The translations under genes were made by a program, and so were the position numbers. The notes beneath the pieces were generated by a model that was given only the letters and a program-made list of their open reading frames with translations, made no database searches and was not told the origin of the DNA. Positions 1 through 42,904 of a DNA stretch of 42,904 nt are shown in pieces. Positions within the stretch are counted from its first letter, which is position 1. Each line of letters opens with the position of its first letter. The stretch is from assembly GCA_009379895.1 (NCBI GenBank), contig WHSW01000008.1, positions 1 to 42,904 of the forward strand. The letters are read 5' to 3'. This DNA is from Solirubrobacterales bacterium. Its GTDB lineage: Bacteria; Actinomycetota; Thermoleophilia; Solirubrobacterales; 70-9.

Positions 1-290
1 CCGATCTCGCCTGGGCGCAACGGCGGCTCGAGCTGCGGGCGCTGCGGGCGCTCGGCGCCGGGCTCGGCGCGGGCGCGGCCGAGCGCGCCGCCCGCGAGCT
101 GCTCGCCGTCCAGGCGAGCGACTGGGCGTTCCTCGACCGTCGTCGCCAGGCCGGCGACTACCCCTATCAGCGCTCGATCGATCACGCCCGAGCGCTGCTC
201 GAGGCCATAGACTCCCGCGCCGAGCCCCCGCGGGCGCGGCTGCGAAACCTGGCGCCCGACCTGAGTCTCAGCCCCCTGCTCGAGCCTTGA
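1..290 (+). CDS. GH57 1,4-alpha-glucan branching enzyme, C-terminal end (partial)
   Basis: The reading frame is open from the window edge (first full codon at base 3) to TGA at 288-290, giving the last 95 residues. The segment with LLAVQASDWAFL followed by a YQRSIDHARALLEAI helix matches the C-terminal helical domain of GH57 (DUF1957-type) branching enzymes, which usually read QSSDWxFL there. These enzymes introduce alpha-1,6 branches into alpha-glucan in the cytoplasm. The catalytic barrel lies outside the window, so activity cannot be judged. The stop overlaps the TTG start of the next gene (TTGA), and that gene is a glycogen-synthase-like transferase, so the pair probably makes and branches a storage glucan. 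Confidence 0.72.
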   Translation, partial: DLAWAQRRLELRALRALGAGLGAGAAERAARELLAVQASDWAFLDRRRQAGDYPYQRSIDHARALLEAIDSRAEPPRARLRNLAPDLSLSPLLEP

Positions 291-1489
291 CGAAAGCCCT
301 CACCCTGTCCTGGGAGTACCCACCCCTGATCGAGGGGGGGCTCGCACGCCACGTCCGCAAGCTCTCGGAGAACCTGGCCGCGACCGGGACCGAGGTCCAC
401 GTGCTCACCCGCGGGGGTGAGGAGTCACCGGCCGAGGAGGTCGTCTCGGGGGTCCATATCCACCGCGTCCGCGAGCCGCGGCGGCCGACCGACCTGGGGG
501 AGTTCGTCGCCTGGGTCGAGCGCATGAACGCCGACATGCTCGCCGCCGGGGTCGAGCTCGGCGATCGCCACGACTTCGACCTCGTCCACGGTCATGACTG
601 GCTCGTGGCGATGGCCTGCGACCACCTCGCGCGGCGCTTCGCCGCGCCGCTGGTGACCACGATCCACGCGACCGAGCACGGACGCCATCAGGGCTGGGTC
701 GACAAGCACCCCCAGAGCCACATCCACGGGGTCGAGCGCTGGATCGCCAATCGCGCCGACCGGGTGATCGCCTGCTCGTACTACATGCGCGAGCAGATCG
801 CTGACATCTTCGGAGTCGAGGAGGGGCGGGTCGCGGTGATCCCGAACGGGATCGACCCCGGCGACCTCCAGCCCCAGGACGAGGCGCGGCTCGAGCGGCT
901 GCGCGCCGAGTTCGCCGCGCCCGACGAGCGCCTCGTGCTGCTCATCGGCAGGCTCGTCTACGAGAAGGGCTTCCAGCTCGCGCTCGAGGCGATGCCGCGG
1001 CTGCTCGAGGCGGTGCCCGAAACCCGCTTCGTGGTCGCCGGCTCGGGCACCCACGAGGTTGAGCTTCGCCGCCAGGCGGCCGAGCTCGGGCTCGAGCGCC
1101 ACGGCACCTTCCTGGGCTGGATCGGCGACGACGTCCTGCACTCGCTGTACCGGATCGCCGACGTCTGCGTGGTGCCCTCGATCTACGAGCCGTTCGGGCT
1201 CGTGGCGCTCGAGGCGATGGCCTCCGGCTGCCCGTGCATCGTCGCCGACACGGGCGGCCTGCGCGAGGTCGTCCCGCACAACGAGGCGGGGCTACGCTTT
1301 CGCGCTCGCGACCCGGAGTCGCTCGGCGAGATGGTCGAGCGGCTGCTCACCGACCCCGAGCTGCGGGCGCGGCTCGTCGCCGAGGGCTCCGAGCACATCC
1401 TGCGCTTCGACTGGGCCGACGTCGCGCGCTCGACGGCCGCGGTCTACGCCGAGCTCACCGACGCATCCCGCGCCCGCGCCCACGCGTAG
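287..1489 (+). CDS. GT4 glycosyltransferase, glycogen synthase-like
   Basis: This is a 400-residue GT-B protein of family GT4. The N-terminus LSWEYPPLIEGGLARHV is the classic sugar-nucleotide transferase start with a Gly-rich loop. The middle holds NGID and IGRLVYEKGF, and the C-terminal donor domain holds EPFGLVALEAMASG, the E-x7-E element that binds the nucleotide sugar. Retaining GT4 enzymes of this type elongate alpha-glucans or related polysaccharides from NDP-glucose. The TTG start overlaps the stop of the GH57 gene by 4 nt, so translation is probably coupled. Donor and acceptor cannot be fixed from sequence; glycogen or maltosaccharide synthesis is inferred from the GH57 partner. Confidence 0.88.
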   Translation: MTKALTLSWEYPPLIEGGLARHVRKLSENLAATGTEVHVLTRGGEESPAEEVVSGVHIHRVREPRRPTDLGEFVAWVERMNADMLAAGVELGDRHDFDLVHGHDWLVAMACDHLARRFAAPLVTTIHATEHGRHQGWVDKHPQSHIHGVERWIANRADRVIACSYYMREQIADIFGVEEGRVAVIPNGIDPGDLQPQDEARLERLRAEFAAPDERLVLLIGRLVYEKGFQLALEAMPRLLEAVPETRFVVAGSGTHEVELRRQAAELGLERHGTFLGWIGDDVLHSLYRIADVCVVPSIYEPFGLVALEAMASGCPCIVADTGGLREVVPHNEAGLRFRARDPESLGEMVERLLTDPELRARLVAEGSEHILRFDWADVARSTAAVYAELTDASRARAHA

Positions 1490-1491
1490 CG

Positions 1492-2556
1492 ATGGACGCG
1501 CTGGCGACGATCCGCCGGCGCCTCGCCAGCCAGCGGCTCGCGGGCGAGCCCCTCGGCTCCGCGGCCGACGCCGTGCGCTGGTCGGGGGCCGTGCAGGCGC
1601 AGGAGTTCGCCGAGGTCAAGTGGTCGCTGGGCGAGCGGGTCGGCGAGGTCTCGGACGCCGAGATCGAGCGCGCCTTCGCCGCCGGCGAGATCCTGCGCAC
1701 CCACGTCATGCGCCCGACCTGGCACCTCGTCGCGGCCGAGGACATCCGCTGGCTGCTGCGCCTGACCGCCTCGCGGGTGCACGCGGCGAGCCGCTACGGG
1801 TACGGGCGGGCCGGGCTCGACGGGCCGACCCTGAGCCGCTGCCACGAGGTGATCGCCCGCGAGCTCGCCGCCGGCGAGCCGCGCACCCGCAAGGAGCTCG
1901 CCGCGGCGCTGGCCCGGGACGGGATCGAGGGCGATTCGATCCGGCTCGGATACGTGTTCATGCACGCGGAGGTCGAGCAGCTCGTCTGCAGCGGCCCGCG
2001 CCGCGGCAGGCACCAGACCTACATGCTGCTCGACCACCGCGCCGCCGCGGACTCGGGGCCGAGCGGCGACGCCGCGCTCGCCGAGCTCGCCCGACGCTAC
2101 CTCCGCAGTCACGGACCGGCGACCGCCCGCGACTTCTCCTGGTGGTCGGGGCTGACCGTGACCCAGGCGCGGCAGGCGATCGGCTTCTGCGGGCCCACCG
2201 AGACCGTCGACGACGACGGCACCGCCTGGTTCGAGCTCGGCTCGGTCACCGAAGCACCGGCCCGCAACCGGGCGCTGCTGCTGCCGACCTACGACGAGAT
2301 GATCGTCGCCTACAAGGACCTGCGCGTCGATCTGGTCGCCGCGCCGCCGATGGAGGGAATGCTCACCCGCACGATCGCGATCGACGGCCGCACCGTCGGC
2401 GGCTGGAAACGGACGCTCTCGGCGCGCTCGGTGACCGTCGAGGCGACCGTGCTCGCGCCGCTCGGCGGCGCGCAGCGCGCGGCGCTCGAGCGGACCGTCG
2501 CGCGCTTCGGCGCCTTCCTCGATCTCGACGCCGAGCTCGAGCTGACCGTGGCGTGA
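1492..2556 (+). CDS. Winged-helix DNA glycosylase-like protein (AlkZ/YcaQ, HTH_42 family)
   Basis: The 354-residue protein starts at ATG 1492, 2 nt after the GT4 stop. It matches the HTH_42 (PF06224) family: an N-terminal RLASQRL helix, then the VQAQEF segment at residues 34-39, THVMRPTWHLV, and a C-terminal LLLPTYDEMIVAYKD block. In Streptomyces AlkZ, which unhooks azinomycin-type interstrand crosslinks, the catalytic motif is Q-x-Q. Here Q35-A-Q37 occupies that place, whereas E. coli YcaQ carries Q-x-D. A DNA-repair glycosylase is therefore plausible, although most family members are untested. No crosslinking-antibiotic cluster is seen nearby, so a general repair role is more likely than self-resistance. 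Confidence 0.8.
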   Translation: MDALATIRRRLASQRLAGEPLGSAADAVRWSGAVQAQEFAEVKWSLGERVGEVSDAEIERAFAAGEILRTHVMRPTWHLVAAEDIRWLLRLTASRVHAASRYGYGRAGLDGPTLSRCHEVIARELAAGEPRTRKELAAALARDGIEGDSIRLGYVFMHAEVEQLVCSGPRRGRHQTYMLLDHRAAADSGPSGDAALAELARRYLRSHGPATARDFSWWSGLTVTQARQAIGFCGPTETVDDDGTAWFELGSVTEAPARNRALLLPTYDEMIVAYKDLRVDLVAAPPMEGMLTRTIAIDGRTVGGWKRTLSARSVTVEATVLAPLGGAQRAALERTVARFGAFLDLDAELELTVA

Positions 2557-2560
2557 GCGC

Positions 2561-3217
2561 TCAGCCCGGCGGCTGCACGGTCGTGTCGGCCGCGGGATCG
2601 GGAGCGATCGGATCGGGCCAGCGCAGCGTCGTGGGCGCATCTCGCATCCGCAGCAGACGCGCCGGCACGCCGCCGACGACCGCGTTGGCCGGGACGTCCT
2701 TGGTGACCACGGCGTTGGTGCCGACGATCGAGTTGTCGCCGAGCCGGACGCCGCGCAGGACGCAGGCGCCGTAGCCGACCCAGACGTTCGAGCCCACGTC
2801 CACGTCACGCATGTAGATCCCCTGCACCCGAATCGGGCGTTCGACCTCGACCACCCCGTGGTCGAAGTCGATGAACATCGCCCGGTCGGCGACCACGCAC
2901 TGCTCTCCGATGCGCACCCGGCGGTAGGCGGAGATCGTGCACTCCTGGCCGAGCACGGTCTTGGGGCCGATCTCCACCTCGCCCTCGTGGCAGCGGATCT
3001 TGGTGCCGTCGCCGATCCAGACGAAGCGCCCGAAGCGAATCCTTCCTCTCCTCGCGATCTGCAGCTCCAGGCCCGTGCCGAAGAACACGGGCCCGTCGGT
3101 CTCCCAGCGCCACCCCGCGGGGGTCAGGAACCGCCGCCACAGATAGCGGAAGAGCAGGCGCGCGTAGCGCGGGTTCAGCATCCCGTTGCGGGCGAGGAAG
3201 CGAAGCGTCCCGAGCAT
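2561..3217 (-). CDS. Hexapeptide-repeat acyltransferase (LbH, sugar O-acetyltransferase-like)
   Basis: The 218-residue protein has left-handed beta-helix hexapeptide repeats from about residue 50 to 190 (for example IRFGRFVWIGDGTKI and VRLGDNSIVGTNAVV). It closes with the VVGGVPARLLR signature typical of WbbJ/NodL-like O-acetyltransferases. The HGVVEVERP segment supplies the His expected in the active site. The likely role is acetyl (or acyl) transfer from acyl-CoA to a cell-surface sugar. The ATG lies 9 nt downstream of a minus-strand TAGAGT box (3227-3232), so a very short leader is likely. It converges with the AlkZ-like gene with a 4-nt gap. The substrate is unknown. Confidence 0.85.
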   Translation of the reverse strand: MLGTLRFLARNGMLNPRYARLLFRYLWRRFLTPAGWRWETDGPVFFGTGLELQIARRGRIRFGRFVWIGDGTKIRCHEGEVEIGPKTVLGQECTISAYRRVRIGEQCVVADRAMFIDFDHGVVEVERPIRVQGIYMRDVDVGSNVWVGYGACVLRGVRLGDNSIVGTNAVVTKDVPANAVVGGVPARLLRMRDAPTTLRWPDPIAPDPAADTTVQPPG

Positions 3218-3226
3218 CGCGCGCGG

Positions 3227-3232
3227 ACTCTA
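3227..3232 (-). promoter_or_regulatory. -10 box (TAGAGT) of the acyltransferase gene
   Basis: TAGAGT on the minus strand lies 9 nt before the ATG at 3217. It fits the TAnnnT plus short gap pattern seen at several other genes in this window. No clear -35 was assigned. Confidence 0.4.
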
Positions 3233-3275
3233 GATGGCGATCCGCGGGCCGGGTCGGGCCGCGGGTTGCCCGGTC

Positions 3276-3300
3276 GTCCCTCGACCTGCGTCGAGGGGAC
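3276..3300. repeat. Hairpin between acyltransferase and IS element
   Basis: GTCCCTCGAC (3276-3285) pairs with GTCGAGGGGAC (3290-3300) around a CTGC loop, with one bulged G. It sits in the 140-bp gap between the divergent acyltransferase and the IS200/IS605 element. No T-run follows. It could be a structural part of the IS left end or a chance hairpin. Confidence 0.35.
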
Positions 3301-3369
3301 CGCGGCCTTTCAGGTGGTGGGAGGATCGGCGACCGGCCCGGCTCGCAGCGCCGACCTCGCTTGGGGGTT

Positions 3370-3800
3370 ATGTCCGGGCCCCATGCTTATCTCCGTGCAT
3401 GGTCGGGAGGTCGTTACGCCAAGAACGCTGGGGCGGTGTTCTCGCTCAAGTACCACCTAGCCTGGTGCCCGAAGCACCGCCGGCGGGTGCTGGACGGGCC
3501 AGTGGCCCGACGCCTGCGTGAGCTGCTGGGCGAGTGGCCATTGATCTGGAGGCGAGCGTGCACGCCGTCGAGGTGATGCCCGACCACGTGCACCCGTTCG
3601 TTGAATTCGATCCCCGCTGGGCGCCGGCCGTGGTCGTCTCGCGGATGAAGGCTCGCACTAGCCGCGTGCTGCGACAGGAGTTCCCCCAGCTTCGCTCGCG
3701 GCTGCCGACGTTTTGGTCGCGCAGCTACTACGCGGGTACGGTCGGCCACGTCTCGGAGGCGACCGTGCGCCGCTATGTCGCCGAGCAGAAGGGGCGCTGA
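3370..3800 (+). pseudogene. tnpA: IS200/IS605 Y1 transposase TnpA, single-base frameshift
   Basis: Two overlapping frames together give one TnpA. The first, from ATG 3370, reads VFSLKYHLAWCPKHRRRVL. The second, after about 3534, reads VHAVEVMPDHVHPFVE with the HUH metal-binding pair H-V-H, and ends SEATVRRYVAEQKGR, which supplies the catalytic Tyr. Restoring one G (GAGGTG instead of GAGTG near 3532-3536) joins them as LLGE-VAIDLEAS and gives a protein of about 143 residues, normal for the family. Y1 transposases cut and rejoin single-stranded ends at hairpins. As written the gene is broken. It may be a real inactivating deletion or a sequence error, since three other genes here show the same kind of indel. 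The start codon is tentative. Confidence 0.8.
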
Positions 3801-3803
3801 TCC

Positions 3804-5039
3804 GTGCACCGCACGTACCGCTACCGCCTCTACCCGACCCGTCGCCAGCGCGAGGCGCTCGAGAGCCAGCTTCGCTTCGCCTGCAGCCTCTACAACGCCG
3901 CGCTTGAGCAGCGCCGCGATGCCTATCGCCGCTTGGGCAAGTCGCTCGGATATGGCGACCAGTCGGCGGAGCTGACCGAACTGCGCCGATCTGCCCCGGA
4001 GCTGTGCCCGCCGGAGGGGATGAACTACTGGTCGGCGCAGGAGGTGCTGCGTCGCCTCGATCGCGCCTTCGGCGCCTTCTTTCATCGTCTGCGGCGCGGA
4101 GAGAAGCCGGGCTACCCGCGATTCAGGTCGCACCGGCGCTTCAACACGCTGGCTTGGACTCAGAAGGGCAACGCGGGCGGCGTCGAGGTAACTGAGCAGG
4201 GACGCCTACGCTTGCAAGGCATCGGCTGCGTGAAGGTGAAGTGGCACCGCCCGATCCCCGCGGAGGCGACTCTCGGAGAGGTTCGGGTTACCCGCAAGGA
4301 AACAGGAGCGCGAGCGCGCTACCACGTCTCGGTCACGGCGAAGCTGCCGATCCCGGAGCCTCGCCCGGGCACGGGCGCGGCGGTTGGCATCGACATGGGC
4401 GTGCGGCGACTTGTCTCGCTCTCCACCGGCGAGCTGGTGTGTGGCCCGCGAGCAGGCCGCGCGAACGCGAAAAGGCTGCGACGCGGCTCGCGCAAGCTCG
4501 CCCGACGTAAGCGCGGCTCTGCGCGCAGGGCGAAGGCCGCGGCGCAGCTCGCACGCCACCGTGAGCGCGAGGCCAACCGACGACGAGATGCCGCCCACAA
4601 GCTGTCCCGGACCCTCGTCGAGCGCTTCGACCTGATTGCAGTCGAGAGGCTGCGGGTCGCCAACATGGTCCGCTCCGCCTCCGGCACGCTCGCAGCGCCC
4701 GGCGCCAATGTCGCGCAGAAGCGCGCTCTCAACCGGGAGATTGCCGACCAGGGCTGGGGGCAGTTGCTTTCGTACCTCGCCTACAAAGCGGAGGAGGCTG
4801 GTAGGCGCGTGGTCGCGGTCGAGCCGGCGGACACGTCGCGGACGTGCTGTGGATGCGGGGCTGTCGATGCGCGCAGCCGAGCTGGCCCGCGCTTTCGGTG
4901 TCTCGCCTGCGGACACGCCGAGGACGCCGACGTGAACGCCGCCAAGGTGATCCTCGCTCGCGCCCGTGCGCGGGAGGGAATCGAGCGGCCCGGACGGGGC
5001 CGTCAGGCCGCAACCGCCGCGCTTGCGGCGGTGGTCTGA
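3804..5039 (+). CDS. tnpB: TnpB, RNA-guided nuclease of IS200/IS605 element
   Basis: The 411-residue protein is full length for TnpB (ISDra2 TnpB is about 408). It starts at GTG 3804, 3 nt after tnpA. The N-terminus (YRLYPTRRQREAL, FACSLYNAALEQ) is typical. The RuvC triad is complete: D197 in GIDMGVRR, E281 in AVERLRVANM, and the Asp of EDADVNAA (about 374-376). A zinc ribbon is formed by C348/C351 and C366/C369. TnpB proteins are guided by an RNA from the element's right end and cleave DNA next to a transposon-associated motif, which retains the element at its site. With tnpA broken, this nuclease could still be active. Its 3' end overlaps the predicted guide-RNA scaffold. Confidence 0.93.
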   Translation: MHRTYRYRLYPTRRQREALESQLRFACSLYNAALEQRRDAYRRLGKSLGYGDQSAELTELRRSAPELCPPEGMNYWSAQEVLRRLDRAFGAFFHRLRRGEKPGYPRFRSHRRFNTLAWTQKGNAGGVEVTEQGRLRLQGIGCVKVKWHRPIPAEATLGEVRVTRKETGARARYHVSVTAKLPIPEPRPGTGAAVGIDMGVRRLVSLSTGELVCGPRAGRANAKRLRRGSRKLARRKRGSARRAKAAAQLARHREREANRRRDAAHKLSRTLVERFDLIAVERLRVANMVRSASGTLAAPGANVAQKRALNREIADQGWGQLLSYLAYKAEEAGRRVVAVEPADTSRTCCGCGAVDARSRAGPRFRCLACGHAEDADVNAAKVILARARAREGIERPGRGRQAATAALAAVV

Positions 5040-5068
5040 GAAACCGCTTTAGCCGGCGGAGTCGTCAC
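4986..5068 (+). ncRNA. Putative reRNA (omegaRNA) scaffold at tnpB 3' end
   Basis: The last codons of tnpB and the following 29 nt can fold into successive hairpins. CGGCCC (4986-4991) pairs with GGGCCG (4997-5002). ACCGCCGC (5013-5020) pairs with GCGGCGGT (5025-5032) around a GCTT loop. An imperfect CCGC/GCGG hairpin lies at about 5044-5060. In characterised TnpB systems the guide RNA scaffold is transcribed from exactly this place and the guide is the flanking DNA beyond the right end, which here would start at 5069. The hairpins are seen; RNA production and exact ends are inferred. Confidence 0.5.
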
Positions 5069-5069
5069 C

Positions 5070-5075
5070 TACACT
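5070..5075 (+). promoter_or_regulatory. Candidate -10 box (TACACT) of meaB
   Basis: TACACT ends 9 nt before the TTG start and 15 nt before the alternative GTG start of meaB. It lies immediately beyond the presumed right end of the IS element, so any native -35 region was probably replaced by IS sequence. Confidence 0.4.
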
Positions 5076-5084
5076 GCGGACGCC

Positions 5085-6050
5085 TTGGCTGTGACCAGAT
5101 CAGATCCGGCCGGCTCGCTCGCCGGCCGCCTCGTCGCCGGCGACAAGCGGGCGCTCGCGCGCGCGATCAGCCTGGTGGAGAACCACGACCCGGAGGGTGA
5201 CCGGCTGGTAGCCGAGCTCTTCCCGCGCACCGGCAGGGCGCGGATCGTCGGCCTCACGGGCCCGCCCGGCGTCGGCAAGAGCACCCTGATCGGGTCCGTC
5301 TGCGTGAAGCTGCGCGCGGCCGAGCGCGAGATCGGCGTGCTCTCGATCGACCCCTCGAGCCCGTTCACCCAGGGAGCCGTGCTCGGCGACCGGATCAGGC
5401 TCTCCGACCACTTCCTCGATCCCGGCGTCTTCATCCGCTCGATGGCGACCCGGGGCTCGCTCGGCGGGCTCGCCGAGGCGGCGTTGCAGGCGGCCCTGCT
5501 GATGGACGCATCCGGCAAGGACGACATCCTGCTCGAGACGGTCGGCGTCGGCCAGGGCGAGATCGACATCGTCGATCACGCCGACACCGTGGTGCTGGCG
5601 CTGATGCCCGGGTCGGGCGACTCGATCCAGGCGCTGAAGGCCGGGGTGATGGAGATCCCCGACGTGATCGTGGTCAACAAGTGCGACCACCCGCTGGCCG
5701 ACACCATGGTCCGCGAGGTAAAGACGGTGCTGGCGCTGGGCCCGAAACGGGCGTGGAAGGTCCCCGTCGTGCGCACCGAGGCGACCACGGACGAGGGGAT
5801 CGACGAGCTCGTTGAGATGATCGACGCGCACGGCCGCCACATCGCCGATCAGGGCACGCTCGCCGAGCGCCGAGCGCGCAATCTTCGCGCCGAGGTGCTC
5901 GGGATCGCCGCCGCCCGGATGCGCCGCGAGCTCGAGGCGCGGGCGTCGAGCGACCCGGAGTGGGCCGAGCTGCTCGACCGCGTCGTGCGCCGCGAGACCG
6001 ATCCCGCCACCGCGGCGCGCGAGCTGCTCGCCGCGGCGACGGATGACTGA
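5085..6050 (+). CDS. meaB: MeaB/ArgK-family G3E GTPase, B12-mutase chaperone
   Basis: The 321-residue P-loop GTPase has the MeaB pattern: Walker A GPPGVGKST (59-67), then IDPSSPFTQGAVLGDRIRL, FIRSMATRGSLGG, ETVGVGQGEI and the base-recognition NKCD. A helical C-terminus for dimerisation follows. MeaB proteins load or protect adenosylcobalamin-dependent acyl-CoA mutases and gate removal of inactivated cofactor. The partner is probably the mutase encoded about 9 kb downstream (large subunit from 14594, small subunit from 18199). TTG 5085 and GTG 5091 are both possible starts and neither has a Shine-Dalgarno. The IS element ends about 16 nt upstream, so expression may have changed. Confidence 0.93.
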   Translation: MAVTRSDPAGSLAGRLVAGDKRALARAISLVENHDPEGDRLVAELFPRTGRARIVGLTGPPGVGKSTLIGSVCVKLRAAEREIGVLSIDPSSPFTQGAVLGDRIRLSDHFLDPGVFIRSMATRGSLGGLAEAALQAALLMDASGKDDILLETVGVGQGEIDIVDHADTVVLALMPGSGDSIQALKAGVMEIPDVIVVNKCDHPLADTMVREVKTVLALGPKRAWKVPVVRTEATTDEGIDELVEMIDAHGRHIADQGTLAERRARNLRAEVLGIAAARMRRELEARASSDPEWAELLDRVVRRETDPATAARELLAAATDD

Positions 6051-6075
6051 TCGCGGCCAGCGCGCCGAGGCCGAG

Positions 6076-6115
6076 CGGCGTTTCCTAGAGCGCTACGGCG
6101 TTTCCTAGAGCGCTA
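6076..6115. repeat. 20-nt direct tandem repeat, two copies
   Basis: Two exact 20-nt copies (6076-6095 and 6096-6115), each containing TTTCCTAGAGCGCTA, follow the meaB stop. Function is unknown. They lie in the 87-bp gap before the convergent small gene ending at 6138. Confidence 0.9.
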
Positions 6116-6137
6116 CGGGATCGTCGTCCTCGGAACC

Positions 6138-6353
6138 CTAGGCGGCCATCCCGCGGTTGCGAGCCTCGGTTATCCGCGACCACGCGTCCGAGAACGACAG
6201 CGCCTCCGCGAACCTGCGCGCCCTCGGCGAGAGGTCGTGGCGCTTGCCGTCGATCCTGCTGACGCAGATCGGCACGACGACCGCGGGTCCATCGATCTCG
6301 TCGCGAAGGGCGGTCAACTCCTGCCACTTCGCCTTGCTCTCCAACCTTTCCAT
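6138..6353 (-). CDS. Hypothetical protein, 71 aa
   Basis: No family was recognised. The start at ATG 6353 is chosen because GGGGAGG lies 5 nt upstream on the minus strand; a GTG two codons earlier is less well placed. The protein is soluble and charged, with no signal or membrane segment. It has an N-terminal helix (ERLESKAKWQELTALRDEI), a short hydrophobic strand (AVVVPICVS), and a C-terminal helix rich in Arg. Good ribosome binding site and codon use support a real gene. It converges on meaB and is followed upstream by the DMT transporter gene on the same strand. Confidence 0.55.
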   Translation of the reverse strand: MERLESKAKWQELTALRDEIDGPAVVVPICVSRIDGKRHDLSPRARRFAEALSFSDAWSRITEARNRGMAA

Positions 6354-6500
6354 CGGCACCTCCCCATCGGGGCCATGGTGGATCGTCGACGCGCAGTGTA
6401 AGCACGCCCAGCGGACGAATCCTTGTGTCGTCGGTGACGAATCCGCAAACTCGGGGATCTATCCACGAACGCCCTCCGCCGACACCGCGAACGCCGACGC

Positions 6501-7430
6501 TTACCCGACCTCGATCGAGACGACGCCGGCGAGCAGCAGCGCGACGCCGGCCAGCCGTGCCGCGGGGATCGGTCTCCTGGGAAGGCGCAGCAGCCCGTGA
6601 CGGTCGACGAGCACCGAGACGACCTGTTGGCCGGCGACGGTCAGCGCGACCACCGCTGCGGCGCCGATCTCGGGGATCAAGAGGAAGGCCGACGTGACGT
6701 AGGTGGCGCCGCAGATTCCTCCCAGCCAACCCCACCATGGAACGTGACGAAGGGACCCGACGCGGGGCCGCGGCGCCCCGCCGAGCGCCAGCGATCCCGC
6801 GAGCAGCACAGCCATCGCCGCCGTGGCGATCAGGAAGGAGACGGCGCCAACTGCGAGCGGGGCGTCGAGCCGACCATCGAGCTCGGCGTTGACGGCGCCC
6901 TGCACGGGCAGCGCGGCACCCGCGACGAGGGCGAGGGCGAGCCAACCACCGCGCCCGCGAAGCGCGCTTCGCACCTCCTCGCCGCCTGCCTGGGCGGCGA
7001 CGATCAGCCCTGCGCCGACGACCACCGAGGTGGCTCCGGCGAGCTCGGCGATCCCGAGTCGCTCGGCCTCGGCCCCGAACCAGCCGAGGCCGTCGATCGC
7101 GAGCGAGGCCAGCATCTGGCCGGTGATGAAGAGCCCGACCGCGACGATCGCCCCGAGCCTGGGGAAGAGCAGGATGCCGGCGGTGATGTAGAGCGCCGAG
7201 CCGAGCCCGCCGAGCAGCTGCCACGGCTCGACGTCGCCGACGAGGCCGAACGCCCCGACGGCCCCGGCGGAGGCGGCCGCTGCGAGCATGAGCAGCGCAC
7301 CGACGCCGAGCTGAAGCGTCGAGGCGGCGAACGGGCTTGCGGTTGCGACGCTGAGCTGCACGTTGGCGCCGCCCTGCAGCGCGAGCAGCCCGCCGACCAC
7401 CAGCAGGAGGGGAATCGCGAAGGCCTCCAT
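6501..7430 (-). CDS. DMT-superfamily transporter, duplicated DUF606/YdcZ type
   Basis: The 309-residue protein is almost entirely hydrophobic with about ten membrane helices. It is built from two homologous halves of about 150 residues, each beginning with a small-residue helix and a conserved (L/P)QGxxNxxL motif (LQGGANVQL in half one, VQGAVNAEL in half two). That is the layout of fused DUF606/YdcZ drug/metabolite transporters, which sit in the inner membrane; the substrate is unknown. The ATG follows a TGAGGTGAG ribosome site. The gene is divergent from a TetR regulator and one of two matching palindromes (7447-7468) lies 16 nt before its start, so TetR control is likely. Confidence 0.85.
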   Translation of the reverse strand: MEAFAIPLLLVVGGLLALQGGANVQLSVATASPFAASTLQLGVGALLMLAAAASAGAVGAFGLVGDVEPWQLLGGLGSALYITAGILLFPRLGAIVAVGLFITGQMLASLAIDGLGWFGAEAERLGIAELAGATSVVVGAGLIVAAQAGGEEVRSALRGRGGWLALALVAGAALPVQGAVNAELDGRLDAPLAVGAVSFLIATAAMAVLLAGSLALGGAPRPRVGSLRHVPWWGWLGGICGATYVTSAFLLIPEIGAAAVVALTVAGQQVVSVLVDRHGLLRLPRRPIPAARLAGVALLLAGVVSIEVG

Positions 7431-7446
7431 GGCTCACCTCAGGTTC

Positions 7447-7468
7447 TAACTTGACCGTAGTCCACTTA
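7447..7468. promoter_or_regulatory. TetR-type operator copy 1
   Basis: A 22-bp imperfect palindrome with half-sites TAAnTnGAC and GTCnAnTTA, directly upstream of the DMT transporter start. It matches copy 2 at 17 of 22 positions. The arrangement between divergent transporter and TetR genes supports autoregulation; the binding protein is inferred. Confidence 0.7.
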
Positions 7469-7484
7469 TGCAGGATCCTAACAG

Positions 7485-7506
7485 GAACCTGACCGCGGTC
7501 CAGTTA
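7485..7506. promoter_or_regulatory. TetR-type operator copy 2
   Basis: A second 22-bp site with the perfect core GACCGCGGTC, 12 nt before the TetR ATG and 38 bp centre-to-centre from copy 1. It probably mediates autorepression. Confidence 0.7.
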
Positions 7507-7518
7507 GTATGAGCCGCG

Positions 7519-8172
7519 ATGGTCAGACGCTCGCCGCGAGGGCCGACCGAATCGCAACGAGCGACCGAACCGCAACCGCTGACCGAGCTCCCGGTGCTCG
7601 GTGCTCCGCGCCGCGAGCGCGCCGACGCGGCGCGCAACCGCGGCCGCGTCCTGCGCGCCGCGCGGCGGCTGTTCTCGGAGCATGGGGTCGAGAACGTCAC
7701 CATGGAGCAGGTCGCGCGGGCCGCGGGGGTGGGCAAGGGCACCGTCTTTCACCGCTTCGGTGACCGTTCGGGGCTCGCGCTGGCCCTGCTCGACGACGGT
7801 GAGCGTGAGCTGCAGGAGGCGATCCTCCGCGGACCGCCGCCGCTCGGCCCCGGGGCCCCGGCCGCCGACCGTCTGCGGGCGTTCCTCGACGCCCTTCTCG
7901 AGCTGACCGCCGACGGGGCGGAGCTGCTGATCGCGGCCGACAGTGGCCGGCCGGGCGCTCGCTATGCGACCGGCGCCTACGCCGCCTGGCACCAGCACAT
8001 CGCCCAACTCGTCACCGAGCTCCGGCCGCGAGCCGACGCGGCGCTCTGCGCTCACCTGATCCTCGCGCCGCTGGCCGCCGAGCTCGTCGACCACCTCGAG
8101 CGGAACGTCGGCGTCGAGCGCGCACGTCTGCGCCGCGCCGTGGGCGAGCTCGCGGACCGGCTCACCCGCTGA
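7519..8172 (+). CDS. TetR/AcrR-family transcriptional regulator
   Basis: The 217-residue protein has a disordered 35-residue N-terminal extension. The TetR HTH follows at about residues 37-95 (RNRGRVLRAARRLF, VTMEQVARAAGVGKGTVFHRF), then a helical ligand-binding domain. ATG 7519 is in frame, and no Shine-Dalgarno stands out. The divergent DMT transporter and the twin palindromes between the two genes suggest that it represses both until a small molecule, probably the transporter substrate, binds. The C-terminal domain is too variable to predict the ligand. Confidence 0.9.
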   Translation: MVRRSPRGPTESQRATEPQPLTELPVLGAPRRERADAARNRGRVLRAARRLFSEHGVENVTMEQVARAAGVGKGTVFHRFGDRSGLALALLDDGERELQEAILRGPPPLGPGAPAADRLRAFLDALLELTADGAELLIAADSGRPGARYATGAYAAWHQHIAQLVTELRPRADAALCAHLILAPLAAELVDHLERNVGVERARLRRAVGELADRLTR

Positions 8173-8199
8173 CCGCGCGTCCCGCCCCGATGGCCCCGC

Positions 8200-9390
8200 T
8201 CAGCAGCCCAGCGCTCGCGCGATCACCATCTGCTGGATCTCGTCGGTGCCCTCGCCGATCGTGAGGATCTTGGCGTCGCGGTAGAAGCGGCAGACGGGGT
8301 ACTCCTCGATGTAGCCGTAGCCGCCGTGGATCTGGACCGCCTCCTCGGTCGCGCGCACGGCCAGCCGCCCGGTGATCAGCTTCGCCTGCGCGGCGGTGAG
8401 CGTGAACGACTCGCCCGCGTCCTTCTCCAGCGCCGCGCGGTGGGTGAGCAGGCGGGCCGCCTCGATCTGGGCCGAGAGGTCGGCGATCTTGGCCTGGATC
8501 GCCTGGAACTTGGAGATCGGCCGCCCGAAGGCGCGGCGCTCCTTGGCGTAGGCGATCGCCTCGTCGAGCGCGCCCTGCGCGAGCCCGACGCCCATCGCCG
8601 CGACCCCGATTCGCCCGCCGTCGAGGATGTGGAGGAAGTTCTTGAAGCCGTCGCCGCGCCGGCCGAGCAGGTTGGCCTCGGGCACGCGGCAGTCGGCGAA
8701 CGCGAGCGGCCGGGTGTCGGACGCGTTCCAGCCCATCTTGCGGTAGGGCTCGCCGGGCTCGTAGCCCGGGGTGCCGTTCGGGACCAGGATGTTCGAGATC
8801 TCGCGCCGGCCCTGCGAGGCGGAGCCGAGCCGCGCCGCTGTTGAGGCGCCTTGTTCCTCGGCGGAGTCGGTGAGCGCGGTGATCGTCACGCAGCCCGAGA
8901 TCTCGGTGCCCGCGTTGGTGATGAACTGCTTTGCCCCGTCGATCACCCACTCGGCTTCGTCGAGGCGTGCGCGGGTGCGCGTCGCCCCGGCGTCCGAGCC
9001 CGCCTCGGGCTCGGTGAGCCCGAAGGCGGCGAGGCGCTCTCCGGCGCACAGCGTCGGCAGCCACTCGTCCTTCTGCGCGTCGCTGCCCCAGAGATAGATC
9101 GGCATCGTCCCCAGCGAGGTGTGCGCGGCGAGCGTGATGCAGACCGAGGAGTCGACCCGGGCGAGCTCCTCGACGCAGAGCGCGTAGGAGAGCGTGTCGG
9201 CGCCGCCACCGCCGTAGCGCTCCGGGAAGGGGATTCCCATCAGGCCGAGCTCGCCGAGCTTTCCGACCAGCTCGTAGGGAAAGGATTTGGTGCGGTCGAG
9301 CTGCTCGGCGACGGGCGCAACCTCGGCGCGCGCGAACTCGCGCACGGTGTCGCGCAGCAGGCGCTGGGTGTCGGTGAGCTCGAAGTTCAT
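8200..9390 (-). CDS. Acyl-CoA dehydrogenase
   Basis: This 396-residue FAD flavoprotein is of normal length. Family motifs run in order: LTEPEAGSD (125-133), FITNAG, the YRKMGWNASDTRPL segment of short/branched-chain enzymes, YAKERRAFGRPI, QIHGGYGY, and the C-terminal EGTDEIQ, whose Glu is the usual catalytic base. It forms an alpha,beta double bond in acyl-CoA and passes electrons to ETF, here encoded at 18679-20448. Start ATG 9390 is where homology begins. An extra stretch at about 176-194 (SAEEQGASTAARLGSASQG) interrupts the usual ITAxTGxxxxxxEISNxxVP region. Chain-length preference is not readable, but isobutyryl- or butyryl-CoA fits the mutase nearby. Confidence 0.93.
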   Translation of the reverse strand: MNFELTDTQRLLRDTVREFARAEVAPVAEQLDRTKSFPYELVGKLGELGLMGIPFPERYGGGGADTLSYALCVEELARVDSSVCITLAAHTSLGTMPIYLWGSDAQKDEWLPTLCAGERLAAFGLTEPEAGSDAGATRTRARLDEAEWVIDGAKQFITNAGTEISGCVTITALTDSAEEQGASTAARLGSASQGRREISNILVPNGTPGYEPGEPYRKMGWNASDTRPLAFADCRVPEANLLGRRGDGFKNFLHILDGGRIGVAAMGVGLAQGALDEAIAYAKERRAFGRPISKFQAIQAKIADLSAQIEAARLLTHRAALEKDAGESFTLTAAQAKLITGRLAVRATEEAVQIHGGYGYIEEYPVCRFYRDAKILTIGEGTDEIQQMVIARALGC

Positions 9391-9408
9391 TCGAGGAAGC
9401 GCCGATCG

Positions 9409-9441
9409 CGTGCTCCGCCTCGCGTCCGCCGCGGTCGGGTC
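9409..9441 (-). repeat. Interspersed GC-rich repeat, copy 3
   Basis: This 33-nt stretch on the minus strand matches the core of the two 57-nt repeats at 13591-13704 with about three mismatches, including the shared GCGGCGGACGCG and GCGGAGCACG. It lies in the gap between the HxlR gene and acyl-CoA dehydrogenase. In-frame translation would give the same DPxAADAxRST peptide. Confidence 0.65.
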
Positions 9442-9467
9442 GGCTTCGCCTCGCAGCTTACGGCCGA

Positions 9468-9497
9468 GCCCGCACCGCTCGCTCCCTACGTGCGGGC
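9468..9497. repeat. Hairpin at the HxlR gene 3' end
   Basis: GCCCGCAC (9468-9475) pairs perfectly with GTGCGGGC (9490-9497) around a 14-nt loop. It overlaps the last codons of the HxlR gene (stop at 9486) and could attenuate read-through into acyl-CoA dehydrogenase. There is no U-tract. Confidence 0.35.
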
Positions 9498-9971
9498 CGG
9501 CTCCGCTCGACGGCGCGTCTCGGGCGGCGCGCCCGGGCCGTACTCGGCGCGTGCGTCGCGCACCTCGAGGGGCTTGCCGCAGCGCCGGCAGATGCGGCGG
9601 TCGTCGACCTCTCCACCGCAGCCCTTGTGCACGATCACCATCGGCGGGCCGTCCGCGCCGGCGAGGTGGCGGTCGCCCCAGTGCAGCAGCGAGACCATCA
9701 CCGGCCACAGGTCGAGCCCCTTCTCGGTGAGGAAGTACTCGTAGCGCGCCGGACGCTCCTGATACGGGCGCTTCTCGAGGATTCCCTCGTCGACCAGCCA
9801 CCCGAGGCGGGTCGAGAGGACGTTGCGGGCGATCCCCAGGCTCTCCTGCAGCTGGTCGAAGCGGCGCCGCCCGTTGAACACGTCGCGGATCACGAGCAGG
9901 GTCCAGCGCTCGCCGAGCACCTCCAGGGTGCGGGCGATCGAACACGTCTGGTCGTACTCGCGGCCCAGCAT
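9486..9971 (-). CDS. HxlR-family winged-helix regulator with Cys-rich tail
   Basis: The 161-residue protein opens with REYDQTCSIARTLEVLGERW, the HxlR signature with its conserved Cys. The winged helix follows (LVIRDVFNGRRRFDQLQESL, then LSTRLGWLVDEGILEKRPYQ). After about residue 115 comes a tail with KGCGGE and ICRRCGK that resembles a small zinc ribbon. HxlR proteins sense electrophiles, redox state or small ligands and often regulate a neighbouring gene. ATG 9971 is preferred over an in-frame TTG at 10007 because family homology starts there. Two GTTGC/GCAAC palindromes lie upstream. Acyl-CoA dehydrogenase follows on the same strand and could be a target. Confidence 0.9.
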   Translation of the reverse strand: MLGREYDQTCSIARTLEVLGERWTLLVIRDVFNGRRRFDQLQESLGIARNVLSTRLGWLVDEGILEKRPYQERPARYEYFLTEKGLDLWPVMVSLLHWGDRHLAGADGPPMVIVHKGCGGEVDDRRICRRCGKPLEVRDARAEYGPGAPPETRRRAEPART

Positions 9972-9992
9972 GAGTGTGATTGTCGCACATAT

Positions 9993-10009
9993 AGTTGCAT
10001 CAAGCAACT
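9993..10009. promoter_or_regulatory. HxlR-type palindromic operator 1
   Basis: AGTTGC (9993-9998) and GCAACT (10004-10009) form a perfect inverted repeat around ATCAA, 22 bp before the HxlR start. The half-site is repeated in the next palindrome. Confidence 0.65.
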
Positions 10010-10020
10010 GAGCCTGCTAC

Positions 10021-10040
10021 GTTGCGTTTCGTCATGCAAC
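10021..10040. promoter_or_regulatory. HxlR-type palindromic operator 2
   Basis: GTTGC (10021-10025) and GCAAC (10036-10040) form a second inverted repeat with a 10-nt spacer, using the same half-site as operator 1. Both lie between the HxlR gene and the divergent small ORF/thioesterase pair. Confidence 0.5.
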
Positions 10041-10108
10041 CGAAGCTGCGCAGGCGAACCGAGACCGAGCTCCGCTCGCCCGCCGCGCCGAACCGAAGGA
10101 GGCCGCAG

Positions 10109-10234
10109 GTGATCAGCCTCGTCCCGACCGAGATCGTTGAGTTGCCCCGCCTCGAGGTCGAGCTGACCAACGAGGAGATCCTCGCCGACCTGCTCTATCC
10201 CGAGCCGCTCCCGCGCCCACAGGGGCCGCGGTGA
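10109..10234 (+). CDS. Small unknown protein, 41 aa, coupled to thioesterase
   Basis: GTG 10109 is preceded 6 nt earlier by the strong Shine-Dalgarno AAGGAGG (10096-10102). The 41-residue product is acidic in its centre and ends with a Pro-rich tail (EVELTNEEILADLLYPEPLP). No family was recognised. The stop overlaps the GTG of the thioesterase (GTGA at 10231-10234), so the two are probably translated together. The frame is open further upstream to 9995, so a longer product from ATG 10034 (67 aa) is possible, but that start has no ribosome site. It may be a leader peptide or a real small protein. Confidence 0.5.
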   Translation: MISLVPTEIVELPRLEVELTNEEILADLLYPEPLPRPQGPR

Positions 10235-10767
10235 GCATGGCGAACCCCGCGGCGCCGGAGCTCGCCGAGCGCTCGCCGGGGGCGACCCGCACACGCCTCG
10301 TCACCTGGCAGGACCCGTCGCCCGCGGCCACGGCCGGGGCGCGGCTGGCGGGGCTCGACTACATGCGGGCGCTCGCCGCCGGCGAGCTGCCCCCGCCGCC
10401 GTTCGCGGTCCTGCTGCGGATCGCGCCCGTCGAGGTCGGCGAGGGCCGGGTCGTGTTCGAGGGCGAGCCCGGCGAGGAGCACTACAACCCGATCGGCACC
10501 GTCCACGGTGGCTACGCGTCGACGTTGCTCGACTCGGCGATCGGCTGCGCCGTGCACACCACGTTGCCCGCCGGCCATGCCTACGCGACCCAGACCCTGG
10601 AGGCCAAGTTCGTCCGCCCGATCACCCGCGAGACCGGCGCCGTGCGTTGCGAGGCGCAGGTGCTGTATCGGGGCGGGCGCCAGGCGACCGGCGAGGCACG
10701 GCTCTGGGACGTCGCGTCCAACCAGCTGCTCGCTCACGGCACCGGGACCTGCCTGATCATCTCCTGA
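10231..10767 (+). CDS. PaaI-family hotdog thioesterase
   Basis: The 178-residue protein has a hotdog fold with the PaaI signature HYNPIGTVHGGYASTLLD (about residues 88-105). The HGG turn and the Asp in LLDSAIG belong to the active site of this group. The N-terminal 50 residues are variable. PaaI-type enzymes hydrolyse acyl-CoA or aryl-CoA thioesters and often act as safety valves for free CoA, which fits the CoA-ester genes around it. GTG 10231 overlaps the stop of the small ORF; ATG 10237 is an alternative. The substrate is unknown. Confidence 0.9.
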   Translation: MSMANPAAPELAERSPGATRTRLVTWQDPSPAATAGARLAGLDYMRALAAGELPPPPFAVLLRIAPVEVGEGRVVFEGEPGEEHYNPIGTVHGGYASTLLDSAIGCAVHTTLPAGHAYATQTLEAKFVRPITRETGAVRCEAQVLYRGGRQATGEARLWDVASNQLLAHGTGTCLIIS

Positions 10768-10782
10768 CGCCGGGCGTCCCCG

Positions 10783-12234
10783 TCAGCCCCGCGCCAGATC
10801 CCGCGCGAGTCGGGTCAGCAGACGCACGCCGAAGCCGCTCGCGCCGTCGCCGACGTACTCGCGGCCGGTGTCCCAGGCGGTGCCGGCGATGTCGAGGTGC
10901 GCCCACGGGACCCCGTCGACGAAATGCTCCAGGAAGGCGGCGGCGGAGATCGTTGAGGCCTTGCGCTTCGCCGAGGAGTTGACCAGATCGGCGGCCTTCC
11001 CCTCGATCAACCGCCTGTGCTCGGGATGAAGCGGCAGGCGCCAGGCGAGCTCGCCGCTGCGCTCGGCGGCGCGCTCGACGGCCGCCGCCCACTCGTCGTC
11101 GTTGGAGATCAGCGCCGCGTGGGTCGAGCCGAGTGCGACCACCACGGCGCCCGTGAGCGTCGCCACGTCCACGATCCGCGCGGCGCCGAGGTCCCGCACG
11201 CAGTAGGTGAGCGCGTCGGCGAGGATCAGCCGGCCCTCGGCGTCGGTGTTGGTCACCTCGACCGTCTTGCCGTTGAGCTGGGTGATGATGTCTCCCGGCC
11301 GCATCGCCGCGCCGCTGGGCATGTTCTCGGTCGCCGGCAGGACGGCGACCAGGTCGAGCTCGAGCCCGAGCTCGGCGATCGCGGCCACCGTCTCGAGCAC
11401 GGCGGCCCCACCCGACATGTCCATCTTCATCTCGTGCATGCGGGCGGCCGGCTTGATCGAGATCCCGCCGCTGTCGAAGGTCACCGACTTGCCGACCAGC
11501 CCGATCCGCTCGCCGCCGCCGCCACCCGCGTAGCGCAGCGTGATCAGCCGGGGCTCGACCGCGGAGCCCGCCGAGACGGCCGCCAGCCCGCCCATCCCCC
11601 GCCCGGCGATCGCGGCGCGGTCGAGAACCTCGACCTCGACCGCGTCGTGGGCGGCGGCGAGCTCGGTGGCGCGCGCCGCGAGCGCCGCGGGGTCGAGCTC
11701 GTTGGCGGGCAGGTCCTGCAGCCCGCGCGCCCGGTTGGCGGCGCTCGCGACGATCAGGGCGGCACTGGCCTCGGGCTCGATCCGCGCCGCATCGGCCCCC
11801 GGCCCCGCCAGCACCAGCCGCTCGACCTGGCCCGCGGGCGAATCCTCGGATCCCTGCGAGCGGTAGCGGTCGAAGCGGTAGCTCGTGAGCACGGTGCCCT
11901 CCACGAGCGCCGCGGCGTGCTCGGGCCCCGAGCCGTCGGGCAGCCACCAGGCGAGCGTGCGAGCGCCGAGCGAGGCGGCGCGCTTGCCCGCCACCGCGGC
12001 GGCGACGCGAAGTCGCTCGGCGTCGAGGTCGGAGCGCTCGCCGACGCCGACCGCCAGCACCCGCCGGGGGGTCCCCGGGTAGAGCAGCGTCGCCGCCTTG
12101 GGCTCGCCCTTCGCGTCGTCGGCACCGGGAGCGTCGCGGAGGCCGTCGGGCAGCTCGTCACCCTCGGCCAGGGCGACCGCGACCAGGCCCGCGTCGAGCT
12201 CGTCCAGGCGCGAATCGACCAGCTCGAGCTCCAC
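10783..12234 (-). CDS. pepA: Leucyl aminopeptidase (M17)
   Basis: The 483-residue protein has the two-domain M17 layout. A variable N-terminal domain is followed by a catalytic domain with [17 protein letters not shown] (Lys and Asp ligands), [11 protein letters not shown] and the family signature NTDAEGRL. All metal ligands and the catalytic Arg of NTDAEGR appear intact. M17 enzymes are cytoplasmic hexameric dizinc or dimanganese exopeptidases that release N-terminal Leu and similar residues in peptide turnover. Start GTG 12234 lies exactly 7 nt after a TAGACT box on the minus strand, so the transcript is probably leaderless. It is convergent with the thioesterase gene and divergent from the thiolase gene. 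Confidence 0.95.
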
Positions 12235-12241
12235 GGCGGCG

Positions 12242-12247
12242 AGTCTA
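12242..12247 (-). promoter_or_regulatory. -10 box (TAGACT) of pepA, leaderless
   Basis: TAGACT on the minus strand ends 7 nt before the GTG start, the spacing expected for an actinobacterial leaderless transcript. Confidence 0.6.
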
Positions 12248-12267
12248 TAAAGCGCCTCCGCTTGGGC

Positions 12268-12312
12268 TCGCTGAAGGATTCGGTACCCCAGAGCGACCCA
12301 ATCCTTCAGCGA
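12268..12312. repeat. Long inverted repeat between pepA and thiolase
   Basis: TCGCTGAAGGATT (12268-12280) and AATCCTTCAGCGA (12300-12312) are perfect 13-bp arms. After one mismatch, GGT/ACC extends the stem inward by 3 bp. It lies between divergent genes, so it is not a terminator of either one. It could be an operator or a structured 5' leader of the thiolase transcript. Confidence 0.75.
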
Positions 12313-12392
12313 ACCGGTTCGACGGGTCGCCCACTAGCATCCCGACGAGAACCCTCCGCGGCCCGCCGGGCCGCCTCGGAACGAAAGGACAC

Positions 12393-13575
<1,183 letters not shown>

Positions 13576-13581
13576 AGATAG

Positions 13582-14505
13582 ATGACCGAGCGTCCGGCCG
13601 CAGACCCGCCGGCGGCGGACGCGAAGCGGAGCACGTCGGCGGCAGGTCGTCCCGCCGTAGACCCGCCGGCGGCGGACGCGAAGCGGAGCACGTCGGCGGC
13701 AGGTATCGAAGGCCGCGAAGCGGCCTTCTTCGATCTCGATCGGACGCTGATCGCGGGGTCGTCGGGGCTGCCGTGGGCCCGCGCGGCGGCCAAGGCGGGG
13801 CTGATCGGCCGCGGCCAGATGCTGCGCTGGGGCCTCGATGCGCTGCGGTTTCGGCTCCGCGGCGCCACCGACGAGGCGACCGAGAAGCTGCTCTCGGAGG
13901 TCAAGGCGGTGTTCCAGGGAACCTCGGCCCGCCAGCTCGAGCGGCTCGCGCCCGAGGTCCTGGTCGGGTTGCTGCCGCGGATCTACCCCGAGATGCTGGC
14001 GGAGGTCTATGCCCACCAGGACGCGGGCCGACCCACCTTCATCGTCAGCGCCGCCGGCGACGAGCTCGTCCAGCTGCTGGCTCGCATCCTCTACATGGAC
14101 GGAGGGATCGGGACCAGGTACGAGATCGGCGACGACGGGTTGTTCACCGGCGAGCTGGGCGGGGCGTTCATGTACGGCGAGGGCAAGGTGGAGGCGATGC
14201 GCCGGTTCGCCGACGACCACGGCATCGACCTCGACGCCTCGTTCGCCTACTCGGACTCGGCCTCGGACCTGCCGATGCTGCGCGCGGTCGGCCAGCCGGT
14301 GGTCGTCAATCCCGACGATGGCCTGGCGCGGATCGCGCGCGAGCGGGGTTGGCGGGTGATGCGCTTCGAGAAGCTCGGGCGGCGGCTGGCGCTGGCCGCC
14401 TTCAGCGTGGTCCTGGTCGGCCTGGGCATCCTCGGCAGGCATCGGATCGGAGGGTGGACCAGCGAGAGCTCGCGCTCGCGGGCATCGCGCGTCAGGCGGA
14501 GCTGA
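13582..14505 (+). CDS. HAD-IB family phosphatase (SerB-like) with repeated N-terminal peptide
   Basis: The 307-residue protein starts with two copies of a 19-residue peptide ([19 protein letters not shown]). These are encoded by the 57-nt repeats, are probably disordered, and are not part of the enzyme. The HAD domain begins at FFDLDRTLI (motif I, nucleophile Asp). It continues through FIVSAAGDE (motif II region) and KVEAMRRFA (Lys motif III) to [11 protein letters not shown] (acidic motif IV). HAD-IB members dephosphorylate phosphoserine or other small or lipid phosphates. A hydrophobic helix near residues 271-287 ([17 protein letters not shown]) may anchor the C-terminus in the membrane. 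It follows the thiolase by 6 nt. The substrate is unknown. Confidence 0.85.
13591..13704. repeat. 57-bp direct tandem repeat inside HAD gene
   Basis: Units 13591-13647 and 13648-13704 are identical at 55 of 57 positions, are in frame (19 codons each) and share the core GCGGACGCGAAGCGGAGCAC. A related copy lies at 9409-9441 on the other strand, so this is an interspersed element and not only a local slip duplication. Confidence 0.92.
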
Positions 14506-14580
14506 TCCGCGAGCGCGAGCGCCCGTGGGCGCACCTGCGCAGGCCAAGCTCCTAGGCCGGCTCCGCGCGCGGGCCGCGTC

Positions 14581-14586
14581 TAGACT
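14581..14586 (+). promoter_or_regulatory. -10 box (TAGACT) of the mutase large-subunit gene
   Basis: TAGACT ends exactly 7 nt before ATG 14594, as at pepA, prfA and the small-subunit gene. A leaderless transcript is likely, giving the mutase its own promoter downstream of the HAD gene. Confidence 0.6.
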
Positions 14587-14593
14587 CCCGGCA

Positions 14594-16251
14594 ATGGCGG
14601 TCGAGCCCGACGCACGGCGCCGCGCCCATCAGTGGCGCTCGGACCTCTACGCCCGTACCCCCGAGCGCGACGCCCCCTTTACGACCATCTCGGGCCACGA
14701 GATCGAGCCCCTCTACACCGACGAGGACCTCGAGGGCTTCGACTACGCCGAGCGCCTCGGCCACCCCGGCGAGTTTCCCTTCACCCGCGGGATCTATCCC
14801 TCGATGTACCGGGGGCGGCTGTGGACGATGCGCCAGTTCGCGGGCTTTGGCACCGTCGAGGAGACCAACGAGCGCTTTCGCTACCTCTTAGAGCACGGCC
14901 AGACGGGCCTCTCGACCGCCTTTGACATGCCGAGCCTGATGGGCCTTGACTCCGATCACCCGCGCTCTGCGGGCGAGGTCGGGGTCGAGGGGGTGGCGCT
15001 CGACACCGTCGACGACATGCAGACCCTGTTCGCCGGCATCCCCCTCGACGAGGTGACCGTCTCGATGACGATCAACGCCCCGGCGGCGATCGTCTTGGCC
15101 TTCTACGTGGTCGCCGCCTCCGAGAACGGGATCTCCGCCGAGCGCTTGGGGGGCACGATCCAGACCGACATCTTAAAGGAGTACATCGCCCAGAAGGAGT
15201 GGTGCTTTCCGATCGATCCGGCGATGCGCCTGTGCACCGACATGCTCGAGTGGTGCGCGGCCGAGATGCCGCGCTGGCACCCGATCTCGATCTCGGGCTA
15301 TCACATCCGCGAGGCCGGCTCGACCGCCGCCCAGGAGCTCGCCTTCACGCTCAAGGACGGCCTCACCTACGTCGAGCAGGCCCTCGCGCGGGGCCTGGAC
15401 GTCGATGCCTTCGCCCCCCGCCTGTCGTTCTTCTTTAACGCCCACATCGACTTCTTCGAGGAGATCGCCAAGTACCGCGCCGCGCGCCGGATCTGGGCGC
15501 GCGAGATGCGCGACACCTTCGGCGCCACCGATGAGCGCTCGCAGATGATGCGCTTTCACACCCAGACGGCCGGGGTCTCGCTGACCGCCCAGCAACCCCA
15601 GGTAAACATCGTGCGCACCGCGATCGAGGCGCTGGCGGGGGTGCTGGGCGGGACCCAGAGCCTGCACACCAACTCCTATGACGAGGCGCTGGCGCTGCCG
15701 ACCGCCGACGCCGTGCGGATCGCGCTGCGCACCCAGCAGGTGATCGCCCACGAGTCGGGGGTCACCAACACCGCCGACCCTTTGGGCGGCTCCTACTTCG
15801 TCGAGAAGCTCACCGACGAGCTCGAGGCGCAGGCCTATGACTACTTTCGGCGCATCGACGAGCTCGGGGGGATGGTCGAGGCCGTCAAGACCGGCTTTCC
15901 CCAGCGCGAGATCGCCGACGCCGCGTTTACCTACCAGCGCGAGGTCGACCGCGGCGAGCGGATCGTCGTCGGCGTCAACGACTACCGCACCGCCGGCGAC
16001 GAGCTGACCGAGCTGCACGCCCCGACCCCGCCGCCGAGACCCGCCAGCGCGAGCGCCTGGCGCGCACCAGGGCCGACCGAGACCAGGCCAGCGTCGACGC
16101 CCGCCTCGCCGAGCTGCGGGCGGCCGCCGCGAGCGACGCCAACCTGATGGAGCCCCTGCTGGGCGCCGCGCGCGCTCGGGCATCGGAGGGCGAGATCGTC
16201 GCGGCGCTGCAGGATGTCTTCGGCACCTACACCGAGCAGCCGGTGTTCTGA
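14594..16251 (+). pseudogene. icmA: Acyl-CoA mutase large subunit (isobutyryl-CoA mutase-like), frameshift near 3' end
   Basis: ATG 14594 to about 16020 encodes the catalytic TIM barrel of a B12-dependent mutase ([38 protein letters not shown] with the active-site His at 237, [13 protein letters not shown]). The frame then breaks. Adding one C to the CCCC run near 16020-16023 restores [17 protein letters not shown] through EIVAALQDVFGTY to TGA at 16249-16251, in all 552 residues, close to IcmA of Streptomyces (about 566). F82 and Q200 occupy the positions of MCM Tyr89 and Arg207. Phe/Gln there marks isobutyryl-CoA mutase, which interconverts isobutyryl- and n-butyryl-CoA. No B12 domain is present; it is encoded at 18199. 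Two TTA Leu codons occur. The frameshift may be a sequence error. Confidence 0.85.
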
Positions 16252-16266
16252 ACCTCCCCCGCCAGG

Positions 16267-17763
16267 ATGCTCGCCCGGTTTCGCAGCAGCCTGATCTGGC
16301 AGCTGTTCGCGGTCCTCGTCCTGCTGCTCGCGCTCAGCGCCGGCGTCTTCGCCCTGCTCGCGACCGCGATCGGCCAGCAGCGCGATGCGGCGGAGGACGC
16401 CGGACGAGCTGAGCGCGCCGTGGCGGCCGCCGGGGAGCTCGAGCGGGTGGTGATCGACATGGAGACCGGCGTTCGCGGCTACCTGATCGCCGGCGACGAG
16501 GGTTTCCTGAAGCCCTACCGCCGGGCGCTCGATGGCCGCGGGGTCGCCGCGGCGCGACTGATCGACGCGTCGACGACCCGGCGCACGCGGGCCGCAGCGA
16601 CTGCGATCGAGGACGGCATGAACGCCTATGTCGAGGACTATCTGATGCCATTGCTCGCCAAGGCGCAGGTCAGCCTCTCCGCTGCTCGCGACGAGGTCCG
16701 CCAGGGGGAGGGCAAGCGCCGGGTCACCGCTCTGCGCTCGCGCTTCGAACGGCTCGAGGCTGACGAGGAGCAGTTCGCCGCGGGCAAGCGCGCGATGGCC
16801 GGCGAGCAGGCCGATCGGGCGATCGCGATCGCGATCGGCGCGCTGGTCGGCAGCGCCCTGCTGCTGGCGCTGCTCGGGCTCTACGCGCACCGGACCGTGA
16901 TCGTCCCCGTCCGGCGGCTGGCCGGCACGGCCGACCGGATCGCCGCCGGCGATCTCACGGCCCGCGTGCCCAAGGCCGAGCAGGCGACCGAGCTCGGGCA
17001 GACGGGCCGAGCCTTCAACTCGATGGCGGGCTCGCTCGAGCGCGCGGCCGAGGTCGCGAGGGAGGCCGACCGCTCCAAGGACGAGTTCATCGCCCTCGTC
17101 TCGCACGAGCTGCGCACGCCGCTGACCTCGATCGTCGGCTACGTCGAGTTGCTCGACGAGGACGCGGCGACCCCCGAGCCGGCGCTCGATCCGGCGGAGC
17201 GGCGTCGCTTCCTCGAGGTGATCAACCGCAACGCCCGCCGCCTCCTGCGCCTGGTCGGCGAGCTCCTGTTCGTCGCCCGGGTGGACGCCGGGGGCCTCGA
17301 CCTCGACCGCGAGCGCGTCGAGCTGCGCGAGGTCGTCGCCGACTCGGTCGAGGCCGCGCACCCCGCCGCCGAGGAGGCCGGCGTGAAGCTGCAGGCCGAG
17401 GTCGACGGGGTGCCGGCGATCGACGGCGACTCCGGTCGCCTCGGACAGGCGGTGGACAACCTGCTCTCGAACGCGATCAAGTTCACGCCGCGCGGCGGGC
17501 TGGTCAGCGTGCGTGCCCGGTCCGCGGGCGAGGAGGCCCTGATCAGCGTCTCCGACACCGGGGTCGGGATCCCAGCCGCCGACCAGGCTCGCCTCTTCGA
17601 GCGCTTCTTTCGCGCCTCGTCGGCGCGCAGCGGCCACACTCCGGGGGTCGGCCTCGGCCTGGTGATCACCCGGGCGATCGTCGAGGGCCACGGCGGCCGG
17701 CTCGAGCTCGAGAGCGAAGCGGGAGCTGGGGCCACGTTCACGCTCCATTTCCCGTTAGCCTGA
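16267..17763 (+). CDS. Sensor histidine kinase (CHASE3-like, HAMP, HisKA, HATPase)
   Basis: The 498-residue membrane kinase has a first membrane helix at about 10-34 and an extracytoplasmic CHASE3-like helical domain at 38-183 (METGVRGYLIAGDEGFLKPY). The second membrane helix is at 184-206 and HAMP follows to about 260. HisKA carries the phosphoacceptor H280 in LVSHELRTPL, and the ATPase has N box DNLLSNAIKF, G1 DTGVGIP, an F box and G2 GVGLGLVI. All catalytic boxes are intact. It starts 15 nt after the mutase large subunit and is followed after 7 nt by its likely partner receiver, between the two mutase subunit genes. The stimulus is unknown. Confidence 0.93.
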   Translation: MLARFRSSLIWQLFAVLVLLLALSAGVFALLATAIGQQRDAAEDAGRAERAVAAAGELERVVIDMETGVRGYLIAGDEGFLKPYRRALDGRGVAAARLIDASTTRRTRAAATAIEDGMNAYVEDYLMPLLAKAQVSLSAARDEVRQGEGKRRVTALRSRFERLEADEEQFAAGKRAMAGEQADRAIAIAIGALVGSALLLALLGLYAHRTVIVPVRRLAGTADRIAAGDLTARVPKAEQATELGQTGRAFNSMAGSLERAAEVAREADRSKDEFIALVSHELRTPLTSIVGYVELLDEDAATPEPALDPAERRRFLEVINRNARRLLRLVGELLFVARVDAGGLDLDRERVELREVVADSVEAAHPAAEEAGVKLQAEVDGVPAIDGDSGRLGQAVDNLLSNAIKFTPRGGLVSVRARSAGEEALISVSDTGVGIPAADQARLFERFFRASSARSGHTPGVGLGLVITRAIVEGHGGRLELESEAGAGATFTLHFPLA

Positions 17764-17770
17764 CCCCGGG

Positions 17771-18154
17771 ATGAGCCCCAGGGATGGAAAGCTGATCCTC
17801 GTCGCCGATGACGACGATGATGTCCGCGACCTGGTCGCCTTCAGGCTCAAGCGCGCCGGCTTCGCCGTGATCGAGGCCGGCGACGGGCGCGAGGCCCTGG
17901 AGGCGGCCCGCGAGCGCCGGCCGGACCTCTGCCTGCTCGACGTGATGATGCCCAGCCTGGACGGCTACGAGGTGACCCGGGAGCTGCGCGCCAGCGCCGG
18001 GCTGGAGCGCGTCCCGGTCGTCCTGCTGACCGCGAGCGTCCAGGACGCGGCGGTCAGCAAGGGCTTCGAGGCGGGCGCCGACGACTACATCAAGAAGCCG
18101 TTCTCGCCCCAGGAGCTGCTGGCTCGCGTCTCCTCGATGCTCGACGCCGGCTGA
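17771..18154 (+). CDS. Single-domain response regulator (CheY-like receiver)
   Basis: The 127-residue receiver has no output domain. The acidic pocket is D13-D15, the phosphoacceptor is D57 in LCLLDVMMP, the switch Thr is T87 and the conserved Lys is K109 in YIKKPF. It lies 7 nt after the histidine kinase and is presumably its substrate. A receiver without a DNA-binding domain must act through protein contact or pass phosphate on, so direct transcription control of the mutase genes cannot be assumed. Confidence 0.93.
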
Positions 18155-18185
18155 GCGCTCGACGCGAACCCGGCCGCGGCTCGAC

Positions 18186-18191
18186 TACGCT
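18186..18191 (+). promoter_or_regulatory. -10 box (TACGCT) of the B12-binding subunit gene
   Basis: TACGCT ends 7 nt before ATG 18199, so the small subunit probably has its own leaderless transcript despite lying 44 nt after the receiver gene. Confidence 0.55.
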
Positions 18192-18198
18192 GCTCGAG

Positions 18199-18612
18199 AT
18201 GAGCGCCGAGTCGTCTCGAAAGATCCGCGTCGTGGTCGCCAAGCCCGGCCTCGACGGCCACGACCGCGGCGCGAAGATCATCGCCCGGGCGCTGCGCGAC
18301 GCCGGCATGGAGGTGATCTACACGGGCTTGCACCAGACGCCCGAGCAGATCGCCGCCACGGTGATCCAGGAGGACGCCGACGCGATCGGCCTCTCGATCC
18401 TCTCGGGCGCGCACATGACCCTCGTCCCCCGGGTGGTCGACATGCTCTCCGAGCAGGGCGCATCCGACGTCGTGGTCACGGTCGGCGGCACGATCCCCGC
18501 CGACGACGTCGCAGAGCTCAAGGACCTCGGCGTGGCCGAGGTGTTCACGCCGGGCTCGCCCACCGACGCGATCGTCGAGTTCATCCGCGACGCCGTGTCC
18601 CAGCGGGCCTAG
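18199..18612 (+). CDS. icmB: Cobalamin-binding small subunit of acyl-CoA mutase
   Basis: The 137-residue protein is a stand-alone B12-binding domain. [12 protein letters not shown] contains the DxHxxG motif (D19, H21, G24), whose His replaces the lower axial ligand of cobalamin. SILSGAHMT and VTVGGTIP complete the Rossmann-like nucleotide-tail pocket. The length matches IcmB (about 136 residues). It pairs with the large subunit encoded at 14594-16251 to form the active adenosylcobalamin mutase, with MeaB as chaperone. The same fold serves split methylmalonyl-CoA mutases, so the Icm name depends on the large-subunit residues. Confidence 0.88.
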
Positions 18613-18619
18613 CAACCCG

Positions 18620-18637
18620 ATTGACTCGTCAGTCAAT
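18620..18637. promoter_or_regulatory. Palindromic operator overlapping the etf promoter
   Basis: ATTGACTCGTCAGTCAAT is a perfect 7-bp inverted repeat around CGTC. Its TTGACT can serve as -35, with TAACAT at 18642-18647 as a -10 (15-nt spacer). TTGACTnnnnAGTCAA resembles sites of TetR-family regulators of fatty-acid genes in actinobacteria. The regulator is not identified. Confidence 0.65.
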
Positions 18638-18678
18638 TCGGTAACATGCCCGCCGCTCACCCCTAAGGAGGCCTTCGC

Positions 18679-19470
18679 TTGAAGATCTGTTGTCTTGTCA
18701 AGGAGGTTCCGGACGCCGCTGTTCAGAAGCGGCTCGACCCTCAGACGAAGCGGCTCGACCGCTCCGGAGAGAAGAACCTCAATCCGTTCGACACCCACGG
18801 CATCGAGGCGGCGATGCAGATCCGCGAGGGCGGCAGGGCCGACGTGGACGAGATCGTCGCCGTGACGATGGGGCCCGAGAGCGCCGTCCGCGCGCTGCAC
18901 AAGGCGGTCGCGCTCGGCGCCGACCGCTCGCTGCACCTCAGCGACGCCGCGCTCGAGGGCTCGGACGTGTGCGCCACCGGCTACTCGCTGGCGAAGGTGC
19001 TCGAGTCCGAGCAGCCCGACCTGGTGCTGCTCGGCCAGCAGTCCGACGACGGCGAGTGCTACACGATCGGCGCCGTGGTCGCCGACCACCTGAAGATGCC
19101 CTCGCTGACGCAGGTGATCAAGATCGAGGTCGAGGACGGCACGCTCGTCTGCGAGCGCCAGGCCGAGTACGGCTACGACACGGTCGAGGTCGACCTGCCG
19201 GCGGTGATCTCGGTCGGGGACGCGATCAACGAGCCGCGCTACCCGAGCCTGAAGGCGATCATGGGGGCGAAGAAGAAGCCGCTCGACACGAAGGCCACCG
19301 GCGAGGTGGGCATCGACTCCGGCGAGGTCGGCGAGGCCGGCTCGAAGACGCAGGTGCTCGAGATCAACCCGCCGCCCGAGAAGGAGTCCGGCGAGGTGTT
19401 CGAGGACGAGGACACGGCCGAGACGGTCGCCAAGATCGTCGCCTGGCTCGATGAAAGGAAGCTGATCTAG
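18679..19470 (+). CDS. etfB: Electron transfer flavoprotein beta subunit
   Basis: The 263-residue EtfB begins MKICCLVKEVPDA. It carries the ALGADRSLHL and GQQSDDGECYTIGAVVADHL segments that bind AMP and contact EtfA, followed by the recognition-loop region VDLPAVISVGDAINEPRYPS. With EtfA it collects electrons from acyl-CoA dehydrogenases. TTG 18679 is fixed by AAGGAGG at 18665-18671, 7 nt upstream. The TGA-free junction with etfA (stop ends 19470, ATG 19471) shows an operon. Upstream lies a palindromic operator. Confidence 0.96.
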   Translation: MKICCLVKEVPDAAVQKRLDPQTKRLDRSGEKNLNPFDTHGIEAAMQIREGGRADVDEIVAVTMGPESAVRALHKAVALGADRSLHLSDAALEGSDVCATGYSLAKVLESEQPDLVLLGQQSDDGECYTIGAVVADHLKMPSLTQVIKIEVEDGTLVCERQAEYGYDTVEVDLPAVISVGDAINEPRYPSLKAIMGAKKKPLDTKATGEVGIDSGEVGEAGSKTQVLEINPPPEKESGEVFEDEDTAETVAKIVAWLDERKLI

Positions 19471-20448
19471 ATGGCTGGGATTCTCGTTTACGCCCTCCAC
19501 GACGACGAGGGCGACTTCAACAAGAACTCGCTCGGGGCGATCTCCGAGGCGGCCAGGCTCGCCGGCGAGCTGGGCTCCGAGGCGGCTGCGTTGGTGGTCG
19601 GCGAGGTGGCCGACGACGCGGCGGCCGCGCTTGGGGCCTACGGGGCCAAGCGCGTCTTTCGCGCCAAGTCGGTGCCCGAGGGCCTCGCGCAGCCGATCGT
19701 CGACGCGATGGCGAAGGTGATCGCCGACCAGGGCTTCTCCTACGCGCTGTTCGGCGGCGGCCTGCTGGGGTTCGAGATCGGGGCGGGCCTGACGGCGCGC
19801 ATGAACGCCGGGGTGACGATGGAGGTGACCGCGGTCAAGGTCGCCGACGGCAGGCTCGTCGCCGAGCGCCCCGTGCTGCAGGACTCCGCGATCGTCGACG
19901 TCGGCTACGTCGGCGAGCCGGGGATCATCATCGGCCGGCTGAACGCCTTCGACACTGACGAGCCGGGCGCCGGACGGGCCGAGGTGGTCGACGTCGAGGT
20001 CGAGCTCTCGGAGTGGTCGTCGCGGGCGCGGATGCGCACCCGCGGCGAGCAGCGCGGCGCCGACGTCAACATCGAGGACGCCGACATCCTGGTCGGCGGC
20101 GGCCGCGGGCTGGGCGAGAAGGACAACTTCAAGCTCGCCGAGGAGCTCGCGGAGGCGCTAGGGGGCGCCGTGGCGGCGACCCGCGCGGTGGTCGACGCCG
20201 GCTGGTACCCCTACGCGGCGCAGATCGGCCAGACCGGCAAGACGGTGGCGCCGAAGCTCTACCTCGCCGCCGGGATCTCGGGCGCGATCCAGCACAAGGT
20301 CGGGATGCAGAGCTCGGAGAGCATCCTCGCCGTCAACAAGGACCCGAACGCCCCGATCTTCGAGTTCTGCGATCTCGGCGTGGTCGGGGATCTGCACAAG
20401 ATCCTCCCCAAGCTGACCGAGGCCGTGAAGGCGAAGAAGGGCGGCTGA
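19471..20448 (+). CDS. etfA: Electron transfer flavoprotein alpha subunit
   Basis: The 325-residue EtfA has the N-terminal domain that packs on EtfB (LVYALHDDEGDFNKNSLGAI) and the C-terminal FAD domain. The latter shows the signature GGGRGLGEKDNFKL, AATRAVVDAGWYP, IGQTGKTVAPKLY, GISGAIQHKVGM and VNKDPNAPIFEFCDLGVVGD. All FAD-contact motifs are present. It directly follows etfB and precedes the ETF-quinone oxidoreductase, giving a complete route from acyl-CoA dehydrogenase to the quinone pool. Confidence 0.96.
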   Translation: MAGILVYALHDDEGDFNKNSLGAISEAARLAGELGSEAAALVVGEVADDAAAALGAYGAKRVFRAKSVPEGLAQPIVDAMAKVIADQGFSYALFGGGLLGFEIGAGLTARMNAGVTMEVTAVKVADGRLVAERPVLQDSAIVDVGYVGEPGIIIGRLNAFDTDEPGAGRAEVVDVEVELSEWSSRARMRTRGEQRGADVNIEDADILVGGGRGLGEKDNFKLAEELAEALGGAVAATRAVVDAGWYPYAAQIGQTGKTVAPKLYLAAGISGAIQHKVGMQSSESILAVNKDPNAPIFEFCDLGVVGDLHKILPKLTEAVKAKKGG

Positions 20449-20508
20449 GCCGGCGGCGCCCCCCGGCGGCCTCAGGGCTGCCCGCGTCGCCCGCAGCCGC
20501 AAGCTGAG

Positions 20509-22206
20509 ATGCCAGTGGAACCGGCCCAGTATCCGCCCCCGTTCGACGAGCGCGAGCTGATCGCCGAGCCGACCGATCCCGAGGACGAGCGGATCGAGGT
20601 CGGGGTCGCGATCGTCGGCGGCGGCCCGGCCGGGCTGGCGTGCGCGAACCGCCTCATGGACCTGCTCGCCGACGAGCCCGAGCTTGCCGAGAAGCTCGGC
20701 GAGGTCCCGGTGGCGGTGATCGAGAAGGGCAAGGCGTGCGGGGCGCACACCCTGAGCGGCGCCAACCTGCGCCCCGGCCCGATGCGCGAGCTGTTTCCGG
20801 ACCTCGAGCCGGACGACTGGCCCTTCGCCTACCAGGAGGTGACCAAGGATGCGGTCTACCTGCTCACCAAGCGCGCGGCGCTGCCGCTCAAGCCGATGCC
20901 GCCGAACTTCCGCAACCACGGCAACTACGTGATCTCGGTCGCCAAGCTGTCGCGCTTTCTCGCCGAGCGGGCGGAGGAGAAGGGCGCCTACGTGCTTACC
21001 GAGACGGTCGCCGACCGGCTGCTGGTCTCCGATCGCATCGTCCGCGGGGTGCGCTCCGGCGACCGCGGCCGCGGCCGCGACGGCGAGCCGCTCGGCAACT
21101 TCGAGCCCGGCTCGGACGTGGTCGCCAAGGCGACCGTGCTCGCCGAGGGCACCCTCGGCCACCTGACCCAGGGCGCGCTCGACTACTTCGACCTGCACGG
21201 CCGGCTCCCGGTTCGCTGGGAGCTCGGCGTCAAGGAGGTCTGGGAGGTCCCCGAGCCTCTCGACCGCGTGATCCACACGATGGGCTGGCCGCTGCGCAAG
21301 CGCGCGAAGTGGAACGAGTTCGGCGGCAGCTTCATCTACCCGATGGGCGACGACAAGATCTCCATCGGGCTGGTGATCGGGCTCGACTACACCGACTCGA
21401 CACTCTCCTGCCACGACCTGCTCCAGGAGCTGAAGACGCATCCCTTCGTCAAGAAGATGCTCGCGGGCGGCAAGCGGGTGGCGTGGGGGGCGAAGACGAT
21501 CCCCTCCGGCGGCTACTACTCGATGCCGCGCAGCCTCTCGGTCCCCGGGATGGCGATCGCCGGCGACGCCGCGAACATGGTCAACGTGCCGACCCTGAAG
21601 GGGATCCACTACGCGATCCAGGCCGGCATGTACGCGGCCGAGGCGATCGTCGAGGCGCTTCGCAACGACTCGGTCAACCTCGAGGCCTACGACGAGCGGG
21701 TCCGCAAGTCGCAGATCGACTCGGACCTGTTCGAGTCGCGCAACATGCGCCCGCCGTTCTCGAAGGGCTTCTTCGTCGGCGGCGCGATGGCGAGCGCGAT
21801 GACGGTGACCAAGGGCCTGTTCCCGGGCGGCACCTGGAAGTACGAGCCCGACGCCGAGATCGAGATGGCCGACGGGGGCGCCGACCGCGACTACCCCGAG
21901 CCCGACAACGAGCTCACCTTCAACAAGCTCGACTCGGTCTTCCTCTCGGGCAACGCGACCCGCGACGACGCCCCGAACCACATCAAGATCCAGACCCACG
22001 TCCCGCGCGAGCTGGCCAAGACCTGGGTCAACCTGTGCCCGGCGCAGGTCTATGAGATCCCCGACGACCAGCTCGCCTCGGGCGCGCCCGAGGTCGACGT
22101 CCACGTCACGGCCTCGAACTGCGTCCAGTGCGGCGCGATCAACGCCAAGGGCGCGCGGCTGACGATGCCCGAGGGCGGCGACGGGCCGCTGTATCAGGAG
22201 GTCTGA
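20509..22206 (+). CDS. Electron transfer flavoprotein-quinone oxidoreductase
   Basis: The 565-residue flavoprotein has an N-terminal FAD-binding VGGGPAGLAC (36-45). The ETF-QO core follows (GAHTLSGANL, NFRNHGNYVISV, EGTLGHLT, GGSFIYPMGDDKISIGLVIGLDY, AGDAANMVNVPTLKGIHYAIQ), then the C-terminal ferredoxin-like part. It moves electrons from ETF to quinone at the membrane. The cluster motif is unusual. C510 (CPAQVYE), C538 and C541 (NCVQC) are present, but the fourth ligand of the normal CxxCxxC is I544. A 3Fe-4S or a modified 4Fe-4S cluster is possible. It follows etfA by 60 nt. Confidence 0.92.
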   Translation: MPVEPAQYPPPFDERELIAEPTDPEDERIEVGVAIVGGGPAGLACANRLMDLLADEPELAEKLGEVPVAVIEKGKACGAHTLSGANLRPGPMRELFPDLEPDDWPFAYQEVTKDAVYLLTKRAALPLKPMPPNFRNHGNYVISVAKLSRFLAERAEEKGAYVLTETVADRLLVSDRIVRGVRSGDRGRGRDGEPLGNFEPGSDVVAKATVLAEGTLGHLTQGALDYFDLHGRLPVRWELGVKEVWEVPEPLDRVIHTMGWPLRKRAKWNEFGGSFIYPMGDDKISIGLVIGLDYTDSTLSCHDLLQELKTHPFVKKMLAGGKRVAWGAKTIPSGGYYSMPRSLSVPGMAIAGDAANMVNVPTLKGIHYAIQAGMYAAEAIVEALRNDSVNLEAYDERVRKSQIDSDLFESRNMRPPFSKGFFVGGAMASAMTVTKGLFPGGTWKYEPDAEIEMADGGADRDYPEPDNELTFNKLDSVFLSGNATRDDAPNHIKIQTHVPRELAKTWVNLCPAQVYEIPDDQLASGAPEVDVHVTASNCVQCGAINAKGARLTMPEGGDGPLYQEV

Positions 22207-22208
22207 CG

Positions 22209-22225
22209 CCGGCGCGCAACGCCGG
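22209..22225. terminator. Bidirectional hairpin between convergent genes
   Basis: CCGGCG (22209-22214) pairs with CGCCGG (22220-22225) around CGCAA, in the 20-nt gap between the ETF-QO stop and the end of the convergent surface-protein gene. It is GC-rich without a clear T-run, as is common in high-GC actinobacteria. Confidence 0.45.
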
Positions 22226-22226
22226 A

Positions 22227-23378
22227 CTACCGCCGCTTGAGCTTGAGCTTCAGCCTCCTCGACTTGCGGTTCGGCTCGCCCCCGACCGGCGCGTAGGTGA
22301 TCTTGGCCCTGACCCTCACCTTCACCGCGCGCTCTTGCTTGGCGGCGCGCCTGAGCTTGCGTCTGGCCTTGCCGCGCGGGCGAATCGCCAGGCGCAGCCC
22401 GCCGACCTCCATGGCCCGCTTGGCTGCCCCGCGGACCCGCTTGGTCTTCCTCAGCCGCAGCTCGCCGGGCCCGGGCACCCGGACGGTCAGCTTCGCGGTG
22501 CCCTTCCTCGCGTTTCGCTTCAGCTTGCCGAAGGTGAACTGGTTCGAGGGGGGTGAGGCCGGCGCCGGGCCCAGGACCAGAGGAGGCTGAGGGGGCGGGG
22601 GCTGTGGGGGAGGAGGTGGAGGAGGCGACGGTGGCGGCAGCGCGTCGACCGCCACCCCGGCGGGGAAGCTGGCGCCGCCGATGAAGCTCTGATTCGCGCC
22701 CGAGCCGTCGAGGTTGGCGCGCCCGATCGTGTCGGCGCTGGCGTTCGCCCAGTAGACGTGGGCCCCGTCCACCGCCACCCCGTTGGGGTCGTCGGCGCCG
22801 GTGATGAAGTCCGCGTCGGCGCCCGAGCCATCGAGATTGGCGCGCCCGATCGTGTCGGCGCCGGAATTGGCCCAGTAGACGTGCACGCCGTCGACCGCGA
22901 CCGCAAAGGGGATGCTCGCGGCTGTGATGAATGTCTGGTCGGCACCCGAGCCGTCGAGGTTGGCGCGCCCGATCGTGTTGTTGCCCCAGTTCGTCCAGTA
23001 GACGTGGGCGCCGTCCACCGCCACCCCCTCGGGGCCGTCGGCGCCGGCGATGAAGCTCTGATTCGCGCCCGAGCCGTCGAGGTTGGCGCGCCCGATCGTG
23101 TCGGTGCCGAAAGCACCGTTCGCCCAATAGACGTGGGCGCCGTCCACCGCCACCCCCTCGGGGAAGTCGGCGCCTGCGATGAAGCTTTGGTCGGCGCCCG
23201 AGCCGTCGAGATTGGCGCGCCCGATCGTGCTCGTGCCAGCGCCTCTGTTCGCCCAGTAGACGTAGGCCTCGGCGCGTGCAGCGAGGACCGCGGCGCCGAT
23301 GACGAGCGCGGCGAGGACGAGCGCGGCGCGGCGTACGTTGACCGAGCCGAGGCGCGCGCCGAGGCTCACCGCCGGCAC
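22227..23378 (-). CDS. Secreted YWTD-like beta-propeller protein with cationic C-terminal domain
   Basis: The 383-residue protein has a signal peptide (hydrophobic ALVLAALVIGAAVLAARAEA ending near residue 38). Five repeats of about 43 residues follow, each with VYWAN..TIGRANLDGSG and a GVAVDG turn, which is the YWTD/NHL-like propeller pattern. Next comes a linker of Pro with a few Ser and Gln (about 250-280), then a Lys/Arg-rich beta domain (FTFGKLKRNARKGTAKLTV, VPGPGELRLRKTK) ending in LKLKLKRR. It is likely exported and cell-surface located; a binding partner is unknown. GTG 23378 is the first start and another GTG lies three codons later. It is the last gene of a minus-strand run of secreted proteins. 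Confidence 0.8.
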   Translation of the reverse strand: MPAVSLGARLGSVNVRRAALVLAALVIGAAVLAARAEAYVYWANRGAGTSTIGRANLDGSGADQSFIAGADFPEGVAVDGAHVYWANGAFGTDTIGRANLDGSGANQSFIAGADGPEGVAVDGAHVYWTNWGNNTIGRANLDGSGADQTFITAASIPFAVAVDGVHVYWANSGADTIGRANLDGSGADADFITGADDPNGVAVDGAHVYWANASADTIGRANLDGSGANQSFIGGASFPAGVAVDALPPPSPPPPPPPQPPPPQPPLVLGPAPASPPSNQFTFGKLKRNARKGTAKLTVRVPGPGELRLRKTKRVRGAAKRAMEVGGLRLAIRPRGKARRKLRRAAKQERAVKVRVRAKITYAPVGGEPNRKSRRLKLKLKRR

Positions 23379-23421
23379 CCCCGAGGACCGATTGTCGTTC
23401 GTGCCGGTACGGTCGGCAACC

Positions 23422-24000
23422 TCATGGCTCGACGATGCAGGTCAGCGGATAGCTCGGCGGGTCGACGTTACATTCGGCGCGGACGATCACGACCACGATC
23501 TTGGCCCGAGCGTGGAAGCCGCGCATGCGCACCACGACCCTGGCGGCCCCGCGCTCCTCGAGGGCCGCGCGGATCAGCCTCAGCACGCGGCGCCCGCCGT
23601 TCTCGCGGTCGACCACCCATTCGTCGGCCTTGTCCTTCTCGCGAGTGTCGACGCGCTTGTCGTCGCGGAAAAGGCCCGGCGCGTTCGCCCGGTCGCCGTC
23701 GTGGCTGATCGTGAAACGCAGCGAGTCGGCGCGCTTGGCGTAGGCCGCGAGGTGGTAGCGCGGGGAGCTGCCGTCCCTGACGTCGGCGTAATAGAGCCTG
23801 TCCAGCTTCGTCCATCGCGCAGTCTCGAGATCGCGCGCGCCGGCCTGGGCGGCCCCGGCGGCGACCCCGAACGCGAGCGCGAAGAGCGCGATCAGGCCGG
23901 CGCCCCGGGCTCTGCACCGGTGCGGCGCCCCGCTCACCGCCGCATCCGCTCGCAGTTGCGCCCCATCCCGCCGCCGCGCGCTCCCCTGACCCGGTCGCAC
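23422..24000 (-). CDS. Secreted hypothetical protein
   Basis: No family was recognised. The frame has a hydrophobic export signal (GLIALFALAFGVAAGAAQA) and then about 140 soluble residues with alternating basic and acidic stretches (YYADVRDGSSPRYHLAAYAK, DDKRVDTREKDKADEW) and a C-terminal CNVDPPSYPLTC pair of Cys that could form a disulfide. GTG 24000 is chosen because GAGGAGG lies 10 nt upstream, an arrangement repeated exactly in front of the gene starting at 27887. GTG 23937 would give a more compact signal peptide. Unlike its neighbours it lacks the Pro linker and cationic domain, but its leader and N-terminus are homologous to those of the YVTN-propeller gene. Confidence 0.65.
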   Translation of the reverse strand: MRPGQGSARRRDGAQLRADAAVSGAPHRCRARGAGLIALFALAFGVAAGAAQAGARDLETARWTKLDRLYYADVRDGSSPRYHLAAYAKRADSLRFTISHDGDRANAPGLFRDDKRVDTREKDKADEWVVDRENGGRRVLRLIRAALEERGAARVVVRMRGFHARAKIVVVIVRAECNVDPPSYPLTCIVEP

Positions 24001-24045
24001 CTCGTTCGCGCCTCCTCGATCTCTCATGTCTCGACCAGGCCGCGC

Positions 24046-25965
24046 TCAGCGCAGCCTGATCCTCACCTTCTCGGTCACGCGGTTGCCGGCCGCGTCCGTC
24101 CCCTCGACCTTGATCCGCGCGCTCAGCCGCGCCTCGCGCTTGGCCGCCCGCTTGGCGTTCTTGAAATCCGGCTTGGCAAAGCGAAGCTTGAGCCTCTCGC
24201 GCCGGCCCGCCCGCAGGGTGGCCCGGTCGCGCTTTAACTTGAAGGTCTCGCGCTTGGCCTTGGCCGGCCGCTCGTGTGCCGCCCCGCGGCCCCGCTTCGC
24301 CGCCCGCGCGACCGCCTTGCCCGTGGCGATCACCCGGCAGGGCTCGTCGCAACGCACCCTGATCTTCACCTTCCGGCGCAGCCTCGCCCGCTTCTTCGCC
24401 GTCACCTCGAGTTTCGGGGCCTTGGTATCGGGCAGGGCGGCGGGGGGCGGAGGCGCGCCGCCGCCGGTCGGAGGTGGGGGCCCGCCAGGCGGAGACGGCG
24501 ATGGCGACGGAGACGGCGGCGGCGGCGCCTGCAACTCGGCGGCGCCGATGTCCGAGCCGTCGCCCGCCGGCACGTTGGCGATCGAGCCGAAGTCGGAGGG
24601 GCGGCGGAGGCCACGCTGGTCGGCGCCGAGCCCCGCGGCGATCGCGCGATCGATGGCCGGGCTGGATGGTCCCGGGAGGCGGGTCCGGGTCGGCCCGCCG
24701 TTGTCCTGGAGCGGCCCGAGCCGGGGATTCGTGGCCGGCTGGTCGTGTGCCTGGTCGAGGAAGCAGGTGTCGCCGGTCTCGAGGTTGAAGTCCAGTGAGT
24801 CGAGCATGCCGCCGACGAGCGAGCGACAGTCGTTGCCGGCGAAGATCGTGGCCTCGAAGCGCGCCGCGCCGCCACCGACGCTCTCGATGCCCGCACCCGC
24901 CGGAGCAGCGTTCCCGGCCAGCGTCACGTGCCTGAGGAGCACCTGCGGCGTGCGCACCATCCCGCCCGCGCCACGCTGGATCCCGCCGCCGGTGAGCGTC
25001 GCCGCGTTGGCGCTGATCGTGCTGTTGGTGACGACCGTGGACCCGTCGCTCAGGGAGAGCCCTCCGCCTCGATCCGCGGAGTTCCCGCTCACCGTGCTGC
25101 GCGACAGGGTGAAGTCGTTGCCCCTGAAGCGCACCCCGCCACCCTCGCCCCCCGGCTTCTGGTTTCCGGCGATCGTCGAGCCGGTGATCTGCAGGTCGTT
25201 GGCGTGAGCCGCGGGATCGGCGAGGAAGTGAATCCCTCCTCCGCTGGTGTTGTCGACGATCCTCGAGCCGGTGATCGTCGTCGGTCCCTGGCTCTGTAGC
25301 CCGCCGCCCGAGACGCCACTCGTGGCGTTGCCCGAGATCGTCGAGTGGGTGATCGTGAGTGCACCCCCGAGATGAGCGAAGGGACTGAAGCGGACGCCGC
25401 CCCCGCCGGCGGTCCCCCGGTCGACGTTGCCGGTGACCGATACCCCGGTCAGGCTCAGGTCCCCGCCCAAGTGGCTGATCCCGCCGCCGCCGGCGAGAGC
25501 GTCCCCCCCGGTGACGGTCAGCCCGCTGAGCCGCAGTGGCTCGGCCGACTGGATCACGCGCTCCTCGGCCACCGTCTGCTCGATCGTGGTCGTCGCCGCA
25601 CCCGCCCCGGTGAGCGTGAGCTCGTCATTGCGCAGGTGCGCGCCCCATGCCAGATGGTCGAAGAAGCCGGTGTCCCGCGTCAGCACGTAGGTGCCGGCGG
25701 GGAGGGCGATCGAGTCCCGATCGGCGGGATCGTCGTGCAGGTCGAGCTCCTCGAACGCGGCCCGCAGCGTGCAGGCGCCACCCGGCGTCGCGCATGCCCC
25801 GTTCCCGGGGAGAGCGTCCGAGGCATCGGCGAACGAGTCGACCGTGACCTCGAGCGCGCTCGCCGGCGGGGCCGCGATCAGCGCCGCGGCCAACCCGAGC
25901 AGGGCGGCCACCGTCGCGGCGAGCAAGGTCGCTGCCCTGTGCCCGCGTGATCGTTGGCTTGTCAT
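24046..25965 (-). CDS. Secreted parallel beta-helix protein (CSLREA-like) with cationic C-terminal domain
   Basis: The 639-residue protein starts at ATG 25965, with GGGGAGG 5 nt upstream. A signal peptide (to about residue 38) is followed by a CSLREA-like segment (TVDSFADASD, ACTLRAAFEE). A long right-handed beta-helix rich in STISGN and STVSGNSA rungs occupies about 90-470 and ends in GADQRG and SDIGAAEL, typical of choice-of-anchor-Q proteins. A Pro/Ser/Gly linker leads to a Lys/Arg-rich domain with one Cys pair (RCDEPCRV) and a DAAGNRVTEKVRI strand. It is likely surface exposed. The gene begins 2 nt after the stop of the YVTN gene, so they are co-transcribed. Confidence 0.82.
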   Translation of the reverse strand: MTSQRSRGHRAATLLAATVAALLGLAAALIAAPPASALEVTVDSFADASDALPGNGACATPGGACTLRAAFEELDLHDDPADRDSIALPAGTYVLTRDTGFFDHLAWGAHLRNDELTLTGAGAATTTIEQTVAEERVIQSAEPLRLSGLTVTGGDALAGGGGISHLGGDLSLTGVSVTGNVDRGTAGGGGVRFSPFAHLGGALTITHSTISGNATSGVSGGGLQSQGPTTITGSRIVDNTSGGGIHFLADPAAHANDLQITGSTIAGNQKPGGEGGGVRFRGNDFTLSRSTVSGNSADRGGGLSLSDGSTVVTNSTISANAATLTGGGIQRGAGGMVRTPQVLLRHVTLAGNAAPAGAGIESVGGGAARFEATIFAGNDCRSLVGGMLDSLDFNLETGDTCFLDQAHDQPATNPRLGPLQDNGGPTRTRLPGPSSPAIDRAIAAGLGADQRGLRRPSDFGSIANVPAGDGSDIGAAELQAPPPPSPSPSPSPPGGPPPPTGGGAPPPPAALPDTKAPKLEVTAKKRARLRRKVKIRVRCDEPCRVIATGKAVARAAKRGRGAAHERPAKAKRETFKLKRDRATLRAGRRERLKLRFAKPDFKNAKRAAKREARLSARIKVEGTDAAGNRVTEKVRIRLR

Positions 25966-25967
25966 GC

Positions 25968-27887
25968 CTACCTCCCCTCCGCCGCTGGTGCTGTCCCAGC
26001 CCGGCCGGCCCCCGCGCGGTGGCCGCCCCGCAGCTTCACCGTGCGCCTCGCGCGCGCCCGGTTGCCGGCCGGGTCGGTGGCCGAGATCTTGAGCCTCGCC
26101 CGCACCCTGGTGTGCTTGGCGCCGACCGCGCGCCGCGCCTTTTGCAGCGTGCGCCTCGAGAGCCGCAGCTTCAGGGTGCGCTTCTCGCCGGGCGCCAGGG
26201 TCTTGGTCTTGGCCCTCAGCTGCAGGCGCTTGGCGCGCCGCTTTCCCTTCTTCTTTATGACCAGCCTGCCGCTCGCGCACACGCGCGCCGGTTCGTCGAC
26301 GCTCGCCTTGAGCTTCACCTTGCGCCCGAGGCGCTGGCGTCGCTCGCCCGAGAGACGCAGCCCCGGGGGTCTCGTGTCGCGTGCCGGGGGTGGCTGCACC
26401 CCGACGAGCGGCGGCGGCACCACGACCGTGAGCCTGGTGACCGCGGCGTTTGAGCCGTTGCACGACGCGGTCTGACCGGTGTAGACGACGGTGTTCGAGC
26501 AGCCCTCGTCGTCGGTGACCCGCAGGGTCGCCGTGTAGGTGCCCGGCGCGGCGTAGGCGTGGGTCGGGGCCGGGTCGGCGCCGCCGAGGGTGTGGCCGTC
26601 GCCGAAGCTCCAGGCATAGCCCGTCACCGCGCCGTCGGGGTCGCTGGAGGCGCGGGCGTCGAAGCCGATCCGGAGCGCGCCGACGAGCCGCGCCGTCGCC
26701 GCCGCGCGCGGACCCTGGTTCGGGCGGATCACGAGCGACTGGAAGCTCGGGAACGCCACCCCCGCCGCGAATGGCGAGCCCGCCAGCTCGGCGAGCGAGC
26801 CGTCGGCGGCGACCGCGTAGCCCGAGACGTCGTCGGAGAAGGTGTTGGACACATAGAGGTGCCGGCCGTCGGGGCTCGCGGCGATGCCCTGCGGGGAGTT
26901 TCCCGCCGCGAACGGCGAGCCCGCCAGCTCGGCGAGCGAGCCGTCGGCGGCGACCGCGAAGCTCGAGACCTCGTTGGAGTCGAAGTTGGCGACGTAGAGG
27001 CGTCCGCCGTCCGGGCCGGCGGCGATGCCCCGCGGGAACAGCCCCGCCGCGAACGGCGAGCCCGCCAGCTCCGAGAGCGACCCGTCGGCGGCGACCGCGT
27101 AGCCCGAGACGTCGTTGGAGGTGAGGTTGGCGACGTAGAGGCGCCTGTCATCGGGGGTGGCGGCGACGCCGAGCGGGCCGTTCCCCGCCGCGAACGGCGA
27201 GCCCGCCAGCTCCGAGAGCGAGCCGTCGGCGGCGACCGCGTAGCCCGAGACGTCGTCGGAGAGGCGGTTGGCGACGTAGACGTGCCGGCCGTCGGGGCTC
27301 GCGGCGATGCCCTCCGCGGCCAAGCTCGCGGCGAACGGCGAGCCCGCCAGCTCTGTGAGGGAGCCGCCGGGACCGATCGAGAAGCCCGAGATGTCGTCGG
27401 AGGTGTCGTTGGCGACGTAGAGCCGCCTGCCGTCGGGGCTCACGGCGATGCCCGACGGCCCGTCACCGGCCGCGAACGGCGATCCCGCCAGCTCTGTGAG
27501 CGCGCCGTCGGCACCGATCGAGAAACCCGAGACGTTGTCGGAGCCGTCGTTGGCGACGTAGAGGCGCCGGCCATCGGGACTGACGGCGACTCCCTCGGGA
27601 GTGCCGCCCGCGCCGAACGGCGAGGCGGGGATCGGCGCCGGCCAGCCGCTGTCGGCGAGCCCGAGCGCCGCGACGGCGTCGGAGCCCACGCCGCTGACGT
27701 ACACGGTTCCCTTCGCCTGCGCCCCCGCCGTCGGCACGAGTAGGACCGCTAGCACCGCCGCGAGCCAAGTCGCGCCCAGCCCTGCGGCACGGTGCCGACG
27801 CCCTGCGCGTCGCACCCCACTCACCGTCGCACCCGCTTGCATTTGCGCTCCACCCGATCGCCGCCTCGGCTCCCGACTCACTGGCAC
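25968..27887 (-). CDS. Secreted seven-bladed YVTN propeller with PKD and cationic C-terminal domain
   Basis: The 639-residue protein has a signal segment (WLAAVLAVLLVPTAGAQA, about 40-57). Seven blades follow, each about 45 residues with YVAN.SDDVSGYAVAADGSL.ELAGSPFAAG, giving a closed lactonase-like propeller. A PKD domain comes next (FDARASSDPDGAVTGYAWSF, YTATLRVTDDEGCS). Last is a Lys/Arg-rich domain (GRKVKLKASVDEPARVC, ISATDPAGNRARARRTVKL). The linker after PKD is short and Pro-rich. It is likely cell-surface located. GTG 27887 has GGGAGG 10 nt upstream; ATG 27842 is an alternative. The blades are nearly identical in DNA, a sign of recent internal duplication. Confidence 0.83.
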   Translation of the reverse strand: MPVSREPRRRSGGAQMQAGATVSGVRRAGRRHRAAGLGATWLAAVLAVLLVPTAGAQAKGTVYVSGVGSDAVAALGLADSGWPAPIPASPFGAGGTPEGVAVSPDGRRLYVANDGSDNVSGFSIGADGALTELAGSPFAAGDGPSGIAVSPDGRRLYVANDTSDDISGFSIGPGGSLTELAGSPFAASLAAEGIAASPDGRHVYVANRLSDDVSGYAVAADGSLSELAGSPFAAGNGPLGVAATPDDRRLYVANLTSNDVSGYAVAADGSLSELAGSPFAAGLFPRGIAAGPDGGRLYVANFDSNEVSSFAVAADGSLAELAGSPFAAGNSPQGIAASPDGRHLYVSNTFSDDVSGYAVAADGSLAELAGSPFAAGVAFPSFQSLVIRPNQGPRAAATARLVGALRIGFDARASSDPDGAVTGYAWSFGDGHTLGGADPAPTHAYAAPGTYTATLRVTDDEGCSNTVVYTGQTASCNGSNAAVTRLTVVVPPPLVGVQPPPARDTRPPGLRLSGERRQRLGRKVKLKASVDEPARVCASGRLVIKKKGKRRAKRLQLRAKTKTLAPGEKRTLKLRLSRRTLQKARRAVGAKHTRVRARLKISATDPAGNRARARRTVKLRGGHRAGAGRAGTAPAAEGR

Positions 27888-27931
27888 CTCACTCGCGCCT
27901 CCCGATCTCGCATGTCTCGATCAGCCCGCGC

Positions 27932-29107
27932 TCAGCGCAGCCCGATCCTCACCCTCTCGGTGCTCGTGTTGCCGGCCGGGTCGGTGGCCCGGACCTTGAT
28001 CCGGACGCTGAGGCGCGCGTCGCGCTTGGCCGCCCGCTTGGCCCGCTTGAAGTCCCGCCCGGCGAAGTGAAGCTTGAGCTTCTCGCGCCGGTTCGCCCGC
28101 AGGTTGGCCCGGTCGCGCGTCAGCTTGAAAGTCTTGCGCTTGGCCTTCGCCGGGCGCTCGTGCGCCGCCCCGTGGCCCTTGCGCTTCGCCGCCCGCGCGA
28201 CTGCCTTGCCCCTGGCGATCACCCGGCAGGGCTCATCGCAGCGCACCTTGATCTTCACCTTCCGGCGCAGCCTCGCCCGCCTCTTTGCCTTCACCTGGAG
28301 CTTCGGAGCCGTCGTGTCGGGCAGGGCGCCGGGGGGCGGAGCGGCGCCACCGCCGGTCGCAGGCGGGGGCCCGCCGGGGCTCGTGACGATCGGGCTCTCG
28401 GGCGGTGTCGTGTCGGTCGCCTTCCAGAGCTCGACGCCGTTGACGCCGTCGTCGGCGGCGAAGTAGAGGGTGCCGCCGGCGTCGATGAGGTTTAGGGGGC
28501 TGCTATCGGCGGCACCGGGGTTGATGTCGGCGACCTCGATCGTGCCGGCCGCGGTGCCGTCGGACCGCCAGAGCTCCTTGCCGCTGGAGCCGTTGTCGGC
28601 GCTGAAGAGGACGGTGCCGTCGACGTCCGTGAGGTTGCCGAGGCCGCTGGCGCCGCCCGGGTTGATGTCGGCGACCTCGACCGTGCCGGCGGCGGTGCCG
28701 TCGGACTTCCACAGCTCGCGGTCGGTGCCGTCGAAGGCCTGCAAGAACAGCGTGACGCCGACGCTGGTGAGCTCCTGGGGGTCGCTGCCGCCACTCGGGT
28801 TGATGTCGGCGACCTGGACCGTACCGGCGGCGGATCCGTCGGACTTCCACAGCTCGCTGTCGGTGCCGTCGAAGGCATGGAAGAAGACGGTGCCGCCGAC
28901 GTTCGTGAGCTCGTCGAAGACACTGAGACTGTCCGCGGCGGGGTTGATGTCGCTGACCAGCTCTGCGTGGTCGGGCGGACCGGCGAGGGCGGTGGCGCCC
29001 GTGAGGACGCTCACTGCCGAGGATGCGATGAGCAGCCGCAGCACGAGTGCGAGTCGCCCGATCCGTGCTCGGTTGCCCCGTTCGGCGCTCGTTCGCATTC
29101 CCCGCAT
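27932..29107 (-). CDS. Secreted ELWxxDGT-repeat protein with cationic C-terminal domain
   Basis: The 391-residue protein starts at ATG 29107 with a good GGGAGG site 5 nt upstream. After a signal peptide (LVLRLLIASSAVSVLTGATALA) come four repeats of the ELWKSDGTAAGT type with FF.AFDGTD and VADINPGG elements, a known bacterial surface-protein repeat; the last repeat is cut short as ELWKATD. A short Pro/Gly linker leads to a Lys/Arg-rich domain almost identical to that of the beta-helix protein, including RCDEPCRV and ATDPAGNTSTERVRI. It is the first gene of the minus-strand surface-protein run and is divergent from the LAL regulator 82 nt away. Confidence 0.82.
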   Translation of the reverse strand: MRGMRTSAERGNRARIGRLALVLRLLIASSAVSVLTGATALAGPPDHAELVSDINPAADSLSVFDELTNVGGTVFFHAFDGTDSELWKSDGSAAGTVQVADINPSGGSDPQELTSVGVTLFLQAFDGTDRELWKSDGTAAGTVEVADINPGGASGLGNLTDVDGTVLFSADNGSSGKELWRSDGTAAGTIEVADINPGAADSSPLNLIDAGGTLYFAADDGVNGVELWKATDTTPPESPIVTSPGGPPPATGGGAAPPPGALPDTTAPKLQVKAKRRARLRRKVKIKVRCDEPCRVIARGKAVARAAKRKGHGAAHERPAKAKRKTFKLTRDRANLRANRREKLKLHFAGRDFKRAKRAAKRDARLSVRIKVRATDPAGNTSTERVRIGLR

Positions 29108-29165
29108 CTCCACCTCCCGGCATGGCCAGCCCGCGAGCGCTCGGTGACCGCGCCCGCATCGCAGG

Positions 29166-29171
29166 TAGCAT
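29166..29171 (+). promoter_or_regulatory. Possible -10 box (TAGCAT) of the LAL regulator gene
   Basis: TAGCAT lies 17 nt before the chosen GTG 29189, which would leave a leader of about 10 nt. No clear -35 is seen. Confidence 0.3.
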
Positions 29172-29188
29172 GTATCCCGGGGTTCACG

Positions 29189-32110
29189 GTGACAATTGGG
29201 GAGATCCCTACCCTCGTCCCTACTCTTCGACGTGGTCGGCCGGAAGGGGCGATTTCGCCGCTGGTAGGGCGGGCGGACGAGGTTGTGCGCCTCGAGCTGG
29301 CTCTCGGCGAGCTGAAGGAGGGGCGCCCGCGCCTCTTGGAGATCGTCGGCGAGCCCGGCATCGGCAAGACCCGCCTGCTCGACGAGCTCTGTCTGCGGGC
29401 GGATCGCGCGGGCCTGACAACCCTGCGAGCGCGAGCCGCCCAGGCCGAGCAGAGTGTCCCGTTCGCCCCCTTCGTGACCGCGCTCGACGACCACGTCGCG
29501 GGCGCCGCCGATCGCTGCCGCGAGGAGCTCTCGGAGGCGGCCGTCGGTGAGCTCGGCGCGATCTTCGGATCGCTCGGTGACCTGGGCGCCGTCAGCCCTC
29601 ATCAAGCGGCGCCGGAGCGCTTCCACGCCCACCGCGCCGTCCGCGCTCTACTGGAATTGCTGGCGCGGAAGGAAGCGCTCGTGCTCGCCCTCGACGACCT
29701 GCACTGGGCCGACGACGCCTCGCTGGAGTTGATCGCCCACCTGCTGCGCAACCCGCCGCGCGGGCCGGTCCTGATCGCTTTCGCGCGGCGCCCGGGAGTG
29801 CTCGAGGGTCGCCCCCGGGACGCGCTCGACGCCGCCGTGCGCGAGGGCGAGCTGTGGCGACTGGAGCCGGGACCGCTGGCCGCGGAGCATGCCCGCACGC
29901 TGCTCGGCGCGCTCGGGCGGTCGCTGGCCGAGGCGGCACGGCGCGAGGCGGGGGGAAATCCCTTCTATCTCGAGCAGCTCGCTGCACATCCCGCAGCACT
30001 CATGCCCACGACAGCGACCGCCGGCGCCTCCGAGTCCGACCTGCCGGCCTCCGTCGGCGCGGCGCTGGGGGCGGAGATCGAGAGCCTCGGCGGCGCCACC
30101 CGGCTGGCGCTGCATGGCGCGGCGGTGGCCGGCGATCCGTTCGAGCCCGAGCTCGCGGCCCAGGCCGCAGAGCTCGATCGCTCGACGCTCCTCGACGCGC
30201 TCGAGATCGCCCTCGACCACGACCTGGTCCAGCCGGACGAGGATGCGCGGCGGCTCGGCTTTCGCCATCCGATCGTGCGCCGCGCGATCTATGCGGACGC
30301 GCCGCCGGGATGGCGCCTTGACGCCCATCGGCGCGTCGCGGCGGCGCTCGCCGCGCGGGGTGCTTCGCCACTGGCTCAGGCCCACCACGTGGCTCGATCG
30401 GCGCGGGTGGGTGACGGCGCCGCCGTCGCGCTTCTGCGGGCGGCCGCCGAGGCGGCTCGGGTGAGCGCGCCGGCCAGCGCCGCGCACTGGTACGGGGAGG
30501 CGCTGCGGCTGCTCGGCGATCGGGCCGACGACCGCTTGGAGCTGCTGGCGCCGATGGCCACCGCGCTCGCCGCCGCAGGCGACTTCGCGGGCGCCCAGGC
30601 GGCGCTGGAGCAGGGCCTGCGAAGTTGGCCCACCGACCCCGGCGGCGGGCGCACGCGCCTGGTGGCGGAGTGCGCGGCGTGCGAGCGCCTGCTCGGACGC
30701 CACGCCGAGGCCACGGCGCGCCTGGGCACCGAGCTGGAGCGGGTGGGCGACGCCGGTTCCGCCGATGGCGTGGCCCTGCTGGTCGGCCTGACGGTCGATG
30801 CCTTCTATACCGGCGACTGGCCGCAAGCGCGAGAGCTCGCCGCCCGTGCGCACGCCGGCGCGGAGGCCCTCGACGACCGCGCGATGCTGGCCGCCACCTC
30901 GGCGTTGATGGCCGTGACTTCCCAGTTCACCAGCCCCGCGAGCGAGTCGCTCGCTCACCTGGACGCGGGCCTCGAGCTCGCCGACGCCCTGCCCGACGCC
31001 GCCTGCGCCGAGCGCGCCGAGGCGATTCAGTGCCTGTGCATGGCCGCCTACTTCCTCGGCCGCTTCCCCGAGAGCGCCGCGCAGGCCGATCGCTTCCTGC
31101 GGATCGCGAAGGCGACCGGCCAGGGCTCGGCGATCAACACACCGCGCTTCGGCCGCAGCATGGCGCTGGTCGAGCTGGGCAGGATCGCGGAGGCATTGGA
31201 GGATGCCGAGACGGCGCTCGATGCGGCCCGCCTGACCGACAACCCCTTCGCGACCCACAACGCGCTGCTGGTCGTCTGCCACGCGGCGACGCACGCGGGC
31301 GAGCTCGACCTGGCGCTCGCGGCCGCCGGCGAGATAGAGACGCTGGCCGCCGGGCTCGAGGCCAATACGATGACCGCCGGCGGTGCCTGGATACGTGCGG
31401 AGGCGCTGCTCGAGTGCGGGCTGCGCGAGCGCTGCGAGGCGCCGCTTCGCTCCTCGCTCGCCGGCCCGGCGCCCGTCGCGCCGTTCGTCCGCACCCGCTC
31501 TCTCGAGCTGCTCGTCGCCTGCGCGCTGGAGCGCGGCGATCACGCCGAGGCGGCGGAGCTTGCCGGCACGATCGAGCGCCAGGCGCACGGTCGGCCGCTC
31601 GGCGAGGCGCTCGGGCGGCGGGCGTGGGGAGCCGTGCTGCTCGCCCGCGGCGATGCCCCCGGAGCCGTCGCCGCGGCGCGCGAGGCGATCGCCGGCCTGG
31701 AGGAGATCGGCGCGGCGCTCGAGGCCGAGCGCTCGCGGATCCTGCTCGGGCGGGCGCTGGCCGCCGGCGGAGAGCGCCAGGCCGCGATTCGGCAGCTCGA
31801 GACGGCGCGGGAGCGACTCGCCGAGTTCGGCGCTCACCGCGACCGCGAGGGAGCCGAGCGGGAGCTGCGGCGCCTGGGCGCGCGGTTCGGCCGGCCTGGA
31901 GCCGCGACTCGAGACGGCGGCGTCGGCGCGCTCACCGCGCGCGAGCGCGAGGTGGCCGAGCTGGTCGCCACCGGGCGGACCAACAAGCAGGTCGGGGCGG
32001 CGTTATTCGTCTCCGACAAGGCGGTCGAGAAGCATCTCTCCAGCGTCTACGCGAAGCTTGGGATCCCGGGACGCGGGGCGCTCGGCGCCGCGCTCGCCGA
32101 CGATCGCTGA
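29189..32110 (+). CDS. LuxR-family regulator with AAA ATPase domain (LAL type)
   Basis: The 973-residue protein has an N-terminal AAA/STAND ATPase (Walker A GEPGIGKTR with K60; Walker B ALDDLHWADD near residue 160-170). A long helical repeat region (about 400-880) with TPR-like helices follows, then a C-terminal LuxR HTH (LTAREREVAELVATGRTNKQ, VSDKAVEKHLSSVYAKLGI). Such LAL regulators are large ATP-dependent activators, often of neighbouring gene clusters. GTG 29189 is the first plausible start; the PLVGR box that opens the ATPase lies about 25 residues in. The divergent surface-protein run is the natural candidate target. One TTA Leu codon occurs in the HTH (AALFVS). Confidence 0.88.
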   Translation: MTIGEIPTLVPTLRRGRPEGAISPLVGRADEVVRLELALGELKEGRPRLLEIVGEPGIGKTRLLDELCLRADRAGLTTLRARAAQAEQSVPFAPFVTALDDHVAGAADRCREELSEAAVGELGAIFGSLGDLGAVSPHQAAPERFHAHRAVRALLELLARKEALVLALDDLHWADDASLELIAHLLRNPPRGPVLIAFARRPGVLEGRPRDALDAAVREGELWRLEPGPLAAEHARTLLGALGRSLAEAARREAGGNPFYLEQLAAHPAALMPTTATAGASESDLPASVGAALGAEIESLGGATRLALHGAAVAGDPFEPELAAQAAELDRSTLLDALEIALDHDLVQPDEDARRLGFRHPIVRRAIYADAPPGWRLDAHRRVAAALAARGASPLAQAHHVARSARVGDGAAVALLRAAAEAARVSAPASAAHWYGEALRLLGDRADDRLELLAPMATALAAAGDFAGAQAALEQGLRSWPTDPGGGRTRLVAECAACERLLGRHAEATARLGTELERVGDAGSADGVALLVGLTVDAFYTGDWPQARELAARAHAGAEALDDRAMLAATSALMAVTSQFTSPASESLAHLDAGLELADALPDAACAERAEAIQCLCMAAYFLGRFPESAAQADRFLRIAKATGQGSAINTPRFGRSMALVELGRIAEALEDAETALDAARLTDNPFATHNALLVVCHAATHAGELDLALAAAGEIETLAAGLEANTMTAGGAWIRAEALLECGLRERCEAPLRSSLAGPAPVAPFVRTRSLELLVACALERGDHAEAAELAGTIERQAHGRPLGEALGRRAWGAVLLARGDAPGAVAAAREAIAGLEEIGAALEAERSRILLGRALAAGGERQAAIRQLETARERLAEFGAHRDREGAERELRRLGARFGRPGAATRDGGVGALTAREREVAELVATGRTNKQVGAALFVSDKAVEKHLSSVYAKLGIPGRGALGAALADDR

Positions 32111-32154
32111 ACCAGGTGGATGAGCCTCGAGCGGCACCTCCCGGCGATCCCGAG

Positions 32155-32778
32155 ATGCTGAGCTCCGACGATTCGGCGGAGCTGCGCGTCGAGCTGCGCG
32201 ACGGCGCGGCGGTGATCGTGCGGCCGATCCGGCCGACCGACCGCGAGGCGATCCGGGGCGCCTTCGCGCGGCTCAGCGAGCGGTCGCGCTACCAGCGCTT
32301 CATGACCGCGATCACCGCGCTCTCGGAGTCGCAGCTCGACTACCTGACCGAGGTCGACCACCACGACCACGAGGCGCTGGTCGCCTTCGACGCCGTGGCC
32401 GGCGAGGGGGTCGGGGTGGGGCGCTTCGTGCGCCTCGCCGACGGCACCAGCGCCGAGGCGGCGGTGACGGTGATCGACGACTGGCAGGGGCGCGGCCTCG
32501 GCACGGCGCTCTGCAACCTGCTCGCCGAGCGCGCCCGCGACGAGGGCATCGCCCGCTTCACCGCGCTGCTGCTCGCCGAGAACGACCAGATGCACGACGT
32601 GCTCGCCTCGCTCGGCCCGGCCAAGGTGCTCTCGCGCGACTCGGGCACGGTCGTGGTCGAGGTCGCGATCCCGGAGCGTGGGATCGGGGACCACATGGCC
32701 GGCGTGCTGCGGGTCGTCGCCGGTGGCACCGTCGAGCTCGCGACGCCCCCGTGGGGGCTGCGCGAAGCGGGGGATTGA
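32155..32778 (+). CDS. GNAT-family N-acetyltransferase
   Basis: The 207-residue protein contains a GNAT core. The opening strand VIVRPIRPTDREAIRGAFAR and the acetyl-CoA loop DDWQGRGLGTALCNLL (Q/RxxGxG) are clear, and the middle holds YLTEVDHHDHEALVAFD. Similar domains in actinobacteria occur alone or fused to acyl-CoA synthetases and acetylate Lys of metabolic enzymes, but the acceptor is not known here. ATG 32155 is preferred to an upstream in-frame GTG (32116). It follows the LAL regulator by 44 nt on the same strand. Confidence 0.88.
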   Translation: MLSSDDSAELRVELRDGAAVIVRPIRPTDREAIRGAFARLSERSRYQRFMTAITALSESQLDYLTEVDHHDHEALVAFDAVAGEGVGVGRFVRLADGTSAEAAVTVIDDWQGRGLGTALCNLLAERARDEGIARFTALLLAENDQMHDVLASLGPAKVLSRDSGTVVVEVAIPERGIGDHMAGVLRVVAGGTVELATPPWGLREAGD

Positions 32779-32799
32779 GCGTGCGTTCGCCCGCGCCGT

Positions 32800-33672
32800 C
32801 TAGGCGGTCGACTCGGGCGCAGCGTCCGCCGATGAATCCTCGGCGACGAAGCCCGCGATCAGATCCGCCACTCGCTCGGGCTGATCGAGGGGCGAGAACG
32901 TCCCCGCCCCCGGCACCGGCTCGATCCGGGCATCGGGGATCATCGCCGCCAGCCGCTCCGCGTGGGCGCGCTTGAAGAAGCGGTCGTCGGTGCCCCAGGC
33001 GAAGCGCACCGGGCGCTCGAACGAGCGCAGCCCCTCGGCAGCCGCGAGAGTGTGGCGCTTGTGGGCGCCGACGGTCAGCTTGCGCGCGTCCTCGCGCACG
33101 CCTGCGTCGCTCATCGACGGCGCCAGCCAGTCGTCGATCAGCTCCGGCGCGATCGGCTGCTCGGCGAGCATGCCGTAGGTGAAGCGGCGGATCGCCGCGA
33201 CCCGGAAGGGAAGCGCCAGAGCCGTCATCCCGCCGGGCAGGCGGGCGACCGGTCCCATCAGGCTGAACGGAAATGGGGGAAAGTGCTCGAGCGTGTCGCA
33301 GTTGGTGAGGACCAGCCGCCGCACGCGGTCGGGGTGCGAGGCGGCGAGCATCTGCGAGATCGCGCCGCCGCTGTCGTTTCCGACCAGGGTCACCTGCTCG
33401 AGCCCGAGCGCGTCCATGAAGGCCACGATCACCTCGACCATCCCCGTCGGCGAGAGGTCGGCCCCGGGGTTCATCGCGATCCGGTGTGAGCCCATCGGCC
33501 AATCCGCGACGATGCAGCGGTGATCGGTCGCAAGCCGCTCGGCGACCCCGTCCCAGAGGCGGCCGTCGACCAGCAGGCCGTGCACGAAGAGCAGCGGCTC
33601 GCCCTGGCCGAGATCGCGATAGGCGACCGTTCCCTGCGGGAGCGCCGCGGTCGCCCGCTCGCCGTTCGTCAT
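32800..33672 (-). CDS. Alpha/beta-fold hydrolase with Asp nucleophile elbow
   Basis: The 290-residue protein shows the oxyanion HG pair (LLFVHG, 31-32) and a nucleophile elbow GNDSGG that places D100 where haloalkane dehalogenases and epoxide hydrolases have Asp. The acidic residue region is GTDDRFF (229-230). The usual catalytic His motif GHFxPLDQPE reads GTFSPLDQPE here, with T258 in place of His. Either another His serves or the protein is not a normal hydrolase. ATG 33672 follows a GGAGGA site. It is convergent with the GNAT gene and in series with the stress-protein gene. The substrate is unknown. Confidence 0.85.
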   Translation of the reverse strand: MTNGERATAALPQGTVAYRDLGQGEPLLFVHGLLVDGRLWDGVAERLATDHRCIVADWPMGSHRIAMNPGADLSPTGMVEVIVAFMDALGLEQVTLVGNDSGGAISQMLAASHPDRVRRLVLTNCDTLEHFPPFPFSLMGPVARLPGGMTALALPFRVAAIRRFTYGMLAEQPIAPELIDDWLAPSMSDAGVREDARKLTVGAHKRHTLAAAEGLRSFERPVRFAWGTDDRFFKRAHAERLAAMIPDARIEPVPGAGTFSPLDQPERVADLIAGFVAEDSSADAAPESTA

Positions 33673-33796
33673 CCGAGATCCTCCGATTCGAGGAACATAC
33701 AGGCCGGCGCGACGAGGCTGGCGCGACGGCGGTGAGACGCTCGCCGGCTCGATCGGTGCGCTGCGCCCGTAGGACGGCCGACCCGGCTCGCCTCGA

Positions 33797-34525
33797 TCAG
33801 CCGGCGGATCGCGGGACGACCAGGACCGGGCAGGAGGCGGTGCGCATGACCGTGGTCGAGACGTTGCCGACCAGCGCGTGGCGCACAGGCCCGTAGCCGC
33901 GTGAGCCGATCACCAGGAGGTCGAGGTCGCGCGAGCGCGCGGCCAGCACCTCGGCGGGATCGCCGTCGCCCTCCGCGACGGTGATCGTCTCCAGCGCGGC
34001 GCCGAGGTCGGTGGCGAGTCGAGCCGCCACCTCGCGGGCGTGCCCGGCCTGGGCCCGCCCGTCATAGCCGACGCCGATCGAGTCGATCGCGAGCCGCTCG
34101 CGTCCCGCGAAGCCGCTCGGAGTGACCAGCACGGCGCAGGGCGCCGCCCCGTGCAGCAGGCGTTCGCCGACGCTGCCCAGGAGCACCCGGCCGAGACCCT
34201 CGCGGTGGGTGGAGCCGAGCACGATCACGTCGGCGCGCTCGTCCTCGGCCAGCTCGGCGAGCGCGTGCGGCGTCGACGCTCCGCCGACGATCCGCAGGCG
34301 GAAAGGAGTCGAGCCCAGGATCGCAGCGACGGCGTCGTGGAGCCGACTCTCGGCGTCGTTCATCGCGCCCTCGTAGGCGTCGGGCGGGGTCGCCAGCGGG
34401 TCGAGGTCGAGCGAGGCGGCGACGATCAACTCCGCGTGCTCGATCGCGCTCAGCCCGCGCGCCATGGCGAGCGCGTCACGCCCGCCCTCTCGACCGTCCC
34501 ACCCGACCAGCATCCGTCGATACAT
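33797..34525 (-). CDS. Universal stress protein, tandem UspA domains
   Basis: The 242-residue protein holds two Usp domains. The first (1-140) has [10 protein letters not shown] at the start and the ATP-binding signature [21 protein letters not shown]. The second is shorter (about 145-242), with [10 protein letters not shown] and [20 protein letters not shown]. Both carry the G-2x-G-9x-G(S/T) pattern linked to ATP binding. Such proteins are induced by starvation or hypoxia in actinobacteria and have no assigned reaction. The ATG lies 8 nt after a minus-strand TAGGCT box, suggesting a leaderless message. Confidence 0.92.
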
Positions 34526-34533
34526 CGGCCGGG

Positions 34534-34539
34534 AGCCTA
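34534..34539 (-). promoter_or_regulatory. -10 box (TAGGCT) of the universal stress protein gene
   Basis: TAGGCT on the minus strand ends 8 nt before the ATG at 34525. Confidence 0.5.
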
Positions 34540-34594
34540 CGCGTCGGCGGGCCGCCGAGGGTGCGCGTCGGGCGGACGCCGCAGCACGCGACGC

Positions 34595-34600
34595 TAGAAT
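34595..34600 (+). promoter_or_regulatory. -10 box (TAGAAT) of rpmE
   Basis: TAGAAT ends 8 nt before ATG 34609, again the leaderless spacing. It is close to the consensus TATAAT. Confidence 0.6.
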
Positions 34601-34608
34601 TGAACGCG

Positions 34609-34818
34609 ATGAAGACCGGGATCCACCCTGAGTACACGTTGGCTCACGTGCGCTGCTCGTGCGGGAACGAGTTCTACACGCGCTCGACCAAGTCCGAGCT
34701 GCACGTCGATATCTGCTCCGCCTGCCATCCCTTCTACACCGGCAAGCAGAAGCTGGTCGACACCGGTGGCCGGGTCGAGCGCTTCAAGCGCAGGGCCGCC
34801 CGCAGCAAGCGCGGCTGA
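34609..34818 (+). CDS. rpmE: 50S ribosomal protein L31, zinc-binding form
   Basis: The 69-residue L31 is of the zinc (C+) type. C16, C18, C36 and C39 (RCSCGNEF and DICSACHPF) form the metal site, followed by [17 protein letters not shown] and a basic tail. ATG 34609 gives the normal N-terminus MKTGIHPEY. The zinc form is replaced by a zinc-free paralogue under zinc limitation in many actinobacteria; no paralogue is in the window. It opens the conserved rpmE-DUF1385-prfA-prmC-sua5-glyA neighbourhood. Confidence 0.97.
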
Positions 34819-34828
34819 ACCGGGCCCG

Positions 34829-35869
34829 GTGAACGCCGACGGCCGAGCCGCCGCCCCGGCCGCGAGCGACGGCGGGCTGAGCCTCGCCGACGTACGAATG
34901 CCCGACGGGATGCCGGTCGCCTCGCGCGACGCGCCGGTCGGCGGCCAGGCGGTGCTCGAGGGCGTGATGATGCGCGGCGTCTCGACCTGGGCGGTCGCCG
35001 TCCGAACGCCCGGTCCCGAGGGCCCGGACGGCCCCCCGGGTGAGATCGAGGTCACCTCCGAGCCCCTCGTCTCCTGGGCGAAGCGCCACCGGGTCCTGCG
35101 CCTGCCGGTGATCCGGGGTGTGGTCGCGCTCGCCGAGTCGCTCAAGATCGGGTTTCGGGCGCTGGCGATCTCCGCCAACGCGCAGTTGGTCCCGGAGGAC
35201 GGCGAGGAGCCCGAGCCGATCGGCGGCTTCACCTGGGGTCTGACGATCGCGCTCTCGATGGCGCTCGCGGTCGGCCTCTTCTTCGTCGTCCCGGTCGGCG
35301 CCACCAGCCTGATCAAGGACTGGCTCGGCTCGTCGCTCCTGTTCTGGCTCGTCGAGGGCCTCCTGCGGACCGCGATCTTCATCGGCTACATCGCCGCGAT
35401 CAGCCGGTTGGGCGACCTGCGGCGGGTGTTCGAGTACCACGGCGCCGAGCACAAGACGATCTCCTGCTACGAGGCCGGCGACCGCCTGACGCCCGAGCGC
35501 GCCGAGACCTACTCGCGCCTGCACCCGCGCTGCGGGACGAGCTTCCTGCTGATCGTGATGGTGCTCGCGATCTTCGTCTTCGCCCCGATCGGGCTCCCCG
35601 AGTGGTACTGGCTGCTGGTCTCGCGGATCCTCGGGATCCCGCTGATCGCGGGTCTCTCCTACGAGGTGATCAAGTGGGCGGGTCGCAACCGCCGCAAGCG
35701 CTGGGTTCGGGCGGTGATGTGGCCCGGGCTGATGCTCCAGAACCTGACCACCCGCGAGCCCGACCGCGAGCAGCTCGCGGTCGCGATCGCCTCGCTTGAG
35801 GCGGTGCTCGCCGTCGAGAAGCCCGGGGAGGCGACCCGCGACGCGGAGGCGATCGAGATCGTCGCCTGA
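34829..35869 (+). CDS. DUF1385 (YqhQ-like) membrane protein
   Basis: This is a 346-residue protein from GTG 34829. The family signature VGGQAVLEGVMMRGV lies near residue 37. About four membrane helices follow (LTIALSMALAVGLFFVV, LVEGLLRTAIFIGYIAAI, FLLIVMVLAIFVFAPI, LLVSRILGIPLIAGLSYEVI). Between them is the conserved polar EYHGAEHKTISCYE with LHPRCGTSF, a likely metal or substrate site. The function of DUF1385 is unknown. Its place between rpmE and prfA is conserved in several phyla. The start is uncertain: an in-frame ATG (34898) lies about 23 codons later. Confidence 0.88.
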   Translation: MNADGRAAAPAASDGGLSLADVRMPDGMPVASRDAPVGGQAVLEGVMMRGVSTWAVAVRTPGPEGPDGPPGEIEVTSEPLVSWAKRHRVLRLPVIRGVVALAESLKIGFRALAISANAQLVPEDGEEPEPIGGFTWGLTIALSMALAVGLFFVVPVGATSLIKDWLGSSLLFWLVEGLLRTAIFIGYIAAISRLGDLRRVFEYHGAEHKTISCYEAGDRLTPERAETYSRLHPRCGTSFLLIVMVLAIFVFAPIGLPEWYWLLVSRILGIPLIAGLSYEVIKWAGRNRRKRWVRAVMWPGLMLQNLTTREPDREQLAVAIASLEAVLAVEKPGEATRDAEAIEIVA

Positions 35870-35910
35870 GGGCCGCGCCCTGACTCCGGAGCCGTGTCGC
35901 CAAAGCGTGG

Positions 35911-35926
35911 CGCCCCGCGCGGGGCG
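35911..35926. terminator. GC hairpin between convergent DUF1385 and DUF559 genes
   Basis: CGCCCCGC/GCGGGGCG is a perfect 16-bp palindrome. GTCGC (35897-35901) and GCGAC (35924-35928) give an alternative outer pairing. It lies in the 100-bp gap after the DUF1385 stop and before the restored stop of the convergent gene. Confidence 0.45.
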
Positions 35927-35969
35927 ACTTATCGTCGCTTACCGGTGATTTCTCGCCCCGGCGGCCGGA

Positions 35970-36810
35970 TCAGTCCGCCTCGGCCTGGCGCAGCAGACGG
36001 CGGATGGTGGCGGCCGCGCTCGCCGGGTCCTCGGCGAGGCGGGCATCGGCGAAGCGGCGCACCGTGTAGCCGAGGAGGCCGAGCTCGATGTCGCGGTCGC
36101 GGTCTTCGCGAAACGCCTCGCCCGCCGTGGTACGCGTAGCCGTCGAGCTCGACGATCAGTCGCTGCGGGCGCCAGAGGAAGTCGACCGTGAACAGATCGA
36201 CGCGGACATTGACCTCGGGATCCGGCGGACGGTGCCGCTTGAGCATCAGCAGGAAATCGCGCTCGAGCTCGCTCCGCGTTCGGTCGGTCTCGATCCCGGC
36301 CAGCGGATAGCCCGCGATCTCGGCCTCGCGGATCGCCCCTCGCACGGTCGCGGGAGCGGTGGTGCGCCACAGGTCGACGATCGTCCTCGCCGGGGAGGTG
36401 AGCGGGATCCCGTCGCGAGCCCTGCGCACGGTGCCAGGCAGTGAGACCGGGCGGTGGATGCGGATGCCACTCCGCCGGCCACGCCCTCCGCGGCCGGGAA
36501 CCGAGACGTGGATCGGGCCGTCCGAGGACGACAGCATTCCCCACAGCTCGGCGGCGCTTCGGTGGCCGAGCAGCGCGTCCGCCCCGCAGGCGAGCGTCGC
36601 CGCCTTCCAGCGGCCCCGCTCGCTCAGGCCGGGGTGGCCGACCGCGTAGACGCCCCTGTGGATCCGGTGCAATCGCCCGGCGGCCACCCTGCGCTGGATT
36701 CCGGCGGGCGAGAGCCCCGCGCCAAGCAGCTGCTCGAAGGTGATCACGCCGTGCTGGCGCGCGGCGATCCGGGCGATCAGTCGATCGGGTGGGGCGAGTT
36801 GTCTTCGCAT
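35970..36810 (-). pseudogene. AbiEi-antitoxin-like / DUF559 protein, single-base frameshift
   Basis: From ATG 36810 the first 225 residues read as one frame. They begin with a winged helix of the AbiEi type ([33 protein letters not shown]). The middle contains ALLGHRSAAELWG, and the start of a DUF559 (Vsr-like endonuclease fold) domain reads VDFLWRPQRLIVELDGYAYHGG. Removing one G near 36117-36121 (GAGGCG to GAGCG) restores AFREDRDRDIELGLLGYTVR to a TGA at 35970-35972, a normal 279-residue protein. As written the end is scrambled and runs on to 35929. Such proteins are abundant in actinobacteria without known function. It sits inside the conserved rpmE-prfA block, so it is probably an insertion. 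Confidence 0.82.
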
Positions 36811-36825
36811 ACCGACGACAAGTCG

Positions 36826-36917
36826 CCCGGCGCGGATCGCGCCCCCCGGCGCGGATTGCCCGCCCGGCGCGGATCGCGCCCCCCGGCGCGGATCGCCCCC
36901 CCGGCGCGGATCGTGCC
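36826..36917. repeat. Five-copy 18/19-bp tandem repeat upstream of prfA
   Basis: The core CCCGGCGCGGATYG begins at 36826, 36845, 36863, 36882 and 36900, with periods of 19, 18, 19 and 18 bp. Each unit is nearly palindromic around GATC (GGCGCGGATCGCGCC). It fills the gap between the divergent DUF559 gene and the prfA promoter. Confidence 0.92.
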
Positions 36918-36927
36918 GCGGCGGCGG

Positions 36928-36933
36928 TAGCCT
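36928..36933 (+). promoter_or_regulatory. -10 box (TAGCCT) of prfA
   Basis: TAGCCT ends 7 nt before GTG 36941. The start is set by this spacing and by family length. Confidence 0.55.
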
Positions 36934-36940
36934 CAGAGCG

Positions 36941-38020
36941 GTGATCGAGAGGCTGGTCGAACAGGTCGAGGAGCGCCACTCCGAGCTCGAGCGGATGATG
37001 TCCGACGCGGACGTGATCGCCGACCGCGAGCGCTACGCCGCGGTCGGCCGCGAGTACCGCGAGCTCGAGCGAGCGCGCGAGCTGGCCTCGGAGTGGCGCC
37101 AGCTTCGCGGCGACCTCGAGGGCGCCCGCGAGCTGCTCGCCGAGGACGGCGACGACGAGGAGCTGCGGCGCCTGGTCGTCGAGGCGCCCGAGCGGCTGCG
37201 GGCGCTCGAGGACGAGATCCGCCTGGCGATGGTCGAGCGCGACCCCCACGACGCCAAGAACGTGATCATCGAGATTCGCGCCGGCGCCGGGGGCGACGAG
37301 GCGGCGCTGTTCGCGGGCGATCTCTACAAGATGCTCACCCGCTACGCCGAGGAGCGGGGCTTTGTCACCGAGCCGCTCTCGCAGTCGGCGGCCGAGGTCG
37401 GGGGCTTCAAGGAGGTCACCTTCGAGATCCGCGGCGACGGGGCCTACTCGGTGTTCAAGTTCGAGGGCGGCACCCACCGCGTGCAGCGGGTGCCGAAGAC
37501 CGAGTCGCAGGGCCGCATCCACACCTCGACCGCGACGGTCGCGGTCCTGCCCGAGGCCGAGGAGGTCGAGGTCGAGATCGCCCCGGAGGACCTCCAGATC
37601 GACGTCTACCGCTCCTCGGGCCCGGGCGGGCAGTCGGTCAACACCACCGATTCCGCGGTCCGGATCACCCACGGGCCGTCCGGGATCGTGGTCTCGATGC
37701 AGGACGAGAAGTCCCAGCTTCAGAACCGCGACAAGGCGATGCGGGTGCTGCGCGCGCGGCTCTACGAGCGCGCGCTCGCAGAGCAGCGCGCGGAGATCGC
37801 CGCCGACCGCCGCTCACAGGTCGGCACGGGGGAGCGCTCGGAGAAGATCCGCACCTACAACTTTCCCCAGGGCAGGGTCACCGACCACCGGATCAAGCTC
37901 ACCGCGCACAACCTCGACGAGGTTCTCGGCGGCGCGCTGGGCGAGTTCACCTCGGCGCTCGCTGCGGAGGAGAAGCGAGCGCGCCTGGAGGCGCAGACCG
38001 CCGACGTCCCCGCCGGATGA
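36941..38020 (+). CDS. prfA: Peptide chain release factor 1
   Basis: The 359-residue RF1 has the codon-recognition PxT motif in [14 protein letters not shown] (PKT), and the GGQ motif at residues 229-231 within [16 protein letters not shown], which triggers peptidyl-tRNA hydrolysis. RF1 reads UAA and UAG. The Gln of GGQ is the substrate of PrmC, the next gene, whose ATG overlaps the prfA stop (ATGA). GTG 36941 gives the normal N-terminal helix; the frame is open further upstream through the tandem repeat, but that part is not family-like. Confidence 0.97.
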
Positions 38021-38856
38021 ATGCGGTCGCCGCCGGCTCGGTGGGTGAAGCGCTCGGCGCCGCCACCGACGCGCTCGCGGCGGCCGGGGTCGAGACGCCG
38101 CGGCTCGACGCCGAGCTGCTGCTCGCCGAGGCCGCGGGGCTGGAGCGCGCCCGGCTGACGGCCGATCCGTCGGCCGGGGTCGACGCCGCCGCGGCTCGCG
38201 AGTTCGGCGTCATGGTCCGGCGGCGCGTGCGGCGCGAGCCGGTCGCCTACATCCTCGGTCGCAAGGGCTTTCGACAGCTCGAGCTGGCGGTCGATCCGCG
38301 GGTGCTGATCCCGCGCCCGGAGACCGAGCTGCTGGTCGAGGTCGCCCTCGACCTGCGCCCCCGGCGGGTGCTCGACGTCGGCACGGGGTCGGGAGCGATC
38401 GCGCTCGCGGTCGCCGACGAGCTCGCCGCGGCCGAGGTGGTCGCGACCGACACCTCGCTCGACGCCCTCGCGGTCGCCCAGGCGAACCGCGCCCGGCTCG
38501 GGCTTGAGTCGCGGGTCCGCCTCGCGCACGGCACCGTCCCGGCGGACGAGCGCTTCGACCTCGTGCTCGCGAACCTGCCCTATGTGAGCGAGGCCGAGCT
38601 GGCGGCGCTCGAGCCCGAGATCACCCGCCATGAGCCGTACGCCGCGCTGTCGAGCGGTCCGACCGGGCTGGAGGCGATCGAGCAGCTGCTCGGCGAGCTC
38701 GCCGTCGCCGGCGCGCTGCCGGGGGCGATCGCGCTCGAGGTGGGCGAGGGACAGGCGGCGACGGTGGGCGAGCTGGTGCGCCGCGCGGGCTTCGAGCGGG
38801 TCGAGACGCGCCGCGACCTGGCGGCGATCGAACGGGTCGTGATCGGTCGGTTGTGA
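38017..38856 (+). CDS. prmC: Release factor glutamine methyltransferase
   Basis: This is a 279-residue protein. The N-terminal helical domain ([16 protein letters not shown]) is followed by [21 protein letters not shown] and the SAM-binding [14 protein letters not shown]. PrmC methylates the Gln of the GGQ motif of release factors. The catalytic loop that is normally NPPY reads NLPY here (186-189), a conservative change in the loop that holds the Gln. The start overlaps prfA and the stop overlaps sua5 (GTGA), so the three genes are translationally coupled. Confidence 0.95.
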
Positions 38857-39482
38857 CCGAGATCGTCTCGATCGCCCGCGACGGGAGCGATGTCGCCCGC
38901 GCGGCGCTCGAGCGGTGCGTGCTCGGCGGCGGGGTGGCGATCTTTCCCGCCGACGGGCTCTACGGCCTCGCCTGCGATCCGGCCCGTCGGGATGCGATCG
39001 AGCGCATCCACGCGCTCAAGGGCCGCGACGAGGGCAAGCCGTCGGCGGTCATGTTCTTCTCCCCGCTGGCGATGCGCGAGCTGATCGCGACCCTCGGCCC
39101 GCGGACCCGCGACGCGCTCGGGGCGCTGCTGCCGGGCCCGGTGACGCTGGTCGTCGCAAACCCCGAGCGCCGCTACCCGAACGCCTCTCGCGAGCCCGAG
39201 CGCCTCGGGCTGCGGCTGATCGAGGGGCCACTGGTCGGGGCGGCGTGCGCGATCGTTCAGACCTCGGCGAACCGATCGGGCGAGCCGGCTCCGTCGCGAT
39301 TCGCAGACGTGCCCGCCGTGATTCGCGCCGGAGTCGATCTCGTGATCGAGGGAGGGGAGCTCACCGGGCTGGCGTCGACGGTCGTCGACGTGACCGGGAT
39401 CGAGCGCGGGGAACGGCCCCGGATCCTGCGCTACGGGGCGCTCGGGGCCGAGGAGGTCAGGCGTCGCCTCGAGCTGCCGTGA
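38853..39482 (+). CDS. sua5: L-threonylcarbamoyladenylate synthase (Sua5/YrdC)
   Basis: The 209-residue YrdC-domain protein has IFPADGLYGLACDP, the KGRDEGKPSAVMFF nucleotide and substrate loop, LLPGPVTLVV, and the QTSANRSGEP motif. It makes threonylcarbamoyl-AMP from Thr, bicarbonate and ATP for the t6A37 modification of ANN-decoding tRNAs. It lacks the extra C-terminal Sua5 domain of longer homologues. GTG 38853 overlaps the prmC stop. Its last 26 nt overlap the 3' end of the convergent NTF2-like gene. Confidence 0.94.
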   Translation: MTEIVSIARDGSDVARAALERCVLGGGVAIFPADGLYGLACDPARRDAIERIHALKGRDEGKPSAVMFFSPLAMRELIATLGPRTRDALGALLPGPVTLVVANPERRYPNASREPERLGLRLIEGPLVGAACAIVQTSANRSGEPAPSRFADVPAVIRAGVDLVIEGGELTGLASTVVDVTGIERGERPRILRYGALGAEEVRRRLELP

Positions 39483-39858
39483 GCGCCTCCTCGAGGGCCT
39501 CGTAGACGTCCATCCGGCGCGCCACTCCGTCGCGCATCCGCCACAGTTGGACGCCGTCGATCGTCGTCTCGATCCCCGTCGTCCGCCCCCAGGCCCGAAG
39601 CGTGAACTCGACCGCGACGCAGTCGCCGAGGTCGTGGTAGCGGTGCGGCTCGATCCGGACCTCGCGCATCGCGTCGTAGAAGGACTCGAAGTAACGCCGC
39701 AGGCCCTCCGGCCCGCGGTAGGTGCCGGGCTCTGAGGCGAGCTCGGGCGGCGTGACCATCTCGAAGTCCGACGCCAGGAGCTCGGCCATCGCCTCGACGC
39801 CGTCGCGCTCGAAGGCCTCGAAGCTGCGCCTCACGATCTCGACGTTGCCGGCCGCCAC
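39457..39858 (-). CDS. NTF2-like / SnoaL-like domain protein
   Basis: The 133-residue protein is a single NTF2-like cone fold: an N-terminal helix [20 protein letters not shown], a central [11 protein letters not shown] with [18 protein letters not shown], then beta strands [15 protein letters not shown] and [20 protein letters not shown]. Members bind or transform small molecules, but many have no known role. GTG 39858 lies 6 nt after a minus-strand TACGCT box. It overlaps the end of sua5 tail to tail and interrupts the sua5-glyA order on the opposite strand. Confidence 0.87.
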
Positions 39859-39864
39859 CGAGCC

Positions 39865-39870
39865 AGCGTA
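39865..39870 (-). promoter_or_regulatory. -10 box (TACGCT) of the NTF2-like gene
   Basis: TACGCT on the minus strand ends 6 nt before the GTG start, again compatible with a leaderless transcript. Confidence 0.5.
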
Positions 39871-39929
39871 GCCGCGCCGCGCGCGCGGCGGCGGAGTCTG
39901 GGGCCGCTGGTATCGTCGCTACCGTCACC

Positions 39930-41216
39930 GTGACCGAGCTTCCCGAGGACTTCCAGACCGCGCCCCTCGCCGAGGTCGATCCCCAGATCGCCGAGGTCCT
40001 GCAGCGCGAGCTCGAGCGCCAGCGGTCGACGCTGGAGATGATCGCCTCCGAGAACTTCGTCCCCCAGGCGGTGCTCGACGCTGCGGGCTCGGTGCTGACC
40101 AACAAGTACGCCGAGGGCTACCCGGGGCGCCGTTACTACGGTGGCTGCGAGGAGGTCGACGTCGCCGAGCAGCTCGCGATCGACCGGGCCAAGGAGCTGT
40201 TCGGCGCCGGGTTCGCGAACGTGCAGCCGCACGCCGGCGCGCAGGCCAACAACGCCGCCTACATGGCGATGCTCGACCCCGGCGACACGATCATGGGCAT
40301 GGCCCTCGACCATGGCGGCCACCTCACGCACGGGATGAAGCTCAACCTGTCGGGCAAGCTCTACGAGGTCGTCGCCTACCACGTGCGCCGCGGCGACTAC
40401 CGCTGCGACATGGACGAGGTCGCGCGGCTCGCCTCCGAGCACCGGCCGAAGGTGATCGTCGCCGGCTGGTCGGCCTACCCGCGCCAGCTCGACTTCGCGG
40501 CCTTCCGCGAGATCGCCGACTCGGTCGGGGCGAAGCTGATGGTCGACATGGCCCACTTCGCGGGCCTGGTCGCCGCCGGCGAGCACCCGAACCCGGTCGA
40601 GCACGCGCACGTGACGACGACCACCGTCCACAAGACTCTCTGCGGCCCGCGCAGCGGGATGATCCTCAGCAATGACGAGGGGCTCGCGACCGAGATCAAC
40701 CGCGCGATCTTCCCCGGTCAGCAGGGTGGGCCGCTGATGCACATCATCGCCGCCAAGGCGGTGGCGCTCAGGATCGCGCGGTCCGAGCCGTTCCGCGCCC
40801 GCCAGCGCGAGACGATCGCCAACGCGCAGGCGTTCGCCGAGGAGCTGATCGCGAACGGGATCGAGGTGCTGACCGGCGGCACCGACGTCCACCTCGTCCT
40901 GGTCGACCTCGGGCCGACCGGGCTCGACGGCAAGCAGGGCGAGCAGCGCCTCGAGCAGGTCGGGATCACGGTCAACCGCAACGCGATCCCGTTCGACGAG
41001 CGGCCGCCGATGAACCCCTCGGGGCTGCGGATCGGGACCCCGGCGCTGACCACCCGCGGCCTCGGGACCGACGAGATGCGCGAGATCGCGAGGGTGATCG
41101 CCGTGGCGCTCTCGGACGACTTCGAGTCCGAGCGCGCCTCGCTGCGCGAGCGGACGCGCTTCCTGATGGAGCGCTATCCGCTCTATTCCGAGCTGGCCGC
41201 CGCCGCGGCCGTCTAG
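39930..41216 (+). CDS. glyA: Serine hydroxymethyltransferase
   Basis: The 428-residue PLP enzyme has [20 protein letters not shown] and [32 protein letters not shown] and the PLP-lysine motif [14 protein letters not shown] (K235) follow, and the C-terminal domain reads [14 protein letters not shown]. It converts serine and tetrahydrofolate to glycine and methylene-THF, the main one-carbon entry. GTG 39930 is the only start consistent with the family N-terminus. Upstream TATCGT (39911-39916) and TACCGT (39920-39925) are possible -10 boxes, but the spacing is not decisive. Confidence 0.97.
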
Positions 41217-41217
41217 C

Positions 41218-41229
41218 GTCGGCGCCGAC
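41218..41229. terminator. Palindrome after glyA
   Basis: GTCGGCGCCGAC, a perfect 12-bp palindrome 1 nt after the glyA stop, lies in the 41-bp gap before the convergent secreted-protein gene and could end transcription from both sides. No T-run is present. Confidence 0.35.
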
Positions 41230-41257
41230 CGACGCCTTCGTCGCCCCGAGCGACGCC

Positions 41258-41899
41258 CTACTGCATGACGCCCGCCCAGATCCCGGCGTTGTGGAACGTC
41301 GCGGCCCCGGCGCCGGCCTGGCTGTATTGCAGCGAGAACGTGTACTTGCCGGGGTTGATCGGCGAGAAGACGAGGAACCCGCCCCTGGTCGGGTTCGCGA
41401 CCCCGCCCACGTCGCCCGGACCGGGCACGGTGTAGCGGATCTGCGGCGCGCCCTTGGTGAACTCCATGATCCGCGGCGATCCGGCGAGCAGGTTCGGCGC
41501 GTTCAGGTGAACCTGGCCGACCGCGTTGTCGCCGCCCCCGTTGACCTGGCCGGTGACCCGGGCGTAGACCGCGACCAAGCCCGTTCTCGGCACGTTCACC
41601 GTGACGCTCGGGCCGCCGAGCTCGGCGGGCGTCGCCGAGGCCGTCGACACCGGGCCCGCGAGGCCGTCGGTCTGGAACAGGTCGATCTTCGGTGGCCGCA
41701 CGGCCAGCGGCTTGATCGCCCGGTCCTTGATCGCGCCCCTGGCGATGTTGCGGCCCTTGACCGCGTGCTTGGCGATGTCGTTGGACTTCACCGAGCTCTT
41801 GCCCGGCAGCGCGACCGCGGACCCGGCCAACGCGGCGACCAGCGCGATCAGCGCCACCAGCATCGCCGGCGACAACAACCCCCTGCTCCTCTGCTCCAT
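41258..41899 (-). CDS. Secreted protein with C1q/collagen-like-tail type layout, unknown function
   Basis: The 213-residue protein has a signal peptide (SPAMLVALIALVAALAGSAVA) followed by the basic KSSVKSNDIAKHAVKGRNIA and ARGAIKDRAIK stretch. This opening pattern is common in secreted proteins of Solirubrobacterales. The rest looks like a beta-sandwich (VTVNVPRTGLVAVYARVTGQ, PGKYTFSLQYSQAGAGAATF). No enzyme motif is visible; a surface or structural role is inferred. ATG 41899 follows GGGAGGTGA. It stands between glyA and a DUF354 gene, a place usually held by housekeeping genes. Confidence 0.75.
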   Translation of the reverse strand: MEQRSRGLLSPAMLVALIALVAALAGSAVALPGKSSVKSNDIAKHAVKGRNIARGAIKDRAIKPLAVRPPKIDLFQTDGLAGPVSTASATPAELGGPSVTVNVPRTGLVAVYARVTGQVNGGGDNAVGQVHLNAPNLLAGSPRIMEFTKGAPQIRYTVPGPGDVGGVANPTRGGFLVFSPINPGKYTFSLQYSQAGAGAATFHNAGIWAGVMQ

Positions 41900-41993
41900 C
41901 TCGGCTCACCTCCCTATGTCGGCGCCTATGTCGGCGCCGCTATCGGTCCCCCGCTGTCCTAACCCCCGGTCGGAGCCGTAAGTTTCGGATCCG

Positions 41994-42904
41994 ATGAGGG
42001 CCTGGGTAGATTGCACCGCCGCCGCGCATCCGCTCGTGCTCAGGCCGATCGTCGAACGGTTGCTTGCGTCCGGGCACGAGGTCTCGGTCACCGCCCGCGA
42101 CTACGGCCAGACGGTCGGCATCCTCGACCGGCTCGGAATCCGCCACGAGGTCTTCGATCGTCACGGCGGCGGCTCGGGTGCGGGCAAGGCGACCGCGCTC
42201 GCGCGCCGCAGCGCCGCCCTCGCCCGCTGGGCCCGCCCGCGGCGCTTCGACCTCGCCCTCGCCCACGGCTCGGTCGACCTGGCGGTGGTCGGGACGGTGC
42301 TGCGGATCCCCTCGGTGCAGCTGCAGGACTACGAGCACGCCGGGCTGCAGCGCCAGCTCTCCTTTCGCGCCGCGCGGCGGGTCCTGGCCCCCGACGCGAT
42401 CTCGGCCGAAGCGCTGCGCCGCGCGGGGGCGGCCGAGCGCAAGCAGTTCCGCTACCCGGGCTTGAAGGAGGACTATTACCTGGCCGACTTCGAGCCCGAC
42501 CGGGGAGTGCTCGACGAGCTCGGGGTCGACCCCGACGCCGTCGTCGCGGTCGTCCGCCCGCCGCCCGAGACGTCGGCCTATCACGCTCGTAACCCGCTCT
42601 ATGAGGCGGTCCTCGACCGGCTCGTCGCCGAGCCGGCAGCGACCTCCGTTCTCATCCCGCGAACCAGCGCCCAGGCCGACGCCGCGCGGGCGCGCGGCGC
42701 GCCGTCGCTGATCGTCCCCGAGCGAGCGCTCGACGCGCAGAGCCTGATCGCGCTCGCCGACCTGGTCGTCAGCGCGGGCGGGACGATGAACCGCGAGGCG
42801 GTGGCGCTCGGCACCCCGGTGTGGACGACGTTCGAGGGCCGGCCCGGGGCGGTCGACGATGCGCTGATCGCCGCCGGGCGCCTGCGCCGGCTGACCCGCG
42901 CGGA
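41994..42904 (+). CDS. DUF354-family GT-B glycosyltransferase-like protein (partial)
   Basis: The frame is open from ATG 41994 to the window edge, giving 303 residues without the end. It opens MRAWVDCTAAAHPLVLRPIV and continues with GHEVSVTARDYGQTVGIL, HGSVDLAVVG, VQLQDYEHAG, and FRYPGLKEDYYLADFEPD. These are diagnostic for DUF354, a GT-B fold group related to UDP-GlcNAc 2-epimerases and polysaccharide transferases. The donor-site region VVSAGGTMNREAVALGTPVW is also present. The likely role is surface glycan synthesis. TAAGTT at 41979-41984 could be its -10 (9 nt gap). Confidence 0.85.
   Translation, partial: MRAWVDCTAAAHPLVLRPIVERLLASGHEVSVTARDYGQTVGILDRLGIRHEVFDRHGGGSGAGKATALARRSAALARWARPRRFDLALAHGSVDLAVVGTVLRIPSVQLQDYEHAGLQRQLSFRAARRVLAPDAISAEALRRAGAAERKQFRYPGLKEDYYLADFEPDRGVLDELGVDPDAVVAVVRPPPETSAYHARNPLYEAVLDRLVAEPAATSVLIPRTSAQADAARARGAPSLIVPERALDAQSLIALADLVVSAGGTMNREAVALGTPVWTTFEGRPGAVDDALIAAGRLRRLTRA

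What the first reader, a model, noticed from the sequence alone, without database searches (positions are those of the whole stretch)
22030..22206. ETF-quinone oxidoreductase lacks one cluster cysteine
Canonical ETF-QO has one Cys in CPAxVYE and three in CxxCxxC. Here C510, C538 and C541 are present but the last position is I544 (NCVQCGAIN). The DNA is unambiguous and the rest of the protein is intact, so the cluster may be 3Fe-4S or use another ligand.
Basis: partly seen in the sequence, partly recalled or inferred. Interest (0 to 1): 0.52.

Follow-up and report, generated by a model that had tools for sequence, protein, structure and literature searches.

The report
Three-cysteine respiratory enzyme, fixed class-wide
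A bacterial enzyme that feeds electrons from fatty-acid breakdown into respiration lacks one of the four cysteines that normally hold its iron-sulfur cluster, and the same replacement is fixed across a whole class of bacteria, so it is probably a working variant with a different cluster rather than a mistake.

Summary
The 565-aa ORF at 20509-22206 is an ETF:quinone oxidoreductase with C510, C538 and C541 but Ile at 544, where pig ETF-QO has the fourth cysteine. It is no sequencing error. All 79 distinct full-length homologues of this type, from nine families of the window's class, have Ile there; the three other cysteines are invariant and no other cysteine is conserved. The motif occurs in 302 of 399 class genomes. 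Only 7 of 399, all in one family, have the canonical four-cysteine motif, on a separate branch of the gene tree. The eight genomes with a clear ETF-QO but neither motif were checked: seven run off a contig end first, one is broken. The gene lies in an etfB-etfA-etfQO cluster, and no EtfD-like alternative was seen in this genome. Invariant Cys plus invariant Ile argues for a constrained three-cysteine cluster site, most likely [3Fe-4S], as at the quinone-side cluster of succinate dehydrogenase, where Ile, Val or Thr replaces the cysteine. Cluster type is inferred, not shown; a [4Fe-4S] with a non-cysteine ligand remains possible. The structure model failed, and other phyla could be sampled only through plasmids.

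The parts
18679..19470 (+). etfB-like gene (ETF beta subunit; TTG start as listed)
   Evidence: PF01012 E 1.5e-38; ORF list
19471..20448 (+). etfA-like gene (ETF alpha subunit, FAD domain), directly upstream of the ETF-QO gene
   Evidence: PF00766 E 9.6e-36 and PF01012 E 1.1e-23; also found upstream of the ETF-QO in all 34 same-family loci L001-L034
20509..22206 (+). ETF:quinone oxidoreductase, 565 aa, three-cysteine type
   Evidence: PF21162 E 1.6e-25 and PF05187 E 1.5e-11; 2gmh E 1.7e-84; only match in the assembly
21910..22197 (+). Fe-S (ferredoxin-like) domain of the ETF-QO, residues 468-563
   Evidence: PF05187 match
22036..22038 (+). Cys510 of CPAQVYE, cluster ligand by homology
   Evidence: invariant in 79 of 79 and in 10 of 10 canonical
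22120..22131 (+). Cys538 and Cys541 (CVQC), cluster ligands by homology
   Evidence: invariant in 79 of 79 and in 10 of 10 canonical
22138..22140 (+). Ile544 (ATC) at the position of the fourth cluster cysteine
   Evidence: I in 79 of 79, C in 10 of 10 canonical; codons ATC 75, ATT 4, ATA 1 among 80 distinct DNA contexts

Best explanation
The protein belongs to a class-wide subfamily of ETF:quinone oxidoreductase that does the usual job, taking electrons from ETF (reduced by acyl-CoA dehydrogenases) and passing them through an Fe-S cluster and FAD to the membrane quinone. Its cluster site is built for three cysteine ligands: C510, C538 and C541, with Ile544 filling the place of the fourth. Most likely it holds a stable cuboidal [3Fe-4S]1+/0 cluster in place of [4Fe-4S]2+/1+. 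Shown: identity of the gene, the missing Cys, its fixation, the invariance of the other three Cys, absence of another conserved Cys, and inheritance as one clade. Inferred: that a cluster is bound, that it is [3Fe-4S], that it carries electrons, and that it is tuned to the quinone of these bacteria (probably menaquinone, recalled for Actinomycetota generally).
For: All 79 distinct full-length homologues of this type have C510, C538, C541 and I544 invariant; no V or L at 544. The motif is in 302 of 399 class genomes, the canonical motif in 7 of 399, and no genome row shows both. All eight genomes with a clear ETF-QO and neither motif were examined: 7 end at a contig edge before residue 538, 1 is broken after residue 516. 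One clade in the tree, support 100/100, with families mostly holding together. etfA lies upstream in 34 of 34 same-family loci. No EtfD-like protein was seen in G000: its CCG matches are two in one 303-aa frame on the sdhB contig and one weak hit; G059 (95% complete) has only one weak hit. Precedent for a non-Cys residue at a missing Cys of a quinone-side cluster: E. coli SdhB CHSIMNC, pig CHTIMNC, FrdB CTFVGYC, M. smegmatis CRTTFNC (species names of chains recalled where the table gives none); FrdB C158, C204 and C210 bind [3Fe-4S] (PMC1459171, passages).
Against: No spectroscopy or structure exists in these results; the AlphaFold model was useless (mean pLDDT 37). A non-cysteine fourth ligand (solvent, or an Asp/Glu such as D303 or D486, or T/N/S545) cannot be excluded. 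The whole local block changed, not one residue, so the loop may fold differently. In SdhB/FrdB the missing Cys is the middle one of CxxCxxC, here the last, so the analogy is not exact.
Confidence: 0.6

Rival explanations
1. The site holds a [4Fe-4S] cluster with three Cys and a non-cysteine fourth ligand (water/hydroxide as in aconitase, or a side chain from elsewhere in the protein).
For: Three-cysteine [4Fe-4S] sites are well known (aconitase, radical SAM; recalled). Clade-specific invariant polar residues exist, e.g. S300, D303, R485, D486 and T552, and 545 is always T, N or S.
Against: No Cys or His is both invariant and specific to the clade: the only invariant C/H are H256, H302, H491 and the three Cys, and none of the three His appears in the clade-specific list. 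The residue at the ligand position is invariantly aliphatic Ile.
Confidence: 0.28
2. The cluster is lost or vestigial and the enzyme moves electrons from ETF to quinone through FAD alone.
For: FixC (7koe_C) aligns to the FAD/quinone part only, query residues 28-420. Loss of one ligand can be a first step of decay.
Against: The other three Cys are invariant in 79 of 79, and so are surrounding residues such as P511, A512, Y515, N537, G542 and E555, which is not expected of a decaying site.
Confidence: 0.08
3. The Ile is a sequencing or assembly error in a metagenome bin.
For: The window has at least one apparent frameshift elsewhere, in a thiolase gene near 12.9 kb.
Against: The same residue is in all 79 distinct homologues of this type and the motif is in 302 of 399 genomes, with synonymous codons ATC, ATT and ATA.
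Confidence: 0.01

Closest known systems
Canonical ETF-QO (ETFDH; pig 2gmh; PF05187 + PF21162)
   Same: Same domain order, residues 28-563 aligned to 33-582 of 2gmh at E 1.7e-84; C510, C538, C541, CPAxVYE and GPxY near the C-terminus kept.
   Different: Last Cys of CxxCxxC is Ile; KTCD block is GAI[TNS]; about 35-39% identity to the best plasmid-borne canonical-type relatives.
Iron-sulfur subunit of succinate dehydrogenase / fumarate reductase (SdhB/FrdB), quinone-side [3Fe-4S] site
   Same: Three Cys with Ile, Val or Thr where a CxxCxxC cysteine would be; cluster passes electrons towards quinone. The reverse swap is described in E-type enzymes, where the cysteine pattern implies a second [4Fe-4S] (PMC2680327, passage).
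   Different: Not claimed as a homologue of ETF-QO; missing Cys is the middle one of CxxCxxC, here the last.
EtfD (mycobacterial ETF:menaquinone oxidoreductase)
   Same: Same task, ETF to menaquinone, in other Actinomycetota (PMC13083937, passages).
   Different: Not homologous to ETF-QO (stated there); its linear [3Fe-4S] is bound by four Cys of CCG domains.
FixC/FixX
   Same: FixC is related over the FAD part (7koe_C, E 3.5e-27); a FixX-like hit in the phylum has CFECGAC (L064), similar to CVQCGAI but with the Cys.
   Different: FixX is a separate ferredoxin (recalled) and keeps the fourth Cys in that example.

Membership tests
ETF-QO (ETFDH family) | FAD domain plus ETF-QO ubiquinone-binding domain PF21162 | tested here: met
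   PF21162 89.9 bits against a cut-off of 27.7
ETF-QO (ETFDH family) | C-terminal 4Fe-4S domain PF05187 over its curated cut-off | tested here: met
   44.8 bits against 24, lower than the 131 bits of the canonical class member G010
ETF-QO (ETFDH family) | Four Cys ligands for a [4Fe-4S] cluster (CPAxVYE + CxxCxxC) | tested here: not met
   three of four; Ile544 in 79 of 79. Hence filed as a variant of the family, not as a canonical member
ETF-QO (ETFDH family) | Genomic link with etfA/etfB | tested here: met
   etfB-etfA-etfQO order in the window; etfA upstream in 34 of 34 same-family loci
ETF-QO (ETFDH family) | ETF:quinone reductase activity | not testable with these tools
   needs purified protein
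[3Fe-4S] protein (works like the SdhB/FrdB site) | Three conserved Cys and no fourth conserved Cys | tested here: met
[3Fe-4S] protein (works like the SdhB/FrdB site) | [3Fe-4S] seen by EPR or structure | not testable with these tools
   needs purified protein; the structure prediction failed
EtfD | CCG domains | tested here: not met
   no CCG domain among the Pfam matches; membrane helices were not examined

The most novel reading that the evidence does not exclude
A whole bacterial class runs fatty-acid oxidation through an ETF:quinone oxidoreductase whose cluster is a native cuboidal [3Fe-4S]: a respiratory entry point that has exchanged [4Fe-4S] for the cluster type found at the quinone side of complex II, presumably to match the redox potential of its quinone.
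Probability: 0.5. Interest if true: 0.6.

Novelty: new variant of a known kind. Interest (0 to 1): 0.47.

Why it matters
ETF-QO is the main entry of fatty-acid and amino-acid electrons into the respiratory quinone pool, and in humans its loss causes multiple acyl-CoA dehydrogenase deficiency (recalled). A natural, fixed three-cysteine version gives a ready comparison for what the fourth cysteine does: whether cluster type sets the potential, which quinone is used, and whether a [3Fe-4S] can carry this reaction. I found no paper describing it in the held library (search listings), which lacks most subscription journals.

Tried and rejected
Sequence error: rejected by independent genomes. Fourth Cys elsewhere: C45, C77 and C301 not conserved. 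Relatives outside the phylum: genome contigs gave four near relatives, viral contigs none; plasmids gave 433 records, all under 60% identity. Only three plasmid records were read at sequence level and all three were canonical; a search with the C-terminal part gave 199 records, all under 60% identity, not read further. So whether the three-Cys type exists in other phyla is open. In 396 phylum genomes PF05187 matched 42; by my count of the rows 35 are of the same class or closer and 7 outside, the 7 with E-values from 9.5e-11 to 1.5e-6 over part of the model. EtfD as an alternative route: CCG domains occur in 61 of 61 class genomes, so absence holds only for the genomes looked at closely (G093 and G157 have longer CCG proteins that I did not identify). 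Two classic ETF-QO papers (structure; midpoint-potential mutants) are not held. Recalled and from no call: pig/human ligand numbering, a Thr-to-Ala mutation next to the last Cys lowering the cluster potential in Rhodobacter ETF-QO (the clade has Ala543 in 79 of 79 where the 10 canonical have Thr), FrdB Val-to-Cys conversion to [4Fe-4S], quinone types, the class name Thermoleophilia.

Full report
What is there. The ORF at 20509-22206 (+) encodes 565 aa. It carries the ETF-QO quinone-binding domain PF21162 (89.9 bits, cut-off 27.7) and the ETF-QO Fe-S domain PF05187 (44.8 bits, cut-off 24). Its best solved relative is pig ETF-QO 2gmh (species recalled), E 1.7e-84 over residues 28-563, far ahead of FixC 7koe at 3.5e-27. 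In that alignment CPAQVYE lies on CPAGVYE and NCVQCGAIN on NCVHCKTCD, so the last cysteine of CxxCxxC is Ile544.

Setting. Upstream lie etfB (18679-19470) and etfA (19471-20448). The window also holds a methylmalonyl-CoA mutase gene, an acyl-CoA dehydrogenase and a thiolase, which suits propionate and fatty-acid oxidation. The window is contig C599 of a 4.09-Mb, 610-contig, 88%-complete assembly in which this is the only match to the protein. Near relatives bear the title Solirubrobacterales.

Is the Ile fixed? In the first 34 loci (L001-L034, including the window's own and some repeats of the same sequence) all have NCVQCGAI. After removing identical sequences, 89 full-length proteins were aligned: 79 have Ile and 10 have Cys at this column. 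The 79 come from families f1 (31), f2 (13), f3 (7), f4 (2), f5 (10), f7 (8), f10 (3), f11 (4) and f12 (1), by my labels from the search tables used for the tree. The 10 with Cys are 7 from family f8 of the same class and 3 plasmid-borne proteobacterial genes. C510, C538 and C541 are invariant in all 89; C45, C77 and C301 are Cys in 52, 29 and 17 of the 79. Ile544 never varies, even to Val or Leu, while its codon does (ATC 75, ATT 4, ATA 1 of 80 distinct contexts; that pattern accepts only Ile codons, so it speaks to codons, not to the residue).

Wider census. A degenerate DNA pattern for C[VIM][QH]CGAIxAxG matched 302 of 399 class genomes; in every row shown the backwards control gave 0. A pattern for the canonical NCxHCKTCD matched 7 of 399, all in f8, and no row matches both patterns. 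Comparing with the protein search of the same 399 genomes (351 with some match at E up to 0.001, many of them FixC-like), eight genomes had a clear ETF-QO (best E below 1e-35) but neither motif. All eight were fetched: in seven the match stops within 19 bases of the end of the held stretch, before residue 538, and one (G227, L137) runs into a stop just after CPAQVYE with no motif in the held flank. A ninth (G253) has only a C-terminal fragment at a contig end that begins with GAI. I found no intact intermediate.

History. In a 72-row tree (f1 thinned from 31 to 14 rows) the three-Cys proteins form one side of a branch with support 100/100. The families group as expected for mostly vertical descent, except f2 and f3, which need two changes each (L078 of f3 lies within f2). 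The f8 proteins sit with the canonical plasmid genes on the other side. The six f8 loci with an upstream EtfA in reach have one only 38-43% identical to the window's, which suits a separate origin. With only ten canonical sequences the tree cannot say where the change arose.

How it most likely works. By homology, C510, C538 and C541 hold a cluster that accepts electrons from ETF and hands them on through FAD to quinone (ETF-QO mechanism, recalled). Loss of one ligand with strict retention of three is the pattern of a three-ligand cluster. The best precedent is complex II: in the alignment of this genome's own SdhB to solved structures, the quinone-side [3Fe-4S] motif reads CHSIMNC in 1nek, CHTIMNC in 1zoy, CTFVGYC in the fumarate reductase 1kf6 and CRTTFNC in 6lum, with Ile, Val or Thr where a Cys would be. 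A paper lists C158, C204 and C210 as the [3Fe-4S] ligands of FrdB 1kf6 (PMC1459171, passages). The reverse swap is described too: in E-type enzymes the cysteine pattern implies a second [4Fe-4S] instead of [3Fe-4S] (PMC2680327, passage), and this genome's SdhB has CTHCFSC there. So an Ile at this kind of position is compatible with a stable [3Fe-4S]. I put this at 0.6, and a [4Fe-4S] with a non-Cys ligand at 0.28.

Does it matter for the cell? In G000 the CCG-domain matches are two in one 303-aa frame on the contig of sdhB (SdhE-like by position) plus one weak hit (E 1.4e-4). In G059 (95% complete) there is one weak hit only. Neither looks like the EtfD that serves this task in mycobacteria (EtfD described in PMC13083937, passages). 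Thus in these genomes the three-Cys ETF-QO is the only ETF:quinone route I could find; G000 is only 88% complete, and G093 and G157 do have longer CCG proteins that I did not identify.

Papers. Passages only were read of PMC13083937, PMC8097209, PMC2680327, PMC13111528, PMC3538594, PMC1459171 and PMC5736913; all others were seen as search listings. PMC8097209 (passages) gives the g = 2.016 signal used here as the EPR mark of [3Fe-4S]1+ and warns that a [3Fe-4S] can be a purification artefact.

Limits. The AlphaFold model failed (pLDDT 37), so no distance argument can be made. Phyla other than this one could be sampled only through plasmids. Cluster type is chemistry and needs the bench. Verdict: observation confirmed, a new variant of a known family, moderately interesting because it is class-wide and directly testable.

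Noticed in passing
window 3804-5039 (+): IS605 OrfB/TnpB-like transposase (PF01385, PF07282 Cas12f1-like TNB, PF12323).
   Followed up: no
window 12393-13575 (+): Thiolase gene split over two frames: N-terminal part at 12393-12980 (PF00108) and C-terminal part at 12913-13575 (PF02803), an apparent frameshift near 12.9 kb, pseudogene or assembly error.
   Followed up: partly
L118 (G000:C71): The genome's SdhB has CTHCFSC where classical SdhB has the [3Fe-4S] motif with Ile/Val/Thr, and a 303-aa CCG protein lies downstream: an E-type succinate:quinone reductase pattern.
   Followed up: partly
L035, L094-L099 (family f8): One family of the class carries a canonical four-Cys ETF-QO instead; six of these seven loci show an upstream EtfA 38-43% identical to the window's.
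   Followed up: partly
L137 (G227): ETF-QO reading frame stops just after CPAQVYE, with no cluster loop in the held flank.
   Followed up: partly
window 35929-36810 (-): Protein with an AbiEi-type antitoxin/regulator domain (PF13338, E 3.6e-12).
   Followed up: no

What the first reader, a model, noticed from the sequence alone, without database searches (positions are those of the whole stretch)
22227..29107. Run of secreted repeat proteins sharing a cationic C-terminal domain on unrelated scaffolds
Five minus-strand genes in a row encode exported proteins. Four combine different repeat scaffolds (YWTD-like propeller, beta-helix, seven-bladed YVTN propeller with PKD, ELWxxDGT) with a Pro-rich linker and a Lys/Arg-rich C-terminal domain. 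Two of these domains are almost identical and carry RCDEPCRV; a third is diverged (VDEPARVC); the fourth is of a different but similarly basic type. A shared tail on unrelated modules suggests a common anchor, for example electrostatic binding to wall polymers, and a set of interchangeable surface displays. I know of no described system with this set.
Basis: partly seen in the sequence, partly recalled or inferred. Interest (0 to 1): 0.72.

Follow-up and report, generated by a model that had tools for sequence, protein, structure and literature searches.

The report
Class-specific cationic C-terminal Ig-like domain
Several unrelated exported proteins of this soil-type bacterium end in the same uncatalogued, very positively charged immunoglobulin-like domain, which recurs at the very end of many other exported proteins but only in its bacterial class, and most likely holds those proteins on the negatively charged cell surface.

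Summary
Five minus-strand genes (22,227-29,107) encode exported proteins, and four end in a Pro-rich linker plus a Lys/Arg-rich domain. That domain is not a disordered basic tail. AlphaFold with 31 relatives gives a confident beta-sandwich (pLDDT 90.5), with an apparent Cys-Cys staple (CDEPC) and Lys/Arg on the outward strand positions. No Pfam or NCBIfam family covers it. It occurs in 80 of 299 sampled genomes of the class and in no sampled genome outside it. It sits within 50 residues of the C-terminus in 68 of 70 copies, on at least 12 scaffold types. Lysine is 14-15% of the tails against 1.7% of the sampled proteome. The "different" fourth tail belongs to a second, remotely homologous family with the same habits. 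The two near-identical tails come from a 572-bp segmental duplication (84.6% identity). The five-gene set is not a fixed system: it lies in a roughly 10-kb island between genes that are adjacent in relatives. Best explanation: a C-terminal surface-retention module acting by electrostatics on wall or surface polyanions. The function is inferred, not shown. Verdict: a real, uncatalogued, class-specific variant of a known kind (C-terminal surface-retention or sorting domain).

The parts
27932..29107 (-). P0005: exported ELWxxDGT-repeat protein, Pro-rich linker, type-1 cationic Ig-like tail
   Evidence: TIGR04534 E 1.1e-62
27935..28321 (-). type-1 tail of P0005 (RCDEPCRV)
   Evidence: 80% identical to the P0003 tail
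25968..27887 (-). P0004: exported lactonase-type propeller + PKD + type-1 tail
26028..26381 (-). type-1 tail of P0004 (both Cys lost: VDEPA)
24046..25965 (-). P0003: exported beta-helix / choice-of-anchor Q protein + type-1 tail
24049..24432 (-). type-1 tail of P0003 (RCDEPCRV); the domain modelled
   Evidence: pLDDT 90.5, pTM 0.81
22227..23342 (-). P0001: exported LDLR-B/YWTD-type propeller + type-2 cationic tail (a GTG at 23378 is an alternative start)
22230..22562 (-). type-2 tail of P0001; 7 matches in this genome, 26 of 61 relatives
23422..24027 (-). P0002: exported protein without family or tail; its 5' end is homologous to the 5' end of P0004
27812..28378 (-). segmental duplication copy A: linker + tail + stop + intergenic + 5' end of P0004
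   Evidence: 84.6% identity over 572 columns to 23925-24489
23925..24489 (-). segmental duplication copy B: linker + tail + stop + intergenic + 5' end of P0002
29177..32110 (+). large ATP-binding LuxR-family (LAL) regulator, divergent from P0005, in the same island (exact start not determined)
   Evidence: AAA_16 1.1e-28; GerE 4.9e-13
22207..32154 (.). island between ETF-QO (20509-22206) and the GNAT gene (32155-32778); these two genes are adjacent in relatives

Best explanation
The tail is a class-specific cationic immunoglobulin-like beta-sandwich that serves as a C-terminal surface-retention module. Each protein is exported through Sec/SPase I (signal peptide: seen in the sequence). The propeller, beta-helix or other scaffold folds as the outward display. 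The Pro-rich linker (seen) spaces it from the terminal domain, whose outward strand faces and helix carry Lys/Arg (shown on the alignment). That domain then binds anionic wall or surface glycopolymers by distributed electrostatics, keeping proteins that have no LPXTG motif, no membrane anchor and no lipobox on the cell (inferred). New proteins acquire the module by segmental duplication or fusion of linker plus tail, as P0003/P0005 show (shown at the DNA level).
For: Terminal: 68 of 70 type-1 copies within 50 aa of the C-terminus, 60 within 10; the two exceptions are the first of two tandem copies. Type 2: 30 of 31. Charge: nearly all tails +10 to +43 while the rest of the same protein is usually negative, often -5 to -68. 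Lys 14-15% of the window's tails against 1.7% of the proteome sample at about 72% GC, so not a base-composition effect. Strands alternate buried hydrophobic (0.9-1.0) with exposed positions that are often Lys/Arg; no single Lys/Arg position is invariant and no exposed aromatic is conserved, which fits distributed electrostatics rather than a lectin pocket. Fold: pLDDT 90.5. Scaffolds include choice-of-anchor Q and other known surface or repeat modules. No sortase found in this genome or its same-genus relative, although 14 of 21 genomes searched have one. LytR-CpsA-Psr ligases, which attach anionic polymers to peptidoglycan, in 21 of 21.
Against: No binding or localisation data exist. Tail counts do not track absence of sortase: the same-genus genome G001 has neither a sortase nor a type-1 tail. 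Charge varies; L014's tail is only +6 and two divergent copies in L127 are near zero. The genome is about 88% complete, so absences are weak. Whether these bacteria make anionic wall polymers is inferred from LCP proteins only.
Confidence: 0.47

Rival explanations
1. Matrix or environment binding: the cationic Ig-like tail binds extracellular polyanions that are not the cell's own wall, such as extracellular DNA, exopolysaccharide or negatively charged soil surfaces, so the proteins become matrix components.
For: The same charge pattern serves any polyanion; no specific ligand motif is conserved.
Against: The scaffolds include enzyme-like and choice-of-anchor modules usually held on cells; confinement to one class suggests a lineage-specific partner.
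Confidence: 0.2
2. Generic accessory beta-sandwich: a C-terminal Ig-like cap that adds stability or solubility, its charge having drifted up in this lineage, without any retention role.
For: Ig-like domains are common accessory modules; best PDB matches are diverse Ig/FnIII-like sandwiches with only moderate TM-scores.
Against: Ordinary Ig, PKD and FnIII modules occur internally and in arrays, whereas this one is terminal in 68 of 70 copies; the roughly 8-fold Lys enrichment and a negative remainder of the protein argue for selection on charge.
Confidence: 0.2
3. Sorting or export signal: the tail is recognised by a dedicated machine, as the T9SS C-terminal beta-sandwich is, and may be cleaved and replaced by a glycan.
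For: Architecture as in T9SS cargo: signal peptide, unrelated scaffolds, terminal Ig-like domain (PMC4804311).
Against: None of 31 tails matches any NCBIfam sorting-domain model; SprA_N not found in 21 genomes, but that search rang in no control, so it is inconclusive. Distributed charge without an invariant exposed motif is not what a machine-read signal would predict.
Confidence: 0.12

Closest known systems
Teichoic-acid-binding C-terminal domain of Lactobacillus S-layer proteins (SlpA_III, IPR024968)
   Same: C-terminal, positively charged, holds exported proteins on anionic wall polymers without covalent linkage (PMC11181022)
   Different: Different fold description (paired SlpA motifs with phosphate sites YxY....KxxN); no sequence match to any Pfam family here
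T9SS C-terminal domain (type A, RgpB CTD)
   Same: Terminal Ig-like beta-sandwich shared by unrelated exported proteins (PMC4804311)
   Different: T9SS is described in Bacteroidota and crosses an outer membrane; tails match no NCBIfam sorting-domain model; T9SS machine not found, search inconclusive
Bacterial Ig-like / FnIII-like domains
   Same: Predicted beta-sandwich; starts D-x-x-x-P and has D-x-A-G-N before the last strand
   Different: Terminal instead of serial, strongly cationic, Cys pair across a hairpin; no family match significant
NCBI choice-of-anchor proteins
   Same: P0003's scaffold is choice-of-anchor Q (NF041518); such families are named for variable C-terminal anchors (own knowledge)
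   Different: The anchor here would be an uncatalogued one

Membership tests
T9SS cargo C-terminal domain | C-terminal Ig-like beta-sandwich on unrelated exported proteins | tested here: met
T9SS cargo C-terminal domain | Matches a T9SS sorting-domain model | tested here: not met
   no NCBIfam model matched by more than 2 of 31 members and none is a sorting domain
T9SS cargo C-terminal domain | T9SS translocon in the genome | tested here: inconclusive
   SprA_N absent from 21 genomes, but no control rang
SlpA/SLAP teichoic-acid-binding domain | Membership by sequence (Pfam) | tested here: not met
SlpA/SLAP teichoic-acid-binding domain | Binds (lipo)teichoic acid | not testable with these tools
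   needs biochemistry
Sortase (LPXTG) surface proteins | LPXTG + membrane segment + basic tail at the C-terminus | tested here: not met
   sequences end in the beta-sandwich; no sortase in the genome (88% complete)
Known bacterial Ig-like/FnIII families (Big_*, Fn3-like) | Significant match to a curated model | tested here: not met
   best Fn3-like E 0.023, 3 of 31 members
Known bacterial Ig-like/FnIII families (Big_*, Fn3-like) | Ig-like beta-sandwich fold | tested here: met
   pLDDT 90.5; best PDB matches are Ig-like/FnIII-like sandwiches, TM up to about 0.6 (moderate)
Surface-retention domain (functional class) | Keeps the protein on the cell | not testable with these tools
   inferred from position, charge and lack of other anchors

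The most novel reading that the evidence does not exclude
Bacteria of this class use a sortase-independent display system of their own: two remotely homologous superfamilies of cationic C-terminal Ig-like domains act as general anchors for a large share of the exported proteome, and spread between scaffolds by duplication of linker-tail blocks.
Probability: 0.35. Interest if true: 0.68.

Novelty: new variant of a known kind. Interest (0 to 1): 0.5.

Why it matters
How members of this widespread, mostly uncultured soil actinobacterial class hold proteins on their surface was not described in any paper I could find. A recognisable terminal domain gives a sequence handle on their surface proteome: a profile can list the displayed proteins in every genome. 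The duplication in this window also shows, at the DNA level, how an unrelated scaffold picks up a ready-made tail.

Tried and rejected
A single-sequence fold of P0003 was poor overall (pLDDT 47.2) but already showed an all-beta tail; the alignment-based fold replaced it. One automatic tail alignment had a row in the wrong frame (A2) and was not used. BFVD fold search gave nothing significant. The idea that the basic tails reflect GC-driven Arg was rejected on Lys content. The idea that the P0001 tail is unrelated was rejected by profile comparison with column-shuffled controls (score 40.5 against at most 13.3). P0002 as a hidden tail carrier: no match to either tail profile. Literature searches for the domain in this group returned nothing.

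Full report
1. Five minus-strand genes at 22,227-29,107 encode proteins with signal-peptide-like N-termini. Their scaffolds are an LDLR-B/YWTD-type propeller (P0001), a beta-helix with choice-of-anchor Q (P0003), a lactonase-type propeller with PKD (P0004) and ELWxxDGT repeats (P0005); P0002 has no recognised family. P0001, P0003, P0004 and P0005 end in a Pro-rich linker and a Lys/Arg-rich domain of 111-129 aa with net charge +33 to +37. The signal peptides end in A-x-A with no lipobox, and no protein ends in LPXTG or a membrane segment (read directly from the sequence).

2. The tail is a folded domain. A model from 31 related tails, with the P0003 tail as query, has pLDDT 90.5 and pTM 0.81: seven strands and one helix. 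The best PDB matches are Ig-like, FnIII-like and related sandwiches at moderate TM-scores, so "Ig-like beta-sandwich" is as precise as the evidence allows. No Pfam or NCBIfam family matches significantly, and no PDB sequence is convincingly related. Across 67 copies, strand positions alternate between hydrophobic (0.9-1.0) and exposed residues that are often Lys/Arg. The most constant non-core residues are D2, P6, E30, G76, D113, G116 and N117. Two cysteines facing each other across a hairpin (C28, C32; CDEPC) are both present in 48 copies, both absent in 18 and single in one, as expected of a disulfide; the copies are related, so the Fisher P of 2e-15 overstates this. P0004 has lost both.

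3. The tail is terminal and cationic as a family. Of 70 copies, 68 lie within 50 residues of the C-terminus and 60 within 10; the other two are the first of two tandem copies in L040 and L129. Nearly all are strongly positive while the rest of the same protein is usually negative. Lys is 14-15% of the window's tails and 1.7% of 90,644 sampled residues of this genome at about 72% GC. In the sampled part of the genome, exported proteins outside the type-1 family average +3.6 over their last 110 residues; the sample is small (14 proteins) and my signal-peptide rule is heuristic.

4. Distribution. The type-1 profile matches 29 of 61 relatives, 80 of 299 genomes drawn from the class and 7 of 296 drawn from the phylum, all seven within the class. 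Only 15 first-look candidates per genome were scored in the large searches, so these are lower bounds. Scaffolds carrying type 1 include glucose/sorbosone dehydrogenase propellers, lactonase + PKD, ELWxxDGT, virginiamycin-B-lyase-like and NHL propellers, RTX and TSP3 repeats, carboxypeptidase-regulatory-like repeats, Big domains and a beta-helix (Pfam and NCBIfam; NHL read by eye), and, from reading the sequences, a subtilisin-like protease, cell-wall-binding-2-like and lysyl-oxidase-like proteins.

5. The fourth tail. P0001's tail matches 26 of 61 relatives, seven times in this genome. In 30 of 31 copies it is within 50 residues of the C-terminus, always positive, again on many scaffolds. Profile-profile comparison of types 1 and 2 gives probability 93% and score 40.5; twenty column-shuffled versions of type 2 give at most 13.3, so composition alone does not explain it. 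I read them as remote homologues. A third variant with a wider Cys spacing appears in L009, L010 and others and was not followed.

6. How the window came to look like this. Bases 28,378-27,812 and 24,489-23,925 are 84.6% identical over 572 columns. The block runs from the Pro linker through tail, stop codon and intergenic DNA into the 5' end of the next gene (P0004 and P0002). The near-identical tails of P0003 and P0005 are therefore one duplicated block joined to two scaffolds, and the 5' ends of P0002 and P0004 came along. ETF-QO and a GNAT gene flank the cluster; they are adjacent in the same-genus genome (L172), in G004, G009 and G005, and in L041 and L043 (some of these named MAGs may be the same genomes as the G handles). 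About 10 kb (22,207-32,154), holding the five genes and a divergent LAL-type regulator, therefore looks inserted in this lineage. On a tree of 63 tails, few forks of which are well supported, scaffold labels need 25 changes against 38.5 on shuffling and a minimum of 18: tails mostly travel with their scaffold, while dehydrogenase, RTX, lactonase and ELWxxDGT scaffolds each appear in several places. Neighbouring tail-bearing genes occur in seven other genomes (7 pairs within 6 kb, 0.56 expected over all), several of them plain duplicates, but an RTX + TSP3 pair recurs in G056 and G210.

7. Function. Shown: export signal, linker, terminal cationic beta-sandwich (predicted), class restriction, spread by duplication. 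Inferred: retention on an anionic surface. Supporting context: no sortase in this genome (88% complete) or its same-genus relative, while 14 of 21 genomes searched have one, and LCP ligases in 21 of 21. Against: tail number does not follow sortase absence. The nearest functional precedent is the positively charged teichoic-acid-binding C-terminal domain of Lactobacillus S-layer proteins (PMC11181022); the nearest architectural precedent is the T9SS C-terminal Ig-like domain (PMC4804311). Membership in either was tested and not met by sequence. I rate retention at 0.47, binding to other polyanions 0.20, a generic module 0.20 and a sorting signal 0.12.

8. Verdict. The finding is real. Its core is an uncatalogued, class-specific domain family; the particular five-gene set is a local island, not a conserved system. 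Novelty: new variant of a known kind. Interest 0.5.

Noticed in passing
window 22207-32154: About 10-kb island between ETF-QO and a GNAT gene that are adjacent in the same-genus genome and other relatives; it holds the five genes and a divergent LAL-type LuxR regulator.
   Followed up: partly
window 23925-24489 and 27812-28378: The duplicated block includes the 5' ends of the following genes, so P0002 and P0004 share a homologous leader although the rest differs.
   Followed up: yes
L009 1501-1854, L010 1501-1851, L104, L110, L114: A third variety of cationic C-terminal domain with wider Cys spacing (CP...C.G) in the same genome, on DUF5122 (delta-60-like) repeats and other scaffolds.
   Followed up: no
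genomes G000 and G001: No sortase (PF04203) found in this genome or its same-genus relative, while 14 of 21 genomes searched have one.
   Followed up: partly
L040 and L129: Two similar proteins with two tandem type-1 domains, the only non-terminal copies seen.
   Followed up: no
L125 and L128: Neighbouring RTX and TSP3 proteins, both with type-1 tails, recur in two genera (G056, G210).
   Followed up: no
window 3804-5039 (+): ORF that by eye resembles an IS200/IS605-type TnpB; not tested.
   Followed up: no
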